Source of the DNA: an uncultured Lachnospiraceae bacterium
GTDB taxonomy: Bacteria; Bacillota; Clostridia; Lachnospirales; Lachnospiraceae
Direction of reading: 5' to 3'
NCBI GenBank assembly: GCA_947576945.1
Contig: CANPTH010000002.1
Span: 62,001 to 126,000, forward strand
Length of the DNA: 64,000 bases
Of the stretch, positions 1 through 64,000 are shown one piece after another. A program made the position numbers and the translations under genes. The first letter of the stretch is position 1. Every line of letters starts with the position of its first letter. Under the pieces are notes generated by a model. That model searched no databases. It saw only the letters and a list, made by a program, of their open reading frames with translations, and had not been told where the DNA came from.

Positions 1-517
1 CCGTAGACTACCATAGCCGACAGAATCTCGTCTCTGCTGTTCATCTCCTGTTCAATGACGCTGTAACCAGTCAGATCAGCCTCGACCGGCAGGCCTGAGA
101 CCATGCGGACAATGTCCTCCCGCACTTCATCCACGTTATGCTCCACACAATCCGCAACTTCATTCATTGGGCCTGTCTCTGTCCAATAATTCTGACAATG
201 CCCGTCAGTCAACGCCCTGTTGACGGACAGCAGGTTAAATAAATGCCTGCCGTCTCCCATACGGTAACCGTCATACCACCATTCCAGTTCTTCATAGCTG
301 ATATTCTTATATCTGCCGCACAGTTCCCTTACCTCGTCTTCCGTCAGTCCGAACTGCTCCTCAAAGGTGCGGTCATTCATGAAATTGTATTCCCAGAACA
401 CGTTCAGTTCAGACCCGCTGGAATATTTTCGATCAGCATACTCTTATCCACATAAATCTCACTGTTCAGCGTATCCTGGAACAATATGATCTGTGTATTC
501 GTATTCAAATAATACAT
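1..517 (-). pseudogene. Decayed AAA-ATPase-like / PD-(D/E)XK family protein (partial, runs off left edge)
   Basis: Read right to left, the start at 517 gives an N-terminus typical of the AAA-ATPase-like (PF09820) family, including SEIYVDKSMLIENI. After about 35 residues the frame hits a TGA near 404. Another frame continues with family hallmarks: FGLTEDEVRELCGRY, WWYDGYRMGD, QNYWTETGP and VREDIVRMVSG. The segment that should carry the Walker A and Walker B motifs is missing, so the N-terminus is joined to the post-ATPase region by a deletion plus frameshift. The C-terminal PD-(D/E)XK part, if any, lies outside the window. It cannot be a working ATPase. It is the first of three relics of this family here. 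Confidence 0.8.
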
Positions 518-722
518 GCCTCTTCCTCCACAGACTTTTCCTTATGGCGTTTCCTATAGTATACACAAAAAGAGGCCAGGCCACAACAAAGCGGTTTAGG
601 AATCAATTCTCCATTCTGTTCGGACAACTGCAGCGTATACAACACTATCTTGTCCTTCTTATGTTCTCTGCGTCCGCACACAGCCGTGCCGATCTAACCT
701 CCTATGCTTCTATACCTGATTT

Positions 723-1520
723 CTATTCTTCCAGCATCCACTGGATTGCCGGCTCCAGATACTGATTCCAGAAAGCCCAGTTATGAATGCCCGGACTCTC
801 ATGGTAAACATGCTCGACGCCCTTCTCCTGCAGGAAATCGCGAAGTTCCCTGTTGTTTTCCAGCAGTCCGTCCTCCGTCCCGCAAGCCATGAAGATAGGC
901 GGTATCCTGTCACCCGCCGCCTGATGTCTCCGAATCAGTTCCTCCGGATTGTTGATGCTTGTGAGCAGTTTATCCGGTTCTCCGAACATCAGTCTGTAAT
1001 ACTCGTAATTGGCTACCGGATTCCCGCTGCCCGGCTGCATCTGCGCAACCTCATGTACGATCAACGCCGAAGACAGTGCGAATGCCCTGGCAAAATTGTG
1101 GTTAAACTGCAGCGCGGTATGGATCGCCCCAAAACCGCCCATGGACAATCCGCCAATATACGTATCCTCCATCCGCTCCGCCAGTCCGAACGTCTTACGC
1201 ACATACTGCACCAGCTCTTCTCCCACATAGGTTGCATACTTACGTCCTGTCTCCGGTCCATCCAGGTAGAAAGAATTCTCCCCGGCAGGACACACCACCG
1301 CCAGGTTATAATTCCCCGCCAGTTCACAGACCGCGCTTCCCGTCATCCAGTCCATACTGTTCCCGGTATAACCGTGCAGCAGGAACAAAGTCTTCATCGG
1401 ACTTTTGTGGTGCGGATTGTCCGCCGTCCATTCTTTCGGCAGATCATTTGGAAGCACAATATGGAAATTCACCATCCTTCTCAAACAATCCGAGTTAAAT
1501 TCAAATCTTCCGTTCGCCAT
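723..1520 (-). CDS. Putative esterase, alpha/beta hydrolase (PF00756-like)
   Basis: This 265-residue protein has no signal peptide, so it is probably cytoplasmic. The start at 1520 was chosen over upstream ATGs because AGGAGG lies 7 bases before it. Visible elements are an HGYTGN oxyanion region (about residue 49), the nucleophile elbow GLSMGG with Ser126, an acid residue in CGTED (Asp217) and a catalytic His in IHNWAFW (His246). This arrangement is typical of the esterase D / tributyrin esterase / acetyl-xylan esterase group, which removes short acyl groups from sugars or small esters. The exact substrate cannot be told from sequence. No clear terminator follows it. Confidence 0.85.
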   Translation of the reverse strand: MANGRFEFNSDCLRRMVNFHIVLPNDLPKEWTADNPHHKSPMKTLFLLHGYTGNSMDWMTGSAVCELAGNYNLAVVCPAGENSFYLDGPETGRKYATYVGEELVQYVRKTFGLAERMEDTYIGGLSMGGFGAIHTALQFNHNFARAFALSSALIVHEVAQMQPGSGNPVANYEYYRLMFGEPDKLLTSINNPEELIRRHQAAGDRIPPIFMACGTEDGLLENNRELRDFLQEKGVEHVYHESPGIHNWAFWNQYLEPAIQWMLEE

Positions 1521-1669
1521 GATCATTCCTCCTAACTTATACATATCAAATTTGTACCTGCTTCCATTTTACCCCCTGGCTGCTCCGACCACAATGCCTC
1601 TGCCGGATATTTCTGCACGCGCCCTCAACATAAAACACTTCGGAATGGAAGAAAAACAGGTATAATCCA

Positions 1670-1707
1670 AAAATACCCCATACAATTTAAAAAACTGCAC
1701 AGGGTAT
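1670..1707 (-). terminator. Rho-independent terminator
   Basis: A 12-pair stem with some G-U pairs (arms 1673-1684 and 1696-1707) is followed on the minus strand by TTTTTGG. It lies just beyond the stop of the 1777-2130 gene and fits as its terminator. Confidence 0.7.
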
Positions 1708-1776
1708 CTTTATGTATCCGTCTCTGTTTAAGGCAGTATAACGTCTGCTGTTTACACCGTCTGCTTTTCCTTCGTT

Positions 1777-2130
1777 CTATAACTCATCTTTCTTCTCCAG
1801 AATTGCCTGACATGCCGCACATGCAGGACAGTCACAGTACTTTGCTCCTGCTTCTTTGATCTCCTCGGCGTGCGCCAGTACCTCCTTCGCCTTCTCGGCC
1901 CCGAATACCTGCGCACCCATCTCGGATCCGGCAAAAGTGATCAGACCATCAATCGTTACAATGTCCGCCTCCAGCTCGGCGATCAACTTCTGCGAAGCCT
2001 CTGCCTCCTGCTCGGTGCCCAACGCCTCCAGCCAATTCTGCCCCACTGCCTTCGCCTCCGCACAACAGGACGGTGCATTGATGAGATCCTTTACTTTTTC
2101 GGTTACATACACTTTTACATTTTCATTCAT
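1777..2130 (-). CDS. Small conserved Cys-rich protein (often mislabelled Hsp90 in Lachnospiraceae)
   Basis: This 117-residue acidic protein starts MNENVK. The ATG at 2130 lies 8 bases after AGAGGT; a second ATG at 2136 is closer to it. It has a central SCCAEAK pair of cysteines and a C-terminal CDCPACAAC cluster followed by a short charged tail. I recall the family as common in Lachnospiraceae and sometimes annotated as a molecular chaperone, but none of the Hsp90 ATPase motifs is present and the protein is far too short. The clustered cysteines could bind a metal or act in redox chemistry; that is inference. It is monocistronic with a good terminator downstream. Confidence 0.7.
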   Translation of the reverse strand: MNENVKVYVTEKVKDLINAPSCCAEAKAVGQNWLEALGTEQEAEASQKLIAELEADIVTIDGLITFAGSEMGAQVFGAEKAKEVLAHAEEIKEAGAKYCDCPACAACQAILEKKDEL

Positions 2131-2166
2131 TGTCATTTACCTCTACCCTTTCGTACAATCAGCACA

Positions 2167-2290
2167 GTCAAATACACAGCAGCAGGCTGCGGGGTATTTG
2201 ACCCTCGCGGCAGTCGCCAAATATCCATGCAGGCATGGCTGCCTGGCTCGCTGCTTCGCGGGAATAAATGCGCATTCCTGCCCTCATGAA
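2167..2290. repeat. Structured intergenic element with nested inverted repeats
   Basis: The gap between the Cys-rich gene and the DUF6199 gene holds GTCAAATAC (2167-2175) and its inverse GTATTTGAC (2194-2202). A GC-rich stretch follows with CCATGC/GCATGG and imperfectly matching CCTCGCGGCAG/CTGCTTCGCGGG arms. I see no coding sense in it. It resembles intergenic repeats I have seen in related genomes, but only one copy is present here. Confidence 0.4.
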
Positions 2291-2410
2291 ACAGTGTCAG
2301 TCAGGTAAGCCGCACACCCCTGTTCCATCAGGTGCTGCGTACTGGTTGACATTGCCTTCGAAAAGCTGCTCAAAGTCTGCCTTTCTCCTTATTTTATTAT
2401 GTTTTAAAAG

Positions 2411-2439
2411 TTGTGTCCACACAAAAAAGAGAGTACAAT
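2411..2439 (+). promoter_or_regulatory. Sigma-70-type promoter for the DUF6199/DUF2971 genes
   Basis: TTGTGT at 2411-2416 and TACAAT at 2434-2439 are separated by 17 bases, about 35 bases upstream of the 2475 start. Confidence 0.5.
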
Positions 2440-2474
2440 ACTATTAATAATCCTGGAAGAAAGGAATTATTGCC

Positions 2475-2675
2475 ATGGCATTGCCTATATTATCCGGAAT
2501 CTTTCTTGTCCTATGGGGTCTGGTCGCTTTTAAAAAACCTGATCTGGTCTGGAAAATAGAGTTTTGTATAATAGATGAACCGTCTGAATCATATTTATTC
2601 TTCACCAAACTCAAAGGTATCATGGCTATATTGCTCGGTATTGCACTAATCGTATTAGGGCCATTCCTCGTTTAA
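2475..2675 (+). CDS. Small membrane protein, DUF6199-like
   Basis: This 66-residue protein has two hydrophobic helices (about residues 3-18 and 46-65) separated by a polar loop with DEPSESY. A helix, a short loop after a proline and tryptophan, then a glycine-rich second helix is the pattern of the DUF6199 family of unknown function. A GAAAGGA sequence precedes the ATG, and a promoter with 17-base spacing lies upstream. The next gene begins 39 bases later, so the two may share a transcript. No function can be stated. Confidence 0.65.
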   Translation: MALPILSGIFLVLWGLVAFKKPDLVWKIEFCIIDEPSESYLFFTKLKGIMAILLGIALIVLGPFLV

Positions 2676-2714
2676 CCAGTCAGTCTTTTACACATCATTC
2701 TATGGAGGCGCCAC

Positions 2715-3572
2715 ATGCTTTACCACTACACCACTTTTGCCGCTTTCGACGGTATCATCCGCTGTGCGGAACTTCGGCTCAATAATATCCTGAATATGAA
2801 CGATGCTTCCGAGATGCGGCTTTTCATGAACGGCATATGCAAAGCTGTGACCGAGAGGCTTGCGCAGAGCAGGGCGCAAGATAAATGCCGCGAAGTCGAA
2901 GCCTTTTTTCAAAAAGAACTGGAAGAAGAATTCCACTATTCCGCCTATGCAGCCTGTTTCTCCGAATACCGGGATGACGCCGCACAGTGGGAACGGTACG
3001 GCTATCTCGGACAGGGTGTATGTATCGCCTTCCACGAAGACCTGATGCAGAAAATGGTGGGAGGCGTCATATCCCTCCAGAAAGTATACTATCAGACCGA
3101 CATGCGGGAACACCGGCTCGTAGACGATTTCTATGAAATGGTCAACGATGCGGATACTTTCTCGGCCTGCTTTCCCTCCCTGCAGAATCTGATGAACGAC
3201 GCCTGGCTGCAGTCCGCCGCCTTCAAACATCCCTCTTTTGCAAGCGAAAAGGAAGTCCGCCTCGTGGTATCGCCCTTTATGGACCAGATGATCAACCATT
3301 CGACCGGATCGTGTGCAAAATGCGGCTTTACCATGGAACCAAAGTACCACGTATCCTCGGAGCGAATCAAAAAGTATTATCCGCTTGATCTGTGTAAGAT
3401 GTGCGGCGAACTGGGCCTTAGCCTGTCCGACCTGGTGGGCGAGATCATCATCGGTCCCACCTCCTCCCAATCCCTGCCCATCCTGCAGGACTATCTGGAG
3501 GACTGCGGACTGGGTGTACTGAAAGACAGGATCAGCGTGTCCGAATGCCCCCTCAGAAAACCACGGCCATAA
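2715..3572 (+). CDS. DUF2971 domain protein
   Basis: This 285-residue soluble protein opens with MLYHYTTFAAFDGII and continues with LRLNNILNMNDASEM and YAACFSEYRDDAAQWERYG. These are the hallmarks of DUF2971 (PF11185), a family found scattered in bacteria, often near defence or mobile genes, with no settled activity. GGAGG precedes the start by 7 bases. A CAKCG and a CKMCG pair around residues 199 and 228 could form a zinc site, which not all members have. It is followed 29 bases later by the HD-domain gene. Confidence 0.8.
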   Translation: MLYHYTTFAAFDGIIRCAELRLNNILNMNDASEMRLFMNGICKAVTERLAQSRAQDKCREVEAFFQKELEEEFHYSAYAACFSEYRDDAAQWERYGYLGQGVCIAFHEDLMQKMVGGVISLQKVYYQTDMREHRLVDDFYEMVNDADTFSACFPSLQNLMNDAWLQSAAFKHPSFASEKEVRLVVSPFMDQMINHSTGSCAKCGFTMEPKYHVSSERIKKYYPLDLCKMCGELGLSLSDLVGEIIIGPTSSQSLPILQDYLEDCGLGVLKDRISVSECPLRKPRP

Positions 3573-3601
3573 CAGAAAGTCTCTTTGCCGGGAGGTAATA
3601 T

Positions 3602-4330
3602 ATGAACAGAGAAACCTATTGTCTGCTGGAAGAATTTATGCTTTGCTCAATGGATGATGCCGCCCATGATAAGGAGCATATATATCGCGTATTGTACAAT
3701 GCACTGGAGATTGCGAAGACCGAAAAGGATGTGAATTATGACGTCCTGATCGCGGCATGCCTATTACATGACATCGGAAGAAAAGAACAATTTGAAAATC
3801 CCGCCTTATGTCATGCAATCGTGGGAAGCGAAAAAGCCTGTCAATTTCTTGTAACCCATGGTTTTGAAGCATTCTATGCAGAACAGGTAAAGCAGTGTAT
3901 CAGGACACACCGCTATAGAAAAGAGGAACCTCCTCAAAGTTTAGAGGCAAAAATCTTATTTGACGCCGATAAGTTAGATGTCGCAGGAGCGCTCGGAATT
4001 GCAAGGACACTGCTTTATAAAGGCATCGTTTCCGAGCCATTATATTCTGTGCTGCCAAATGGAGTCGTTTCGACAGGCGAAAATGACAACATGCCATCTT
4101 TCCTTCCAGGAATATAAGTATAAACTGGAAAATTTATATTCCAGCTTTTATACGGAAAAAGCTACGGCCATTGCCAAAGATCGACAGCATATTGCCGTTG
4201 CATTTTATAACAAACTGTATCAGGAGATAAACGCATCGTACCAGAGTGGCATAGATGAACTTAACAATGTCCTGGAAGATAAACTGCATACAACTGCCCT
4301 GGATACCGGTTCATTTACGGAGGAAAACAA
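3602..4330 (+). pseudogene. HD-domain phosphohydrolase, single-base frameshift
   Basis: From the ATG at 3602, after GGAGG, the protein has the HD-superfamily signature CLLHDIGRKEQ, a later histidine in RTHRYRKEE and DADKLD, as expected for an uncharacterised metal-dependent HD phosphohydrolase. In this frame it stops at 4117 after PSFLPGI. Skipping one C at 4102/4103 gives PSFFQEYKYKLENLY and then a normal C-terminal part (YTEKATAIAKDRQ, AVAFYNKLYQEINASY). One extra base therefore splits the gene. It may be a true mutation or a sequence error. In the corrected frame there is no stop before the MazG-like gene, so the two would be read as one chain. Confidence 0.75.
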
Positions 4331-4331
4331 G

Positions 4332-4658
4332 ATGAACGATTTTAGCATAAATGAAATGAAGGAAATGCAAAGAACTCTGCAGGACAAATATAAACACAAA
4401 TGGGAACCCATCTGCCCGGAAACAGGACAGAACAAGCTGTTATGGATGATCGGTGAGATCGGCGAAGTCATTGATATCGTGAAAAAGCACGGTGGCGCAA
4501 GCGCCTCCACAAACGCCGCTTTAAGAAAAGACCTGATCGAGGAACTGGCCGATGTTCTCATGTACTACAATGATGTGCTGCTTTGCTATGGAATAACCGC
4601 CGAGGAGTTGAAACAGGCCTATACAGAGAAGTTTGCCAAAAATATGAAACGCTGGTAA
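4332..4658 (+). CDS. MazG-like nucleotide pyrophosphohydrolase
   Basis: This 108-residue all-alpha protein has its own GGAGG 8 bases before ATG 4332. The motif GEIGEVIDIVKK, followed by EELADVLMYYND, is the metal-binding EExxE...ExxD arrangement of the MazG/dUTPase-type superfamily, which hydrolyses nucleoside triphosphates to monophosphates. It follows the frameshifted HD gene in the same frame as that gene's C-terminal part, without an intervening stop. The pair may act together in nucleotide clean-up; this is inference. The substrate is unknown. Confidence 0.8.
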   Translation: MNDFSINEMKEMQRTLQDKYKHKWEPICPETGQNKLLWMIGEIGEVIDIVKKHGGASASTNAALRKDLIEELADVLMYYNDVLLCYGITAEELKQAYTEKFAKNMKRW

Positions 4659-4730
4659 TTCCGGGTTTCCACTACAAGCAGAATACCCCACAGTCATTCA
4701 CCAGGTGCCCGTGCAGACACGGCACCTGAC

Positions 4731-5550
4731 TCAGTATGGTTTGCTTCCTGCTTCCGATGTAATTCCTGCCATCCTCGCCTCAAACTCTGATATGCTGGAT
4801 ACCGCCGCTGCACATTTAAGCCATCCAGCCAAAACATTAAGATCTGTCTCCTGCGTGATCCGCTGCGCAATCTTTGTTGGAATCTTCCCCAGCTCTTCCA
4901 GTAATTGCATAATGTCTTCTATTCTACCTTCTATTTTGCCTTCTCTCCTGATTCTGTCCGTTATCTCGCACATAATGTCTACTCCCTTTCGCTGAATCTT
5001 GTAAAAGTTTACCCGCTCCACGATCCTCATCCCTGGTCGAATACTTCAGATTAAAATATCTCTCATGCACTCCGTTGCCCACATCAATCGACTGGCTCTT
5101 GCCTCCTGCCTTCCTATGAATCTGATAAGATCCCTTCTTATGTCCAATAAAATCGCTTTTCGTAATGTAGAGCACCGTCACCTCCGGCAGTTCATAGTAT
5201 TCCCTGCCTTTTTCCAGAATGCTCATGTCAATACATGACGTGTAATAACGGGTTCTTCTAAACGGCTCATCCTCACTGTACATCTGAAATTCTACGTTGA
5301 TCATATTGCCAATCTCCTCTTCGGCCAAAAAATCCAACTACACCGAATGGCTCTGTAAATTCCTGATCACATATTGTGTCCTGACGCTCTTAAGCCGAAG
5401 TCCCGGCTTCTGCATCAGAATACTGCAAAGTTCCCGGCCAGCCTCCACATCCTCAAATACTTTTCCTGCAAAAAGATCATTGGTCAGATTGAATTCCTGT
5501 ACCCGTTCTCTCTTCTGCTCATAGATTTCCAAAACATTCTTCACTTCCAC
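4731..5550 (-). pseudogene. Decayed Rpn-family PD-(D/E)XK nuclease (putative transposase type)
   Basis: Three pieces read right to left give one broken protein. Residues from 5550 (QEFNLTNDLFAGKVFED) end at an in-frame TAG at 5338-5340. The same frame resumes (DFLAEEEIGNMINVEFQMY, RTRYYTSCIDMSILEKGREYY, LYITKSDFIGHKKG). Near 5030 a frameshift switches to ERVNFYKIQRKGVDIMCE and a charged C-terminal helix. The order matches the Rpn recombination-promoting nuclease / PD-(D/E)XK transposase group. One nonsense codon and one frameshift make it non-functional. A hairpin at about 4705-4730 lies beyond it but lacks a U-run. Confidence 0.75.
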
Positions 5551-5675
5551 TACAGACTTCCCTGTTTACAAATTTAACATTTGTTTTGTTACTGGAAGTA
5601 TATCACGTCATTTGCACAAAGGTCCCTGCTTTTTACGAAAGGTAAATGTATAAAAGTCCCCGTCTGATACCCTGA

Positions 5676-5720
5676 CAAAAAAGATGCCATATACAGCCAA
5701 ATCACTGCATATGACATCTT
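5676..5720 (-). terminator. Strong rho-independent terminator
   Basis: Arms AAGATGTCATATGCAG and CTGTATATGGCATCTT form a long stem followed by TTTTTTGTC on the minus strand. It terminates the lipoprotein gene at 5811-6722. The 5589-5796 stretch holds only this and short open frames that I do not consider genes. Confidence 0.85.
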
Positions 5721-5810
5721 CTTTATTTCCTGTATCGTACAAACTCCCGCTTTGCAGAATCTCAGATCCGTGTACAAAATACCTGCACGTTTCCACTGAT
5801 TCCAGTAAAC

Positions 5811-6722
5811 TTAGTTTGCTGCCTGTACCGCTGTGATATGCGGGTTAGCGCCTTCATACCAGTAGAGGAAGCCTTCCATATCGATCGTATCACCAATCTG
5901 CAGCTCCTTCACCGCCTTGTAGACGTCTGTCGAGCTGTCACACAGATAAGATTCAACGGTAAATGTGTAGGTTGCTCCGTCAAGGGATACGTTAAAATAA
6001 AGGTCGTCTCCCTCCTGACCGGAACCGTCCCATTTATAAAGGAACGCCACGTCGTTGCCTGCGTCATCCTGGCCTGCCGCCTCAACGGTCATACCCTTGA
6101 AGGACACGTAACGGTTCTGGTAATCCACCAGATCATCCTGCCCAAGATAAGGGGTAACATCCATGGCTTCTGCCACGTAATTGCCTTCTACAATCTCAAA
6201 TGTCGCATCAATGATCTCCACCTCACCGGACCACTCTGCCTTATAACCTGTCACTTTGATCTTCGTACCGGGTGTAAGCTTCTCATAATCTTCTTCGGAA
6301 CAAGCCATCTCATAGATGAAATATGCGCCGTCCTGATCCTGTGTATAGAGAGTCGCCTTGTCCTCCCACCAGGACTGCTTCGCCTGCACATAAGTCTCAA
6401 CCACCACTTCCGTGTCAAGTTCTGCTGCCGCATACTCTGCATAAGTCATAACGCCCTCAGATTTCTCCTCTGTACCGGCGCTCTCTGCCTCAGCCGGCTC
6501 TTCGCTCTCGGTTTCTGCTGTCTCAGCCTCCGCCTCTGCTGCATCCTCTGCTTCTGTCTCTTCCGGCGCTGCTTCCTCTGTCTCAGTCTCTTCCGCTGCT
6601 GCATCCTCTGCCGCCGCCTGCTCCGGTGCTGCTTCCTCTGCCGCGCCTGCATTGTCCGAGCCGCAGCCCACACATGCGAACGCAAGCGCGAATGCCATCA
6701 GTAACGCTGTCATTTTCTTCAT
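5811..6722 (-). CDS. Lipoprotein with Glu/Ala-rich linker and OB-fold-like domains
   Basis: The protein has 303 residues. A signal peptide ends in a lipobox-like CVGCGSD at about residue 20, so it is probably anchored to the outer face of the membrane. Residues about 28-90 are almost only Glu, Ala, Thr and Ser, a flexible acidic spacer made of repeating EEAAPEE-like units. The remaining 210 residues are beta-rich and appear to contain two related segments (VTGYKAEWSGEVEIIDATF; SFKGMTV then IGDTIDMEGFLYWYE). These recall bacterial tRNA_anti-like OB folds, but I cannot assign a ligand. GGAGG precedes the ATG. It has its own strong promoter and terminator, so it is monocistronic. Confidence 0.8.
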   Translation of the reverse strand: MKKMTALLMAFALAFACVGCGSDNAGAAEEAAPEQAAAEDAAAEETETEEAAPEETEAEDAAEAEAETAETESEEPAEAESAGTEEKSEGVMTYAEYAAAELDTEVVVETYVQAKQSWWEDKATLYTQDQDGAYFIYEMACSEEDYEKLTPGTKIKVTGYKAEWSGEVEIIDATFEIVEGNYVAEAMDVTPYLGQDDLVDYQNRYVSFKGMTVEAAGQDDAGNDVAFLYKWDGSGQEGDDLYFNVSLDGATYTFTVESYLCDSSTDVYKAVKELQIGDTIDMEGFLYWYEGANPHITAVQAAN

Positions 6723-6840
6723 AATTTTCCTCCTTTTTCACCTTATATAAGGTGTCTCGCAGAGTAAACAGTAACCGTTTCTTCTCTATTTTCACTGTTA
6801 CACGACATTACTCTGCTATGTGAATTTCATTCCGACATAA

Positions 6841-6868
6841 ATTATACGCGTTATTTCTGATATGTCAA
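6841..6868 (-). promoter_or_regulatory. Consensus sigma-70 promoter
   Basis: On the minus strand TTGACA (6868-6863) and TATAAT (6846-6841) are 16 bases apart and read towards the lipoprotein start at 6722. Both boxes match the consensus exactly. Confidence 0.8.
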
Positions 6869-6915
6869 TCATTTCCTCTTTATAACGTTTATGATTCCTT
6901 TCTTTTTGTTGCAGG

Positions 6916-8580
6916 TCACCGTGCATAGTGATTCCTCTTCTTCCTCACGATCCCAATCCCCACATACAGCAGGATCAGCCCCCACGCCCCACCGAGACTG
7001 GCAAGCAGGATCACCGCTGTCCGCGGCAGCTTCCCCAGATCGCTTCTGCCGGAGGTCATGCCATTCTGCCGCTCGATCTGATCCAGACGGTACAGCGAAG
7101 ATACATCCGCATAAAGCTCTTCCATATAGACATCGTCTACCGTCTGCTTCCTCCGCACCGACTTCACCGTATTCTCGATCATCTGTCCCGCGGCGTCACG
7201 CAGAGATGCCGAACCGTTAAATACCGGCGTCACGAAGGTGTCCTCCATATGATCTAACAACAGACCGGCCGCTTTGATCTTCACCTCATAGTGCGCCTCA
7301 TCCTCGCCACAGGCGGCAAGATACGCCCTGTATTCTTCCGACTCCTGCGCCTTGGAAGTGACCGGCACATAGCCTTCCGTCCCCGCATAGGCGATCTGCA
7401 CCTCGTTGGTGAGCAGATACTGCGCAAACAGCCAGGAGGCCAGCACTTCCTGCGGATCCTCCTTATTGAAAATACAGACCGAAGGCCCCTGCGAGATCAT
7501 CTTCGGATGCATAGGGTCAAACTGCGGAATCGGCATCACCACCGTCTCAAACTCCACGATCTTGTCCTCACTGATATCGGAGAGAGGAGCATCCGTCCCC
7601 ATCCAGGTTGCTCCCGCCGTGGAATCCACCGCAAAGATGCACTGTCCGGCATTGAAGAAGTTGGCCGGATAACTGGAAATCTTAAATGTGGAAAAGGCCC
7701 CGTTTTTCGCATGTTCTGCTATGGTATACAGCAGTTCCTCCGTGGTGTCGTTGAAGATCTCGATCTCTCCGGTCTCCGTGGAGTAACCTGCCTCTTTCTG
7801 CCGCAGCATCTGGATCATCATATTGTCGGTGGACTTATAGATAAAAGGAATCATGACGCTCTGGCCGTTGACCAGATAATTCTCCTCCCCGTCCATCGCC
7901 ATGGCGGCCTCCGATACCTCCCACACAAAATCCCAGGTCAGCGTTTCCGGCAGCGTATAACCCATGGCCTCCACATAAGTCTTATTGACATAGCAGGCTT
8001 CCGTGGACCGCATATACGGCATGGCATAGTAATGGCCGCCAAAGGAACACTCTTCCAGAAATTTCGGGATGATCTCCTCCGCCCGCGGCGCATCGAACCG
8101 TACCTCGCTCCCGCCGGAGCCGTACCGCTTATCCGCAAACAGTTCATCCAAAGGCACCACAAGATTGCCGCCCGTCAGATAGGTGGCGATATGATCCGGA
8201 TAGGTGATGCACACATTAGGCGTGGTATTCGTGGCGATGTTGGTGATCACGTCATTATAGATCTTGCCGTAATCCGTATACAGACGCAGATTCACGGTGA
8301 TATTCGGATAAAGATCTTCAAAATCCTCGATCGCTTTCTCATAGATGGCTGTCTGGTTCTTATTGGTGTCATTTTTGGCCCAGAAAGTGACCTCATATTC
8401 CCTGGAAAGATCGAACTCTTCCGGCACGGCAAAACTGCGCATTCCCTCGCTGCCGTGACAGCCGGTGAGCACAATCGAACCGCACAGCATAAGAACCGCC
8501 GCACACACTCTGCTTATTCCATATCTGTATCGTTCCTCAAACAGACTTCTCATAAGTCCTCTTTTCATAGCGATATCCAT
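6916..8580 (-). CDS. Sugar ABC importer substrate-binding protein with extra C-terminal membrane helix
   Basis: This 554-residue CUT1 extracellular binding protein is anchored by a lipobox, LTGC, at Cys41. The body shows the usual features (YEVTFWAKNDTNKNQ, DLYPNITVNLRLYTDYGKIYND, a C-terminal lobe with YVPVTSKAQES). Unusually it ends in a second hydrophobic segment (about residues 521-545, VILLASLGGAWGLILLYVG) followed by RKKRN, the sign of a C-terminal transmembrane anchor with the tail inside. Most binding proteins of this class have only the lipid anchor. It is the last gene of the ATPase-permease-permease-binding protein operon. The start is uncertain; ATGs at 8568 and 8553 are alternatives. 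The ligand is unknown, probably an oligosaccharide. Confidence 0.85.
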   Translation of the reverse strand: MDIAMKRGLMRSLFEERYRYGISRVCAAVLMLCGSIVLTGCHGSEGMRSFAVPEEFDLSREYEVTFWAKNDTNKNQTAIYEKAIEDFEDLYPNITVNLRLYTDYGKIYNDVITNIATNTTPNVCITYPDHIATYLTGGNLVVPLDELFADKRYGSGGSEVRFDAPRAEEIIPKFLEECSFGGHYYAMPYMRSTEACYVNKTYVEAMGYTLPETLTWDFVWEVSEAAMAMDGEENYLVNGQSVMIPFIYKSTDNMMIQMLRQKEAGYSTETGEIEIFNDTTEELLYTIAEHAKNGAFSTFKISSYPANFFNAGQCIFAVDSTAGATWMGTDAPLSDISEDKIVEFETVVMPIPQFDPMHPKMISQGPSVCIFNKEDPQEVLASWLFAQYLLTNEVQIAYAGTEGYVPVTSKAQESEEYRAYLAACGEDEAHYEVKIKAAGLLLDHMEDTFVTPVFNGSASLRDAAGQMIENTVKSVRRKQTVDDVYMEELYADVSSLYRLDQIERQNGMTSGRSDLGKLPRTAVILLASLGGAWGLILLYVGIGIVRKKRNHYAR

Positions 8581-8661
8581 TCCCTTTGCAAACTCATTTC
8601 CTTTTCAAATCCGCTCCTGCATCATCCGCAGCGCAGACACTCCTGACTTCTGTCTTCCGCC

Positions 8662-8804
8662 AGCTATCCTTTGATTCCGCCCCTTGATACTCCCGCCGGC
8701 TTTCCTTTCGTTCCGCCCTTGACACTCCCGCCGGCTTTCCTTTCGTTCCGCCCCTTGATACTCCCGCCGGTTATCCTTTCGTTCCGCCCCTTGATACCCC
8801 GGCC
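8662..8804 (-). repeat. 36-bp tandem repeat at the 3' end of a permease gene
   Basis: Four head-to-tail units occupy 8662-8697, 8698-8732 (35 bp, one base lost), 8733-8768 and 8769-8804. The right-most unit is the real end of the permease gene and encodes GVSRGGTKG plus the stop. The others lie after the stop and repeat the same sequence, so the gene's own tail was duplicated three times towards the binding-protein gene. A degenerate partial fifth unit may lie at about 8638-8661. Confidence 0.9.
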
Positions 8805-9673
8805 ATAACCTTTTTCCGGAAGATCAGAAACAGCACGATCAGCGGCACGGAAATGACCACCACTGCCGCCATCATAGCCGGAATATTCTCCCGGCCGAAT
8901 CCGTTTTCCCGGATCTCCTGAATACCGTTGGACACCAGATAATAATTTTCGTCATCAGTGATCAGCCGCGGCCAGACGTAAGAGTTCCAGCACTCGATCA
9001 CTTTCAGAATGGTGATCGTGATCAAAGTCGGCTTCGAGATCGGAATCATCACCTTAAACAGATATTTCAAGTCGGAAGTCCCGTCCACCTTGGCCGCATA
9101 GTAAAGGCTGTCCGGTATCTGCTCGAAATTTTCCTTCAACAGATAAATATAGAAGACTGAGGTGACGGAGGGCAGGATCAGCCCCGGAAATGTATTGCGC
9201 ATCTCCAGATTGGTAATCGTGACGAAATTGGTGATGATCACCAGTTCGCTGGGAATCATCATCAGCGAGAGGAAAAGCACGAACAGCACATTTTTTCCCC
9301 GGAAGTCGAGTCTCGCGAAGGCGAAAGCCGCCAGCGTGATCACCGCCAGCATCAATGCCGTCGTCACCACGGTAAAAATCGTTGTATTGAGCAGATAGCG
9401 GCCCAGCGGCACCGCCGTAAACGCATCCGCGTAATTCTGCAGCGTAGGCGACAGGGTAAAAAACTTCGGAATGCTCTCCGCATTATAGGCGCTGTAACTC
9501 TTGACGGAAGTTAAGAGCATCCAGTAAAAAGGAAACAGCACGATCACCGCCCAGACTGCCAGCAGGAAATACGTGACCGCATTCGCCGTAGTTTTGCGGG
9601 CTTTGGCCGCCTTTTCTATTCTAATATAATCTCTGCCACTGTTCATATTGCTATAGTTTCTGCCACCACTCAT
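8771..9673 (-). CDS. Sugar ABC importer permease, MalG/UgpE type
   Basis: This 300-residue inner-membrane protein has six predicted helices, the first after a polar N-terminus (AVIVLFPFYWMLLTSVK). The cytoplasmic coupling loop is present as YYAAKVDGTSDLKYLFKVMIP, the EAA motif that docks on the ATPase. The C-terminal GVSRGGTKG is the normal ending for this subfamily. GGAG precedes the start. It lies between the MalF-type permease and the binding protein in one operon. The 3' end has been duplicated into a tandem repeat. Confidence 0.92.
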   Translation of the reverse strand: MSGGRNYSNMNSGRDYIRIEKAAKARKTTANAVTYFLLAVWAVIVLFPFYWMLLTSVKSYSAYNAESIPKFFTLSPTLQNYADAFTAVPLGRYLLNTTIFTVVTTALMLAVITLAAFAFARLDFRGKNVLFVLFLSLMMIPSELVIITNFVTITNLEMRNTFPGLILPSVTSVFYIYLLKENFEQIPDSLYYAAKVDGTSDLKYLFKVMIPISKPTLITITILKVIECWNSYVWPRLITDDENYYLVSNGIQEIRENGFGRENIPAMMAAVVVISVPLIVLFLIFRKKVMAGVSRGGTKG

Positions 9674-9736
9674 ATCGGGATTCTCCTCGTCTTCTGATAC
9701 AGTCTTACTCTCATCCGCCCTGCTTTCTCAATCTGT

Positions 9737-10651
9737 TTATCTGCCCTGCAGATGATTTCGATTCCTGTTGCTGACCAGCAGGTTGATACATGTGATCGTC
9801 AGCACGATCGCAAACAGCAGGATCGCCGCCGCGGACGCGTAGGAAGGATATCCGCCGCTGTCCCCGTAAAGCATATCGTAGACGTATCCCACGATCGTAT
9901 TCATCTCCGCGGCATTTAAATCCGTCCCAAACAACGCCACCACGTCGCTGTACGCCTTGAATGCCCCGATAAAGCCCGTGATGACCAGGTAAAAGATCAT
10001 TGGAGAGATCATCGGCAGCGTGATCCGCATAAAGATCCGGAACGCCGGAGTACCGTCCACTCTGGCCGCCTGATAAAGCTGCGGGTTCACCGAAGCCAGC
10101 GCGCTGGTCAGAATCAGGATCTTAAAGGGCATCACCACCCAGATCGTATACAGGCACAAAACAAACATCTTCGCCCAGTACGGCCCGTCGATAAAATCAA
10201 CGGAGTGCCCGCCGAACCATGCAAGCAGCAGATTGATCAGCCCGTCCGAGTAGGCCGTCTTTTTAAACAGGATCATAAACACCAGCCCCACCGCCAGCGT
10301 ATTCGTCACATAAGGCAGGAAATAGACCGTCTGAAACAGATTCCGCAGCGGTCTGATGGCATTAAGCCCCACAGAGATCAACAGCGCGATCACGGTAGAA
10401 AGCGGCACCGTGACGATCACCAGCAGAAATGTATTCCGGACTGCCTGCAGGAAATAAGGATCATGCAGCACATAGGCATAATTGTAAGCGCCGATCCCGA
10501 AATGCGTCTGGGATGCAGAATTGTACCCCTCCTCGAAGGAATAGACGAAAACATCGATCAGGGGGTATACCATAAACACCCCCAGAAAAAGAATCGCCGG
10601 CAAAAGATACAGCCAGCCCTTAAGGCCGCTGTCCCTCCATCTCTTCTTCAT
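9737..10651 (-). CDS. Sugar ABC importer permease, MalF/UgpA type
   Basis: This 304-residue membrane protein starts KKRWRDSGLKGWLYLLPAI, with a first helix and a long periplasmic-side loop (SFEEGYNSASQTHFGIG) as in UgpA/MalF proteins. The EAA loop YQAARVDGTPAFRIFMRITLP is intact. AAGGAG lies before the ATG. It is paired with the 8771-9673 permease, and together they form the transmembrane pore. The ATPase gene lies 89 bases upstream. The sugar cannot be predicted. Confidence 0.92.
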   Translation of the reverse strand: MKKRWRDSGLKGWLYLLPAILFLGVFMVYPLIDVFVYSFEEGYNSASQTHFGIGAYNYAYVLHDPYFLQAVRNTFLLVIVTVPLSTVIALLISVGLNAIRPLRNLFQTVYFLPYVTNTLAVGLVFMILFKKTAYSDGLINLLLAWFGGHSVDFIDGPYWAKMFVLCLYTIWVVMPFKILILTSALASVNPQLYQAARVDGTPAFRIFMRITLPMISPMIFYLVITGFIGAFKAYSDVVALFGTDLNAAEMNTIVGYVYDMLYGDSGGYPSYASAAAILLFAIVLTITCINLLVSNRNRNHLQGR

Positions 10652-10740
10652 CTCTTCCGCACTCCTTTCCGGAAAATCATGACTCTGTCCCTATGCGATA
10701 CAGCTCATGGTTCCGTTATCCATAACAACATATCATTACA

Positions 10741-11847
10741 TCACTCTGTTATCTCACCGTAAAGCCGCTCCTCTGTCTCCTTACGGAAAAGAAACACCTT
10801 CTGCGGCTTTAAGGAAAATCTGACTGTACCATCCTTTGCATCCACCCGGTTCTCCGCACTGATTATCGAACGGATCGTCGGATTTAAGGATGCTCCATGC
10901 CTGGAGACCACGCTGATATCGCGCCCCATCACCTCCACGCTGCCAAATTCACAGCTAAGGCAGCCCGTCTCGCAGAGTACAAAGCCCTCCGGCCGCACGC
11001 CCACATAAACCTCCTGATCGGCAATGCCCGAAACGCCAAGCACGACATCCTCTCCCAGATACAGCCTGCCGCCTCTGCACTGCCCTGCAAACACATTGAT
11101 CGGCGGCGTGCCAAGGAACCTGGCCACAAACAGATTTGCCGGATCGTCATAGACCGCCTGCGGCTTCCCGATCTGCTGTACAACACCTTCTTTCATCACC
11201 ACAATCCTGTCGGAAATACTCATGGCCTCTTCCTGATCATGGGTCACGAAAACGGTGGTAATGCCGGTCTCCCTCTGAATCCTTCTGATCTCTTCCCTCG
11301 TCTGGAGGCGCAGACGGGCGTCCAGATTCGATAAAGGCTCGTCCAGCAACAGCACACCAGGCATTTTCACCAGCGCCCGGGCGATAGCCACCCGCTGCTG
11401 CTGCCCGCCGGAAAGCTCCCCGGGCTTGCGGTCCATCAACTCATCTATCTGTACAAGCCTGGCCGCCTCATTTGCCTTCGATAACATGACTGCCTTCGAC
11501 AGCCTGTCTTTTCCTTTCAGGTTCTGCAGCGGAAACAGGATATTCTGCTGCACCGTAAGATGCGGATACAACGCATAATTCTGAAACACCAGCCCCACGC
11601 CCCTGTTCTCCGGCGGCAGGTCAGTGATGTCGTCCTCCCCGAAAAAGATCCGCCCGGCAGTCGGCTTCAAAAGGCCGCTGATCAGATTGAGCGCAGTGCT
11701 CTTACCGCAGCCGGAAGGCCCCAAAAGCCCCACCAGCTCCCCGTCCGGGATCTCAAAAGTGAGACCGCTTACTGCCGTCACCTCTCCGGCGTTCTTCTTC
11801 CCCCTGCCGGGAAAATTTTTCGTCAGGTTCTGTAATACAACTTTCAT
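10741..11847 (-). CDS. Sugar ABC importer ATPase (UgpC/MsmX type)
   Basis: This 368-residue cytoplasmic ATPase has all motifs: Walker A GPSGCGKST, signature LSGGQQQR, Walker B VLLLDEPLSNLD, the switch histidine in VFVTHDQEEAM, and a C-terminal regulatory TOBE region (ARFLGTPPINVFAG). The ATG at 11847 was chosen because GGAG lies 5 bases before it; the ATG at 11859 is too close to GGAGG. It overlaps by ATGA the end of a relic reading frame. It is the only ABC ATPase in the window although five permease pairs are present, so it may energise several importers, as MsmX does in Bacillus. Confidence 0.93.
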   Translation of the reverse strand: MKVVLQNLTKNFPGRGKKNAGEVTAVSGLTFEIPDGELVGLLGPSGCGKSTALNLISGLLKPTAGRIFFGEDDITDLPPENRGVGLVFQNYALYPHLTVQQNILFPLQNLKGKDRLSKAVMLSKANEAARLVQIDELMDRKPGELSGGQQQRVAIARALVKMPGVLLLDEPLSNLDARLRLQTREEIRRIQRETGITTVFVTHDQEEAMSISDRIVVMKEGVVQQIGKPQAVYDDPANLFVARFLGTPPINVFAGQCRGGRLYLGEDVVLGVSGIADQEVYVGVRPEGFVLCETGCLSCEFGSVEVMGRDISVVSRHGASLNPTIRSIISAENRVDAKDGTVRFSLKPQKVFLFRKETEERLYGEITE

Positions 11848-12125
11848 GTCCGCTCCCATTCCTCCGTGATCTTCTCACTGACATAAGCGGCCACATTCCG
11901 GTATCCATCCGTAAACGGCTTTACATACGTCAGATCCAGATAGATCACAGCATACTGATTCAGATATTTCCTGTAACTTTCATTGAGACTCTTGTTTTCC
12001 GCAATCTCCAGATCATCAAACAGTCCCGCAGAATCGCAGCATTTGTCATAATAGGCGCATAACATCTGCGCCGCAAACGATTTTCCGACAAATCCGCTGT
12101 TGCCGGGATTCAGGTAAGATCCCAT
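11844..12125 (-). pseudogene. Internally deleted AAA-ATPase-like relic
   Basis: The 93-codon frame starts with the family's MGSYLNPGNSGF, then jumps to VGKSFAAQMLCAYYDK, skipping about 40 residues including most of the Walker A region (PRRFGKS in relatives). It continues with FDDLEIAENKS and HLNQ-like YLNQYAVIYLDL before ending early. It overlaps the CPBP protease gene upstream by 16 bases and the ATPase start downstream by ATGA. It could still be translated and pass ribosomes on, but cannot act as an ATPase. Confidence 0.75.
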
Positions 12126-13153
12126 TTCGTCACCGCCTCTTTTTCTTCCCTATACAAAAGGTACAAAAGAATTCCCGCCACTGCAATAAACCCGGCTCCG
12201 CCGATCAGCCCCGTGGGCGCCGGCCCCAGGAAGACATTGCAGGGACGTTCCGGCGAGGTAAACAAAATTCCCGCAGAGGCAAATCCATTCAGGGTGCTAT
12301 GTCCCATGACGGCCGGAATACAGCTTTTCGTCTTGATTGTAACATAGGACAGGATAATCCCCATCACAGTACAGAACAGGCACATAGCCAGGATTCCCGT
12401 AAAAGGATAACCCATATAATCGACACCATAGTTATGTCCGATAACGGTCAGCGGAAGATGCCAGAGTCCCCAGATCACCCCGCTTAAAAGAACGGCCGGC
12501 ACTACCTTAAACTGTTTCATCATCCGCGGCAGCAGAAATCCCCGCCAGCCCCATTCCTCGCCGAAACAGTTCAGCAGATTTGCAAAAGGTGCAATCACCG
12601 CTCCCATCGCAAGCTGTACCACCACTACCTGCTGCACCTGCGCCTGTGTAGATTCCAGTCCCTGCGCCTCAAAGAGCGCTTTCATAGATCCAAACCCCAC
12701 ATCAAACTGCTCCCGGAAGATCAGGAAATACAATGCCGCGCCAAAAAGGATCAGCAGATCAAAGCCGAACCACACCAATCCGTAATATCGCAGATTCTTT
12801 TTCAGGTCGATCGTAAGCATCAGACTTCTCAACGTAAGTCTCTCTTTCGTCAGCAGACGCGTGAGCAGGGCGCCCAGCGCCGGAAGAAACATCACACTGG
12901 CGATCACACTCTGTACAATATAAGCCTGCTGCTCATCTGCATTCTTCGCCATGGGCATAATGCCGAAGATCTCCACAACATAGGTCAGCGCAAACGTGAT
13001 CAAAAGATAGAGGCCGATCTGCTTAAGGTTCCTTTTCTTTTCTTCCTCGGGCGTCAGTTTCGGCGCAGGTTTAACGCCTCCCGCACCGTTACCCTGTTTA
13101 TTGAATTTTTTCCAGATTTCCTGCATCTCCTGTTGGTTATGATCCGTATCCAT
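12110..13153 (-). CDS. CPBP-family intramembrane metalloprotease (ABI/Rce1-like)
   Basis: This 347-residue membrane protein has about eight helices. Conserved motifs are EEWGWRGFLLPRM (Glu199, Glu200, Arg204), GVIWGLWHLP (His232) and AVMGHSTLNGF with a third conserved histidine, the CPBP (PF02517) metal-site pattern. Family members cleave within membranes or protect against peptide toxins. The start at 13153 follows GGAGG by 7 bases. A charged 45-residue N-terminal tail precedes the first helix. It lies directly upstream of the relic ATPase and importer genes; any functional link is unclear. Confidence 0.88.
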   Translation of the reverse strand: MDTDHNQQEMQEIWKKFNKQGNGAGGVKPAPKLTPEEEKKRNLKQIGLYLLITFALTYVVEIFGIMPMAKNADEQQAYIVQSVIASVMFLPALGALLTRLLTKERLTLRSLMLTIDLKKNLRYYGLVWFGFDLLILFGAALYFLIFREQFDVGFGSMKALFEAQGLESTQAQVQQVVVVQLAMGAVIAPFANLLNCFGEEWGWRGFLLPRMMKQFKVVPAVLLSGVIWGLWHLPLTVIGHNYGVDYMGYPFTGILAMCLFCTVMGIILSYVTIKTKSCIPAVMGHSTLNGFASAGILFTSPERPCNVFLGPAPTGLIGGAGFIAVAGILLYLLYREEKEAVTKWDLT

Positions 13154-13365
13154 AGATACTCCTCCCATTCTCATTCCGGTACAATATAGTTTCTGTTGAT
13201 ATAGCCTGACAGCCAGTCGGATATTGTCCATCTGTCTTAGATATACTATACAATATTTTCCTGTCTCCTGCAAACCGTCATACAATACTGCTGCCACTTT
13301 TTATAACCACTTAATCATCATTTACTGCCTGACACTATGCGCCTGCAAAAACAAACCCCACTTAA

Positions 13366-13397
13366 CAAAAGGAGAGTGCAGTTTTCACCACACTCCC
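13366..13397 (-). terminator. Terminator of the isomerase-transketolase-kinase-hydrolase operon
   Basis: GGAGTGTGGTG and its partner CTGCACTCTCC form a hairpin followed by TTTTGTT on the minus strand, 24 bases after the stop of the 13421 gene. Confidence 0.7.
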
Positions 13398-13420
13398 CTG
13401 AAATTTCACGCTCTCTGTAT

Positions 13421-14974
13421 TTATCCCGCCTTACGAACCCGCAATGCCATATACTGATTCCCCGGCAGCTCGATCTTACAGATTCCTCTCTTCACTCCCA
13501 TCGGCGTGATCGTCATATTCCACGTATCGATCACATCCACCTCATAATCCGTATCCTCCGGAAGCACAAGCTGTCTGTACGTCGGCTGGCAGACACCCAG
13601 ATAATGAATGGCATAATCATAGCAGATACCCCAGCCTTCGCCCACATGGCCGCCGGCATAGCCTACCACCTCGTCAAAGATGCCTTCGCCCTTGGTCAGA
13701 TAACCGCCCGGCACATCCTGCAGGACATCCAGCAGAAACCGCAGTCTCGCCGGACTCTCTCCCTTTAAGATACCGCCGTGGGACCACCAGAGAATATCCT
13801 CCGGATCCATAAAGGTCTCGCCGTGTCCGCAGTGACCGCCCCGCACGAACGCCTCCCAGAATCTTCTCACCAGTTCTTCACCGGTGATATTGCCCCAGCC
13901 CAGGCCGATATTGCCTTCATAACAGATCTCATCCCACACAACCGGCTTGCCGTATTTCTCCACGAACTGATCCGTATCCTCGGTGGTCCGGTAGAAATCC
14001 ACTCTCTGCAGAGAACAGTGCGTCACCCAATCCCTGGAAAAGTCATAGTTTGGGCCGCCGTTATGTACCGACAACAGCCTGTGGAACGGGTCATTGGAAG
14101 ATACCACCTTACCATAACGCTCCCAGTCCTCCAGCGTCTTGATCCTGATAAAGTCAAACTCGTTGGCCAGCGACCACCACACATTCCGGTAGGCCCCGTA
14201 TCTCGCCACCACATATCTCAAATACCAGTCACAGGCGTCCTTGTCCATCTCATTTAAGCCCCACTTATCGTAAGGGTGCATCAGGATCATGTCCGCCTCG
14301 ATGCCCAACTCCATCAGCTGTGCGATCCGCATATCATAACGTCTGAAATGCTCCACATTCGGTCTCGTATAATCAAAGCCGTAATCCTGCTCCGTCTCCT
14401 GCATCCCCGGAAATCTCATGCGGCAGGACTTTTCCTGCTCCACCCGCTCCGGATCCAGTCCTTCGCCGTTTCCTCTCTCAAAAGGGTAAGTCAGCGGCTC
14501 TTTTCTGTTAAACTCATAGAACTTGGGGAAGAAACAGAACCTGATCTTATTGAACGCATTGTTCTTCAAGGTTTCCAATGTCTGCTCCTGCCGCTCCATC
14601 GGTTGATTCGCCCACGCATAGCAGGTCGTCCCAATCGAATAGTAGGGCGTATGATCCGCATACCCAAGATGCGTCTTATCCACCACCACTACCGGTCCGT
14701 GGTTCTTCCCAGACGGCGCCACTACCTCAAAAGCGCCTTCCGCGTTCTCAATCACATCTGCAAAATTTCCTTCCACCTTATATGTATAAGCGCCCTCGTA
14801 AGACGGCATAAATCTCGCCCTGTAGACACCGTCCCCATCGTAGAAGCCGTTAACCCGGATCTCTTCCTTCTCTCCCTTAAACGTAACCGTCATCGCGTAA
14901 TCGCGAAACGGATTCCCGTCGCTTTTGCCCCTGCTGCTGACTTCAAAAAGTCCCCATTTCTCTACCTGCTGCAT
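13421..14974 (-). CDS. Intracellular glycoside hydrolase, DUF5060/DUF4038/DUF5605 type
   Basis: This 517-residue protein has no signal peptide. Residues 1-90 form a beta-sandwich of the DUF5060 type (VEKWGLFEVSSRGKSDGNPF). A TIM barrel follows (YYSIGTTCYAW, NKIRFCFFPK), with catalytic candidates Glu272 in WWSLANEFD and Glu349 in VVWDEICYEG, then a small C-terminal beta domain. DUF4038 proteins include the GH140 apiosidases, and this one sits in an operon with an isomerase, an FGGY kinase and a split transketolase. Cleavage of an imported rare-sugar glycoside is therefore likely, apiose being the best guess. The start at 14974 follows GAGGAGG. It is the last gene before the operon terminator. 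Confidence 0.82.
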   Translation of the reverse strand: MQQVEKWGLFEVSSRGKSDGNPFRDYAMTVTFKGEKEEIRVNGFYDGDGVYRARFMPSYEGAYTYKVEGNFADVIENAEGAFEVVAPSGKNHGPVVVVDKTHLGYADHTPYYSIGTTCYAWANQPMERQEQTLETLKNNAFNKIRFCFFPKFYEFNRKEPLTYPFERGNGEGLDPERVEQEKSCRMRFPGMQETEQDYGFDYTRPNVEHFRRYDMRIAQLMELGIEADMILMHPYDKWGLNEMDKDACDWYLRYVVARYGAYRNVWWSLANEFDFIRIKTLEDWERYGKVVSSNDPFHRLLSVHNGGPNYDFSRDWVTHCSLQRVDFYRTTEDTDQFVEKYGKPVVWDEICYEGNIGLGWGNITGEELVRRFWEAFVRGGHCGHGETFMDPEDILWWSHGGILKGESPARLRFLLDVLQDVPGGYLTKGEGIFDEVVGYAGGHVGEGWGICYDYAIHYLGVCQPTYRQLVLPEDTDYEVDVIDTWNMTITPMGVKRGICKIELPGNQYMALRVRKAG

Positions 14975-15008
14975 AAAAACAACCTCCTCGTTTTTCACCT
15001 GTTACCTC

Positions 15009-16493
15009 TTATTTGCCGGTCCTGATCAGCCCTACCGCATTCTGATACCCCGCAAACTTCTTCTCCCGAACTTCCTGCGCCATCTGCGGCGTTACCTGCT
15101 TCCAGCTTATGGTATCAAAAATTTCTTCCCCCCACAAGCCCAATGCCATACCCGCCATAAAGGCCGCTCCTGTGCCCGACAGTTCTTCGATCGTCGAGAT
15201 CGCAACTTCGCTGCCCGCGATATCGCTCTGGAACTGCATCAGATACCGGTTCTTCGTGGGGCCGCCGTCCACCCGCAAAACCTCGATCCGCTTCTGCGAG
15301 TCTTTCTCCATGGCCCGGACAATATCCGTGATCTGATAAGCGATACTTTCCAATGCCGCCCGCGTCAGTTCGGCCTTACCCGTCGTCCTGTCCATGCCGA
15401 TCATAGCCGCTCTGGCGCTGCTGTCCCAATAAGGCGCCCCCAGACCGGTAAACGCCGGCACCAGATACAGACCGTCATCCTTACCCGCCTCATACGCCAG
15501 CGCTTCCGTCTCGGCCGCGCTCCCGATCAGCTTCACATCATCTTTTAACCAGGAAATGACCGCGCCCGTATAGTTCAGATTCCCTTCCAGCACGTATTCC
15601 GCCCTGCCGTTCAGTCCCCAGGCCAGCGACGTCACCAGCCCGTTCCTGCTCAGAATAGGTTCGCAGCCGATATTCATCATAATAGAAGATCCTGTCCCGT
15701 AAGTCACCTTCGTCTTACCGTCGCTCCGGCAATTCTGCCCGAAAAGCGCCGCATGGGAATCTCCCATCACCGCATGAATCGGCACCGGCTGTGGAAAAAG
15801 CCCTTCGCAGTCTGTATAGCCAAAGCAGCTGTTGGAATCCCTGACCTCCGGCAGATTGTCCGCGTCAATACCGAACACTCTGCAGATCTCCTCATCCCAT
15901 TTTAATGTGAAGATGTTAAAAAGCTGCGTCCGCGAAGCATTGGAATAATCCGTCGCATAGACCTCGCCCTTCGTCATCCTGTAGACCAGATAAGAATCAA
16001 TCGTCCCATGGCATACCTTATGCCGCTTCGCTTTCTCCCCGGCTCCCGCCGCATTTTCCAGCAGCCAGCAGATCTTAGCCGCCGTAAAATACGGTGACAG
16101 CTTAAGTCCCGTTCTCAACCGGACCTGCTCCGCCATCTCCTGTATCTCCTTGCGCTCACAGATCTCAGCTGCCCGTGCGCACTGCCACACGATCGCGTGA
16201 TCGAGAGGCTGTCCCGTCTCCCGATCCCACATAATGGCCGTCTCCCGCTGGTTGCTGATGCCGATCCCCGCCACATCCTCCGGGCTGACCTGCGCCCGCT
16301 CCAGCACATTCCTGATCACCTGCATCGTATTTTGATAGATTTCCTCACCGTCGTGAGAAACCCACCCCTGCTCGTTGACGATCTGCCTGTGCGCAAGATC
16401 CGCACGCGCGCACAGCTCTCCTTTTTCACTGAAAAGCAGTGCCTTCGTCCCCTGCGTGCTCTGATCAATGCTGATCAAATATTTATTCCCCAT
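15009..16493 (-). CDS. FGGY-family sugar kinase, glycerol-kinase-like (candidate apulose kinase)
   Basis: This 494-residue cytoplasmic kinase opens with YLISIDQSTQGTKALLF, the N-terminal phosphate loop of FGGY kinases. Further motifs are GISNQRETAIMWD, HAIVWQCARA, VTYGTGSSIMMN and GLGAPYWDSSARA with DGGPTKN, matching the glycerol-kinase-like branch. It lacks the usual DQGTTSSR of true glycerol kinases, and its neighbours are pentose-processing enzymes, so a pentulose or branched pentulose is the more likely substrate. In the D-apiose pathway an FGGY kinase phosphorylates D-apulose, which fits the neighbourhood. The substrate choice is inference. Confidence 0.85.
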   Translation of the reverse strand: MGNKYLISIDQSTQGTKALLFSEKGELCARADLAHRQIVNEQGWVSHDGEEIYQNTMQVIRNVLERAQVSPEDVAGIGISNQRETAIMWDRETGQPLDHAIVWQCARAAEICERKEIQEMAEQVRLRTGLKLSPYFTAAKICWLLENAAGAGEKAKRHKVCHGTIDSYLVYRMTKGEVYATDYSNASRTQLFNIFTLKWDEEICRVFGIDADNLPEVRDSNSCFGYTDCEGLFPQPVPIHAVMGDSHAALFGQNCRSDGKTKVTYGTGSSIMMNIGCEPILSRNGLVTSLAWGLNGRAEYVLEGNLNYTGAVISWLKDDVKLIGSAAETEALAYEAGKDDGLYLVPAFTGLGAPYWDSSARAAMIGMDRTTGKAELTRAALESIAYQITDIVRAMEKDSQKRIEVLRVDGGPTKNRYLMQFQSDIAGSEVAISTIEELSGTGAAFMAGMALGLWGEEIFDTISWKQVTPQMAQEVREKKFAGYQNAVGLIRTGK

Positions 16494-16590
16494 AATTCTT
16501 CTCCAAACTACTTCTTTCTATTATCCATATCCGTTAAGGCCAGCCCCGACCCCTCATCTGGATTCACAAATGAATCAAACCGGCCCGCTC

Positions 16591-17532
16591 TTACTTAAGT
16601 ACCTCTACCGCCTTCTTCGCAATCCCTTCTCCGTTCAAACCATAATAGTCAAACACCGCAGCGGATTTTCCTGTGATCACATGATCATCCGGCAGCGCCA
16701 TGGTAATTACCTTCTTCGGACAGTTTTCGCCCACCGTCACCGCGACAGCGCTTCCCATGCCGCCATAAGGAGCATGTTCCTCCACCGTGATCACCAGCTT
16801 CGCGCTCTTCGCCGCTTTTATCACCGTATCCTGATCCAGCGGCTTCACGCAGTACATATCCGCCACCACAGCTTTAATGCCTTTATCCTGCAGGAGCTTC
16901 GCCGCTTCCAGGGCCGGGCGCACCATCTCGCCGCAGGCAATGATCGCCACGTCGTTCTCCGCCTCCAGATCTCCGTGTACGGTAGCCCGATCCATCTCGA
17001 ACGGACACTCTGTCTCACTGTAGATATCCTCCACCGGATTGCGTCCCACTCTCACATACGCCGGCTTCTTATCCTGCAGCAGGCTCTCGATCAGCTTCGC
17101 CGTCTGGAATCTGTCGCTGGGCAGATATACTCTCATATTGGGGATCGCAGACATGGCTGCGATATCCTGTGCCGAATGATGGCTCATGCCCAGTTCCCCG
17201 TAGCTGATACCGCCGCTGATGCCGATCAGCTTTACATTGGTGTTGGAATACGCCACGTCCACCTTGGCCTGCTCATAACTCCTCGTGGAGATAAAACATG
17301 CCGGAGAAAAGCAGTAAGGCTTCTCCCCGCAATGCGCCATACCGGCCGCGATACTCACCAGATTCTGCTCCGCGATGCCCACCTCGATGGACTGCTCCGG
17401 AAAAGCATTGAAGAAAGGCGTCATAGAAGCCGAACCTCTGGAGTCGGAGCACAAAGCGTAAATATGTCTGTCTTCTTTGGCATGTGCCATAAGTGTCTCG
17501 CAGATTGCCTGCCTGTTTGGAATCTTATTCAT
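16591..17532 (-). CDS. Transketolase, C-terminal subunit
   Basis: This 313-residue protein matches the pyrimidine-binding and C-terminal domains of transketolase: an FPEQSIEVGIAEQNLVSIAAG motif (the glutamate activates thiamine diphosphate), the SYEQAKVDVAYSN region and a C-terminal domain with VTVEEHAPYGGMGSAV. It overlaps the N-terminal subunit gene by 8 bases, so the two halves are made together and form a two-subunit enzyme. Such split transketolases occur in several catabolic operons, including apulose-4-phosphate transketolase. The donor here is not proven. Confidence 0.92.
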   Translation of the reverse strand: MNKIPNRQAICETLMAHAKEDRHIYALCSDSRGSASMTPFFNAFPEQSIEVGIAEQNLVSIAAGMAHCGEKPYCFSPACFISTRSYEQAKVDVAYSNTNVKLIGISGGISYGELGMSHHSAQDIAAMSAIPNMRVYLPSDRFQTAKLIESLLQDKKPAYVRVGRNPVEDIYSETECPFEMDRATVHGDLEAENDVAIIACGEMVRPALEAAKLLQDKGIKAVVADMYCVKPLDQDTVIKAAKSAKLVITVEEHAPYGGMGSAVAVTVGENCPKKVITMALPDDHVITGKSAAVFDYYGLNGEGIAKKAVEVLK

Positions 17533-18379
17533 GAAGTACGCCCTCCTTCTTCGCCTCTAATGCTTTTACGATCTGATCATACTCTTCCTGATTCGGTACA
17601 TGGTGATGCCACGCGGCCTTATTCTCCATGATCTCACCGCCGCCGTAGCCCTTGACCGTATTCGCGATAATGCAGGTCGGCCGATCCGTCACTGTCTTCG
17701 CCTGCTCAAATGCCTCATGCAGCTTCGCGATGTCGTTTCCGTCGGTCTCGATCACGTTCCAGCCGAAGCTCTCGATCTGCGCGTGCAGATTCTCATGCGT
17801 CATCACCTGCTCCGTGGCGCCGGAGATCTGCAGACGGTTTCTGTCCACCACCGCACACAGATTGGCCAGCTTATAATGTCCGGCCGCCATAAAGCCTTCC
17901 CAGACGGAACCTTCCGCCACTTCGCCGTCGCCCATCACCGTATAGACGCGGCTTGCCCTGTTCTCCTTCCGGCAGGCCAGCGCCATACCCACACTCACCG
18001 GCAGACCATGTCCAAGAGAACCGGAGTTCATCTCGATTCCCGGCAGCTCATTATTCGGATGGCCGATGAACCTGGAGCCGAACTGTGAAAACTCATTGAC
18101 CACCGTCTCCGTCTCGAAGAATCCCTTCGCCGCCAGCACCGCATAATAGCTTTCCACGGAATGCCCTTTACTCATGATAAAGTAATCACGATCCGGATCA
18201 TCCTGATTCTCCGGGCTTATATTCATCTGGTCAAAATACAGGGTTACCAGCGTATCCATAACGGAAAAGTCACCGCCGATATGGCCGCCGCCGGACTTCA
18301 TGATCATATCCAGCACCACCTTACGAAGTTCAAGTGATCTGACTGTTAACGCTTTTGCATCAAATTCCTGTTTATTCAT
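17525..18379 (-). CDS. Transketolase, N-terminal (thiamine diphosphate-binding) subunit
   Basis: This 284-residue protein has the substrate-region motif GGGHIGGDFS, FIMSKGHSVESYYA, GSLGHGLPVSVGMA and the thiamine diphosphate/Mg motif GDGEVAEGSVWEG (about residues 150-162) ending in the asparagine of DRNRLQ. ATG 18379 follows GGAGG by 5 bases and was preferred to ATG 18391. It is translationally coupled to the C-terminal subunit. Upstream, 95 bases away, is the isomerase gene of the same operon. Confidence 0.92.
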   Translation of the reverse strand: MNKQEFDAKALTVRSLELRKVVLDMIMKSGGGHIGGDFSVMDTLVTLYFDQMNISPENQDDPDRDYFIMSKGHSVESYYAVLAAKGFFETETVVNEFSQFGSRFIGHPNNELPGIEMNSGSLGHGLPVSVGMALACRKENRASRVYTVMGDGEVAEGSVWEGFMAAGHYKLANLCAVVDRNRLQISGATEQVMTHENLHAQIESFGWNVIETDGNDIAKLHEAFEQAKTVTDRPTCIIANTVKGYGGGEIMENKAAWHHHVPNQEEYDQIVKALEAKKEGVLHE

Positions 18380-18474
18380 TATTGCCTCCATTCCTCGTAT
18401 ACTGCTTAAGCTCCTGCTGAAAAATCGCTCCAGGCGATTCTTCCCGGAATACCCTGGCTATTCTTTGCAAATCC

Positions 18475-19884
18475 TTACTTTCTCTTAACACCATGGATCG
18501 TATCGATCACCTGCTGTTCCACATCGTCATACAGATCCGGTTTCACGCCGATATACTTACATGCTTCATACAGTACCGGCACCACATCCTGATGAATGCC
18601 GACACAGTGATGGATATAAGGCCCTTCCACGATCTTCGCTTCCAGTCTCGGCCAGTTCTCCACTTCGATCCAAAGGTACGTTCCCTTCGTGTACGGCCCT
18701 TCGATCCCCTTCGCATTCCCCAACAGCAGGGAGTACTCGCCGTTGTCGCCATCAAAACGTGCCAGCGTCAGATCGCCGTGCTTCGCCTCTGCCTCCACAG
18801 CGCCCGGATGGGAAAATGCCAGCGGATAACCGATGGTCGGCTTGCAGGAAGCACAGCTGAGCGGCCACGGCCCGCAATGCTGCAGCAGTTCACCGTTGTC
18901 GTTGAACGGATGGCGGACGGTCCAGTCTGCGAAGAAGCCTCTGCTCTTATCCATACCGGCTGCTTCCACCATCAGCGCCGTAATCGCACCGTGTATATCC
19001 GTCTCGCATACTACCGGGAAGCCCTCCTCATTCAACAGGGCATTGGCCGCACAGGGCATAATGCCGATCTCACCCTGCAGTGCATTCCAGCACTGAATCG
19101 CGCCTGCCGAACATCCATACCGATCCGCCAGATTCCGGATCGCCACCTTCAGGGCGGCCACATTCAAGAGCTCCTCCTCTTTAATGGCTATATTGAAATG
19201 CTCTCTGCAGTAAGCCACTACCTCAGCCGCCTTCGTGCCTTCTTCCTTCACCTTCTTCATTTCTGCCGTCAGTTCAGGCATGGGGATCGGCGCCAGCTGG
19301 ATATTGAATTTCTCCAGAAGTTCGCCCTCGTTACACATGGTAGACCAGAAGTCAAAAGGTCTCGGCCCGATCTGCAGGATACGGATGCCTCTGAATGTCT
19401 TTACCACATTACAAACTGCCAGGAAACGGTTAACACCCTCTGCAAACTCCGGATCCTCCAGATTACAGTTTGTCAGATAGGTAAAGGGCACCCGGAATCT
19501 CCTCAAGACCTTACCGGTGGCAAAAATACCGCACTGGCTGTCGCGCAGACGGATTCCCTTTTCATCCGGACATTCGTCCCTGGGACCCCAGAGCAGCACC
19601 GGAAGATTCATGTTCTTCGCCAGCCTTGCCACCTCGTATTCCGTGCCGAAATTACCGTGCGGGAAGAAAAGGCCGTCCACTTTTTCCTTCTTGAATTTCT
19701 CTTCGATCCTGATCCTGTCGCTCTCGTCATGCAGCAGGCCATCCTCCGCAATATCGTCGATATCTACGAAATCAACCCCCATTTTTCTAAGCTTCTCTCT
19801 CGTGTAATCAGCATATTCTACTGCCGCCGGTGCACTGAAGATACTCCGTCTGGTCGGAGCAAACCCAAGTCTGATCTTTGCCAT
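18475..19884 (-). CDS. Sugar isomerase, L-fucose/L-arabinose isomerase superfamily
   Basis: This 469-residue cytoplasmic protein has the N-terminal Rossmann-like half of fucose/arabinose isomerases (GLFFPHGNFGTEYEVARLAK, LPVLLWGPRDECPDEKG) and a C-terminal half with CETDIHGAITALM, PFNDNGELLQHCG and YIHHCVGIHQDV, which supply likely metal ligands (Glu, Asp, His). The family interconverts aldoses and ketoses with Mn2+. As first gene of the operon followed by transketolase, kinase and glycosidase, it probably isomerises the released sugar. D-apiose to D-apulose is my leading hypothesis. ATG 19884 lies 5 bases after GGAGG. It could instead act on another pentose or deoxysugar. Confidence 0.85.
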   Translation of the reverse strand: MAKIRLGFAPTRRSIFSAPAAVEYADYTREKLRKMGVDFVDIDDIAEDGLLHDESDRIRIEEKFKKEKVDGLFFPHGNFGTEYEVARLAKNMNLPVLLWGPRDECPDEKGIRLRDSQCGIFATGKVLRRFRVPFTYLTNCNLEDPEFAEGVNRFLAVCNVVKTFRGIRILQIGPRPFDFWSTMCNEGELLEKFNIQLAPIPMPELTAEMKKVKEEGTKAAEVVAYCREHFNIAIKEEELLNVAALKVAIRNLADRYGCSAGAIQCWNALQGEIGIMPCAANALLNEEGFPVVCETDIHGAITALMVEAAGMDKSRGFFADWTVRHPFNDNGELLQHCGPWPLSCASCKPTIGYPLAFSHPGAVEAEAKHGDLTLARFDGDNGEYSLLLGNAKGIEGPYTKGTYLWIEVENWPRLEAKIVEGPYIHHCVGIHQDVVPVLYEACKYIGVKPDLYDDVEQQVIDTIHGVKRK

Positions 19885-19986
19885 ATCGTCCTCCATTCCG
19901 AGGCGTTCTGCATACGCTTACTGCATCAGCCTCTGCCTTTCCTCTTCTTGATAAAATAAGAGTATGGCAGATACAGCTTTATTTCA

Positions 19987-20030
19987 ATAAATAGTAAAGT
20001 GTATTTTACTTTATTTTCACTTTATTTATT
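19987..20030. promoter_or_regulatory. Candidate operator between isomerase operon and LacI gene
   Basis: The AT-rich divergent intergenic region (19885-20219) contains TAAAGT-7 nt-ACTTTA (19995-20013) and a second CACTTTATTTATT (20018-20030) that mirrors AATAAATAGTAAAGTG (19986-20001). Repeated AAAGTG/CACTTT half-sites in the divergent region of a LacI gene suggest its operator. I could not settle clean promoter boxes here. Confidence 0.4.
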
Positions 20031-20219
20031 GCAAATATTTAGTTTTTCCACTAAACTTATGATGAGGTATCAAAAGAGGATCCATTCTTTAAAAGGAAAG
20101 TCAGAATAACAGAAAAATTTACCGTTCACGGCCTGACCGGCCGATAAACCGTATACAAATACCGATACCATGATACATCACAGGAAAACTGAGATGAAAT
20201 CAGGCAAGGAGGCCGCAAC

Positions 20220-21239
20220 ATGTCCGTCACAGCCAAAGAATTGGCACAGAAACTGGGGTTATCCGCCACTGCCGTTTCCATGGCGCTAAATAATAAAGCA
20301 GGCGTCAGCACCGAAACCCGCGCCCGGATTATCAAAGCCGCCGAAGAATTCGGATACGACTTTACTAAAGTAAAACACGACCCGAACCACAGTGGCTCCA
20401 TCTATATCATCTTTTACAGAACTCACAACGCGATCCTCTCCTACTCGCCTATTTTCAACGAACTCTATGACGGAGTCAAAAGCGAATGCCAGAAAGAACA
20501 CTTTACGGTAAAGATGATGCAATTCTACGAGAAAGTTGACGTGCTGGAAGACTGTTTCTCCGATCTTCGTCTCTCCGACTGTAAAGGGATCATCCTGATC
20601 GGCACGGAGATCCGGCAGGACGTATGCCGGCAGTTTCTCGCTCTGGGATATCCGCTGATTCTACTGGACACCTACTTTGACGGCCTCGACTGCACCAGCG
20701 TACTGATCAACAATGCGCAGGGCGCCTATATCGCCACCAACTATCTGATTGCCGGCACCGGCGTACAGCCCGGCTACCTGCAGTCCAGCTATCTGATCCC
20801 TAACTTTGTCGAAAGGCAGGAAGGATATTTCAAGGCGGTCAAAGAGAACGGGATGTCACCATCCCGTTCCATTATCCATAAACTGTCTCCGTCCATCGAA
20901 GCCGCCATGGCCGATATGCTGGAAATTATCGACCGCAGAGATCCTTTGGCCAAATGCTATTTTGCCGACAATGATATCATCGCCATCGGCGCCATGAAGG
21001 CGCTTATGCTCCGCGGTTACCGGATTCCCGAGGATATCTCCTTTATCGGCTTCGACAATATCTCCGAGGGCAGAATCATCGAACCGGCGCTGACCACTAT
21101 GGACGTGCCCCGGCTCTATATCGGCAAGACTGCCGCCAAGCTGCTGGTAGAGCAGATCGACTCCAAAGTGGTTCATACTTCCAAAGTAGAGATCGCAGCC
21201 AGACTTGTGAAGCGGTTCTCCTGTGTGACGCCGGTATAA
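20220..21239 (+). CDS. LacI-family transcriptional regulator
   Basis: This 339-residue protein has an N-terminal helix-turn-helix and hinge (VTAKELAQKLGLSATAVSMA, then VSTETRARIIKAAEEFGYDF) and a periplasmic-binding-protein-like sensor core (FIGFDNISEGRIIEPALTTMDVP). GGAGG lies 6 bases before ATG. It is transcribed away from the isomerase operon and lies between it and the SDR gene, so it most likely represses one or both and is released by the sugar or its phosphate. Candidate operator half-sites lie at 19986-20030. Confidence 0.93.
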   Translation: MSVTAKELAQKLGLSATAVSMALNNKAGVSTETRARIIKAAEEFGYDFTKVKHDPNHSGSIYIIFYRTHNAILSYSPIFNELYDGVKSECQKEHFTVKMMQFYEKVDVLEDCFSDLRLSDCKGIILIGTEIRQDVCRQFLALGYPLILLDTYFDGLDCTSVLINNAQGAYIATNYLIAGTGVQPGYLQSSYLIPNFVERQEGYFKAVKENGMSPSRSIIHKLSPSIEAAMADMLEIIDRRDPLAKCYFADNDIIAIGAMKALMLRGYRIPEDISFIGFDNISEGRIIEPALTTMDVPRLYIGKTAAKLLVEQIDSKVVHTSKVEIAARLVKRFSCVTPV

Positions 21240-21276
21240 TGGACTTGAGTTTTGCGCCCCAGGTCCTCACACTTTT

Positions 21277-22053
21277 TCAGAAACAGGTAAATGCGCCGTC
21301 AATAACAAAATCCGAGCCTGTCGTAAAGGTGCTGGTATCGCCTGCCAGGTATACACAGATCGACTGCAGTTCTTCCGGCGTCCCCATTCTGCCCAGCGGC
21401 GCCATATGGTTCCATTTCTCGATCAGCGGAACCAGAGTGGGAGAATTCAAAGTCAGTTCCGTGCCAATATAACCGGGACTGATGCTGTTTACGCGCACAC
21501 CGCGTTTCGCCCACTCGATGGCCAGTGATTTCGTAAGCTGGATCACGGCTGCCTTGGATGCATTATAGGCACACTGCGGTTGAGGGACATTGACGATATG
21601 CGCCGACATGGAAGCCGTGTTGATGATAGAGCCGCCGCCATGCGCAAGCATGTATCTGCCTGCCGCTATGTCAGTTAAGAATATCCCGTTCAGGTTAATG
21701 TCGATCACCTTGCTCCACTGCTCATAAGTCATCTCTTCGGCTGGCGCATTGATACAGATGCCTGCATTGTTGTGACAGAAGTCAAGTCCTCCCAGCTGAA
21801 TCACCACCTGCTCTACCATGGCGTTGACCTGCTCCGGATCAGTACAGTCACATCCGATCGCGATCACTTTCCTGCCCGTCTTCTCCGCCAGTTCTTCCGC
21901 TGTCTTCTTCGCCTCGTCAAGATCAAGATCTACGATCGCAACGTCCGCCCCCGCTTCTGCAAAAGCAGACGCCGTGCTTTTTCCGATGCCTCTGGCGCCT
22001 CCTGTCACAAATCCCTTCTTACCGTCCAACCGCATTTTCTCAATAATTCCCAT
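21277..22053 (-). CDS. Short-chain dehydrogenase/reductase (polyol or ketose type)
   Basis: This 258-residue classical SDR has the cofactor motif TGGARGIGKS (residues 17-26), VDLD after the second strand (NAD preference is plausible), the NNAG motif, a catalytic Ser in NTASMSA and YNASK. The C-terminal SPGYIGTELT and FVIDGAFTCF are typical of sorbitol, D-arabinitol or L-xylulose reductase-like members. GGAG precedes the start, with a promoter at 22144-22172. It ends 37 bases from the convergent LacI gene. It may oxidise or reduce a sugar alcohol related to the neighbouring pathway; the substrate is unknown. Confidence 0.88.
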   Translation of the reverse strand: MGIIEKMRLDGKKGFVTGGARGIGKSTASAFAEAGADVAIVDLDLDEAKKTAEELAEKTGRKVIAIGCDCTDPEQVNAMVEQVVIQLGGLDFCHNNAGICINAPAEEMTYEQWSKVIDINLNGIFLTDIAAGRYMLAHGGGSIINTASMSAHIVNVPQPQCAYNASKAAVIQLTKSLAIEWAKRGVRVNSISPGYIGTELTLNSPTLVPLIEKWNHMAPLGRMGTPEELQSICVYLAGDTSTFTTGSDFVIDGAFTCF

Positions 22054-22143
22054 ATTGCATCTCCTTTTTCATGTAATTCATTTCATAAAATCCGAAATTA
22101 TACCTGCGCCCAGATCATTCCTGACACAAGTATTCTTAAATAC

Positions 22144-22172
22144 ATGCTATCAACAGACATGCAGTTCGTCAA
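22144..22172 (-). promoter_or_regulatory. Promoter of the SDR gene
   Basis: TTGACG (22172-22167) and TAGCAT (22149-22144) are separated by 17 bases on the minus strand, about 90 bases before the SDR start. The 240-base gap to the 22293 gene holds no open frame that I believe. Confidence 0.5.
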
Positions 22173-22292
22173 TCAAAAACTGTACGTTCAGGCAGCAGCA
22201 TCCTTTGAGACAATCATTCTTTTCTTATTCGCCTGTCCCGATTCACTATGTTCAATTCGATGCTATTCTATAAAGTAAGATAAAAAAACTTT

Positions 22293-23393
22293 TCAGAAGA
22301 CTCGCTTATCCCGATTGCACTCTCTGATCACCTCAATCTCTTCTTCATCGTAAGGCGTAAAATCAGAATGAAAGATATCATGCATCCAAAGACTGGTATC
22401 GATATCCGGCAGCTTCTTGATAAATTCCCATACATAATTAAACTGTGCCTTGCCATTTACAAAGCCGAAGAAATAGCTGCCAATCTTCTCTTTCTTCCAA
22501 AGGGGCAGATGGGTCTGGATTAAGCTGCGGTAAGGGCGGTGCAGCCACTCCGTATTGATCAGCGGACGTCCGAATTCCTTTAACTTTGCGATATATATTC
22601 TGGCATGAGAATAGTCCCCGTAGAAGTGGAAGGAGATAATATCCGAAAGTTCGATGGCTGTACGTTCCACCTCTGCATAGATCCCGGGATTTTTCAGCCA
22701 GCCATAGGGATGGTCAGCGCCTGCACCCCATACATCGGCGGTCAAGGGCTGCATCACATCTTCCTCCCGCATCCAGCCAAATACCTTTGTCATCAACGGT
22801 ACTGACTTTTCCATGCGCTGGGAATTACCGGCTTCATTCCAAATATTCCAGATCAGAATACGGTCATCCCGGCCAAAAGTGCGTGCCATCTCCCGCACAT
22901 AAGCCTCCACCACCGGCTCCATTTCCGGTTCGTCAGTTATGTCATAACCAACAATATCACCATTCTGGGTATCCTCATCAAAGGGTGTCGCTGCTGTCCC
23001 GCCAAAATACCCGGGCACTGGTTCCGGCTGCGGCCCCAGGATTGGTTCCTGGTACTTTGCCTTAGCCACACAGCAGTCATTAAAAAGTATCGGCATCATA
23101 GTCATATGATATTTATCCAGCAGCGTCAGAAATTCTCCGAAGTTCTTCATAAAACTGTCATGCTGTACCCGCCATAAATAAAACGGAACAAAAAAGCGAA
23201 TACTGTTAAATCCCAGGCCAGCCGCCAATGCAATTTCTTTCGCAGCGTCACGAAAAGCATTTTCGTGGTCGTATTCCTGCAGCATCCAAACTGCGCCATC
23301 CATAGCGCCGCTGGGAATAAAATTAAATCCGGTGATCCAGGGGCGGGCTTTATACCAATCCCATATTTCTTCCTGCGTCCATTTTCTCTTCAT
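22293..23393 (-). CDS. Intracellular TIM-barrel glycoside hydrolase (clan GH-A, GH5/GH2-like)
   Basis: This 366-residue protein has no signal peptide. It begins with a short tryptophan-rich segment (WTQEEIWDWYKARPWITGFN) and then a TIM barrel. The acid/base is probably Glu187 in IWNIWNEAGN and the nucleophile Glu282 in PLINTEWLHRPY, the clan GH-A pattern of retaining enzymes. It is the last gene of the importer operon, so it probably cleaves the imported oligosaccharide. ATG 23393 follows GGAGG by 6 bases; the in-frame ATG at 23405 lies inside a repeat. Automatic tools often call such proteins xylanases, but the sequence does not establish that. Confidence 0.85.
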   Translation of the reverse strand: MKRKWTQEEIWDWYKARPWITGFNFIPSGAMDGAVWMLQEYDHENAFRDAAKEIALAAGLGFNSIRFFVPFYLWRVQHDSFMKNFGEFLTLLDKYHMTMMPILFNDCCVAKAKYQEPILGPQPEPVPGYFGGTAATPFDEDTQNGDIVGYDITDEPEMEPVVEAYVREMARTFGRDDRILIWNIWNEAGNSQRMEKSVPLMTKVFGWMREEDVMQPLTADVWGAGADHPYGWLKNPGIYAEVERTAIELSDIISFHFYGDYSHARIYIAKLKEFGRPLINTEWLHRPYRSLIQTHLPLWKKEKIGSYFFGFVNGKAQFNYVWEFIKKLPDIDTSLWMHDIFHSDFTPYDEEEIEVIRECNRDKRVF

Positions 23394-23403
23394 TTTTACC
23401 TCC

Positions 23404-23516
23404 ATGCCGAAGCGTTTTACGCTGAGGACGCGAGCAGAATTTCAGAGTTTTCCGAAGGAATACTCCGATTTTGCCCTGCGATCAATAGAATTTGTGACGC
23501 TTCTGCACAAATCCCA
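23404..23516 (-). repeat. Multi-hairpin dispersed element, variant copy
   Basis: On the minus strand this copy ends ACGCTTCGG just before the ribosome-binding site of the 22293 gene. It carries the GCGT/ACGC hairpin, a second hairpin expanded to GGAGTATTCC-UUCG-type-GGAAAACTC, and the GATTTGTG/CACAAATTC hairpin. The fourth hairpin found in the copies at 34510 and 57398 is missing. Confidence 0.8.
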
Positions 23517-23565
23517 CTGCTAAAATTTTTGGATTTTGAAAACATATACCGACAGCATACGTCTC

Positions 23566-24402
23566 CTACGACTTCACTGCACCGGCTGTCATACCGGCCA
23601 CAATATACTTCTGCGCACAGAAATAAATGATTACCGCCGGAGCCATCGCCAGCAGGGAAGCCGCGAAGGCTACGCTGACGTTGGCGGAATATTCGCCGAA
23701 GAAATAGAACTGCATCAAAGGCAGCGTCCTTTTCTCCAGCTTCTGGCAGATAATCATGGAGATGATAAAATCATTCCAGGAGCCGAGGAAAGAGAGTACG
23801 ATCACGGTCATGGTAATCGGTTTCAACAGCGGAAATACAATGTGCAGAAAGGTCTGATAGCGATTACACCCGTCTATTCTGGCGGCTTCTTCCAGAGAGA
23901 TCGGTACCCCTTTGATAAAACCGGTATAGAGAAACACATAATAGCCCACATTCACGCCGGCCTGCGCCAGACACAGGCCCCATAAAGTATTCAGTGCTCC
24001 TATATTGCTCAGTTCCTTGTACAGCGGAAACATAACCGTCTGAAAAGGAATCAGGATGACAAGCTGAAAAACATAAAAAATTGCGTTGTAGGGCTTATTA
24101 TTTTTCCTGGCTATAATGTAGGCTCCTGCCGAGCAGAAAAACACAATGACGATCACCATGCATATGGCCACCACGGCGCTGTTTCGCACCGAGTCGAAAA
24201 AGTTCCTCACATGCAGCGCATCCACAAAATTACCGAGAAAGAGCGTTGTGGGAGGCGCAAGCTTCGTCCTGGCAAAATCGGTCTTGGACTTAAATGCATA
24301 GCAGACCGCCACATAGAAAGGCGCCAGACAGATCACGGCGAACAGACACAGCATTATGATCCGTATCATTGTTAAGATCCTGTTTTTTGGTGTTTTTATC
24401 AT
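23566..24402 (-). CDS. Sugar ABC importer permease, MalG type
   Basis: This 278-residue protein has six hydrophobic helices. The coupling loop is EEAARIDGCNRYQTFLHIVFP and the end is GMTAGAVKS, as expected for the second permease of CUT1 importers. Its ATG overlaps the stop of the upstream permease in ATGA, so the two are translationally coupled. It is followed by a multi-hairpin repeat and then the glycosidase gene. No ATPase gene is present in this operon. Confidence 0.92.
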   Translation of the reverse strand: MIKTPKNRILTMIRIIMLCLFAVICLAPFYVAVCYAFKSKTDFARTKLAPPTTLFLGNFVDALHVRNFFDSVRNSAVVAICMVIVIVFFCSAGAYIIARKNNKPYNAIFYVFQLVILIPFQTVMFPLYKELSNIGALNTLWGLCLAQAGVNVGYYVFLYTGFIKGVPISLEEAARIDGCNRYQTFLHIVFPLLKPITMTVIVLSFLGSWNDFIISMIICQKLEKRTLPLMQFYFFGEYSANVSVAFAASLLAMAPAVIIYFCAQKYIVAGMTAGAVKS

Positions 24403-25256
24403 TGTTCAATCTCCCTCTTACGCAGTTGCCGGGTTACCATGTTGGAAAGTACAATACATACTACAAGATAAATGATCGCAACAGTCTGTCCATAGCCCAC
24501 TTTATTGTAAGGGAACAGATAGCTGTAGATATAGTAGGCCATGGTTTCCGTAGAATGCTGTGGTCCGCCGGATGTCGCAACAAAGGAATAGTCGTACATA
24601 CGCAGGCCGGCCGCCAGCCACAGCGGGATACAGTAGGTAAGAGCCGGGGCCAGGAAGGGTACGGTGACATTCCTGAACCGCTGCCAGAAATTAGCGCCGT
24701 CTATGATCGCAGCTTCGTTGATATCGGAGGGAATGCTCTTTAATCCGGCAAGATAGATCATCATCGCCAGGCCGATCTCACGCCAGATACTCATCATGCA
24801 CAGGCCCAGCATGGAGGTTTTCTTGTCAATCAGCGGACTTTTCAGTCCGATCATCGAAAAGAAATCACTGTACACATACATCCACATCTGAGAGACCAGC
24901 ACCAGACTGACCACCAGAGGAATGAATATGATGCTCTTGACGATATTGACACCCTTAAACTCTCTGTTGACAGCCATGGCCACTGTCAGGCCAAGCACAT
25001 TGATAACAACCACGGTCACCGCCGTGAAAAGTATCGTATTGCCGATGGGCTGCAACAGATCGGCATCATGGAAAACCGTAATGTAATTTTTAAAGCCTAC
25101 ATAGTTCAGGTTTGGCATCAGGCCGTCCCAGTCCGTAAAGGTATATTTAATCCCCTGAACCAGCGGAATGATAATGATAAACAGAAACAAAACCAGTGCA
25201 GGCGCCAGAAAGCTGAAATCAATCAACTCTTTTTTCCAATTAAATTTTTTCTTCAT
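24399..25256 (-). CDS. Sugar ABC importer permease, MalF type
   Basis: This 285-residue membrane protein starts MKKKFNWKKELIDFSFLAPA after AGGA. It has a first helix followed by TFTDWDGLMPNLNYVGFKNY, typical of the longer permease of CUT1 systems, and the coupling loop NEAAIIDGANFWQRFRNVTVP. It follows the binding protein gene after a 130-base gap containing a GC-rich hairpin, and is coupled to the next permease. Together they import a sugar delivered by the 25387-26772 protein. Confidence 0.92.
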   Translation of the reverse strand: MKKKFNWKKELIDFSFLAPALVLFLFIIIIPLVQGIKYTFTDWDGLMPNLNYVGFKNYITVFHDADLLQPIGNTILFTAVTVVVINVLGLTVAMAVNREFKGVNIVKSIIFIPLVVSLVLVSQMWMYVYSDFFSMIGLKSPLIDKKTSMLGLCMMSIWREIGLAMMIYLAGLKSIPSDINEAAIIDGANFWQRFRNVTVPFLAPALTYCIPLWLAAGLRMYDYSFVATSGGPQHSTETMAYYIYSYLFPYNKVGYGQTVAIIYLVVCIVLSNMVTRQLRKREIEQ

Positions 25257-25342
25257 GAGATATCCTTTCCTGCTCAATACCCGTGTCCTGCTTCCTGCGA
25301 GATCCTGACACTGTCACAGAGCACAAGTGTTGAAAGTATGAA

Positions 25343-25368
25343 GGGGAACGCCGCATCAGACGCTCCCC
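25343..25368 (-). other. Hairpin between binding-protein and permease genes
   Basis: GGGGAgCGtC and GgCGtTCCCC form a GC-rich stem on the minus strand with only a weak U-rich stretch after it. Such hairpins after the first gene often protect the upstream message or partly terminate, giving more binding protein than permease. Confidence 0.55.
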
Positions 25369-25386
25369 TGCCATATCTGTTATCGT

Positions 25387-26772
25387 TTATTTGCCTGCAG
25401 CTGCATATTCATTGTCCATATTGTCACACCATTCTTCCGGTGTCATTGTTTCGGATAATGCAAAATCCTGCAATCCATTGTAGTAAGCCGTCTGATACTG
25501 CCCGCTGGGAGCGCCGTACTGTGTCCACATGGATACCTTGCAGCCATTATTGATCAGGTCGGCGATATCCGCCGCCCCCTGCGGAAGCTTGTCTGCCTGT
25601 ACACCGTCCAGCGCACTCAGCTGCCCTACGGTTCCGATCCACTCGGCATTGACTTCAGGGCGCGTCATATACTCAAAGAACGCCCTGGCAATCTCTACAT
25701 TGGGAGAATCCTTTAAGATCATCCAGGTGTCATCCGTGTTCAGCGGCAATGCATTGTCCGCTGCATTTTCCTCGGAAGGATACAGGAATCCGCCGCAGTT
25801 CAGATCCGGATTATAATTCATGATAGCGCCCAGTCCCCAGGTACCGATAATGATCATGCCGGACTCACCATTGGCAAAAATCTGTTCCGCCCGGTCTGTC
25901 GTGATAGTCCTGCAATCCTCGTTCTGGTAACCGATAATCTCTCTGAATTGTGTGAGCGCCTGCGTTACCGTAGGATAATCATGCCAGCTCTTACCCTGAT
26001 TCTGTGTCTCATCCGTATACTGTTCACAGGCAAGATACGGCGCACCGTAGAAAATAGTGAAATAATTGGCTCCCAGCGAAATCTGATCCTGGTACCCGGC
26101 CGCACAGGCTGCATAACCGGCTTCTTTTAACGCTTTGCAGACTTCTATAAACTCCGTATAAGTACCAGGAACGCTTAAGCTCAATTCCTCGAATATATCT
26201 TTATTATAGAAAACCACATTGGCCATCTGATCCAGCGGAATGCCATATACTACATCGTCGATTTTCATCAGTGACAGCGAACCTTCCGCCACCCGGCCCG
26301 TAAATTCCTCGTTGGTCAAATCCATGATATAGCCTGCATCGATCAGTTCCGGATACGTAGTCGGTCCGCCAAACATGATGTCCGGTGCGTCACCCGAAGA
26401 CAGTCTCAGTTTCACAACATCCAGATAGTTGTCCATGCTCACCGCCTCGGTATTGACCGTAACATCCGGATTTTCTGCCGTGAAACCTGCAATCAGATCA
26501 TCCAATGCCTGCAGCTTGGCATCCTCTGTCAGATAATGCAGGAGCGTCAGTTCACCGGATAGTCCACCGTCTGCTGCCGCATCCGCGGTTCCTTCACCTT
26601 CTGCCGCCGTATCCTGTACAGATTCTGTCTCCTCCGGCGCAGCTTCATCCCCGGCGGCAATTTCCTCAGGTATATCTTCCGGCGCCGGCTCATTGCCGGA
26701 ACCGCCGCAGCCCGTCAACGAACCAATCACGATTGCACCGCCAAGAAGCATGCTCATCAGTCTCTTTTTCAT
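25387..26772 (-). CDS. Sugar ABC importer substrate-binding lipoprotein
   Basis: This 461-residue protein has a signal peptide ending in lipobox LTGC (Cys22), then a Glu/Ala/Thr-rich spacer of about 45 residues, then a CUT1 (family 1) binding fold (ELTLLHYLTEDAKLQALDDL, SSGDAPDIMFGGPTTYPELI, FANGESGMIIIGTWGLGA). GGAGG lies before the ATG. It is the first gene of an operon with two permeases and a glycosidase, downstream of a YesN/YesM-type regulator pair, and has the promoter module shared with the esterase gene. The ligand is unknown. Confidence 0.92.
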   Translation of the reverse strand: MKKRLMSMLLGGAIVIGSLTGCGGSGNEPAPEDIPEEIAAGDEAAPEETESVQDTAAEGEGTADAAADGGLSGELTLLHYLTEDAKLQALDDLIAGFTAENPDVTVNTEAVSMDNYLDVVKLRLSSGDAPDIMFGGPTTYPELIDAGYIMDLTNEEFTGRVAEGSLSLMKIDDVVYGIPLDQMANVVFYNKDIFEELSLSVPGTYTEFIEVCKALKEAGYAACAAGYQDQISLGANYFTIFYGAPYLACEQYTDETQNQGKSWHDYPTVTQALTQFREIIGYQNEDCRTITTDRAEQIFANGESGMIIIGTWGLGAIMNYNPDLNCGGFLYPSEENAADNALPLNTDDTWMILKDSPNVEIARAFFEYMTRPEVNAEWIGTVGQLSALDGVQADKLPQGAADIADLINNGCKVSMWTQYGAPSGQYQTAYYNGLQDFALSETMTPEEWCDNMDNEYAAAGK

Positions 26773-26800
26773 AATAAAAGTCCCTCCTTTTTGATTGATA

Positions 26801-26890
26801 CATTTATTTTATATCCACATCAGGTGGGTATAAATCCAGTTTTCAATCATTTTCAAAGGAGGAACCATATAAAATTTTGACAAATTATGT
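26801..26890 (-). promoter_or_regulatory. Promoter module of the 25387 importer operon, shared with 31162-31250
   Basis: Minus-strand ATAATTTGTCAAAATTTTAT, ATGATTGAAAACTG, then CCTGATGTGGATATAAAAT align along their length with the region before the esterase gene at 31097. The last part holds a -10-like TATAAAAT without a good -35, typical of activator-dependent promoters. The AraC-type regulator at 26939 is the obvious candidate. Confidence 0.6.
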
Positions 26891-26938
26891 GGAAATCATG
26901 CCATGGGATACTCTCTCCGCATGATACAACAGACAATA

Positions 26939-28492
26939 TCACAGATATTCGGTGGGAGCACGTCCGGTGATCTTCTTGAAAATCTGGTAGAAATAGGCAT
27001 AATTACTGAACCCCACCGTTTCAGCCACCTCGTACACCTTATAGCCGCCGCTCCGGATCAATTCAAGGGCCTTCTGGATACGTATTTTATTCAATATATT
27101 GACAAAAGTCTCCCCGGTTTCACTTCTCAGCAGCCTGCACAAATGACTCTCCGAGATACCGGCATCCGCCGCCGCATCGCTCAGACTGATATGCTCCATA
27201 TAATGGGTATTGACATAATCGAGTATGCGTCGCGTCTGTATGGAAACCGAAAGTCTGTCCTGCTCCAGTACCTGCACACTCTCCTGTACATACTGCTTAA
27301 GCCAGTCTATGATACTCTGCATGCTGTGTATCTCACCCACCTCTTCCAGTATCATATCCATCGTCTTGATTCGTATAGCCCCGGTGTTGTGTTCGTACAA
27401 TGCCTGAGAGACAGAAAAAGCGATCTGAACGAAAATATTCTTCACATACTCCACGTCATATCTGTTATTTTCTTCAATCAATGTGAGAAAAGCATCCAGC
27501 TTTTCTGTAGACTCAGCCGGATTGCGCCGCAGCGATCCGCACAGTTCCTGCATAATCCTGCTGAGTACATATTCATTGTGCACGCTTTTGCTCATCACAC
27601 TGCAATAATGGATTACAGTCTTATTTTCCAGAAAGAAACGGCTGTCTATGGCAAAAACCGCTTCCTCATACTGTCTCTGTAAAGATTCCAGGTTTTCTGC
27701 ATAACTGCTTACGCCGATACAGACAGTAAGCCGTTGTTTACAGCATCGTTCTACGATAACGTGAGCAACCTGCAATGCCGTCAGGTCATAGTCCCTGGCG
27801 AACCGCAGTGTCTGACAGGCAAGCAGCGTCAAAATACCGACGCCGGTCTGTACCGACAAAGATTTGATCTTATTGGAATTCTCACAATCCGCCAGCGCTT
27901 CTTCCGCCTGTTTCTTCACATCTTCTATCTGACACCGCTCTTCCGTCATATTGATCAGCAGAAGAGAATACGCGTAAGAATGCCATTTTTCACGCAGCTG
28001 CCTGTCCAGCTCTGCAGAAGCCTCTGCCACACGATTTACACTATCCAACAGCAGTTTACCATACAACTCCTTTTCCACCTGCATTGATCCGGTGCATGGC
28101 GTCTGCTGTCTGCGCTCCTGCTGAATCCTGTGGGATGCTTTATCCAGAATCTGTTTCAATTCTGCATTGTCCAACGGCTTTAAAAGATAATCGAAGACGC
28201 CCAGCCGGAATCCTGATTGGGCATAAGAAAACTTATCATAGGCCGACAACAGAATGAGCAACGGCTTCTCAGGCTCCAGATTAATCTCCCTGGCAGCCTC
28301 CAGGCCGCTCATACCCGGCATGTTGATATCCAGGATTACGATATCCGGCTTATATTTTCTTACCTTCTCCACTGCCTCCGAACCGCTCTCGGCCATTGCG
28401 ACCAGTTCATATCCCCACTCCAGCCAGGGGATCGTTCTTTCCATCGACTGCAGTGTCAGACGGTTATCATCTGCGATCAATATTTTTAACAT
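26939..28492 (-). CDS. YesN-type response regulator, receiver plus AraC DNA-binding domain
   Basis: This 517-residue protein has an N-terminal receiver domain (ILIADDNRLT; phosphorylation site in IVILDINMPGMSG; LLKPLDN), a long helical middle region and a C-terminal AraC domain with two helix-turn-helix units (ISLSDAAADAGISESHLCRL and VYEVAETVGFSNYAYFYQIF). Its start overlaps the end of the histidine kinase gene by 7 bases. It lies just upstream of the importer operon. It probably activates that operon and perhaps its own, since both promoters share a conserved module. Confidence 0.93.
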   Translation of the reverse strand: MLKILIADDNRLTLQSMERTIPWLEWGYELVAMAESGSEAVEKVRKYKPDIVILDINMPGMSGLEAAREINLEPEKPLLILLSAYDKFSYAQSGFRLGVFDYLLKPLDNAELKQILDKASHRIQQERRQQTPCTGSMQVEKELYGKLLLDSVNRVAEASAELDRQLREKWHSYAYSLLLINMTEERCQIEDVKKQAEEALADCENSNKIKSLSVQTGVGILTLLACQTLRFARDYDLTALQVAHVIVERCCKQRLTVCIGVSSYAENLESLQRQYEEAVFAIDSRFFLENKTVIHYCSVMSKSVHNEYVLSRIMQELCGSLRRNPAESTEKLDAFLTLIEENNRYDVEYVKNIFVQIAFSVSQALYEHNTGAIRIKTMDMILEEVGEIHSMQSIIDWLKQYVQESVQVLEQDRLSVSIQTRRILDYVNTHYMEHISLSDAAADAGISESHLCRLLRSETGETFVNILNKIRIQKALELIRSGGYKVYEVAETVGFSNYAYFYQIFKKITGRAPTEYL

Positions 28493-30213
28493 GAATCCTG
28501 TCCCTTTCCGTATGGAAGATTGAGTCTTACGATCATGCCGTTACCGGGTTCGCTGTGCATCTCCAGACCGTATGCGCTGCCATATAGAATATGCAGCCGC
28601 TTCTGAATGCTTCGAATCCCGATATGCGCACGGTCTTCATCTTCCGGCGGCTCTTCCTGCAGCAGCAGACTGTCCAGAACCTCCTGACTGGCTCCTTTCC
28701 CGTTGTCACACACCTCCAGTACAAGCCGTTCCCCTCTTACATCGGCCGTAATAATGATAATGGCGTCATCCAGCAGATCTTTCAAACCATGCATAATGGC
28801 ATTTTCAACAATGGGCTGCAGGATCAGTTTCGGCACCGGACATTCCTCAAGCTCTTCTTCCACGGCAATATCCCATGTAATCCGTCCCCCGGCAACAATC
28901 TTCTGCAGTTCCAGATAACAACGAATATAGATCAGCTCCTGTCTGAGCGGAATTTCCTGCTTTCCGCCGCTTAAAGAGGCGCGCAGCAGATGGCTCAGCA
29001 TCCGTATGACTCTGACGATATCCTGCTGCCCGGAAAGCTTGGCCATGGCGCTGACAGATTCCAGTGTATTGTAGAGAAAATGCGGGTTCATCTGTGCCAG
29101 CAGAGAATTATACTCCGCTTTCTCTAACAGCATACCGCTCAAAACCATCTGCCTTGTATTTTCTTTCAGCTGTTCGTACATGTCATCAAACTGTTCACAC
29201 AGATAGGCAGTCTCATCGTGAGAATGCGGTACGATCCTGAAAGGCTGCCGTCCTGCATTGATCTGTTTGAAATTATTCGTAAGTGTGGTAATATTCCACA
29301 AGAACCCCGCCGAAACCTTGTATACGATGTATATCATAACTATAAAGACGCCTGCTTCTGCGGCTGCCAACATCTTAAACAAAGCTGCGATCTCCCCGAA
29401 AGCTTCCTGCTTGGCGATCAATGCTGTCAGACGCCATTCCCCTTTCCTGCGGCGGATCGGACTTTCCACCCTGAGATATTCCTCCCAGTTCTCCTCCCCG
29501 GCAGAAGACGCAGTTCCTTCCCGTTCCCGGCTGTCGTAGAGCACCCCGCCCTTTTCGTCATAAATGATACTGTCAAATTTATGCTCACCGATCAAAGTCC
29601 GGAACAGCTCACGCTCTATCGTCAGACAGAGAATCCCCTTGTAATCCATATCCGCCGGGTCTATATAGGATTTGATAATATAGATCTCCTCCGGCTGGTC
29701 TGGAAAGCTTCGCCAGGCGGTACTTCCGCGACTCTGGAAAAGCGTCTCCCGGCCGGCGGTGATCTCCTGATATACCTGCCGTCTTCTGAAATCATCGATG
29801 GTCATTTCCTCATTCGGCTGGCAGTTATAGAAAAAGCGGCAGGTATACTTATCAAGAATAAAAACATTCTTACAATCCACGCCACGGAAGCGCATCAGCG
29901 TGGCCAGGCCCTTCATCTTCCTCACAACGCTGGAGGAAGCGGTTTCCGACAGTGCCGACTGATAATCGAACACATCACACCGTCCGATCTCATTCATCAG
30001 GTTTTCTTCAATGTTTGCGATCAGATTCCGGATATTGTCAGAGAGTATCTCGTTGGCATCCTGCATGGAGGTAAGTTCCGTATTTTCAATATCACGCTTG
30101 TAAATCTGATAGACTGCAAGATCAATAAAAGCTGTCATCACAAACAGCATCAGCATAATGCTGATGCTTAATTTTGCACGGATCCCCATAACGGTAAATC
30201 TTCTCCTCCACAT
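28486..30213 (-). CDS. YesM-type sensor histidine kinase
   Basis: This 575-residue membrane kinase has helix 1 (LSISIMLMLFVMTAFIDLAV), an extracytoplasmic sensor of about 240 residues, helix 2 (AEAGVFIVMIYIVYKVSAGF), HAMP, a His_kinase domain with QMNPHFLYNTLESVSAM, and an ATPase domain (VENAIMHGLKD, DNGKGAS). ATG 30213 has GGAAGG 5 bases before it; a GTG at 30261 would add 16 residues. It shares an operon with the esterase upstream and the regulator downstream, and probably senses an extracellular sugar or the loaded binding protein. Confidence 0.9.
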   Translation of the reverse strand: MWRRRFTVMGIRAKLSISIMLMLFVMTAFIDLAVYQIYKRDIENTELTSMQDANEILSDNIRNLIANIEENLMNEIGRCDVFDYQSALSETASSSVVRKMKGLATLMRFRGVDCKNVFILDKYTCRFFYNCQPNEEMTIDDFRRRQVYQEITAGRETLFQSRGSTAWRSFPDQPEEIYIIKSYIDPADMDYKGILCLTIERELFRTLIGEHKFDSIIYDEKGGVLYDSREREGTASSAGEENWEEYLRVESPIRRRKGEWRLTALIAKQEAFGEIAALFKMLAAAEAGVFIVMIYIVYKVSAGFLWNITTLTNNFKQINAGRQPFRIVPHSHDETAYLCEQFDDMYEQLKENTRQMVLSGMLLEKAEYNSLLAQMNPHFLYNTLESVSAMAKLSGQQDIVRVIRMLSHLLRASLSGGKQEIPLRQELIYIRCYLELQKIVAGGRITWDIAVEEELEECPVPKLILQPIVENAIMHGLKDLLDDAIIIITADVRGERLVLEVCDNGKGASQEVLDSLLLQEEPPEDEDRAHIGIRSIQKRLHILYGSAYGLEMHSEPGNGMIVRLNLPYGKGQDSC

Positions 30214-30263
30214 TTCAGCCTTCCAATTATGCCGCCATGCAGCGCAATCATTCCCTTCCACGT

Positions 30264-31097
30264 TTACCTGACAGCCGGCGGTACTGTCCTGTCATGGATT
30301 GGCTGCAATTCAGGCGTCATTACCGTAACCCTGTTCTTGATATAATAATCCAGAAATTCCTGAACCACGCAGTCCACAAGCTCTCCGCCCAGACCGTGTA
30401 CGCCGCCAGGAATCAGATACATATGCACAGGGACACCGGCGGCCTCCAACGCATTGCGCAGAATCCTGGACTGATCGGGCGAAACAGCAGGATCCACCGA
30501 ACCATGCAGGATCAGGAACGGCGGTTCTGTCCCGTCAACATAAGTATCCGGTGAAGCCGCTGCACCCCTGCCGTCAAGCGCCTTGCCGCAGTCAGACACA
30601 CCCAAAAACTGCCTCACAATGTCATGATCTGACGTATTACGGCGGCCAGGGCCTCCCAGCCGACAGGGTCCACAGAATTCCACTACAGCCTGTACCCCGT
30701 AATCCTCTCCCGCCTTTTCCCAATCACTGTTTCCGGCCGATACGGCCAGAAGGCTGCACAGATGTCCTCCTGCAGAATCACCGGACACCACCACCTTTGA
30801 GCCGTCATAACCATACGTATCGCCATTAGCCTTCACAAAAAGCAATGCATCCTTGAGATCCAGCATCTGTGCCGGAAAAGGAGCCTCGTCCGAATAGCGG
30901 TAATCAACGCTGCATACTGCATAGCCTCTTTCCAGCTGCGGATATACAAGACACCATTTCCGATTCAGGTCTTTCCATCCGCCTCCATGGATCCAGAGTA
31001 TGACCGGTGGTCTGTCTATATCGTCCGGAATATAGAAATCGGCATATAATGCATGTCCGGCAGCCTCTTTAAACGGTATCTCCAAATAAGTCTTCAA
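30264..31097 (-). CDS. Alpha/beta hydrolase, BD-FAE/HSL-like esterase
   Basis: This 277-residue protein has no signal peptide. It contains the oxyanion motif ILWIHGGGWKD, the nucleophile elbow VVSGDSAGGHLC (serine near residue 110), an acidic residue in LHGSVDPAVSPDQ and the histidine in IPGGVHGLGG. This is the hormone-sensitive-lipase-like / bacterial feruloyl- and acetyl-esterase group, which removes acyl groups from xylan-type sugars. It is first in an operon with the YesM/YesN genes and its promoter resembles that of the importer operon, so it likely deacylates an imported acetylated or feruloylated oligosaccharide. The substrate is inferred. Confidence 0.85.
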   Translation of the reverse strand: MKTYLEIPFKEAAGHALYADFYIPDDIDRPPVILWIHGGGWKDLNRKWCLVYPQLERGYAVCSVDYRYSDEAPFPAQMLDLKDALLFVKANGDTYGYDGSKVVVSGDSAGGHLCSLLAVSAGNSDWEKAGEDYGVQAVVEFCGPCRLGGPGRRNTSDHDIVRQFLGVSDCGKALDGRGAAASPDTYVDGTEPPFLILHGSVDPAVSPDQSRILRNALEAAGVPVHMYLIPGGVHGLGGELVDCVVQEFLDYYIKNRVTVMTPELQPIHDRTVPPAVR

Positions 31098-31161
31098 ATG
31101 CTAACCCTCCCGGCCAAAATGTATTCTGTTGGCTTACGCCAAAGTCTTTTTGAGCAATATA

Positions 31162-31250
31162 GCATATTCTATACCCACAACAGGCAGATGGACATTCAAT
31201 TTCCAATCATTTTATTTTAAAGGTCCATATAATATTTTGATAAATTATAC
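31162..31250 (-). promoter_or_regulatory. Promoter module of the esterase-kinase-regulator operon
   Basis: On the minus strand ATAATTTATCAAAATATTAT, AAAATGATTGGAAATTG and CCTGTTGTGGGTATAGAAT line up with the module at 26801-26890, with substitutions scattered between conserved blocks. It begins right after the beta-lactamase-like gene start of the opposite end of the gap, so the 160-base gap is entirely regulatory. Confidence 0.6.
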
Positions 31251-31257
31251 GAATATT

Positions 31258-32547
31258 TTACAAATAATTCTCCAGTACCAGGTTACGCAGCTTTCTGGTC
31301 AGCGCAAACGTCCCGCTGTCTTTCTTCTGCGTCCCCATCAGGAACGTCAGCTTCTCCTCCGGGAAGTTCGCAAAATATACGCCCAGCCAGCCGTCCCAGC
31401 CGTACTCTCCTTTTCCTGCAAGAAAAACTGTCTGTCCCGTATTCTTACAGATCCGCATTAAATTACCATAACTGAACCCGTCCAGCCCGATCCACTTCTG
31501 GAATGCCTTCTGTTGATCATCCAGAAGCTGCGCCCCTGTCATATATCGCACTGTGGCAGGCAGCAGGATCCGCGTTCCATCCAGCATGCCGCCCTGTCTC
31601 AACATCCGCGCAAAGCGCATATAGTCATCCAGCGTAGAGGCCAGCCCCGCACCGCCGGATTCAAACGCCGGCGGCTTCTCCATCCTGTTACAGATCGCCA
31701 GATGGTTGCCCTCATAGCGGATCAGGGACGTTCCTTCCGGCCCTTTGACCGTCTCATAAGTCACTGCCAGACGCTCCTGCTTCTCCTTTGGCACCCAGAA
31801 TGCCGTATCCTTCATGCCAAGCGGCCCGAATAGCTCTTTCTCCAGAAACTCGCCAAAGCTCATCCCGGAAATCACTTCTACCACCGCGCCCAGCACATCT
31901 GCCGAGGTACCGTACCGCCAGGAACTGCCCGGCTCAAAAGCCAGTGTACAGCCGGCCAGCGCATCTGCCGCTTCTCTCGTCGTCATAGCTTCCTTCGTGA
32001 AAAGCCGCCTGTCCATCTCCTCGAACACTGCCGCCGTCTGCCGGCCGGCCACCGTTATCTCATCCGGATACGCAAGCCCGGAAGTCATGCGCAGAAGATC
32101 AAATACCCGCATGGGCTGCAGGACAGGCTTCCTGTGTTCTGCTTCCGTGCCGGCTGTTCCATTACCGCCGTTCATCGCTCCCTGCTCTTCTGCCGGCGCC
32201 TCTTTTCCCGCTTTTCCCCCGGCCGCTGCGTCCCCGATACTGTTCTCATCCACCGTATAGAACTGCTCGGCAAAGGCCGGCAGGAAATCGGATACCGGCT
32301 GGCACAAATCCAGTTCGCCCCGCTCCATCAGGATCATCGCTGCTGCGGCCGTGATGGGCTTACTCTGAGAATAAAGACGGAAAATCGTATCCCTGCTCAT
32401 GGGCCGATTCCCTTCCCGGTCTGCCATCCCCGCCTGACAGTAACATACCTCCTGCCCGTCCTGTTCTACCAGCAGATTGACGCCTGCCACCTCGCAGTTG
32501 TCCACTGCCTGCTGCATTGTGTTCTGTAGTTTTTCCTGTAGTGTCAT
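31258..32547 (-). CDS. Serine hydrolase, class C beta-lactamase-like (PF00144)
   Basis: This 429-residue protein has no signal peptide. It contains FRLYSQSKPITAAAAM with the SxxK catalytic pair, a tyrosine motif in WRYGTSADVLG (variant of YxN), and a C-terminal GKGEYGWDGW in the place of the KTG/HxG motif. A 40-residue low-complexity insert (about 113-150, rich in Gly, Ala and Glu) interrupts the region after the SxxK helix. Members are esterases, peptidases or beta-lactamases; lack of an export signal argues for an esterase or peptidase. AGGAGG precedes the ATG. A broken relative lies at 34901-35089. Confidence 0.85.
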   Translation of the reverse strand: MTLQEKLQNTMQQAVDNCEVAGVNLLVEQDGQEVCYCQAGMADREGNRPMSRDTIFRLYSQSKPITAAAAMILMERGELDLCQPVSDFLPAFAEQFYTVDENSIGDAAAGGKAGKEAPAEEQGAMNGGNGTAGTEAEHRKPVLQPMRVFDLLRMTSGLAYPDEITVAGRQTAAVFEEMDRRLFTKEAMTTREAADALAGCTLAFEPGSSWRYGTSADVLGAVVEVISGMSFGEFLEKELFGPLGMKDTAFWVPKEKQERLAVTYETVKGPEGTSLIRYEGNHLAICNRMEKPPAFESGGAGLASTLDDYMRFARMLRQGGMLDGTRILLPATVRYMTGAQLLDDQQKAFQKWIGLDGFSYGNLMRICKNTGQTVFLAGKGEYGWDGWLGVYFANFPEEKLTFLMGTQKKDSGTFALTRKLRNLVLENYL

Positions 32548-32631
32548 TTTGATACCTCCTGATTTCTTAATTACTATCCTGTGTTTCCGTTATAAAAATC
32601 TGTAATATGGCCCATTTACAAGCAATATGCC

Positions 32632-33621
32632 CTACAAATCCGACCGGCACATTCCCCAGTACCGCTTCACCTGTTCCTCCGTCAGCGAATCTGCAAACTC
32701 CTTTTTCAACCGCAGGAAGTACTCCAGATCCATCAGAATGCCATACAGCACCGCCCGGTCTTCAAATTCCTCCCTCGACACCGGCAGGGGCGATTCTTTC
32801 ATCTGCCGCAGCACCTCCGATAGCCTGATCAGCAGTTCTCTGGCATTGTTGGATTCCCCGAAAGAAACTGCCACCTCACAGATCAGCACGGCCACTTGCT
32901 TAGTCTGCGGCAGAACAGCGCCGAGGCTGACAATTTTCTTATAAATATCCCGCAGGACGACCGTCTGCTGTTCCCGCATATTCATATACGCAATAAAATA
33001 CTTCGATTCCTGGAAAAAGGTATTGTTCATATAAGCATACGCCTGCTTTGTACCGGCGGCAATGTCCTCCTGCAGCTTGTCAAAACAGGCTTCTGTATAG
33101 TCCGACCGGTCTTCTTTTTCGATATATTCCGCCATCCGCATGAGCACTCTTTGCATATCTTCCTCCAGTGTGCACTGCATGGCGCGGATTTCCCTGCCTT
33201 TACCCGGCATATAAAGATTTAACAGCGTGCCGATCCCGGCGCCGATCAGCAGAAGCAGCGCCTCATTCCCGATAAACGGAAGCGACATGTCCTGCTCCAG
33301 CAGATAATGCGTTGCCAGAACCGCATTGATCGATACTGCAGCGCCAAGGCAAAGCGGCCTACAACATGCAATAAAAAGAAACAGAAAAATTCCGTAAGCA
33401 ATCACATGGTACCCCACAAGATGGAAAATCAAATAAGCCAGAAATGTGGCCAGCAGAAAAGCAAAGCTTCTTTTTATCGAGATTATGACAGTCTCCCGGG
33501 AGGTATCCTGGATCGTCAGAAGTGTTATGATGCCGGCAGCGGTACTGTAGCTTAACCCCAGCACATCCGCCAAAAAAATAGACACCGCACTCCCGACAGC
33601 GATTTTGATCAGTTTCAACAT
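32632..33621 (-). CDS. Aromatic acid exporter-like (ArAE_1/FUSC) membrane protein
   Basis: This 329-residue protein has an N-terminal half of five to six helices (KIAVGSAVSIFLADVLGLSY, SFAFLLATFLAYLIFHLVGY) and a C-terminal cytoplasmic half of long helices ending YWGMCRSDL, matching PF06081 plus its C-terminal domain PF11728. Such proteins are thought to export aromatic acids or other anions. ATG 33621 follows AAAGG; an upstream in-frame ATG at 33678 would overlap the DUF554 gene. The DUF554 gene ends 23 bases before it, so the two probably form an operon. Confidence 0.87.
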   Translation of the reverse strand: MLKLIKIAVGSAVSIFLADVLGLSYSTAAGIITLLTIQDTSRETVIISIKRSFAFLLATFLAYLIFHLVGYHVIAYGIFLFLFIACCRPLCLGAAVSINAVLATHYLLEQDMSLPFIGNEALLLLIGAGIGTLLNLYMPGKGREIRAMQCTLEEDMQRVLMRMAEYIEKEDRSDYTEACFDKLQEDIAAGTKQAYAYMNNTFFQESKYFIAYMNMREQQTVVLRDIYKKIVSLGAVLPQTKQVAVLICEVAVSFGESNNARELLIRLSEVLRQMKESPLPVSREEFEDRAVLYGILMDLEYFLRLKKEFADSLTEEQVKRYWGMCRSDL

Positions 33622-33644
33622 ATAAGAACCTTTCTTTTTCATTC

Positions 33645-34487
33645 TCACCCCATAAGCGGCATAATATAAACAGTCCACAGATAACTTACCGGCATCGCCA
33701 GAGCCATGGCCGGAATCATATCGGCCACCGGAAATTCCTTTACCTTAATCATGCGAAACCCTGTCGCCAACAGAAGAATGCCGCCGCAGGCCTTAAAGTC
33801 GTTGATCATAGCCAGCGAGCAAAGCGGATAGATCATCCCTGCCAGCAGATAAAGAGCCATGAAAATAAGAAACTGCGGCAACGCAATCAGGGCGACAACA
33901 ATCCCCAGCGTACAGGCAAAGATAAGCGCCGTGGCAAAATCCAGGATCGATTTCGCCAGTAAGATGGAGTGATCGCCCGTCATGCCCGCCACGATGGAGC
34001 CATAGATGCCTGTGCCGCTGGCACAGAACAACACCAATGCCGTCACCAGCACGGCACTGTTGTTTGCTGTGCCTGCTGTATCTGTTTGACCCACTGTACC
34101 TGTGCTGTCCGCCGAATCCTTTTTGCCCACTGCATCTGTCTGGTCTGCTGCATTTATTTTGCCCGCCGGTTCCTGCTGTTCTTTCCCTGCTCTCTGCAGC
34201 CCGGAAAGCGCACGGCTGATCCCCTTCTGCATCATCAGCCCGACCCTGTCGATCCGCTGCCCCAAATGCATGGCCAGCCCGATCGAAGTTCCCACGATGA
34301 CCGAAAAAACCACCGCCGGCATATTTTCCATCAATACGATCGAACTGATGCCCATTGCCATGGCACAGGCCCCAAATACCGTATTCAGATTTTCCTTGAA
34401 AGCATTGCTTATCTTATCCCCGGCCAGCGCGCCCACGATTCCTCCGCCAGCTACTACCAGCGCATTTGTAATGACTCCGATCGGCAT
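33645..34487 (-). CDS. DUF554 membrane protein (YdfK-like)
   Basis: This 280-residue protein starts MPIGVITNALVVAGGGIVGA with GGAGG 10 bases upstream, and has about seven helices. GKDSADSTGTV-like low-complexity sequence around residues 105-145 forms an insert between two helices that most relatives lack. DUF554 (PF04474) is a transport-like family of unknown substrate. The frame stays open upstream through a multi-hairpin repeat, but that extension is not real: the start at the GGAGG fits the family. It is followed by the ArAE gene. Confidence 0.87.
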   Translation of the reverse strand: MPIGVITNALVVAGGGIVGALAGDKISNAFKENLNTVFGACAMAMGISSIVLMENMPAVVFSVIVGTSIGLAMHLGQRIDRVGLMMQKGISRALSGLQRAGKEQQEPAGKINAADQTDAVGKKDSADSTGTVGQTDTAGTANNSAVLVTALVLFCASGTGIYGSIVAGMTGDHSILLAKSILDFATALIFACTLGIVVALIALPQFLIFMALYLLAGMIYPLCSLAMINDFKACGGILLLATGFRMIKVKEFPVADMIPAMALAMPVSYLWTVYIMPLMG

Positions 34488-34509
34488 ACCGTACTTTCCT
34501 CCATAATTT

Positions 34510-34643
34510 TCTCCATTCCGAAGCGCTTTGCGCTGAGGACGCGAGCAGAATTTCAGATTCTGCTCTGCGATCAAGGAGTTTGTGACGCTTCGGCACAAAC
34601 TCTTGGTTGAATAAATTGCTCATCAGAGAATTTATTCAACCTT
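34510..34643 (-). repeat. Multi-hairpin dispersed element, full copy
   Basis: On the minus strand in order: GTTGAATAAATT/AATTTATTCAAC, GAGTTTGTG/CACAAACTC, GCAGAAT/ATTCTGC and GCGC/GCGC (with CAAA or TTT loop), ending at the ribosome-binding region of the DUF554 gene. Relative to the 57398 copy several paired positions changed together (A-T to G-C and T-A to C-G), which supports real base pairing. Confidence 0.88.
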
Positions 34644-34768
34644 ATAACCTGTTCAAATCTCTCAATCCGAAGCCAGAAATCATCCTCCGCCATTCTTCCC
34701 TGCGTCTTCTCGATGATCAGCAGCGGTTCATAAAAAGGCAGATCAGGTTCCCGCAGAGTCAGCTTCAT
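34640..34768 (-). pseudogene. Short 5' fragment of an unrecognised gene
   Basis: AAGGAG lies 7-8 bases before ATG 34768. About 43 sensible codons follow (KLTLREPDLPFYEPLLIIEK, GRMAEDDFWLRIERFEQ) and run straight into the multi-hairpin element, which then fills the rest of the frame. The start resembles the opening of some GNAT acetyltransferases, but too little is left to be sure. It looks like a gene cut off by the element. Confidence 0.4.
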
Positions 34769-34900
34769 CTTATCCCTGCTCCTTGGAAAGCATCTGGATT
34801 CCAGAAACGCCTCATATGCCTCATATTATATCCTTAAAACAGAGACGCTTCAATCTTATTATGGCTTATGGATGAAGTCTGAGACAGGTATTTGAATGCA

Positions 34901-35089
34901 TTATACCGAATCATCAAACAGCGGTTCGATATACTCTCGGGCTTCCCATCGACTGTGCTCCCTCGTGCTTTCGTCTATCCACTTTGCCGATACAATCTGT
35001 TTATGATTCCATATTCCATTGCTTAAATATAATTGCCCTGTTTTCGCCATATTTTTCACCCAGTCATCGCTTGTAAAATATTTAATGCA
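34901..35089 (-). pseudogene. C-terminal relic of a beta-lactamase-like serine hydrolase
   Basis: One minus-strand frame reads FNPCIKYFTSDDWVKNMAK, then TGQLYLSNGIWNHKQIVSAK and WIDESTREHSRWEA before diverging and stopping at 34901. This is the well-known segment before the C-terminal YGYLWW region of PF00144 serine hydrolases. No other part of such a gene is left nearby, so it is a fossil fragment. The rest of the 34770-35257 gap shows no coding sense. Confidence 0.65.
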
Positions 35090-35257
35090 GGGATTAAATT
35101 TATATTTATATGGTGCGTTTTCTCTCTCTTTTTGACATTTTCAATCTTTTCTCCTTTGAGTGTTCCAGGGATATCCTTAGATAAAGGATAAGTCTATTAA
35201 AAATCATTTTCAAGACAATTTTTAACAGCAATCGAAACAACAAGGCGCATAGGCGTT

Positions 35258-35298
35258 CAAAAAGACGGTACAGCCCTTACTGCCGGGTCCATACCGCC
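35258..35298 (-). terminator. Terminator of the epimerase operon
   Basis: A 13-pair stem with one bulge (arms 35264-35276 and 35285-35298) is followed by TTTTTG on the minus strand, 33 bases beyond the stop of the 35332 gene. Confidence 0.8.
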
Positions 35299-35331
35299 TC
35301 AATCGAAAACACTTCCTTATAACCAAAATCA

Positions 35332-36216
35332 TTACCCGAACATATACCGTTGGAAAACCAATGCTGCTTTCGCATCCTGATCAAGGGCCTCCTCCGAAAT
35401 ATCATCCCGCAGTTTTCTCCACACCCTGATGTCTCTGCCTACCTGGCCGCCGGGCATAACAAAAGGCTCCATAACGACCGCTCCGTTATACTGAATATCC
35501 CTTAAGGCATCGCCGATCTCACGCCAGGGCATATGCCCCTGTCCCGGAACCATCCTGTTGCATTCTCCGGTATGAAAATGTCCCAACAGACTGCCGGCTG
35601 CCCTGATCGCACTTCCGATGCTCTCTTCCTCAATATTCATATGGAACGTATCGAGCATCACTTTTACATTGGAAGCCTCCGGCTCCAGCTGCTGCACTGC
35701 CTTTACGAACGCAACACCCTCCTGCGCCGTATTCAACAGATGATTCTCGAATCTGTTGATACATTCCATGCCCAGAACCTCTATGCCATACTGTCTCGCG
35801 ATCTTTCCAAGCTGCGCCACCCCTCTAACGCTGTTATCCCAATCCCTTGCCTTGTCGGGTTCGACGGAATAATCTATCGGCCAGCAAGAATATAACGCTC
35901 CGCCGATCAAAGCGGCATTGATCAGCTGCATCCGTTCAAACAGATCCTCATAGAACCGTAACGCATTCTTCCTGACCACCGAATCCGCCGATCCCACATT
36001 ATGGTCAGGAGAAGGGCCATACCCCACAGTCAGACGGACGCCGGCATCCGCCGCACACTTCCCAAGCTCCTCAAGATCTGTCCTGGAATACTCGGGCAGC
36101 GGCCCGGCCGCTATCTCCAATATGTCAAATCCCAGTTCTGATACCTTACGAATATAATGTTTATAATCCCCTGCCCATTCATGTTCCCAATAAGCATAAT
36201 ATATTCCGTGCTGCAT
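35332..36216 (-). CDS. dpe: D-psicose (D-allulose) 3-epimerase
   Basis: This 294-residue TIM-barrel enzyme epimerises ketoses at C3, chiefly D-psicose and D-fructose. The opening MQHGIYYAYWEHEW, IGGALYSCWPIDY and LDTFHMNIEEESIG are close to the characterised Clostridium scindens enzyme as I remember it. Metal ligands fall at Glu151, Asp189, His215 and Glu250, matching the known E-D-H-E set. ATG 36216 follows GAGGGGG; the frame's earlier start would overlap the regulator gene. It is the last gene after a response regulator and a nucleoside hydrolase. Substrate tests could show D-tagatose or another ketose is preferred. Confidence 0.9.
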   Translation of the reverse strand: MQHGIYYAYWEHEWAGDYKHYIRKVSELGFDILEIAAGPLPEYSRTDLEELGKCAADAGVRLTVGYGPSPDHNVGSADSVVRKNALRFYEDLFERMQLINAALIGGALYSCWPIDYSVEPDKARDWDNSVRGVAQLGKIARQYGIEVLGMECINRFENHLLNTAQEGVAFVKAVQQLEPEASNVKVMLDTFHMNIEEESIGSAIRAAGSLLGHFHTGECNRMVPGQGHMPWREIGDALRDIQYNGAVVMEPFVMPGGQVGRDIRVWRKLRDDISEEALDQDAKAALVFQRYMFG

Positions 36217-36229
36217 ATGCACTACCCCC

Positions 36230-37786
36230 TCATTTTTCTTCATAGACTATTTTGTCCCGATACGCGCTCGGCGATATCCCTTCGATTCTGTTAAAAACAT
36301 AATTAAAATTGACGTGACTGGAGAATCCCGTCGCTTCCGCTATCTCATATATTTTCAGATTTGTATCACCCAATAGCTTTTTCGCCTCATTGATCCGCAC
36401 TTTATTCAGATATGCCAGGTAATTCTGTCCTGTCTCTTCTTTAAAAACGCGGCTGATATAATGCTCATTGAGATTACAATGCTTCGACAGGATCGACAGT
36501 GATATCTGCTTCTGATAGTTATCTTCGATAAACCGGATAATCATCTCCACCGTATGGCTATACCGCCTGTGACCGGCCATGTACTCCCCAAGCTGCTTCC
36601 GGTACGCCTCTTTCAATTCCCTGATCGATTCACAGCTGTTGAATTCGTCCAGCCACTTTTCACACAACAGAATATCCTGCATCAGTATTTTGTATAGAAA
36701 ACTCTGAATATGATACATAAGCTGACGCTGGTTGATCATAAAATAACGCTGCAGCAGATCACACCATTCGCAAAAATGATTGACATGAATATTCAACCTT
36801 GCCAGAGAATCGTTTAACTGCAGCTCTTTGATCAAAACCTGATTCTGCTCGGCCGCTTCCTGATCCACCCGTGGAATCTGCCCAAAGGCCATGATCCTCT
36901 CCTCAAGAAAAAAGGTGCTCTCCCACGCCTCGTGCGCTTTCCCGCATAAAGCAGCCGCCTCCGCTGCATCCATCGTCACAGGACTGATCCCCGCTCTTAT
37001 GCCGACATCAATAAATCTTTTCAAAACAGTGTTCATGGAATGGCTGATCGAAACCGCCTTTTTCTCCAAAACGTCATCCGTCTGATATCTGTCTTCCGTC
37101 AACAATACCAGGAGCCGATTGTCCTTAATGGTAATATTCCACACATTCTCTTTTTGTGCGCAAAACTCGGTGATCAAATTCTCCGCATAGCGGTATGTTT
37201 TGTGTACATCATAGCTGCTGTTGTTCTTTCTCTTACCGTAGATACCGATCAGGGAAAGGTAGAGAAAGCAGTACTTCCTGTCCCGAAGCAGCTCTGCCTG
37301 CCGGATTGGCGAATACCCAGCTTCTCCGTCAGGAATCAGATGCTTCAAAAATTCTATCTCCGGCTGATCTTCTGCGATCATCTGGCTGCATCTTTGTTCC
37401 ATCACCTCCTTCTTGGCCTTGGAGAGCACTTCGATCAATTCACCGGAACCCAGGCGCGGTTTATGGATATAATCCAACGCCCCCAGTTTCAATGCCGCCC
37501 TCACCGTATCAAAATCGTCCAGCCCCGTGATCACGATCACCTTGGTGTCCATTTCCTCTTTTTGAATATGTTCCAGCACATCCAGCCCCGTAAGTCCCGG
37601 CATTTTTACATCGAGCAATAATATGTTTGGCCTGTATTGACGTAGTTTATTTAAGGTATCAATCCCGTTCTCACATTCACCGATCAGACTGAATCCGTTT
37701 TTCTCCCAATCGATGCTTGTCTTTAATCCCAATCTGACTAACAGTTCATCTTCTGCGATCATTACAGTGATCTTAATATTTCTCAT
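36230..37786 (-). CDS. YesN-type response regulator, receiver plus AraC domain
   Basis: This 518-residue protein has a receiver domain (TVMIAEDELLVRLGLK; phosphorylation site in ILLLDVKMPGLTG; YIHKPR), a long middle region with helical character and an AraC C-terminus (ISLSILSKHCNLNEHYISRV and IYEIAEATGFSSHVNFNYVF). It lies between the nucleoside hydrolase and epimerase genes, all on the minus strand. Its likely kinase is divergently encoded at 38920. It probably controls these genes and the 40686-43876 importer. The ribosome-binding site is weak. Confidence 0.92.
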   Translation of the reverse strand: MRNIKITVMIAEDELLVRLGLKTSIDWEKNGFSLIGECENGIDTLNKLRQYRPNILLLDVKMPGLTGLDVLEHIQKEEMDTKVIVITGLDDFDTVRAALKLGALDYIHKPRLGSGELIEVLSKAKKEVMEQRCSQMIAEDQPEIEFLKHLIPDGEAGYSPIRQAELLRDRKYCFLYLSLIGIYGKRKNNSSYDVHKTYRYAENLITEFCAQKENVWNITIKDNRLLVLLTEDRYQTDDVLEKKAVSISHSMNTVLKRFIDVGIRAGISPVTMDAAEAAALCGKAHEAWESTFFLEERIMAFGQIPRVDQEAAEQNQVLIKELQLNDSLARLNIHVNHFCEWCDLLQRYFMINQRQLMYHIQSFLYKILMQDILLCEKWLDEFNSCESIRELKEAYRKQLGEYMAGHRRYSHTVEMIIRFIEDNYQKQISLSILSKHCNLNEHYISRVFKEETGQNYLAYLNKVRINEAKKLLGDTNLKIYEIAEATGFSSHVNFNYVFNRIEGISPSAYRDKIVYEEK

Positions 37787-37846
37787 AACATCTCTTATCC
37801 CTGCTCTATCTGCGAATCCAGGTCTATCAGATTCCTCCTACAGTTT

Positions 37847-38818
37847 CTATCGGAACACAGAAAAATATTCTTTAAAAAATTCCACGGTATCCACACTGGC
37901 GGCAACCTCATGCTTTCCGGACGGGGATTTTTCAAAAAAAGTATACCCCAATAAACGATCACTCATCAATTCTATATCCACATTTCCCTTCTCAAATTCA
38001 CAAACCCTCTCATTAAAGATGCACACCGTAGCCAAAGGATCGTGAAAGCATACTTCCTCCTTTGACTGAAACCATATACCGGCCATATCCAGAACCGGCC
38101 TTAACAGCTCATGCTGTGAACACGCTTCCTGAAATTCCTTCATCGGCATCGTCACTCGATGTGTCATATCGACTCCGATCGATCTGTGTACCGGACAGGA
38201 ATGCCGGTAGACAACCGCAGTGGCATAAGGATCGATCAACGCATTCATTTCCAGAGACCCACCGGCCATAAATGATTTCAGGTTGCGCGGCTCAAATGCT
38301 GTCAACGCTCCGTCTCCCTGATTCTGTGGATCATACCAGTTTTTGAATTCGTATTCACTGAACTTTCCGCACATCAGATACAGCCCTTTCAACAGAGACG
38401 GAAGTTCCGGATCCATAAGGAATAATCTCGCTATGTTACTCATCGGAGAAATGCCAAGCAGAATAACTTCACCCGGATTGTCACGAATCGTCTTCCTCAT
38501 AAACTGCAGCGCTTCCCCCTCCGGAAAAGACTCCGTATGCTTCCACCGCCCCAGCACGCCGGCCTGAGGCGCATATTTCTCCTTCTGCGCAATATGCATG
38601 CATTCTTCAATTCCCGGGTAAATGGGAATGTCGTCCCTGCCTGCCGCATGGCATATAACGCTTGCCAGCATCGCACGTTCCCTTGCCTGTCCGGTAAGTG
38701 TCGTAATCCCCATAAGTTTACATCTCGGTTGCTGCAGCAAATAGGCAAGCGCCAGCGCGTCATCAATATCTGTCCCGATATCCGTATCCAAAATTATCTT
38801 TATTTTATTTTCACTCAT
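37847..38818 (-). CDS. Inosine/uridine-preferring-type nucleoside hydrolase
   Basis: This 323-residue cytoplasmic protein has the calcium-binding N-terminal motif ILDTDIGTDIDDALAL, the LLGISPMSNIARL region and the later metal/sugar-binding motif FHDPLATVCIF, the PF01156 set. Such enzymes split the N-glycosidic bond of nucleosides; some relatives act on other N-ribosides. GGAGG lies before ATG 38818. Upstream runs the divergent kinase; downstream are a response regulator and a psicose epimerase. The company of an epimerase acting on a C-1-extended ketose raises the idea of a psicofuranosyl nucleoside substrate, which is speculative. Confidence 0.9.
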   Translation of the reverse strand: MSENKIKIILDTDIGTDIDDALALAYLLQQPRCKLMGITTLTGQARERAMLASVICHAAGRDDIPIYPGIEECMHIAQKEKYAPQAGVLGRWKHTESFPEGEALQFMRKTIRDNPGEVILLGISPMSNIARLFLMDPELPSLLKGLYLMCGKFSEYEFKNWYDPQNQGDGALTAFEPRNLKSFMAGGSLEMNALIDPYATAVVYRHSCPVHRSIGVDMTHRVTMPMKEFQEACSQHELLRPVLDMAGIWFQSKEEVCFHDPLATVCIFNERVCEFEKGNVDIELMSDRLLGYTFFEKSPSGKHEVAASVDTVEFFKEYFSVFR

Positions 38819-38919
38819 TGAAAAAGTCCCTCCTTTTTGATACTCTAACATTAATCAACGTGAATCCGTCGGCTGGCAGGCATGGGAACCTGTGTCAATG
38901 CTGACATGGAGGTGCCAAT

Positions 38920-40689
38920 ATGAGCAACACCATACGTTTCCGCATACTCTGCCCTGTGCTCCTGATTATAACCATCGTGAGCACTTTCGAGATCTTTTAT
39001 CTATATAACTATGCATTCCGTTCACTCGAAGAAATAGCCCTCGATACGGAACTCAAGAACTCCCTGCAGGTGAAAAATTCTATCGAACAATTCTTCCACA
39101 CCATTCACAAAATTTCACAGAAGCCGCAAAATACCATAGAAATCAAATCCCTCCTGAAAAAAGACTATAACATATATCCATATTCCGAAAAATCCAAAGA
39201 CGCCTATGCGATCCAGATGTTTCTCTTTCGGGAAGTCATGTTATCAAATACGGATATTGAGTCATGTATTATCTATGATTCCTCCGATGACAGCTATACC
39301 GGAATCAGCAATACCTATATTCTGAACAAAGACAGTTATTATGACTTCCATCAACATGACTCTGATTTTGAAATGCTGGAAAATGCTTCCTCGGATATTT
39401 ATATAAGTGATCTCCACGAAAATTATCTATTGGTACAGCCACACGAGGACTATACGGTCACCTATGCTTCCGGATTTAACAACAATGTCTCCAAAAAGAA
39501 ACAGCTGTACGGCGCTTTCTATATCAATATCAAGACCTCCACCTTCAAAACATTATGCGAAAACAGCTACGCAAAATCGGCTGGAGACTGCTATCTGATC
39601 GACGGCAGCCAGTCTATAGTTTATTGCAGTAAACAAGAATTGATCGGCAGCCCTATTACGGAACATTTTCCTGTCGGAGACTATCTCCGCTCAGACAGGT
39701 CTGCCTCTTATACGGATTCTTCCAACGTTTATACGATAACCCAGTCGATCCAGGGAACCGATTGGAAAGTACTGTCCATTGCGCCCAAAAACGAACTTCT
39801 CGGTTACAAGAATGAAGTCCTCCAGCTTGTGGTCATCAGCATGATCATTCTCCTGTTGATCATTACGGTCACTTTATGTATCATCATCTCTTCCTTTACA
39901 AAATCGATCACCCATATGAAGAACAACCTGCAGTCTGTTTCCAATGGCGATCTGAACATTCAATTCGAGACAGGCACCGGTGAAATAGGGGAAGTCAATG
40001 AGATGATTCAGCAGATGCTCGATAACATCAATGCTCTGATACATCGTATCTATAAAGAGGAAGATGAAAAGCGCAAACTGCAGATCCACTCCCTGCAGAA
40101 TCAGATCACGCCGCACTTTATCTATAATACACTCAGCAGACTGAAATGGATGGCTTCCATGCAGCAGGCTGATGCGCTCGCTGACGCCATCGGTTCCTTC
40201 TCCGATATTCTGGCATACTGCATGAAGAGCACCAACTATTATATATCCATAGCGGAAGAGATCACATTTATCACCAACTACTGCCGGATTATGAACCTGC
40301 GCATGATCAGTGAAGTGCAGATCTTCTTCCAGATTCCTGAAGCTATCAAGAACCATAAGATTCTGCGGTTCCTGTTGCAGCCGATCGTGGAAAACGCATT
40401 TCAACATGCCTTTACCCATGTTGATCATGAATGCTGCCTTAAGATCAGCGCTGTAAAGATCGGGGATACCATCCAATTTTCCATCGAAGATAACGGAAAC
40501 GGTATCTCACCCGACAAACTGGCGCATTTGCCAGGCACTAATGAAACTGCCGGTTCTGACTCTATCGCACTTGTCAATATTCAGAACCGTATACACTACC
40601 ACTATGGTAATGCATACAGTCTGAATATAGAGAGCGTGGTCGGTCAAGGTACCCTGATCACCTTTTCCATACCCGGCGATTCCGATTAA
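38920..40689 (+). CDS. YesM-type sensor histidine kinase
   Basis: This 589-residue kinase has helix 1 near residues 8-28 (LLIITIVSTFEIFYLYNY), an extracytoplasmic sensor of about 250 residues, helix 2 (VISMIILLLIITVTLCIIIS), HAMP, QITPHFIYNTLSRLKWM with the phospho-accepting histidine, and an ATPase domain (VENAFQHAFTH, EDNGNGIS). GGAGG lies before the ATG. It is transcribed away from the nucleoside hydrolase-regulator-epimerase set, its likely partners. Its stop codon overlaps that of the convergent importer binding protein by two bases. Confidence 0.92.
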   Translation: MSNTIRFRILCPVLLIITIVSTFEIFYLYNYAFRSLEEIALDTELKNSLQVKNSIEQFFHTIHKISQKPQNTIEIKSLLKKDYNIYPYSEKSKDAYAIQMFLFREVMLSNTDIESCIIYDSSDDSYTGISNTYILNKDSYYDFHQHDSDFEMLENASSDIYISDLHENYLLVQPHEDYTVTYASGFNNNVSKKKQLYGAFYINIKTSTFKTLCENSYAKSAGDCYLIDGSQSIVYCSKQELIGSPITEHFPVGDYLRSDRSASYTDSSNVYTITQSIQGTDWKVLSIAPKNELLGYKNEVLQLVVISMIILLLIITVTLCIIISSFTKSITHMKNNLQSVSNGDLNIQFETGTGEIGEVNEMIQQMLDNINALIHRIYKEEDEKRKLQIHSLQNQITPHFIYNTLSRLKWMASMQQADALADAIGSFSDILAYCMKSTNYYISIAEEITFITNYCRIMNLRMISEVQIFFQIPEAIKNHKILRFLLQPIVENAFQHAFTHVDHECCLKISAVKIGDTIQFSIEDNGNGISPDKLAHLPGTNETAGSDSIALVNIQNRIHYHYGNAYSLNIESVVGQGTLITFSIPGDSD

Positions 40690-42053
40690 TCCGGATTGGC
40701 AGCGACAGCCGCTCTCATTTCCTCGGCCGCATTCTTACATCCCTCTTCCGGCGTCACTTCTCCCGCCATCACCGAGGTAAACGCGCGGTCGAAAATATTA
40801 CTGAGTTCCGTGAAACTTGACGGGTTCTGCATAGGATAGGAGTTATCCGGCAGATCACTGAATAATTCCATATTCGTATACCCTTTATCTGTTAGCGGAT
40901 CCGTCAGATTGACGCCCTTACATGCAGGTATATTTGCCGTATCGTTGGAATATTTCTCTACCCAGTCTTTACCGGCCGTATAGAAGCAGCACGCCGCCGC
41001 CAGATCGTAATTGTCCGTGCTGCTGCACACCTCGAAATTACCGATCGCATATTCCTGCCTGCTTGAGTACTTCTGCGGAACACGGACTACTGCCACATTA
41101 TCCAGATCATTGTTGTTACAGTAATTCACCATCCATCTGCCTGCGGTTGTCATGGCAACATGTCCGTCCACAAGCTGCTGCTGATAATCGTAGTTCTTAT
41201 CGGGCATCGGCGCGATCCCGTTTCTGACCGCCTCATAGCAGACCTCCATCAGCTCTATAGATGCCTCACTGTCAAACGTTACTTCCTTATATTCGTCATC
41301 CATATACCCTGTCCCGAAAGAATACAGCCACTGGTTATATACGAAATAATAGTCCGGAATCGCCCACGCATACTGCTTGTTGCCATCTGCATCCGGCTGA
41401 GACAGAACCTCAAGGTAATGTTCAAACTCATCCCAGGTCCAGTCCATATCCGGCACATCCAGACCCGCCGCTTCCAGGCGATCCATATTCAGCCACATGT
41501 ACGTCGTCTGGTAGAAGCAGGGCAGCCCGTAGATCTTTCCGTCCACCTCACGCGCCTTCTGCAAAACATTGATCGTATTGGCGGTATATTCCTCCCATGC
41601 CTCCGGATGAGCATCCATATAGTCGTTGAGAGGCTGGCTAAGCCCAAGCGAATTAGCCATTCTTCCACCCTCGTGCGGGTTCTGGAACAAGTCCGGGCCA
41701 TTGCCGGAAATAATCATTGTCTGCAGCTTGGTCATGTAATCGGCCCATCCGTCATGTGCGACAACGACAATCTCCACATCGCAGTCATTCTCCTCCTCGA
41801 ACTTCTCAAACATGGCCTCCATAGGTGCAGTGCCTTCTTTCTCTGAAATAGAAGAGGAGGATACGGCTATCTTAAGAGTCTTTCCTGCGCTGACAGATTC
41901 CACCGCCGCAGGCTCTTCAGCCGTCTCTTCTCCGCTTTCAGATGTCTGCGCCGGACTTTCATCCACTGTCGCCGTACCGCATCCTGCCAGCCCTGTCAGC
42001 AGGGCAAGCGCCGTTGAAATGGCGATCGCTTTTTTCATTCTTTTCCTTCTCAT
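40686..42053 (-). CDS. Sugar ABC importer substrate-binding lipoprotein
   Basis: This 455-residue protein has a signal peptide with lipobox LAGC, a short acidic spacer and a family 1 binding fold (FEKFEEENDCDVEIVVVAHD, SGNGPDLFQNPHEGG, YGLPCFYQTTYMWLNMDRL). The start at 42053 was chosen because GGAGG lies about 9 bases upstream; ATG 42038 is an alternative. It is third in an operon after two permeases, the reverse of the usual order, and converges with the kinase gene so that the stop codons overlap. The ligand is unknown. Confidence 0.9.
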   Translation of the reverse strand: MRRKRMKKAIAISTALALLTGLAGCGTATVDESPAQTSESGEETAEEPAAVESVSAGKTLKIAVSSSSISEKEGTAPMEAMFEKFEEENDCDVEIVVVAHDGWADYMTKLQTMIISGNGPDLFQNPHEGGRMANSLGLSQPLNDYMDAHPEAWEEYTANTINVLQKAREVDGKIYGLPCFYQTTYMWLNMDRLEAAGLDVPDMDWTWDEFEHYLEVLSQPDADGNKQYAWAIPDYYFVYNQWLYSFGTGYMDDEYKEVTFDSEASIELMEVCYEAVRNGIAPMPDKNYDYQQQLVDGHVAMTTAGRWMVNYCNNNDLDNVAVVRVPQKYSSRQEYAIGNFEVCSSTDNYDLAAACCFYTAGKDWVEKYSNDTANIPACKGVNLTDPLTDKGYTNMELFSDLPDNSYPMQNPSSFTELSNIFDRAFTSVMAGEVTPEEGCKNAAEEMRAAVAANPD

Positions 42054-42125
42054 TTCTTTCTTCCTCCTTTGAATGATTGTATGATCATCTTCTGCTGCAC
42101 AGAAGAATGCATCCATGTATCTGTT

Positions 42126-42959
42126 CTACCCCTTAATGCCCGCCGTCATATTCCCCTGAATCAGATACTTCTGTCCGAACAGATAGATCAACAGCGGCGG
42201 AATCAGCGTCAATAGTACTGCCGCGGTGATCAACGGCATGTTAGAGTTCCCGTTCGTAGTATTCAACAGTGTAATGCCCAGCGGAAGAGTCATCTTATCC
42301 GTACTGTTGATAAAGATCATTGCGTTGAAGAAATTATTCCATACATTGATAAAATGCATGACGGCCGTTACGATGATGGCCGTTTTACTCATGGGCAGAA
42401 TTATTCTGAAATAGATCTGTAACCTGCCTGCCCCGTCGCATACTGCAGCTTCGTCATAGCTTCTGGGGATTGTCATCATAAACTGTCTCATCATAAACAA
42501 TCCCAGCGGATAATAGATCGATGTTGTAACCAAAGACCATGGCGAATCGATCAGCCCGAATTTCTTTATAATCAGAAAAACAGGGATACTGATCGACTGC
42601 TGTGGAATCATCAGTCCGGCAAGCATGAGTACGAACAAAGCATTCTTTCCCTTAAACTGTAACCTCGTAAATCCGTACGCTGCCAGGCTCGTCAAAAAGA
42701 CCATCAGCACAACGGAGACCACCGCGACAAATAAGCTGTTCAAGGTAAAACGCACGATCGGAATCGCCGTAAATACCTGTCTGAAATTATCCGGATTCCA
42801 TTCCGTGGGCCAAAAACTGGGCGGCAGCTTAAAAGAATTCCTGGATTGACGCATTGAAGTCCCCAGCATCCATCCGATCGGCATTAGCATGACAATTCCT
42901 ATCATCAACATAAGACAATAATGTAATCCCGTACAAAAATATTTCTTGGTTCTAAACAT
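42126..42959 (-). CDS. Sugar ABC importer permease, MalG type
   Basis: This 277-residue membrane protein has six helices. The coupling loop reads DEAAVCDGAGRLQIYFRIILP and the C-terminus QGNMTAGIKG, typical of the second CUT1 permease. GGAGGGG lies 4 bases before the ATG. It sits between the MalF-type permease and the binding protein. No ATPase is present nearby. Confidence 0.92.
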   Translation of the reverse strand: MFRTKKYFCTGLHYCLMLMIGIVMLMPIGWMLGTSMRQSRNSFKLPPSFWPTEWNPDNFRQVFTAIPIVRFTLNSLFVAVVSVVLMVFLTSLAAYGFTRLQFKGKNALFVLMLAGLMIPQQSISIPVFLIIKKFGLIDSPWSLVTTSIYYPLGLFMMRQFMMTIPRSYDEAAVCDGAGRLQIYFRIILPMSKTAIIVTAVMHFINVWNNFFNAMIFINSTDKMTLPLGITLLNTTNGNSNMPLITAAVLLTLIPPLLIYLFGQKYLIQGNMTAGIKG

Positions 42960-42970
42960 ATACCCCTCCT

Positions 42971-43876
42971 CTATTCATAGTCATAATTGACCCATTTCTT
43001 CTGCAGGCTCAGCTGTACCGCCGTCAGGATAAAAACTGCTATAAATAATATTGCCGCTATGCTGGACGCATATCCCATATCGTATGACTGGAATCCTTTC
43101 TCATAAATATACATGGCAACTGTTCTGGTATTATCTCCCGGTCCGCCATGCGTCAGGAAATACGGCTCGTCAAATGCCTGCATCGTACCGATCAGCGTTG
43201 TCAAAAGCACATAGAAAACAGAGGGCGTTGAGAGCGGAAGCACAATCTTGAAAAACAGCCTCCATTCATTCGCACCGTCGATTCTGGCCGCTTCATAATA
43301 AGACGTCGGTATATTCTCAAAACCGATCAGATAATATAAAAAGTGCAGTCCGGCAAACTTCCAGATGCTGAAAATCACCATGGCGATCATTGCATACTGG
43401 GAGGAATTCAGCCAGGGAATCCCCTCATTGATTATACCGGCCTTTTGCAGGAACCAGTTAAATACGCCGAAATCTCTGTTAAACAGGAATCCCCACGCCA
43501 GCGCGACCGACGCCGTTGTTGTCATCGCCGGAAAATAAATGGTTGTCCGACAGAAATATTTCAGATATTTGTTCTTGATCCTGTAGACTCCATATGCCAG
43601 CAGCAGGCCGCAAATCACATGCGCCGGAACCAAATACATAGGCAGCCTGACGGCATTCCAGGCAATCTGTGGGATGGCAGGATCCTGTAAGATCCTGATG
43701 AAATTATCCAGGCCGATCCATTGCGGATCCTTCATAATGTTGTACCTGGTAAACCCTAAATAGAATAACGTTACTACCACGGGAATCGCCACAAATATAA
43801 GAAAAAAGAGAAATAACGGCGCTATAAAGAGATACCCCTGCCCATCAATTTTAGTATGTTTTTTTGTTCTTTTCAT
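42971..43876 (-). CDS. Sugar ABC importer permease, MalF type
   Basis: This 301-residue membrane protein starts MKRTKKHTKIDGQGYLFIAP and continues with GFTRYNIMKDPQWIGLDNF, typical of longer CUT1 permeases. The coupling loop is YEAARIDGANEWRLFFKIVLP. The ribosome-binding site GGAGGG is somewhat far, so an earlier in-frame start is possible. It is the first gene of the importer operon, with a -10 box and a palindrome at 43911-43931. Confidence 0.9.
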   Translation of the reverse strand: MKRTKKHTKIDGQGYLFIAPLFLFFLIFVAIPVVVTLFYLGFTRYNIMKDPQWIGLDNFIRILQDPAIPQIAWNAVRLPMYLVPAHVICGLLLAYGVYRIKNKYLKYFCRTTIYFPAMTTTASVALAWGFLFNRDFGVFNWFLQKAGIINEGIPWLNSSQYAMIAMVIFSIWKFAGLHFLYYLIGFENIPTSYYEAARIDGANEWRLFFKIVLPLSTPSVFYVLLTTLIGTMQAFDEPYFLTHGGPGDNTRTVAMYIYEKGFQSYDMGYASSIAAILFIAVFILTAVQLSLQKKWVNYDYE

Positions 43877-43910
43877 TTTTCTATTTCGTCTCCCTCCTTT
43901 TGTTATCTGC

Positions 43911-43931
43911 ATTATAGCAGACAGGTCTGTC
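43911..43931 (-). promoter_or_regulatory. Promoter with overlapping palindrome before the 42971 gene
   Basis: On the minus strand TATAAT (43916-43911) follows a perfect 5+5 inverted repeat GACAG-AC-CTGTC (43931-43920). The 17-base-distant -35 (TTTATG) is poor, so an activator or repressor bound at the palindrome is plausible. Confidence 0.5.
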
Positions 43932-44016
43932 CGCATAAATAAATATAATCTTGCTCTTTTTAAAGATTTTCCACCTTTTTTTGCGCTTTAAAGATTCTGT
44001 ACTTTAACGGAACAAC

Positions 44017-44048
44017 AAAAAAGATGACAGCGTTTGCTGCCACCTTCT
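44017..44048 (-). terminator. Second terminator after the GH5-like gene
   Basis: AAGGTGGCAGC and GCTGTCATCTT pair over 11 bases (three G-U) and are followed by TTTTTTGTTGTTC on the minus strand. It lies 170 bases beyond the terminator at 44193. The sequence between the two (44049-44192) has only a 24-codon frame that I do not accept as a gene. Confidence 0.75.
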
Positions 44049-44192
44049 ATCGCTTTTTATGTTATATTTCCTGTAGCCTCCTCCACTTTCCAATATCGAC
44101 CGGCGTCCCCCGTTTGATCTGTCTTAGTCATAAACGGCTGTTTTCATGTCACGACCTGGCGCAGCCCTTTGTCCCGGAAATCTCCGACGTAT

Positions 44193-44238
44193 AAAACAAG
44201 GATGCCGCTCCCATCAGCTCTGATGGTCTGCAGCATCC
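44193..44238 (-). terminator. First terminator after the GH5-like gene
   Basis: Nested stems GGATGC/GCATCC and CCATCAG/CTGATGG, then TTGTTTT, stand 20 bases after the stop of the 44258 gene. Confidence 0.75.
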
Positions 44239-44257
44239 TCTCACATAAGAAAACTTC

Positions 44258-45568
44258 TTACTGCTGTATCTCTACTACATGGCACGCCTTCTTCAACATG
44301 TCGATCAGCTCTGTCAGATAATCCGCAATTTCCATAGAATCCACATGCTCCCGCTTCCTGTAGGCTGCGATTTTCGCAGTGGGCGGATATGCCATCGGCA
44401 CCAACTCGCCGCCCTCCAGCAGATTCGCCACAAACTCGCAGACTTCCAGCAGATCCTCCACATCATGGCCATGCGCGAAGCCCTGGTTCTGTCTTGCCTT
44501 ACGAAGCGTTCTCTGTGCCAGGATACAGGCTCTTCTCACATAGTCCTCCTGATTCACGTCAGAACGGATCGCCGTTTCCCCTCTGTTGCGGAAGAATCCA
44601 TAGATCGCGGACACAATAGAAGGATCCCTGACCGTTCCGTCCGGATAAACCACCCCGTGTACCCTTGACCACATATCTTTCCCGATCATCAACTCAAACA
44701 GATACCAGCCTACACCGTATTCATCATGCAGCTCGATGGACATATCATAAGGATTTGCTCTGCCGATACAACACATTTCGTTATCCAAAACCGGCTTGCC
44801 GTATTTCTCGCTCATCTGCTTCGCATACTCCAGCGTATCACGCATACGCTTCCTGGTCGGGCAATAGTCATGGAATACGATCACATCAACCAACTCCGCT
44901 GTCTTGCTCGGTTCCGTCTCATAGATAAAGATATTGCCGATCCCGATATCATGCACCGGATCCTTAGCCTTTACATACTTACAGAAATGCCGGACGATCT
45001 CCCAGGTCTTCTCCTGCCTGTAGCGCAGCGCCTCCATGTCAGGCCGGTCCTGATAATCCTGCACATAAGAAGGCTCCTCGTCATACCAGGTCACAAAGTT
45101 ATCCGTATATCCGGGCTCGTTAGCGATATCCCAGAACAAGAGGCCTTCCTCCTTACCAATCGCATCATAGAGCGCGTCAAAATACTGCTCTCCAATATAC
45201 CAGCTGGAAGGATCTTCCAGCGTCTTCGCGATCGGCCGCAGTCCGGCTTCCAGCATGAATCCCTCCGGCGGCAGCTCATCTTCGCGGAATCGGAATCCCA
45301 TAAAAATAATCGGGTTTGTGGAAATACCATGTTTCCATGCCGTCTGCACAAAATCCTTAACATTTGCAAGAAACTGCCCGGGATTCTCCTTATAGAAATC
45401 GTAGCTTAGGAAAATCCGGGCGCTGTTCAGGTGCAGCCGCCTGGCATACCCCATATCCCTGTCCACAACGTCATGATGATAATGGGACCAGAAATCCCTG
45501 TCATTCACGGCGTCAGGCTGCGTGTAATTGAACCCTCGCAGGTTCCTGTAATCAACTGTTTTCTTCAT
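44258..45568 (-). CDS. Intracellular glycoside hydrolase, clan GH-A (GH5-like)
   Basis: This 436-residue protein has no signal peptide. The barrel contains NYTQPDAVNDRDFWSHYHHD, LHLNSARIFLSYDFY, the acid/base Glu151 in FWDIANEPG and the nucleophile Glu264 in PVLDNEMCCIG, followed by a helical C-terminal tail of about 100 residues. This is a retaining GH5-type arrangement. GGAGG lies 5 bases before ATG 45568; upstream starts lie in a short repeat remnant. It is the last gene of the Lpl-type importer operon and probably cleaves the imported oligosaccharide. The linkage is unknown; the long tail may be a separate domain. Confidence 0.85.
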   Translation of the reverse strand: MKKTVDYRNLRGFNYTQPDAVNDRDFWSHYHHDVVDRDMGYARRLHLNSARIFLSYDFYKENPGQFLANVKDFVQTAWKHGISTNPIIFMGFRFREDELPPEGFMLEAGLRPIAKTLEDPSSWYIGEQYFDALYDAIGKEEGLLFWDIANEPGYTDNFVTWYDEEPSYVQDYQDRPDMEALRYRQEKTWEIVRHFCKYVKAKDPVHDIGIGNIFIYETEPSKTAELVDVIVFHDYCPTRKRMRDTLEYAKQMSEKYGKPVLDNEMCCIGRANPYDMSIELHDEYGVGWYLFELMIGKDMWSRVHGVVYPDGTVRDPSIVSAIYGFFRNRGETAIRSDVNQEDYVRRACILAQRTLRKARQNQGFAHGHDVEDLLEVCEFVANLLEGGELVPMAYPPTAKIAAYRKREHVDSMEIADYLTELIDMLKKACHVVEIQQ

Positions 45569-45638
45569 TTTTCCTCCGTTCCGAAGCGCTTTATTCATCC
45601 TCGCTTCCAATCCCAATCCGAGGCGCTTTTATCTCCTG

Positions 45639-46529
45639 TCAGCCCTTCACGCCGCCCAGCGTGATACCCTTTACAAAGTTATTCTGTACGAAAGGATAGA
45701 TCACCAGTACCGGCAGCACGCCTGCGATCGCCATCGCCATACGCACCGAGACCGTAGGCAGGTTCGCCAGCAGCGCCGCCGCATTGGAATCTCCGGACTG
45801 GAGCAGATATTGAATATTCTGTACGATCCTGTTCAGAAGATTTTGTATCGAATACAGGTCCTGTCTTCTGTTCAGATAAACATATCCGTTATTCCAGTCA
45901 TTCCAGTAAGCAATTCCGGCAAACAATCCAATGGTAGCGATAATAGGCCTGGCGAGCGGAACGACTACCTTAAGAAACGTCTGCGTCTCAGATGCCCCGT
46001 CAATATACGCCGCTTCAACGATCTCATCCGGAATACTGGATGTGAAATAAGATTTCATGAGCAGAATATTAAATCCGTTCGTCACCAGACCCGGCAGCAA
46101 CAACCCCCAGAAAGTATCCTTAATGTGGAATATATTCACATAATTGATATAGGTCGGAACCAAGCCACCGTTAAACAGCATAGTAAAGAAAACGTAGAAA
46201 GTAAGAACGCCTCTTGCCGGAAGTTCTTTCTTGGAAATGGCATAGGCAAGCAGTGTTGTAACCGACAGCGAAAGAACCGTTCCCACAGCCGTAAGACGGA
46301 AGGATACGAGATAAGCCTTCAAAACCTGCGGATTCTCTACAAAAATATAATGGTATGCATCCAAACTGAACTTTTCAGGAAAATAACTGTAGCCGTTCCG
46401 AATCAATGTATTATTGTCTGTAAAGGAAGAGATGATCACCAGGAGCAGGGGAGCCACCGCTAATATTGTCATGATTATCATAACAACATTACCCATAAAT
46501 TGAAAGCGTTTTTCGTCTTTTGACTTCAT
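45639..46529 (-). CDS. Oligosaccharide ABC importer permease, LplC/YtcP type
   Basis: This 296-residue membrane protein has six helices. The N-terminal MTILAVAPLLLVIISSFTDN, FYVFFTMLFNGGLVPTYIN and the C-terminal FVKGITLGGVKG are marks of the LplC/YtcP branch, which serves complex oligosaccharides. The coupling loop is VEAAYIDGASETQTFLKVVVP. AGGG precedes the ATG. It is 17 bases after the LplB-type permease. The ATPase is not encoded here. Confidence 0.92.
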   Translation of the reverse strand: MKSKDEKRFQFMGNVVMIIMTILAVAPLLLVIISSFTDNNTLIRNGYSYFPEKFSLDAYHYIFVENPQVLKAYLVSFRLTAVGTVLSLSVTTLLAYAISKKELPARGVLTFYVFFTMLFNGGLVPTYINYVNIFHIKDTFWGLLLPGLVTNGFNILLMKSYFTSSIPDEIVEAAYIDGASETQTFLKVVVPLARPIIATIGLFAGIAYWNDWNNGYVYLNRRQDLYSIQNLLNRIVQNIQYLLQSGDSNAAALLANLPTVSVRMAMAIAGVLPVLVIYPFVQNNFVKGITLGGVKG

Positions 46530-46546
46530 AATTCCCTCTCCCTTCC

Positions 46547-47491
46547 CTAAAACAATGCGCTGTCCGGATCTATCTTACGAACGATCAGGTTTGCAGACAT
46601 TACAAGGATAAATCCAATCAGTGACTGGTAGACGCCCGCTGCCGTAGCCATAGGCATATCATTTCTCTCCAGCAGTCCCCTGTACACATAAGTATCTATG
46701 GTCTGTGTCACATTCATCAATACACCGCTCTGCTGAGGCACCTGATAGAACAGACCGAAATCCGAATAGAAGATACGGCCGACGGACAGCAGCACCAGCA
46801 TGATGATCGTAGGTCTTAGAAGCGGCAGCGTGATCTTTCTGATCTGCTGCCATTTCGATGCACCGTCAATGGCAGATGCCTCATAGATTTCTCTGTCGAA
46901 TCCCAGGATCGTGGACAAATACACGATACAGTTATAGCCCACGCCCCTCCAGGTCTGTACGAATACCAGGATAAAAGGCCAATATTTCGGTTCCGTATAC
47001 CAGGGAATCTGTTCCTTGCCAAACAATGGAAAGATACTGTTATTCAAAAATCCGTTTTCCGAACTCAGGAAAGCAAACACCAGATAACTGATAATCACCG
47101 TAGACAAAAAATGAGGCAGTAAGATGGTGGACTGATAAACCTTCTTCCATCTCGTGGTAAGCTCGGACAGGATGATGGCAATCGAAACAGCCATGACCAC
47201 ATTAACAATGATAAACAAAATATTATAACCCAGTGTATTTCTTGTAATGATCCAGGCATCCTGTGTCCGGAACAAATATTTGAAATTTTTGAGGCCTACC
47301 CATGGCGAACCCCAAATTCCCTTTTTCGTGGAATACTTCTTAAATGCCAGCACCAGGCCCGGAAGCGGCATATAATTATTGATAAACAGATAGATAATTC
47401 CCGGAAGAGCCATAAGATATACGGGAATAAACCGCTTGACAAGTCTTAAAGTCTTCTTGGAATCCCTCTTTACTTTTGCTGTCTGTTTCAT
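46547..47491 (-). CDS. Oligosaccharide ABC importer permease, LplB type
   Basis: This 314-residue membrane protein has the LplB hallmarks FINNYMPLPGLVLAFKKYS, STILLPHFLSTVIISYLV and WRGVGYNCIVYLSTILGFD. The coupling loop is YEASAIDGASKWQQIRKITLP. ATG 47491 follows AAAGG. The 118-base gap before it holds a long hairpin (47520-47556), so expression relative to the binding protein may be lowered. Confidence 0.92.
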   Translation of the reverse strand: MKQTAKVKRDSKKTLRLVKRFIPVYLMALPGIIYLFINNYMPLPGLVLAFKKYSTKKGIWGSPWVGLKNFKYLFRTQDAWIITRNTLGYNILFIIVNVVMAVSIAIILSELTTRWKKVYQSTILLPHFLSTVIISYLVFAFLSSENGFLNNSIFPLFGKEQIPWYTEPKYWPFILVFVQTWRGVGYNCIVYLSTILGFDREIYEASAIDGASKWQQIRKITLPLLRPTIIMLVLLSVGRIFYSDFGLFYQVPQQSGVLMNVTQTIDTYVYRGLLERNDMPMATAAGVYQSLIGFILVMSANLIVRKIDPDSALF

Positions 47492-47519
47492 AGCATGCCA
47501 GCCTTTCTTAATACAAGAG

Positions 47520-47556
47520 AAAAAGGAACAGGAATCTGAGATTTCCATTCCTTTTT
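47520..47556 (-). other. Strong hairpin between binding-protein and permease genes
   Basis: On the minus strand AAAAAGGAA pairs with TTCCTTTTT and, inside, GGAAATCT with AGATTCC. The U-run on the 3' arm makes it look like a leaky terminator, which would favour more binding protein than permease. Confidence 0.7.
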
Positions 47557-47609
47557 CCCGTTTTCAGATACAACCGTCCAGGACGGATTCATGCATAATC
47601 AATCGTTTC

Positions 47610-49217
47610 CTACTCGACACCGTTCTCGGCTGCCCACGCCTCCAAAGCTTCCTTCTTCGCGTCTATATAAGTTTGAAGACCTGCAGCCTCCAGTCTCTCA
47701 TTGAGTTCGGCAATACCTGCCTCCGGCTCGATCAGACCGAATACAAGGCTGTTGCCGTATTCTTCCCATACATTGGTCAACGCCGTATACTCTGCACTGA
47801 CCTCCGAAGAGTCAAAGCTGAAGCCAAGCGCCTTGGACTTCATGGCATTGTTGTTGAAATCTATCGTCTTCTCCCAAAGGTCGATGTCATCCCCTTCACG
47901 TACATAGGTAGGATATTCACAAGGCATCATCCAAGCCCACACCAGATTGTAATACTCTACTGTCTGCTCGGTCACTCCCTCAGGGAAAGTACAATGACCG
48001 GACTCCGTAAGAACATAATCCACACCTTCTTCACCCCACAGAAGCAGGTTGGTCACTACGGGACTGGTATACAGATCGTTCAGAACCGTCATCGCAGCCT
48101 CAGGAGCTTCTGTCGTGGAATTGATGCTCCATGCAGCGCCAACAGGCGCGCTGCTTGCCACAAAGTCAGGCCCCAGCTGGAATACAACGGAATCCCGTCC
48201 GCCACGTTCTGCTTCCTTCTGACGTACAATACCGGGCTTTCCGGCTGTCGTATCAGCGATCAGAGTGCCGGCAATAACCTGTGCACCGCCGTTCTGTGTC
48301 TCGGTAGCGGCATCCTTCGACATAAATCCTGCCTGCTGCCACTCATACATCAGCTGACAATATTCCCTGAACATATCGCTGGTAAACAGATTGGACACTT
48401 CAAGGCTGTTGGAAGGATCAAGAAGCACGCCAAACACGTCTCCGCCAATAGCATCATAGGCAAGCTTCTGTCCAAGATATCCGTAATTCCAGGGATACAC
48501 TACATTTACATCAGGATATGCTTCGTGAAGCTGCGTAAACAGTTCTGTCATATCCTCTGCAGTCGCAGGGTTAACTTCTTCCATGTTGATCTGGGAATAA
48601 TCATAATCGATACCATCCATATACTCTTTATCGACTACGACGCACCACATACCGGTTGCCAGATCACGCATACAGGGAATCCCATACAAAGCGCCATTTA
48701 CAACGCAGCCCTTTAAGAACTCCGGATCAATCAGTTCCACAATATCCTTACCATAATTATTGAGCAGATCTCCCTCATTCAGATCATAAGTACTCTCGTT
48801 CGCTACCGTATTCGAGAAGTTCATAACGCCTGAACTGAAAATATCCACCTGCTCCCCTGAGGAAAGCATCATATTCACGCTCTGCGTATAATCACCCATA
48901 AGAGATGTTACAAACTCAACATTAATATTGTAAGTGTCCAGATAATATTCTTTGATCTTACCGAATACTCTGTCTTTTCCAAGCACAGAATCATCGTTGC
49001 AGTACAATGCAACAACGATCGTCTCTCCACCAAAGTCGGTGATCAGATCACTTGCCGCCTCTCCGGCAGCCGCTTCATCTCCAGCGGCCTCAGCGCCCGT
49101 ATCGTCAGCAGCAGGAGCAGCAGCACCGCCATTTGTTTCAGCCTGCCCTCCTCCACATCCGGCAAGAGTTCCTGCCGTAAGAACAAGACACATCATAAGT
49201 GCAAGAATCTTTTTCAT
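47610..49217 (-). CDS. Oligosaccharide ABC importer substrate-binding lipoprotein (LplA type)
   Basis: This 535-residue protein has a signal peptide with lipobox LAGC, an Ala/Glu-rich spacer and the binding fold of the large LplA-like group (YLDTYNINVEFVTSLMGDYT, SSGEQVDIFSSGVMNF, LYGIPCMRDLATGMWCVVVD). GGAGG lies before the ATG. It is first in an operon with LplB- and LplC-type permeases and a GH5-like enzyme, divergent from its probable sensor kinase at 49723. The ligand is probably a branched or complex oligosaccharide. Confidence 0.93.
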   Translation of the reverse strand: MKKILALMMCLVLTAGTLAGCGGGQAETNGGAAAPAADDTGAEAAGDEAAAGEAASDLITDFGGETIVVALYCNDDSVLGKDRVFGKIKEYYLDTYNINVEFVTSLMGDYTQSVNMMLSSGEQVDIFSSGVMNFSNTVANESTYDLNEGDLLNNYGKDIVELIDPEFLKGCVVNGALYGIPCMRDLATGMWCVVVDKEYMDGIDYDYSQINMEEVNPATAEDMTELFTQLHEAYPDVNVVYPWNYGYLGQKLAYDAIGGDVFGVLLDPSNSLEVSNLFTSDMFREYCQLMYEWQQAGFMSKDAATETQNGGAQVIAGTLIADTTAGKPGIVRQKEAERGGRDSVVFQLGPDFVASSAPVGAAWSINSTTEAPEAAMTVLNDLYTSPVVTNLLLWGEEGVDYVLTESGHCTFPEGVTEQTVEYYNLVWAWMMPCEYPTYVREGDDIDLWEKTIDFNNNAMKSKALGFSFDSSEVSAEYTALTNVWEEYGNSLVFGLIEPEAGIAELNERLEAAGLQTYIDAKKEALEAWAAENGVE

Positions 49218-49722
49218 TAATATTCCTCCTTCATTTGTTTATTTAAATTTATACATTCAATAATGGAAGAAGTTCTTATCGGCCGATATTTTCTTCTCTT
49301 TATTGTGTCATAATTATAACTGTTTTCAGGGCAAAAAAATATTCACACTTCTTAGCAGTTATTGCATTATTTTGACATCTTCTCTTCCATCACAAGCGCA
49401 TTTATGCAAAATCCTGCAAAGAAATCCTTGTAAACGCATCAATACAGCCCATTTCCTTGTTGATGACCGGTTTGCCGCCCTGTTCCTGTTGGGATCCTTC
49501 TTCAGCAGACGGATCATGGCCGTCAAAAAGGCTCTCTTCTTCTCCTCCCTTTTCTTCCTCGGAGTAGATCTTTTTTCATTATAGGAAGATATCCACGAAA
49601 AAAAAGTGTACATATTTGAGCGAATATTTTAAAATTCTTACAACTTCTCATTTGTCGATTGCTTTTCCTTTCTATTAAGATTACTATCATACATAGACAT
49701 TTTCCGACAGATGGAGGTATTT
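49218..49722. other. Divergent regulatory gap without an accepted gene
   Basis: This 505-base gap separates the binding protein and the kinase. A TATAAT box on the minus strand (49318-49313) may serve the importer operon, but its -35 is weak. The AT-rich stretch at about 49580-49700 probably holds the kinase promoter. Two overlapping open frames in 49303-49613, one on each strand, have no ribosome-binding site and Lys/Arg-rich, non-protein-like composition, so I do not call them genes. Confidence 0.5.
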
Positions 49723-51480
49723 ATGCTTTTTCACAAACGGGAGTACTCGCTTTTTTCTCAGCTGATCAAAATTGTTTTGGTGATATATGGCCTGTTTCTG
49801 ATCTCCTTTTTGGTCCTTTTTCTGTTTCTGAACCATAATATGCGCTCCAATCTTTATGACAGCTACTACAGAACGATAGATTATTGTCTGACTGAGACTA
49901 AAAATGATCTGGAAATCGCCAACCGCTCCGTTCTGTCAACCCTTTACAACAACCCTGATCTGTCTCAGTTGTCCACTTCGGATAATATAATGACAATTTC
50001 CGCCTGCGAATCCCGTCTTCAAAGAACGCTGAGTTCTTATCTGCTGTGCTATTCGACAGTGGACGGATTGTTTTTCTACAGCGGGCGCAATGACCGTTTT
50101 ATTTCCGAGTTAAGAGATCCCAACAGCTCCTTTTCCACCTATTTTAAAACCTTTCTGCGGTCGGTGGATTTTGCCGCCTTTTCCAGGGAGCTTGCTTCAC
50201 AGAAAAGTTCTTTTGCTTTCTGCGAAATTGACGGCAGCTATTGTCTTGTGCGTATGTTTGCCTACAACAATACCATCGGCGGCGCATGGGTCAATGTGGA
50301 TACAATCATGAATGATCTGGAAGGATGCACTTCCAAAGATACGCTCTGTGCCTTCCTCAACGCGCCGGAAACAGAGTTTCCCGTTGTCAATCAGGCTGTG
50401 GATTCCAACGAGTTACAACTGCTTCTTGGCAAAAACACACAGGTTGTAACCTGCTCCGGCAGTAAATATCTGAAATTTGAGAGCAGGCCCTCCTTTTGCC
50501 AATCGGATCTGTTGATCCTGATGCCCTATTCCCATCTCCAGCAGACGCTTGAGCTTCGATTTAAGCTACAGGGCGTATTCATCGTCATCCTCACCCTTTG
50601 CTTTCTCTCTACCTTTATCCTGTTCAGCACCAGACTGCGTCTGCCGATCCGTGAGCTGTACAGGATCTCGGAAACGGTGAAGGAAAGTCCTCAGCTTGAG
50701 GCGCTTAAGCTCCAGGAAGTCAGCCGCTGTAAGGAAGTACGGGAAATTCATGAGGAAGTCATTCGGCTTCTGGAGCACATCGATTCCCTGGAGAACCAGG
50801 TACTCCGGGAACAGCTTCTGAAAAAGGAGTACGAACTCCTGAGCCTGCGCAATCAGGTATCGCCCCATTTTCTGATCAATTGCCTGAGTGTTATCTCCTC
50901 CATGGCGGGCACCTCTGTGAGCCGTATTGTTTTAAAGTCCATGATATCCACTCTGGCAGAGCACCTGCGCTACACTCTTTCCACCAAGCCCTTTGTCAGT
51001 CTGGCGGAAGAGATGCATTTCGTGCACAATTATTATGATCTGAACAGTTACCGTTACCCTGACAGTCTGCTCTATCAAATTAATATACAGGGGTTATGTG
51101 ATAATGCGGCCGTCTTTCCCAGCCTGGTTTTGATGTTGAGCGAGAATTCCATTAAGCATAATTTAAGCACCAGCGAAAAGCTGAGTCTCACCGTCACCGC
51201 CTTTGAGGAGCAGAATGATGGCGGGCAGGTCTATGTGCACATTAGACATACGGACACCGGAAGCGGTTTTCCGGAGCAGATGCTGGCGGCTTTGAACAAC
51301 CCGGTACCTGCTTTGGAGGAAATTGCAGACGGCTCCAGAATCGGACTCTATAATATCAAAAAGAGGATCCTTCTGGCCTACGGCGATTCCCACACCAGCA
51401 TCCTCTTTTCCAATCTCCCACATGGAGGCGGCGCACAGGTTGACATTATTCTTCCCTATATTTCCTACCAGGACTCTTAA
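49723..51480 (+). CDS. YesM-type sensor histidine kinase
   Basis: This 585-residue kinase has helix 1 (about 16-38, LVIYGLFLISFLVLFLFL), an extracytoplasmic sensor of about 240 residues, helix 2 (GVFIVILTLCFLSTFILF), HAMP, RNQVSPHFLINCLSVISSM (the usual FLYNTLE reads FLINCLS here), and an ATPase domain (LSENSIKHNLS, TDTGSGFP, IGLYNIKKRI). ATG 49723 follows GGAGG; a frame from 49711 is unlikely. Its partner regulator starts at 51964, after an inserted 432-base element. Confidence 0.9.
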   Translation: MLFHKREYSLFSQLIKIVLVIYGLFLISFLVLFLFLNHNMRSNLYDSYYRTIDYCLTETKNDLEIANRSVLSTLYNNPDLSQLSTSDNIMTISACESRLQRTLSSYLLCYSTVDGLFFYSGRNDRFISELRDPNSSFSTYFKTFLRSVDFAAFSRELASQKSSFAFCEIDGSYCLVRMFAYNNTIGGAWVNVDTIMNDLEGCTSKDTLCAFLNAPETEFPVVNQAVDSNELQLLLGKNTQVVTCSGSKYLKFESRPSFCQSDLLILMPYSHLQQTLELRFKLQGVFIVILTLCFLSTFILFSTRLRLPIRELYRISETVKESPQLEALKLQEVSRCKEVREIHEEVIRLLEHIDSLENQVLREQLLKKEYELLSLRNQVSPHFLINCLSVISSMAGTSVSRIVLKSMISTLAEHLRYTLSTKPFVSLAEEMHFVHNYYDLNSYRYPDSLLYQINIQGLCDNAAVFPSLVLMLSENSIKHNLSTSEKLSLTVTAFEEQNDGGQVYVHIRHTDTGSGFPEQMLAALNNPVPALEEIADGSRIGLYNIKKRILLAYGDSHTSILFSNLPHGGGAQVDIILPYISYQDS

Positions 51481-51514
51481 GCTCCTGTTCCTACCGGTCA
51501 TTTTATTTTGAAAG

Positions 51515-51946
51515 CTATAAATGAGCAAATTTGAAATTATACCATAGCTGACTCAAATAGCATAAAGCTAAAGACATCATGCCTTTTTGGGTATATACCG
51601 TTTTAGTCAAGAAAACAATAACCTGTAAAGGATGGTGTCTTATAGAAAACAGTATATACCATTCAAAACTGCTTTAAAAATTAAGTATATGTCGCCTCTT
51701 TCCGCAAAAGACTATCAAACATATCATGGGAAAACGAAAGCCCGTGTTCTGGCATCGTCCTTAATTATGCCGTCATCATGTACGATAAGACCATGTCAAA
51801 GGTGAAAATCGTACAGGAGATTGCCGATGTCAGCCTCGTGGCAGTTGGCAGTCGAAGCTATTATATCTATCGATATGAAGAAAGCCTCAACGGCATCGAT
51901 GATGCAGTAGTACTGATCTAATTTTTTTGAATTTGCTCATTCATAG
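51515..51946. mobile_element. MITE-like insertion with terminal inverted repeats and target duplication
   Basis: Ends CTATAAATGAGCAAATT and, inverted, CTATGAATGAGCAAATT match at 16 of 17 bases. The 7-base sequence TTGAAAG stands directly outside both ends (51508-51514 and 51947-51953), the mark of a transposition. Inside is a 47-codon remnant frame (from MYDKTMSKVKIVQEIADVSL at about 51779) that I do not recognise, and interleaved inverted repeats at 51571-51660. It has no transposase, so it would need one from elsewhere. Confidence 0.8.
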
Positions 51947-51963
51947 TTGAAAGGAAGGCTGTT

Positions 51964-52716
51964 ATGAAAATATTGATCATAGACGATGAATTCTATATTG
52001 TTGAAGACATTCGGCTGAATACCGACTGGGACAAGCTGGGCATCAGTGAACAGTATACGGCTCACAGCGTACCGGAGGCAAAACATGTGATGGAGCAGCT
52101 TCCGGACATAAATATCGTTCTGACAGACATCGAAATGCCCAAAGAAAACGGATTTGATTTCATTCGCTGGCTTCACGAAAAGAATTTGAATCCTGTAATC
52201 CTGCTGCTGACCGGTCACGAACGATTTGACTATGCGCATTCTGCTATTGAGCTACACGTCCAGGACTATCTCACCAAACCGGTGGATATTTACCATCTGG
52301 AGACCACCCTGGCAAAAGCTGTAAAAGAAAGCAAGCGAAGAAATGTATATCCGGAATTATTTCAGATCAATCCAGAAGAGGAACAGCCGGAATCCACAAT
52401 TGAAATCATTCAGGATTGTGTGCGCAAAAATCTCTCTTCTCCCGATCTGAACCGTCAGCTCATCGCCGAATTCGTTCACATGAATCCGGATTATATCTCT
52501 GCTATATTCAGCAAAAAGACCGGGGAATCTCTCACAAGCTTTATTCTCAAAGAGCGACTGAAAGCTGCGAAGGTTATGCTGTCCACAACAGATTATTCCT
52601 TACAGGAGATTGGATACAGAACCGGGTTTTCCACACCCTCTTATTTTCAGAGACAATTCAAAAAGAGTGTGGGCATCACACCGAAACAATATCGTATGGA
52701 GGAAAAGGTTAAATAA
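51964..52716 (+). CDS. Compact response regulator, receiver plus AraC domain
   Basis: This 250-residue protein is half the length of the other YesN-type regulators in the window. The receiver domain is complete (ILIIDDEFYIVEDI; phosphorylation site in IVLTDIEMPKENG; YLTKPVD), and after a very short linker comes an AraC domain (LNRQLIAEFVHMNPDYISAI, LQEIGYRTGFSTPSYFQRQF). AAGGAAGG precedes ATG. It is the likely partner of the 49723 kinase. Removing the insertion leaves about 40 bases between the two genes. It likely controls the divergent Lpl-type importer. Confidence 0.9.
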   Translation: MKILIIDDEFYIVEDIRLNTDWDKLGISEQYTAHSVPEAKHVMEQLPDINIVLTDIEMPKENGFDFIRWLHEKNLNPVILLLTGHERFDYAHSAIELHVQDYLTKPVDIYHLETTLAKAVKESKRRNVYPELFQINPEEEQPESTIEIIQDCVRKNLSSPDLNRQLIAEFVHMNPDYISAIFSKKTGESLTSFILKERLKAAKVMLSTTDYSLQEIGYRTGFSTPSYFQRQFKKSVGITPKQYRMEEKVK

Positions 52717-52718
52717 TA

Positions 52719-52799
52719 GATTCCGGCAGCAGACTGAAATACTTCTCCGGTTCCGCCATGCAACGTTCCATCCATATCAAATGCAATCATCTGGTACAT
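52719..52799 (-). pseudogene. N-terminal fragment of a HAD-family hydrolase
   Basis: On the minus strand a frame from ATG 52799 reads MYQMIAFDMDGTLHGGTGEV, then FQSAAGI. DMDGTL is HAD motif I with its nucleophile aspartate. Nothing more of the protein is present. The fragment abuts the next relic on the other strand, so the junction is probably a deletion scar. Confidence 0.5.
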
Positions 52800-53807
52800 T
52801 GTTGCACACTCCTTATTCCAGCGTAAACGTTATCAACATGATCAATAAGCGTATCCAAACTATAAGCAAATACATCTGCATCACAAAACCGCGCCGCTTC
52901 GGTAAGACCTCTCTGCTGAACATGCTCGGCGCTTATTACGGGAAATCTTATGATACCAGGTTCCTGTTTGATACTTTAGAGATTGGCAAAAGCAAAGATT
53001 ACCTGACTCACCTGAACAAATACAACGTCATTAGTATGTGCCTGAACAACCTTTCCGATAAAGGCAACGCCTACAATGACTATATCGATCTGATCAAAAA
53101 CTCTTTCAAACGTGATATAGCCGCTGTCTACTCGGAGCTTGAAAACAGAGAATTTAACAGTATTTCCGATATGCTTGCCGCCACCGGAGACGAATTTATC
53201 TTCATCATAGACGAATGGGATTATATTTTCAGCCATGACCTGTACCCGGAGCATCAGGGCGATTTTCTGGAGTTCTTAAGAGATCTGCTGAAAGACCGGC
53301 CATACGTGGCGCTTGCCTACATGACCGGCGTCCTCCCGCTCAAACGCTGCAGCACCGGTTCAGCCCTGAATATGTTTAAGGAATATACCATGCTCAACGA
53401 CCCTTCCTTCGAACATTATTTCGCCTTTACGGAAGAAGAGGTGACAGCCCTCTGTGAACAGCAGACCACTCTTTCCAGTGAACTGCCCATCCTGAAATAC
53501 AACGACGAAAACAGCCTCGCATGTGTCGTGACCCTTGCCTACCCTCAGTGAACAAATACTGGGTTGAGCGTAAAGAAAAGAGCGGCAAAGGATTCGCAGA
53601 CTTTATATTTTATCCCAGACGCAGAAATCTTCCCGATATTATCATCGAATTGAAAGCCGGCAGTTCACCGGAAATCGCTGTCGCACAGATCCGTAATATA
53701 GAATATTGCGAAAAGCTAAAAAATACGGCACTGACCAGATTCTTGCAGTCGGAATATGCTATGATCCCAAGACGAAAGACCATCAATGCCTGATCGAAAA
53801 GATTTAA
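52800..53807 (+). pseudogene. AAA-ATPase-like / PD-(D/E)XK protein, deleted and frameshifted
   Basis: The frame shows CITKPRRFGKTSLLNMLGAY (Walker A), FIFIIDEWDYIFSHDLYPEH (Walker B), LAYMTGVLPLKRCSTGSAL and FAFTEEEVTALCEQQ, the core of PF09820. The middle region (the WYNGY...YWT part) is deleted between LSSE and LPILKYNDENSL. Near 53545 a frameshift leads into KYWVERKEKSGKGFADFIF and LPDIIIELKAGSSPEIAVAQ, the PD-(D/E)XK nuclease part. A second near 53735 gives ILAVGICYDPKTKDHQCLIE and TAA 53807. The N-terminal 20-30 residues are also gone. It is the least degraded of three relics but still inactive. Confidence 0.88.
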
Positions 53808-53877
53808 TAGAGATTCCTGCATCATTGAAAAAATACAAATGAGCTGACATAAAACCCGTTATTTTTTCACAAAACTA

Positions 53878-53906
53878 TTGACACGCACATACAATGGTGC
53901 TATAGT
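53878..53906 (+). promoter_or_regulatory. Promoter of the T-box/trpB unit
   Basis: TTGACA (53878-53883) and TATAGT (53901-53906) are 17 bases apart. Transcription should start near 53913. Confidence 0.85.
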
Positions 53907-53912
53907 GTATAA

Positions 53913-54218
53913 AAATTTCATACAGCAAACCGTTGAAGCGGAGATAACGGCAATCATGCCTTTACAGAGAACCTGCGATGCTGAGAAGCAGGCAAGAAAC
54001 AAGTTGTCAAATGGACCGCTGAGGGCGCAGTCAAATGTGAGCTTTATCACAGAGTATTCTGCGACGCTGCAGGCAAGCGTAATATGCCGGGGATATGTTG
54101 GTATCCTGCTAAGCGCACGGGTCATACCGTGAATCAAGGTGGCACCGCGGATAGTGTCTACAATTATTGTATCTATTCGTCCTTGACAGAAAGTCTATTT
54201 CTGTCAGGGGCGTTTTTT
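53913..54218 (+). promoter_or_regulatory. tRNA-Trp T-box riboswitch
   Basis: The leader has the conserved T-box core AAGGTGGCACCGCGG at 54136-54150, a stem I region with GCGG pairing CCGC, a specifier TGG codon (54012-54014, in CAAATGGACCGC), and a terminator with run of T at its end. When uncharged tRNA-Trp is bound, the antiterminator forms and the TrpB gene is transcribed. The TGG specifier is tryptophan, agreeing with the downstream gene. Confidence 0.93.
54181..54218 (+). terminator. T-box terminator
   Basis: CCTTGACAGAAA pairs with TTTCTGTCAGGGG and GTTTTTT follows. This is the off-state hairpin of the T-box, 59 bases before the gene. Confidence 0.88.
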
Positions 54219-54276
54219 GTTTGGCAGAAATGCACTTTTGTTACAAAATCACAAATTTCACAAGGAGGCAACTGCC

Positions 54277-55650
54277 ATGAACAACGAAAAAATCCCTTAC
54301 AAAATCTATCTCACCGAAAACGAAATGCCCAGGGCATGGTATAACCTGCGCGCCGATATGCAACAGAAACCGGCGCCGCTCTTACATCCCGGCACCCACA
54401 AGCCGATGACGGCATCAGAGCTCTCCGGCGTTTTCTGCGAGGAGCTGGTGGCGCAGGAGCTGGACAACGATACGCCGTACTTCGAGATTCCGGAGGAAAT
54501 CCGCGATTTCTATAAGATGTACCGCCCGGCTCCGCTTGTCCGCGCCTACTGTCTGGAGAAAAAGCTCGGCACGCCCGCGAAGATCTATTACAAGTTCGAG
54601 GGCAACAACACCAGCGGCAGCCACAAGTTAAACTCCGCCATCGCCCAGGCCTATTACGCGAAGAAACAGGGGCTTAACGGTGTGACCACCGAAACCGGAG
54701 CCGGTCAATGGGGCACGGCGCTTTCCATGGCCTGTTCCTATCTGGGCCTTGACTGCAAGGTCTACATGGTGAAATGCTCCTACGAGCAGAAACCTTTCCG
54801 CCGGGAAGTGATGCGCACCTACGGTGCGTCGGTAACGCCGTCGCCCTCCATGGAAACCGAGGTTGGCCGGAAGATCCTGGCCGAACATCCGGGCACTACG
54901 GGGAGCCTCGGCTGCGCTATTTCCGAAGCGGTGGAGACGGCGGTATCCAGTGACGGCTACCGCTACGTGCTGGGCAGCGTGCTCAACCAGGTGCTTCTCC
55001 ACCAGTCCATCATAGGCTTAGAGACCAAAACCGCCCTGGATAAATACGGCATAAAACCCGACATCATCATCGGCTGTGCCGGCGGCGGATCCAATCTGGG
55101 CGGTCTGATCGCACCGTTTATGGGCGAAAAGCTCCGCGGCGAAGCCGACTATCGAATCATCGCCGTTGAACCCGCTTCCTGCCCCAGCCTTACCCGCGGC
55201 GTATACGCCTACGATTTCTGCGATACCGGTATGGTCTGCCCCCTGGCCAAAATGTACACGCTGGGCAGCGACTTTATCCCCTCCGCCAACCATGCCGGCG
55301 GCCTTCGCTATCACGGCATGAGTTCTACCCTGTCCGAGCTCTATCATCAGGGCCTGATGGAAGCAGTCAGCGTCAAGCAGACGGAAGTTTTTGAAGCCGC
55401 GGAGTACTTCGCAAAAGTAGAAGGCATCCTGCCCGCGCCGGAAAGCTCCCACGCGATCCGCGTCGCCATTGACGAGGCAGTCCGGTGTAAGGAAACCGGC
55501 GAAGAGAAGACCATCGTCTTCGGCCTCACCGGTACAGGCTATTTCGATATGATGGCCTATGAGAAATTCCACGACGGGAAAATGGATGACTACATCCCCA
55601 CCGACGAAGAACTGGCGCTCTATCGCAGCAGGCTGCCAAAGGTTGAATAA
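54277..55650 (+). CDS. trpB: Stand-alone tryptophan synthase beta chain (TrpB2-like)
   Basis: This 457-residue PLP enzyme converts indole and serine to tryptophan. It shows PRAWYNLRADMQQKPAPLLH, TSGSHKLNSAIA with PLP lysine Lys117, TETGAGQWGTALSMA, GCAGGGSNLGG (PLP phosphate site) and GLTGTGYFDMMAYEKF. The N-terminal extension and length match the TrpB2/TrpB-like group, which often works without TrpA. ATG 54277 lies after AAGGAGG. No other trp gene is in the window. The T-box links it to tryptophan shortage, so it probably salvages indole. A bidirectional hairpin follows. Confidence 0.93.
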   Translation: MNNEKIPYKIYLTENEMPRAWYNLRADMQQKPAPLLHPGTHKPMTASELSGVFCEELVAQELDNDTPYFEIPEEIRDFYKMYRPAPLVRAYCLEKKLGTPAKIYYKFEGNNTSGSHKLNSAIAQAYYAKKQGLNGVTTETGAGQWGTALSMACSYLGLDCKVYMVKCSYEQKPFRREVMRTYGASVTPSPSMETEVGRKILAEHPGTTGSLGCAISEAVETAVSSDGYRYVLGSVLNQVLLHQSIIGLETKTALDKYGIKPDIIIGCAGGGSNLGGLIAPFMGEKLRGEADYRIIAVEPASCPSLTRGVYAYDFCDTGMVCPLAKMYTLGSDFIPSANHAGGLRYHGMSSTLSELYHQGLMEAVSVKQTEVFEAAEYFAKVEGILPAPESSHAIRVAIDEAVRCKETGEEKTIVFGLTGTGYFDMMAYEKFHDGKMDDYIPTDEELALYRSRLPKVE

Positions 55651-55659
55651 AAAGTCATT

Positions 55660-55702
55660 AAGAAACTCTAAGGCAGTGTTCTCTGCAGTCTTAGAGTTTC
55701 TT
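55660..55702. terminator. Terminator between trpB and the convergent binding-protein gene
   Basis: Arms AAGAAACTCTAAG (55660-55672) and CTTAGAGTTTCTT (55690-55702) form a 13-pair stem with A/T-rich flanks on both sides, so it can stop both convergent transcripts. Confidence 0.75.
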
Positions 55703-55735
55703 TAGTTGTCTTATTTCCTTCCATGTACCATATCC

Positions 55736-57385
55736 CTAATCCGTGTCTTCCACACGCCGATCCAGTTCTCTCTGCATTTCTTCAAAAAACACTTCCGGAT
55801 GGCATGCACTGTACGCTTCCATATACTGTTCCCACATAGATTCAAAATCCTCGGCCAGAACAACCCGTGGCAGATATGTCTGCTTAACTTCTTCCATCGC
55901 CTTGTAGACTCTTCCGGCAGGCACGTCCTGTGTCAGCCGCTTTGCATGGGAATACATCGGATACCAGGCCCCTGGCTGTTCATTACTGCCAAGCATATCC
56001 ACATAATTCCTGCATCCATACGCCGCCAGGCATGCCCGCACATCCTCCGGCAGGGCTGCATAGAACTCTTCCGGCTGAAATTCGGCCGAAAAGGCATTGA
56101 TCCCGTCAGCTGCCATCCCTTCCAGCCTTGGAAAATAAGAATAATAGCAAAAGTGCCGTCTCAAATAGGCGCCGTCCCGTGCACGCGCGCGTTGCTCCGG
56201 TGTTTTATAATAAATGCCGCTTTCATCCTTATGATAATCGACATCCTCCACACCCCAGAACCGCAGTTTCATCACCCTTTCATCCAAGAGATCGTTGATA
56301 AACCACATGGCGCCTTTCACATCTTTACAACTTACCGTAATGGAGATTCCTTCCGCTGTGTCAATGTCATTTCCCCGTTTTGTATGCCACTGATTCTTTA
56401 CGCCCTTTTCCATGACGATCGGCAGTGGAACATAACCGCAGCCTTCCTCCGCTTTCCGGCTCAGCGCGTCTCCCACATCGTAGGCGAACTGCCACCACTG
56501 CTCCACCATACCCAGCACCCGTCCGGAAGCCAGTATTTCGAGATATTCCTCATAACTTTGGGTGAAAGATTCCGGAGCGATCATCCCTGCATGAAACTCC
56601 TGATTTAAAAGGGCAAAATATGCTTTCGCCGTTTCTGTCACATTATAATCCATGACCGTCAGTGTGTCCGGATCTACCGTACAGCACCCGTCATTCGGAT
56701 AGCCGGCCAGAAACTGCGGCGGATTTTCCAGACAGAAATAACGCCAGTCATCGCACAGGAGCATGAAAGGAATATTGCTCTCTCCGTCAGCCATGCAGGG
56801 ATTTTCTTTCATATAAGCCTCGATCAAAGAAAAGTATTCCTGCACTGTAGTAATCTGTGGGTATCCTGCCCATTTTAAAACACGGGTCTGTATCCAGAAT
56901 GCTTCCCCTTCATGCAACGCCTCCGCTCCTTCCCTGTGAACGACATTGAACTGTGGAATCCAGTAAATATGCCCGTCCTCCTGCCTGAGCTGATCCCAGA
57001 CATCCTCCTCCAGATAACCACGGATATTCGGATATGCATCCCAGTATTCATCAATGGGGAGCAGCGCTCCGGCCTCATAGAGTGCAGCGCTGCCGGAAAT
57101 AAAATCCGGATACTCTCCTCCCGCAATGCAGGAAGCAATGGCAGCATCCGCCGTCTGTCCTGACAGCCAGATTTCCCGGCATTTTGCCCCGGTCAGTTCC
57201 GCAATTTTTTCCATGATCTCATTGTCATCCTCCGGCGAAATGCCGGGTACAGTGAAAAACGCTGTGTATTCTCTGTATTCCGGCTTCTTTACCCTCAAAT
57301 CGTATCCCGTATATCTGCTCGCAAAAAAAACAACAAAAAAGCATGCCGCCAACAGCAGCATACATTCCATCAACCTTTTTTTCAT
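55736..57385 (-). CDS. Second substrate-binding protein of the importer operon, membrane-anchored
   Basis: This 549-residue protein is a paralogue of the 59745-61460 binding protein along its length (GEYPDFISGSAALYEAGALL, DGHIYWIPQFN, ILASGRVLGMVEQWWQFAYD). Its N-terminus is different: MKKRLMECMLLLAACFFVVF contains a lipobox-like LAAC but then more hydrophobic residues, so it probably forms an uncleaved membrane anchor. GGAGG lies before ATG 57385. It is fourth in the operon, after a gap filled by two structured repeats. It may present a different ligand or act as a sensor; the role is unknown. Confidence 0.88.
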   Translation of the reverse strand: MKKRLMECMLLLAACFFVVFFASRYTGYDLRVKKPEYREYTAFFTVPGISPEDDNEIMEKIAELTGAKCREIWLSGQTADAAIASCIAGGEYPDFISGSAALYEAGALLPIDEYWDAYPNIRGYLEEDVWDQLRQEDGHIYWIPQFNVVHREGAEALHEGEAFWIQTRVLKWAGYPQITTVQEYFSLIEAYMKENPCMADGESNIPFMLLCDDWRYFCLENPPQFLAGYPNDGCCTVDPDTLTVMDYNVTETAKAYFALLNQEFHAGMIAPESFTQSYEEYLEILASGRVLGMVEQWWQFAYDVGDALSRKAEEGCGYVPLPIVMEKGVKNQWHTKRGNDIDTAEGISITVSCKDVKGAMWFINDLLDERVMKLRFWGVEDVDYHKDESGIYYKTPEQRARARDGAYLRRHFCYYSYFPRLEGMAADGINAFSAEFQPEEFYAALPEDVRACLAAYGCRNYVDMLGSNEQPGAWYPMYSHAKRLTQDVPAGRVYKAMEEVKQTYLPRVVLAEDFESMWEQYMEAYSACHPEVFFEEMQRELDRRVEDTD

Positions 57386-57397
57386 TCCTTCCTCCAT

Positions 57398-57525
57398 TCC
57401 GAAGCGTTTTACGCTGAGGCCGCGAGCAGAATTTCAAATTCTGCTCTGCGATCAACAGAATTTGTGACGCTTCTGCACAAATTCTTGGTTGAATAAATTG
57501 CTCATCAGAGAATTTATTCAACCTT
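57398..57525 (-). repeat. Multi-hairpin dispersed element, full copy
   Basis: On the minus strand four hairpins follow one another: GTTGAATAAATT/AATTTATTCAAC, GAATTTGTG/CACAAATTC, GCAGAATTT/AAATTCTGC and GCGT/ACGC, ending at CTTCGGAATGGAGG, the ribosome-binding site of the second binding protein gene. Other copies are at 34510-34643 and 23404-23516. Confidence 0.9.
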
Positions 57526-57546
57526 TAGACCTCGCTTCCTGATATA

Positions 57547-57649
57547 TATAGTAAACGACATAACAAATTTCTGTTTCCGGCTCTTGCAGGAGCCATATAC
57601 GGCAGCTCCTGCAAGGTCGAATACGAAATTTCTAATGTCGTTAACTATA
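57547..57649. repeat. 103-bp near-perfect palindrome
   Basis: TATAGTAAACGACAT (57547-57561) mirrors ATGTCGTTAACTATA (57635-57649). AAATTTC/GAAATTT and CTTGCAGGAGC/GCTCCTGCAAG continue the stem inwards. The whole can fold as one long hairpin, in DNA or RNA. It fills the gap between the permease gene and the multi-hairpin element. Confidence 0.85.
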
Positions 57650-57695
57650 GGATACACTATTTTGGCTTCTTCCGCCAGAAAAACTCATTTCGCTT

Positions 57696-58610
57696 TTATT
57701 CTTTCACACCGCCGATCGTCAATCCCGTTACAAAATAACGCTGCAGGAACGGATACAGACAGACAATGGGCAGCATCGTCAGTATCGTAGCTGCGGCCCG
57801 CACCGAGGTTGGCGTTACCGTGCCTGCCGCATTCTTCATCGCCTCCGCGCTGTTTCCCTGATTGGTCACGGAGGAAAGCAGTTTCATCAACTCATACTGT
57901 AAGGTAGTATATTCGCTGCTCATGCGGTTATACAACATGGCGTCAAACCATGAATTCCACTGCCCCACCGCAACGAACAACGCCACCGTTGCATATACCG
58001 GTTTACACAGCGGCGAGATGATCTTCCAGAAGATCGTCATATAACCGGCACCGTCCAACTGCGCGGATTCTTCCAAGCTATCCGGTATGCCGTTCATATA
58101 AGTTCGGATTACCAGCATATTAAAAGCGCTGATCATACCGGGAATTACATACACCCAGAAACTGTTCGTCAGATGCAGTCCCTTAAACAGCAGGAATGTA
58201 GGGATCATGCCGCCGTTCACATACATGGTGACTACCCAAAACAACGAGAGCTGTTGTTTGAACAGAAATCTTTTTCGACTGACTATGTACGCCAGGACTG
58301 CATTGGTCACCAGTGAAAATACCGTTCCGACCACCGTCCTCGCCACGGTGATGTAGGCGCCTGTGACCAGATTATCCTTCTCCAGAACAGTAATATAATT
58401 CTTCATTGTAAATTTCCGCGGGAACAGATAAATTCCGCCCCGAAGAGCATCCGTTCCGTCATTCAGTGAAATAGCCAGTGTATTCAGAACCGGATAAAGC
58501 GTTATGACCACAAATGCAATCATAAACAGCACATTACACACTGTAAATATTTTATCCCCAAACGAGGTTTTTCGTCTCTTCATTTCTTTCTGACTCATAC
58601 CGATACCCAT
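57696..58610 (-). CDS. Oligosaccharide ABC importer permease, LplC/YtcP type
   Basis: This 304-residue membrane protein shows FIAFVVITLYPVLNTLAISL-like N-terminal helices, FWVVTMYVNGGMIPTFLLFK, the coupling loop EESAQLDGAGYMTIFWKIISP and the end YFVTGLTIGGVKE. It matches the LplC branch. The ATG at 58610 is close to its AAAGG; ATG 58598 may be the true start. It is 12 bases after the LplB-type permease in the same operon. Confidence 0.9.
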   Translation of the reverse strand: MGIGMSQKEMKRRKTSFGDKIFTVCNVLFMIAFVVITLYPVLNTLAISLNDGTDALRGGIYLFPRKFTMKNYITVLEKDNLVTGAYITVARTVVGTVFSLVTNAVLAYIVSRKRFLFKQQLSLFWVVTMYVNGGMIPTFLLFKGLHLTNSFWVYVIPGMISAFNMLVIRTYMNGIPDSLEESAQLDGAGYMTIFWKIISPLCKPVYATVALFVAVGQWNSWFDAMLYNRMSSEYTTLQYELMKLLSSVTNQGNSAEAMKNAAGTVTPTSVRAAATILTMLPIVCLYPFLQRYFVTGLTIGGVKE

Positions 58611-58622
58611 GCCTTTCCGACT

Positions 58623-59576
58623 TTAGAACAGTCTTTCTTCACCGCTTCTCTTTGCGATCATATTTGCAATGACGATCAGGACAATGCTGACCAGACTCTT
58701 AAAAATACCTGCCGCAGTACCGATAGCAAAGTCATTCTGGCTGATTCCCCATTTCAATACATATATGTCAATAGTCTGCGAAACACTCTGTACCAGTCCG
58801 TTTCCTAACAGATACTGGATCTCAAATCCGGCATTTAATACATTTCCCACATTCATCAGGAGCAGTATGATGATCGTCGGCTTGATACCCGGAAGGGTAA
58901 CATAGCGAATCTTAGACCATCTTCCCGCACCGTCCATGCTCGCCGCTTCATAGAGCGACGGATCGATCGCCGTGATCGCCGACAGATAAATGATCGCATT
59001 CCATCCGGTTTCTTTCCACACATTGGCAAATGCCACGATCGGCCAGAAATATTTCGGATGAGCAAAGAAGTTCAGCGGCTGATCCAGAATACCGAATTTT
59101 AATAACAGTTCATTTACGATTCCCGTTCCGGAAAGCGCATCATGCAGAATACCGGTCACAATAATCCAGGAAAGGAAGTGCGGTAAATAGGATATAGTCT
59201 GCACGACTTTCTTTCCGCCGTTGGATTTTATCTCATTTAACAGGATCGCGAAGACGATCGCCATCACGAAAGTCACTACCAGATTGATCACGCCCATCGA
59301 CAGCGTATTACGGATGACACGCAAAAAGGTTGCGTCTGAAAACAGCTGCTGGAATTTTGCCAGTCCTACAAACTGTGAATGGAACAGACCGTCCTTAGGT
59401 CTGTAATTCTGGAATGCCATGATCCAGCCGCCCAACGGCAGATAATAGAATATAATGCCATACAATACTATGGCCGCCGACCAGATCAGCAACACTTTCT
59501 GTCGTTTGATCTCTTTCCATGTGATCTCGATTTTGGGTTCTTTAATTTTTTGTTTTCTTTTTGCCATAGAAGCCAT
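58623..59576 (-). CDS. Oligosaccharide ABC importer permease, LplB type
   Basis: This 317-residue membrane protein has YYLPLGGWIMAFQNYRPKDG, SYLPHFLSWIIVTGILHD and WKETGWNAIIYLSAITAIDP, as in LplB, and the coupling loop YEAASMDGAGRWSKIRYVTLP. ATG 59576 follows GGAGG by 5 bases. It lies between the first binding protein gene and the LplC-type permease; two structured hairpins occupy the gap before it. Confidence 0.92.
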   Translation of the reverse strand: MASMAKRKQKIKEPKIEITWKEIKRQKVLLIWSAAIVLYGIIFYYLPLGGWIMAFQNYRPKDGLFHSQFVGLAKFQQLFSDATFLRVIRNTLSMGVINLVVTFVMAIVFAILLNEIKSNGGKKVVQTISYLPHFLSWIIVTGILHDALSGTGIVNELLLKFGILDQPLNFFAHPKYFWPIVAFANVWKETGWNAIIYLSAITAIDPSLYEAASMDGAGRWSKIRYVTLPGIKPTIIILLLMNVGNVLNAGFEIQYLLGNGLVQSVSQTIDIYVLKWGISQNDFAIGTAAGIFKSLVSIVLIVIANMIAKRSGEERLF

Positions 59577-59693
59577 CTCTACCTCCATCCTCACTTTCCG
59601 GCCGGCGCTGCAGTACTGCCGGCTGCTTCCCCCGCAGCCCCATACTCCTGACGGGCATTCCCGGCTGTGCCTGCAGCGTCTGTGCCTGATATG

Positions 59694-59735
59694 GAAAACA
59701 GACAGGCCAGACTACTCTGACATCTGCCTGTTTTC
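59694..59735 (-). other. Hairpin between binding-protein and permease genes
   Basis: GAAAACAG and CTGTTTTC frame a stem continued by AGGCAGA-like pairs, just beyond the 59745 stop. A GC-rich region (59600-59690) with further small stems follows. It resembles the stabilising or partial-termination hairpins after other binding protein genes here. Confidence 0.6.
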
Positions 59736-59744
59736 ACGGAATGT

Positions 59745-61460
59745 TTATTTATATTTTTCAGCCGCTTCCATTCTGCGGTCCAGTTCCTCCTGCATCTCAT
59801 CCAGGAATGCCTGAGGATTGCAGCCTTCATAGACGCCCATATACTCTTCCCATGCGCTTTCGAAATCAGAAGCCATTACCACCTTTGGCAGGTATTCATG
59901 TTTGATTTCGTCCATCTTTGCCCAGGCCATGCCGCCCTCGGTCGCCGTCGTCATGTTGCTCGAAAATGAGTACATGGGATACCACGCCCCGGGCGCTTCG
60001 CTTGTACCCAGCATGTCCACGTATGTCTCCGCCCCGTATGCCTCAAAGCATTTCTGCACATCCTCGCTCAATGCATCATAAAACTCTTTTGGCTGGAACT
60101 GCGGCGACATTGCATTAATATTGTCACGGCTTGTTCCGGAATAATTCGGAAAATAAGAGTAACTGCACATATGGGATGCTTTATAAGCCGTATCGGATGC
60201 ATTCATGCGCATTTCCTCCGTCTTATAAAACTCTCCGTTCTCATCCACTTCATAGTCAACGCCTTCAATACCCCAATAACGCAGATCATGTACCTCCTGA
60301 CCCAGCAGCGCGTCCACAAAAGCCAGCGCTCCTTCTACGTCCTCACAGCTCGTCGTAATGGCCAGACCGCTCGATACATTCAGCACACCGCCGGAATTGT
60401 GCCACTGATTCTTGATTCCCTCCTCTATGGTGATGGGAAGCGGCACATAATTACAGCCCTGCTTATCCAGACCTTGCTGCTTTAACGCGTCGTTTACGTT
60501 GTAGGCGAAGTCCCACCACTGATCGATCATGCCAAGCACGCGGCCTGTAGACAGCTTCGCAATATACTCATCATAAGTCTGTGTAAAGGATTCCGGATCC
60601 ACGATACCTTTCTGGTATTCTTCATTCAACTTCTGAAAATAACGCTTCGCCGTCGGTGTGGTATTATAGTCAATTACCTTGAGCGTATCAGGATCCACGA
60701 TCACCGAACCGTCATTCGGATAACCGTCCAAAAACTGCGGCGCATTCTCCAGACAGAAGTAACGCCAGTCATCACAGAGGATTGTATAGGGAATGTTCTC
60801 CATGCCGTCCTCCATGGTGGGATTTGCTTCCTGATAGGATTCGATCAGGTCAAAATACTGATCCATGGTATGTACCTCAGGATAGCCTGCCCACTCCAAT
60901 ACGCGTGTCTGAATCCAGAAAGCTTCGTCATTATGTGTCGTTGCCTTTTCTTCTCCGTAAATATTGCCGAACTGCTGAATCCAGTAGATATGTCCGTCAT
61001 CCTGCCGGAGTTTATCCCATTCCTCCTCCGTCAGATATTCTTTGATGTTCGGATACTGATCGATATAGTCGTCCAGTGGAATCAGCGCCCCTGCTTCGTA
61101 CAGCTGTGCTGCTCCGTCGCCGCCGTCTATGAAATCAGGATACTCGCCGCCCGCGATCAAAGTACCCACCGCCTCCTGTGCCGTCTGTCCGGTAAGCCAT
61201 GTCTCCTTACAGATTGCTCCTGTCAGTTCACCGATCTTCAGCATGATCTCGTTATCATCGTTGATCTCTGATCCCGGTACCGCAAAGAATGCCGTAAAAT
61301 GTTTCATCTCCCCGTTGCTTCCCGCACTGTCTCCTCCGGTTCCCTCCACGCCTGCGACGTCGTTAGAATCCGCCTGTGTACTGTCTCCGCCGCATCCGGC
61401 CAGAGTGCCCGCCGCCACTGCGGCTGTGAGTAATAATGCTGCCAGCTTTTTCGCTTTCAC
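59745..61460 (-). CDS. Oligosaccharide ABC importer substrate-binding lipoprotein (first copy)
   Basis: This 571-residue protein has a GTG start after GGGAGGGG. The signal peptide ends in lipobox LAGC (about Cys23). The body is the large LplA-like fold (KHFTAFFAVPGSEINDDNEI, DGHIYWIQQFGNIYGEEKAT, AKLSTGRVLGMIDQWWDFAY). A paralogue with a different N-terminus is fourth in the same operon. A promoter lies at 61524-61552, after the regulator gene. The ligand is an oligosaccharide by family. Confidence 0.93.
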   Translation of the reverse strand: MKAKKLAALLLTAAVAAGTLAGCGGDSTQADSNDVAGVEGTGGDSAGSNGEMKHFTAFFAVPGSEINDDNEIMLKIGELTGAICKETWLTGQTAQEAVGTLIAGGEYPDFIDGGDGAAQLYEAGALIPLDDYIDQYPNIKEYLTEEEWDKLRQDDGHIYWIQQFGNIYGEEKATTHNDEAFWIQTRVLEWAGYPEVHTMDQYFDLIESYQEANPTMEDGMENIPYTILCDDWRYFCLENAPQFLDGYPNDGSVIVDPDTLKVIDYNTTPTAKRYFQKLNEEYQKGIVDPESFTQTYDEYIAKLSTGRVLGMIDQWWDFAYNVNDALKQQGLDKQGCNYVPLPITIEEGIKNQWHNSGGVLNVSSGLAITTSCEDVEGALAFVDALLGQEVHDLRYWGIEGVDYEVDENGEFYKTEEMRMNASDTAYKASHMCSYSYFPNYSGTSRDNINAMSPQFQPKEFYDALSEDVQKCFEAYGAETYVDMLGTSEAPGAWYPMYSFSSNMTTATEGGMAWAKMDEIKHEYLPKVVMASDFESAWEEYMGVYEGCNPQAFLDEMQEELDRRMEAAEKYK

Positions 61461-61523
61461 AATATCCCCTCCCTTTCTCCATTTTTTTCATCCGCACAAC
61501 CGGATGTTTTATTTGTTAACAAT

Positions 61524-61552
61524 ATTTTATCTACAGGGAATACTGACAACAA
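61524..61552 (-). promoter_or_regulatory. Promoter of the 59745 importer operon
   Basis: TTGTTG (61552-61547) and TAAAAT (61529-61524) on the minus strand are 17 bases apart. A small ATCCG/CGGAT hairpin lies just inside the transcript. Confidence 0.45.
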
Positions 61553-61648
61553 CCGGAGAAAGAATATGAAAAGACGGGGCAAAGTATAGATAGATCACAA
61601 TGCACACCTATACCTGCTCCGTCTGTTCCGCTCTGTTATCCGACCTGC

Positions 61649-63244
61649 CTACTCCCGCGCCTCCCGTCGGAATTTCGCAGGCGTACAGCCCTTTACCGCG
61701 ATAAAGCGGTTGATGAAATAATCCAGATCCTTATATCCCACATCCTGTGCGATCTCATACACCTTGTCATCCGTTCGCAGCAGCCGCAGGGAAGCCTGTT
61801 CAATCCTGTAACCGTTCAGATAATCCTTAAAGGACTGCCCGTACTTTTTTCGAAAAATCTGTCCCAAATAAGCACTGTTCACATAATACTTTCCTGAGAG
61901 GTCCTTGAGCGTCAGATTCTGGGCATAATTTTCCCTTACTTCCCTTTCAATCTGTGCCAGCACCCCCCTGGAGACATTTTTCCGCAGCTGCATAAGATAT
62001 TCCGCATACTCGCCGGCAAACCGCGCAAGGTGAATATTGCTCCCCCGCAAAATCCCTTCCTCGAACACGCTTTCACTGATAAAATGCAGAATCTCCTTTT
62101 GATCCACACTATTGTCCTGTTCCGTGGCCAGATGGATCAACTGAAACAGCAGATAATTGATATTAAGATTAACCGTTTTGCCTGCCACACCCATCTGCTT
62201 CATTTCTTCATAGAACCGTTCTGTATTTTCCCGGATCTGTATCTTATTATTCTGTTCGATCGAAGCGATCAGCGAATCCAGCCTTTGTTTGCACAACACA
62301 ATTCCGCCTTGACTGACCTGCACCTCCTCCTCATAGAAATAGAGTGTTTTCTTCTCCCGAAAGGCCTCCAGCGATTTCAACACGCAGGCTGAACTGTAGG
62401 ATTTTGCCGCAGCAGAGATATCGCTGACCTTCTTACCCGCAAGCATCCTTACCGGATGCTGCAGTGCCTTCTCCAGATTCCTGCGAAAATCCTGCAGATA
62501 TTCCTTTTCACCGCATCCGTGTCTCTGCGCCATATAGTCGCAGTATAAAAAGCCGATATCATAACTCTTTTGATCATGCGAAACGTCGAAAATGCAATGG
62601 GTTTCATCCTCTTTGAGCCAGTCCATGCAGGCCTGGCAGAGCCGTCTCTGCAGCTGCCGCAGTTCCCCATCCTCCCGTTCCTGAACATCCTTTAAACCAT
62701 CCGGCTCGATATTGATATAGCGGACGCCTTCAGAAAGGTGCATATGCCGCTTCACATACTCCAGATTCTGTGCGTCATGCTTTCCAAACAGCACCGCCAA
62801 AACATTCCTTTCCAGATAGGCCCGTTCCATCTTCTTCTGGTTCTGTTCGTCCATCCGGTCTACGGCGGATCGCTGTGCTACCTTGCGCAGGATAGCAGTC
62901 AGTTCCTCTCTCTCCACCGGCTTCAGTACATAGTCCATACAGTTCTGCTGGATTGCCTGTCTGGCAAAAGCAAAGTCGCTGTAACCGCTCAAAATCACGA
63001 AATAAGCCTCCGAAACCTTCTCGGAGCGTATCACATCCAACAATTCCAGCCCGCCCATGACGGGCATCTTGATATCCGCTATGATCAAGTCTACCTTATG
63101 ATCCTGCAGATACTCCAACGCCTCCCTGCCATTAGCAGCTGTGGCCGCAATCTCGAATCCTTCCCGGCTCCAATCGATCAGGACTGCCAACCCCTGCACA
63201 ATGAACGGTTCATCGTCAATAAGTAACACCTTAAGCATGTCCAT
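61649..63244 (-). CDS. YesN-type response regulator, receiver plus AraC domain
   Basis: This 531-residue protein has a receiver domain (KVLLIDDEPFIVQGL; phosphorylation site in LIIADIKMPVMGG; YVLKPVE), a long middle part and an AraC domain (LTLKDLSGKYYVNSAYLGQI, VYEIAQDVGYKDLDYFINRF). The ATG at 63244 follows a run of G that serves as ribosome-binding site; a GTG two codons upstream is in frame. It starts 3 bases after the histidine kinase stop and lies upstream of the importer operon that it probably controls. Confidence 0.92.
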   Translation of the reverse strand: MDMLKVLLIDDEPFIVQGLAVLIDWSREGFEIAATAANGREALEYLQDHKVDLIIADIKMPVMGGLELLDVIRSEKVSEAYFVILSGYSDFAFARQAIQQNCMDYVLKPVEREELTAILRKVAQRSAVDRMDEQNQKKMERAYLERNVLAVLFGKHDAQNLEYVKRHMHLSEGVRYINIEPDGLKDVQEREDGELRQLQRRLCQACMDWLKEDETHCIFDVSHDQKSYDIGFLYCDYMAQRHGCGEKEYLQDFRRNLEKALQHPVRMLAGKKVSDISAAAKSYSSACVLKSLEAFREKKTLYFYEEEVQVSQGGIVLCKQRLDSLIASIEQNNKIQIRENTERFYEEMKQMGVAGKTVNLNINYLLFQLIHLATEQDNSVDQKEILHFISESVFEEGILRGSNIHLARFAGEYAEYLMQLRKNVSRGVLAQIEREVRENYAQNLTLKDLSGKYYVNSAYLGQIFRKKYGQSFKDYLNGYRIEQASLRLLRTDDKVYEIAQDVGYKDLDYFINRFIAVKGCTPAKFRREARE

Positions 63245-63246
63245 TT

Positions 63247-64000
63247 TCACCCCCCCCCCGGTTCCGAAAGCATCTCCGGCGATATCCTGATCTGAATCAT
63301 AGTCCCTGTTCCTTTTTCACTCTCTATATGAAAATCTGCTTTGCAGGCAGGCATCATTTTCAAACGCAGACAGGCATTCAAAATGCCCACACGCCCCTTC
63401 TCCCGCAGTCTGTTAATACTTGCGTTACGCATTTTATCCAGAATATCCGCCAGCGCGTCTTCTTCCATGCCATCCCCCGTATCCTCCACTTCTATACAAA
63501 GTATTTCGTTCTCTTTGTAAATACGGACAAAGATCCAGCCTGGAGCGGTCTTGCTTTCAATTCCATGGACACAGGCATTCTCTACAAACGTCACCAGTGT
63601 AAGTTTCGGTATCCTTACTGCCACACAATCCGGCGCCACACTCAGCTCATAAGAAAGCCTGTCCCCAAAACGGTATTTCTGAAGTCCCAGGTAGGCTTCA
63701 ACAAATTCCATCTCCTTCCCGATCTCCACATCGTCAACACCCCAGTCTACGTTCTGCCGCTCCATAACGGCAAGCTTTTCCACCATATCCGCGGTCTCAT
63801 ATTCTCCTTTCAAAACACTGTGCATACGGATACTCTCCAGCGCATTGAAAAGAAAATGCGGATTAATCTGACTGCGCAGGGCAAGAAGTTCCGCACTCTG
63901 CCTGGCTATGTCCATCTCCTGCTCTTTCAGCTTGTCCTTATACACTGTCTGGATCAGATCATTCATCCTGACCGCCATGCGGTTGTAATTCAGCATCAGG
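63247..64000 (-). CDS. YesM-type sensor histidine kinase (C-terminal part, cut by right edge)
   Basis: The visible part has the end of HAMP (NYNRMAVRMNDLIQTVY), a coiled linker (KDKLKEQEMDIARQSAELLA), LRSQINPHFLFNALESIRM with the phospho-accepting histidine, and a full ATPase domain (VENACVHGIES, EDTGDGMEE, VGILNACLRLKM). The membrane sensor lies outside the window. It ends SEPGGG immediately before TGA, the three glycines coming from a run of ten G. It is paired with the regulator that starts 3 bases later. Confidence 0.92.
   Translation of the reverse strand, partial: LMLNYNRMAVRMNDLIQTVYKDKLKEQEMDIARQSAELLALRSQINPHFLFNALESIRMHSVLKGEYETADMVEKLAVMERQNVDWGVDDVEIGKEMEFVEAYLGLQKYRFGDRLSYELSVAPDCVAVRIPKLTLVTFVENACVHGIESKTAPGWIFVRIYKENEILCIEVEDTGDGMEEDALADILDKMRNASINRLREKGRVGILNACLRLKMMPACKADFHIESEKGTGTMIQIRISPEMLSEPGGG
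63250..63259 (-). repeat. Run of ten G at the kinase/regulator junction
   Basis: The homopolymer encodes the last glycines of the kinase and sits 5 bases before the regulator ATG. Adding one G would bypass the stop and join both reading frames. Confidence 0.85.

Follow-up and report, generated by a model that had tools for sequence, protein, structure and literature searches.

Bacterial MITEs, such as RUP, ERIC and Correia, are miniature, non-coding sequences that occur as many near-identical copies, with empty sites in relatives, and the element described here resembles them in being short, non-coding, multi-copy and mobile. It differs from MITEs, however, in the absence of terminal inverted repeats and of any constant target duplication seen, in its single orientation relative to genes, and in bringing a replacement Shine-Dalgarno sequence (SD); the words 'ribosome' and 'Shine' do not appear in the main text, as far as accessible, of a 2024 MITE review (PMC10969869). 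According to the accessible part of the same review, nearly half of the first reported Rickettsia palindromic elements (RPEs) were in-frame insertions inside genes. RPEs and the present element are both palindromic and selfish and occupy a niche that spares the host gene, whereas the present element sits upstream of the start codon, and 1-nt indels interrupt its own frame.

REP/REPIN sequences and their RAYTs, as described in the accessible portions of PMC3686654 and PMC6006769, provide a further comparison, these repeats also being short, palindromic, high-copy, intergenic and non-coding, with a possible hairpin bulge and a short G-rich motif. In contrast to REP/REPIN, the present element is without a GTAG/GTGG foot, has 5' ends AAGG or TAGTG that often follow the target SD, is not tracked by a Y1 gene, and constitutes a unit of about 130 nt, with four hairpins and a pseudoknot, located between SD and start codon. 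A pseudoknot next to the SD is likewise found in the preQ1 and SAM/SAH riboswitches, as far as the accessible portions of their descriptions go, yet the present element has no Rfam match, precedes unrelated genes and occurs in more than 100 copies in one genome. A literature search, in which subscription journals were thinly covered, yielded no account of such an element, which is weak evidence.

The window, i.e. the whole 64,000-nt stretch of the uncultured Lachnospiraceae genome analysed here, was shown to contain three copies (57398, 34510 and 23404), all on the minus (gene) strand and at the places where the initial annotation had put them. A family covariance model (R1), built from 17 copies that include these three, re-found them at 57391-57525 (167 bits), 34510-34643 (160 bits) and 23399-23527 (84 bits), and a repeat finder run over the whole window reported them as families D2, D4 and D7. 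Toward the gene, 5' to 3', the layout is AAGG, hairpin 4, hairpin 3, hairpin 2, the hairpin 1 region, CTTCGGNATGGAG(G/A), 5 nt and ATG, each window copy having the 3' end ...CTTCGGNATGGAG(G/A) on the minus strand, followed after 5 nt by a start-like ATG. The features are as follows.

57391..57525, minus strand: full-length copy of about 135 nt, comprising 5' AAGG, four hairpins and 3' GGAGG
57487..57523, minus strand: hairpin 4, the 5'-most hairpin, with a TGAT tetraloop and a bulged C on its 3' side (helix 1; both sides change in 16 of 16 pairs)
57458..57484, minus strand: hairpin 3, whose loop GAAGCGT (57473-57467) is complementary to the ACGCTTC before the SD (read from the sequence)
57421..57450, minus strand: hairpin 2 (helix 3; both sides change in 12 of 12 pairs)
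57401..57407, minus strand: strand R (ACGCTTC), which can pair either with the loop of hairpin 3 or, as hairpin 1, with its own 5' arm
57391..57395, minus strand: element-supplied GGAGG, now the SD of the gene with ATG at 57385 (by sequence and spacing statistics)
34510..34643, minus strand: full-length copy upstream of the DUF554 gene (ATG 34487-34485)
34498..34502, minus strand: SD native to the DUF554 gene (GGAGG), preserved intact on the downstream side of the element (by comparison with empty locus L200)
23399..23513, minus strand: 5'-truncated copy without hairpin 4, in which hairpin 2 is long and capped by TTCG; the gene with ATG at 23393 has the GGAGG of this copy as its SD

Gene-strand folding energies were below those of dinucleotide shuffles for all three copies (z of -7.8, -6.1 and -3.7). 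The chain of hairpins that the initial annotation had described is common to them, except that the 23404 copy, in which similarity begins near 23512, is without the first (5') hairpin. The compensatory changes reported between the other two copies are present in the sequence (GCGT/ACGC versus GCGC/GCGC, and GAATTTGTG/CACAAATTC versus GAGTTTGTG/CACAAACTC), as is the longer, TTCG-capped second hairpin of the 23404 copy. The claim that each copy directly precedes a gene start does not hold for 34510, where the ATG 5 nt past the element opens 16 codons only and the DUF554 gene has its own SD downstream. The likely real starts next to the 57398 and 23404 copies are 57385 and 23393, the longest-ORF starts (57397 and 23405) falling inside the element; in practical terms, the ATG within AATGGAGG / CATGGAGG misleads a longest-ORF caller into placing the starts of two of the three window genes too far upstream. 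A location of the 57398 and 23404 copies inside a polycistronic message is plausible, because the next upstream gene, encoding a transporter membrane component, is on the same strand.

Application of the covariance model to relatives revealed that the hairpins covary. In 86 distinct rows from relatives (A3), a set that includes a few edge and reverse-strand matches and whose alignment, having been fitted to the model, is biased in its favour, pairing was seen in 96.3 % of 3628 cells, compared with 76.1 % for shuffled and 30.7-45.1 % for slid partners, and both sides change in 43 of 46 pairs. An additional pairing, newly found here, connects the hairpin-3 loop with a strand ending 3-5 nt before the SD, the loop/strand variants being CCGAAGCG/CGCTTCGG, CCGGAGCG/CGCTCCGG, CCGCAGGCG/CGYCTGCGG and TTTCTGAGCGA/TCGCTCAGAAA. 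This pairing was parsed in 127 of 163 copies, consisting of 108 own copies and 55 chosen from 87 relatives' matches, mostly diverged. Its mean contiguous Watson-Crick length over 74 distinct pairs was 6.46, compared with 4.96 for non-cognate combinations, and the cognate value was reached in none of 1000 permutations, which ignore relatedness. On the fixed alignment, where loop-length variants are misaligned, 85.8 % was paired, compared with 82.7 % for shuffled and 14-50 % for slid partners, and two of five measures of the loop pairing were not significant (138/500 and 82/500).

Hairpin 1 competes with the loop for the same strand and represents the least regular helix, with 86.5 % of cells paired. 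To describe it as unconserved would nevertheless be too strong, as all five of its inner pairs change on both sides, and its mean contiguous length (3.94, compared with 3.68 when permuted) is a small gain that was reached in none of 1000 permutations, again ignoring relatedness; the loop pairing gains more over permutation than hairpin 1. Overall, the gene strand has more G.U pairs than A.C mismatches in two sets (156:102 and 84:57); the excess is clear in hairpins 4 and 3, whereas hairpin 2 shows it in one of the sets and hairpin 1 in none. This excess mildly favours a structure that acts on the gene-sense strand, either as RNA or as single-stranded DNA.

A covariance-model search of the 4.37-Mb host draft identified at least 145 matches at E≤1 and at least 131 at E≤1e-3, this census being a lower bound as scoring covered the best 150 of 2792 candidates. 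A BLAST search of the same draft with one copy returned many copies that are 93-98 % identical among the best 40 of 187 candidates scored. From 120 matches, 108 own copies were laid out and oriented with their flanks, the 12 left out being eight partial matches on the opposite strand, three cut by contig ends and one weak match on the same strand (L141:1317-1457). Their hairpins were observed to be alternative modules in various combinations, with at least three types of hairpin 4, two of hairpin 3, three of hairpin 2 and two of hairpin 1 distinguished by eye; such mosaics would come from recombination between copies. At least 12 head-to-tail pairs are separated by 1-3 nt (ten of them by 1 nt), the next copy beginning just past the 3' GGAGG of the preceding one, and locus L197 of genome G158 looks like a collapsed form of the own tandem L115.

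Shortened forms were also encountered. At three own sites an 83-85-nt form was read in which hairpin 4 is joined to the 3' end; own copy L142 retains the first bases and, compared with G158, resembles an internal deletion. Three G158 sites (L278, L280 and L282) carry a mini form of about 29 nt, AAGAGTTTGTGRYGCTTCGGAATGGAGG (with variants), and even these precede start codons; at L278 a remnant of another copy lies upstream of the mini form. These deletion derivatives, in which the pseudoknot loop is missing, indicate that most of the hairpin core is dispensable. The hairpin-4 test was failed by 31 of the 108 own copies, including L128, L130 and part of L148, where hairpin 4 is diverged or displaced, so that about 28-31 copies are without it; 3'-end shortening was seen in none of the copies laid out, and the SD is degraded in L061, L133 and L149. 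The loss of hairpin 4 with intact 3' ends could be a clue to the mechanism or merely reflect selection for the SD.

A conserved leader protein was considered, as in many full-length copies a TTG or GTG about 4-7 nt past the upstream SD opens a frame into the element; it was ruled out by 1-nt indels that break this frame in otherwise intact copies, and three leader translations gave no Pfam match and a single, chance-level NCBIfam match (E 0.17). The own-genome census, with the best 150 of 2792 candidates scored, contained no left-end-only copy, as would mark a larger autonomous version, except at contig edges, and the frames between successive copies at three places appeared ordinary by eye.

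The position of the element relative to genes was found to be highly regular. Exactly 5 nt past the 3' end, 92 of the 108 own copies have an ATG, GTG or TTG (ATG in 74), nine have one at exactly 6 nt, and each other distance from 2 to 11 nt is represented by zero to three copies. A start codon within 2-15 nt, observed for 105 of 108 copies, is weak evidence, being common by chance in a 14-nt stretch, and the exact 5-nt peak is therefore the informative part. Native GGAGG genes without the element at the same loci have a 5-nt spacing in 7 of 54 cases, with a mode of 7 (simple caller). The 5 nt past the element read NAAAN, with A at positions 2, 3 and 4 in 87, 88 and 80, respectively, of the 95 copies not directly followed by another copy. 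The longest frame comprises at least 40 codons for 75 of 108 copies and fewer than 40 for 33, which include upstream array members as well as short frames, for example the dead start codons (ATGTAA) that follow the copies in L012, L028 and L120.

On the other side of the element, an SD-like string within 14 nt upstream was present in 52 of the 77 copies that pass the hairpin-4 test (control offsets: 0, 6, 0, 5 and 2 of 75-77), 27 of these 52 adjoining the 3' end of another copy or a relic. For full-length copies without a preceding copy, the corresponding figure was 25 of 49 (five control offsets: 0, 3, 0, 2 and 1 of 48-49), the motif used finding no upstream SD in the other 24. About half of the single full-length copies thus retain the original SD on their left, with a left junction that lies 0-3 nt past this SD and is not strictly fixed.

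Comparison with relatives identified the corresponding empty sites. At the 34510 site, the own sequence is GAGAGATTTGAACAGGTTAT-element-AAATTATGGAGGAAAGTACGGTATGCC, compared with GAGAGATTTGAACAGGATATACTGATGGAGGAAAGTACGGTATGCC in relative L200, and the model (E≤0.01) found this copy in none of 46 homologous loci from Lachnospiraceae and other Firmicutes. The cleanest pair is own L017 (GCAGGAGGGTG-element..GGAGGT-AAAGATGACAG) and L252 (GCAGGAGGGTGAAAGATGACAG), in which the native GCAGGAGGGTG-AAAGATG, as present in the congener, has become GCAGGAGGGTG-element...GGAGGT-AAAGATG, with nothing lost and no long target duplication. The pair L095/L250 (GGAGGA-element..GGAGGG-AAAAGATG compared with GGAGGAAAAGATG) and the pairs L101/L276+L271, L099/L160 and L008/L062 agree, and a reverse case was observed in which G158 is filled and own L028 is empty (70 % identity, perhaps a paralogue). 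In five congeners, 66 orthologous places were found, 27 of 42 queried own sites having an orthologous match; 60 of these places were scored as empty and six as filled by regular expression, about four of the 60 being doubtful. Among the 60, L278 was miscalled and holds degenerate mini copies, and L266, L270 and L292 contain strings resembling the element's 3' end, possible relics. At proC, the element is present in three species and the upstream DNA differs between them.

At sites with an empty relative, copies are gene-sense and are placed after the SD and before the start codon, as a rule immediately 5' of AAAN-ATG, and through the 3' GGAGG(N) the gene regains an SD after insertion, usually 5 nt from the start. 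The placement rule is 'after the SD, before an A-run' and not a fixed distance from the ATG, as in L004 the spacing is 8 nt natively, in two relatives, and also 8 nt after insertion. Copies in the host group begin with (A)AAGG-TTG and have GGAGGN/AAAN-ATG as right joint; several other genera and one second-family genome of the order have TAGT-GTG as 5' end and a right joint that, although variable, resembles GGAG(A/G)(W)TAGT-ATG. In each group, the spacer preceding the gene thus looks like the 5' border of the element itself, suggesting that target choice may depend on resemblance to the element's joint. Inspection of the aligned ends showed no terminal inverted repeats (5' AAGGTTG and 3' CGGAATGGAGG). 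No constant-length target duplication was seen at the aligned joints, L017/L252 and L095/L250 having none beyond a few A, so that a microduplication of A's is possible; L002, L096 and L126 have the same GGAG-type string on both sides of the element.

Matches were obtained, the host included, in at least 39 of 60 genomes of the genus and at least 20 of 150 of the family (E≤1e-3), and in at least 21 of 392 of the order, three of them from another family, and at least 1 of 398 in a phylum sample, the host only (E≤1e-5). Among these sampled genomes the element appears only in the host's order; with the best 8-55 candidates scored per genome under stricter filters, copy numbers are minima and low-copy genomes may be missed. 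Rfam gave no match above gathering score in the window and two far below it at a relaxed threshold, and a plasmid collection gave no match. A phage collection contained two unannotated 'Bacteriophage sp.' records from faeces with 78-79 % identity over 63 % of the query, and an exact own-type 3' end was found in none of the viral contigs.

These data establish a dispersed, recently mobile, structured element that inserts in sense orientation between SD and start codon and restores the SD. Of the two options offered by the initial annotation, that of a mobile element targeting such sites is borne out by the high copy number, with near-identical copies next to genes that are unrelated, by empty orthologous sites, arrays of tandem copies and deletion derivatives, and by a position and orientation tied to SD and start codon. 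The other option, an RNA controlling translation, stability or processing of the next gene, may apply as well, the structure being conserved with strong covariation, but the downstream genes are unrelated. Where an absence of covariation and random orientation and placement had been named as telling against that annotation, strong covariation, sense orientation and an SD-linked position were found. The preferred reading, to which we assign a probability of roughly 0.72, is that of a miniature, non-coding mobile element homing on sites of translation initiation, a view that the arrays, deletion derivatives and mosaics fit. The element would move as a folded single strand, with DNA more likely than RNA, recognized by its hairpins, and a putative recombinase acting in trans would connect SD-like target sites with the GGAGG-(N)-AAGG ends. 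As the SD is restored, such an insertion would be nearly neutral and would let copies build up to more than 100.

Insertion sites of mobile DNA usually mark where damage is tolerated. The site tolerated here is among the most constrained upstream of a gene, and insertion is tolerated because the element carries the part that it interrupts; genes with an insertion probably stay readable, as a replacement ribosome-binding site is brought along. If true, this would represent a new safe niche for selfish DNA, would supply abundant structured leaders of about 130 nt whose effect on translation is measurable within one genome, and would point to a putative site-specific mobilizing enzyme. A more far-reaching version, in which a new kind of mobile element has its folded strand moved by a recombinase outside the Y1, IS110 and RT groups, uses the SD/start region as target by matching its own GGAGG joint, evades selection by leaving a working SD behind and positions the cleavage site by its pseudoknot, is a tentative proposal that we hold at less than even odds.

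Among the alternatives, a cis-acting regulatory RNA under selection, whose fold and pseudoknot at the SD control translation or stability and which spread by its usefulness, would account for the strong covariation, including that of hairpin 1 by the SD (5/5 pairs changing on both sides), for the G.U excess on the gene strand in hairpins 3 and 4, for the sense orientation adjoining the SD and for the filled proC site in three species. We consider it unlikely, however, given that the downstream genes are unrelated, that most orthologous places examined are empty, that some copies precede no long frame (<40 codons in 33/108, arrays included), that the pseudoknot loop is missing from deletion derivatives, and that hairpin 1 is the least regular helix.

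Candidate mobilizers were compared between 14 element-rich and seven no-match genomes, which were few, hand-picked and in several cases incomplete, the no-match status resting on the stricter search with best-scoring candidates only. Oriented insertion and precise joints without duplication are features of IS200/IS605. An element of REP/IS200-IS605 type, mobilized in single-stranded DNA form by a Y1 (HUH) transposase, would share these with the present copies, along with a bulged hairpin and a short fixed motif beside the end, as described in the accessible portions of PMC6006769 and PMC3686654. The REP tetranucleotide GTAG/GTGG is, however, missing at the hairpin foot, and Y1_Tnp is not associated with the element, being present in 7/14 element-rich and 3/7 no-match genomes; the host draft (94 % complete) has no PF01797 match, and Y1_Tnp is also absent from G158, G155, G151, G163, G094 and G130. 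This origin is hence also improbable.

A SINE-like retroelement, in which an RNA ending in GGAGG is reverse-transcribed at the target SD, would produce 5'-truncated copies with intact 3' ends, consistent with the 31 of 108 copies that fail the hairpin-4 test (the diverged or displaced cases L128, L130 and part of L148 included) and with the complementarity of the element's 3' end to the opposite strand of the target. Against this, truncation can be later deletion, as own L142 compared with G158 illustrates, and RVT_1 does not track the element (7/14 element-rich and 3/7 no-match genomes), with no reverse transcriptase in G158, G155, G151 and G094, among others. The host's only PF00078 match (L178; G000:C20:59774-60376) is a 369-aa frame with YMDD at a contig edge, adjoined by small phage-like frames, and because of these neighbours the host's single RT is possibly prophage-borne. 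We regard this alternative as quite unlikely. IS110 likewise showed no association, with matches above cut-off in 8/14 element-rich genomes (G130 weak) and 4/7 no-match genomes; the host has two full-length IS110 transposases, G155 and G151 have none of Y1, RVT_1 and IS110 over the cut-offs, and G094, of these three, shows just an IS110 match below the cut-off, within a frame of 1412 residues that is unlikely to be IS110. Spread without dedicated mobility, through homologous recombination and duplication via GGAGG-rich ends, would suit the mosaic modules and the array apparently collapsed by crossover (own L115 and G158 L197), but is very improbable, as homology with the empty targets amounts to about 5-10 nt at unrelated loci and the joints are precise nonetheless.

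Several further sequences were noted in the course of this analysis. In Rfam, five relatives' loci matched only a separate c-di-GMP-I riboswitch, located near an element copy in a relative (L066:1114-1215). L019 and L091, which are unrelated sites, both have TAAATGTGAT after the 3' GGAGG, so that some 3' flank may have been carried along. Within the window, a second palindromic sequence at 57535-57660, CTTGCAGGAGCTGCCGTATATGGCTCCTGCAAGAGCCGG with AGAAATTT/ACGACAT arms on either side, is located a short distance upstream of the 57398 copy, between it and its upstream gene. A stretch similar to this palindrome, downstream of L011 (query about 711-777), matches at a dozen places in four congeners, and because of this recurrence the palindrome looks like another dispersed repeat family. 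A tandem repeat with a period of about 36 nt is located at 8654-8825.
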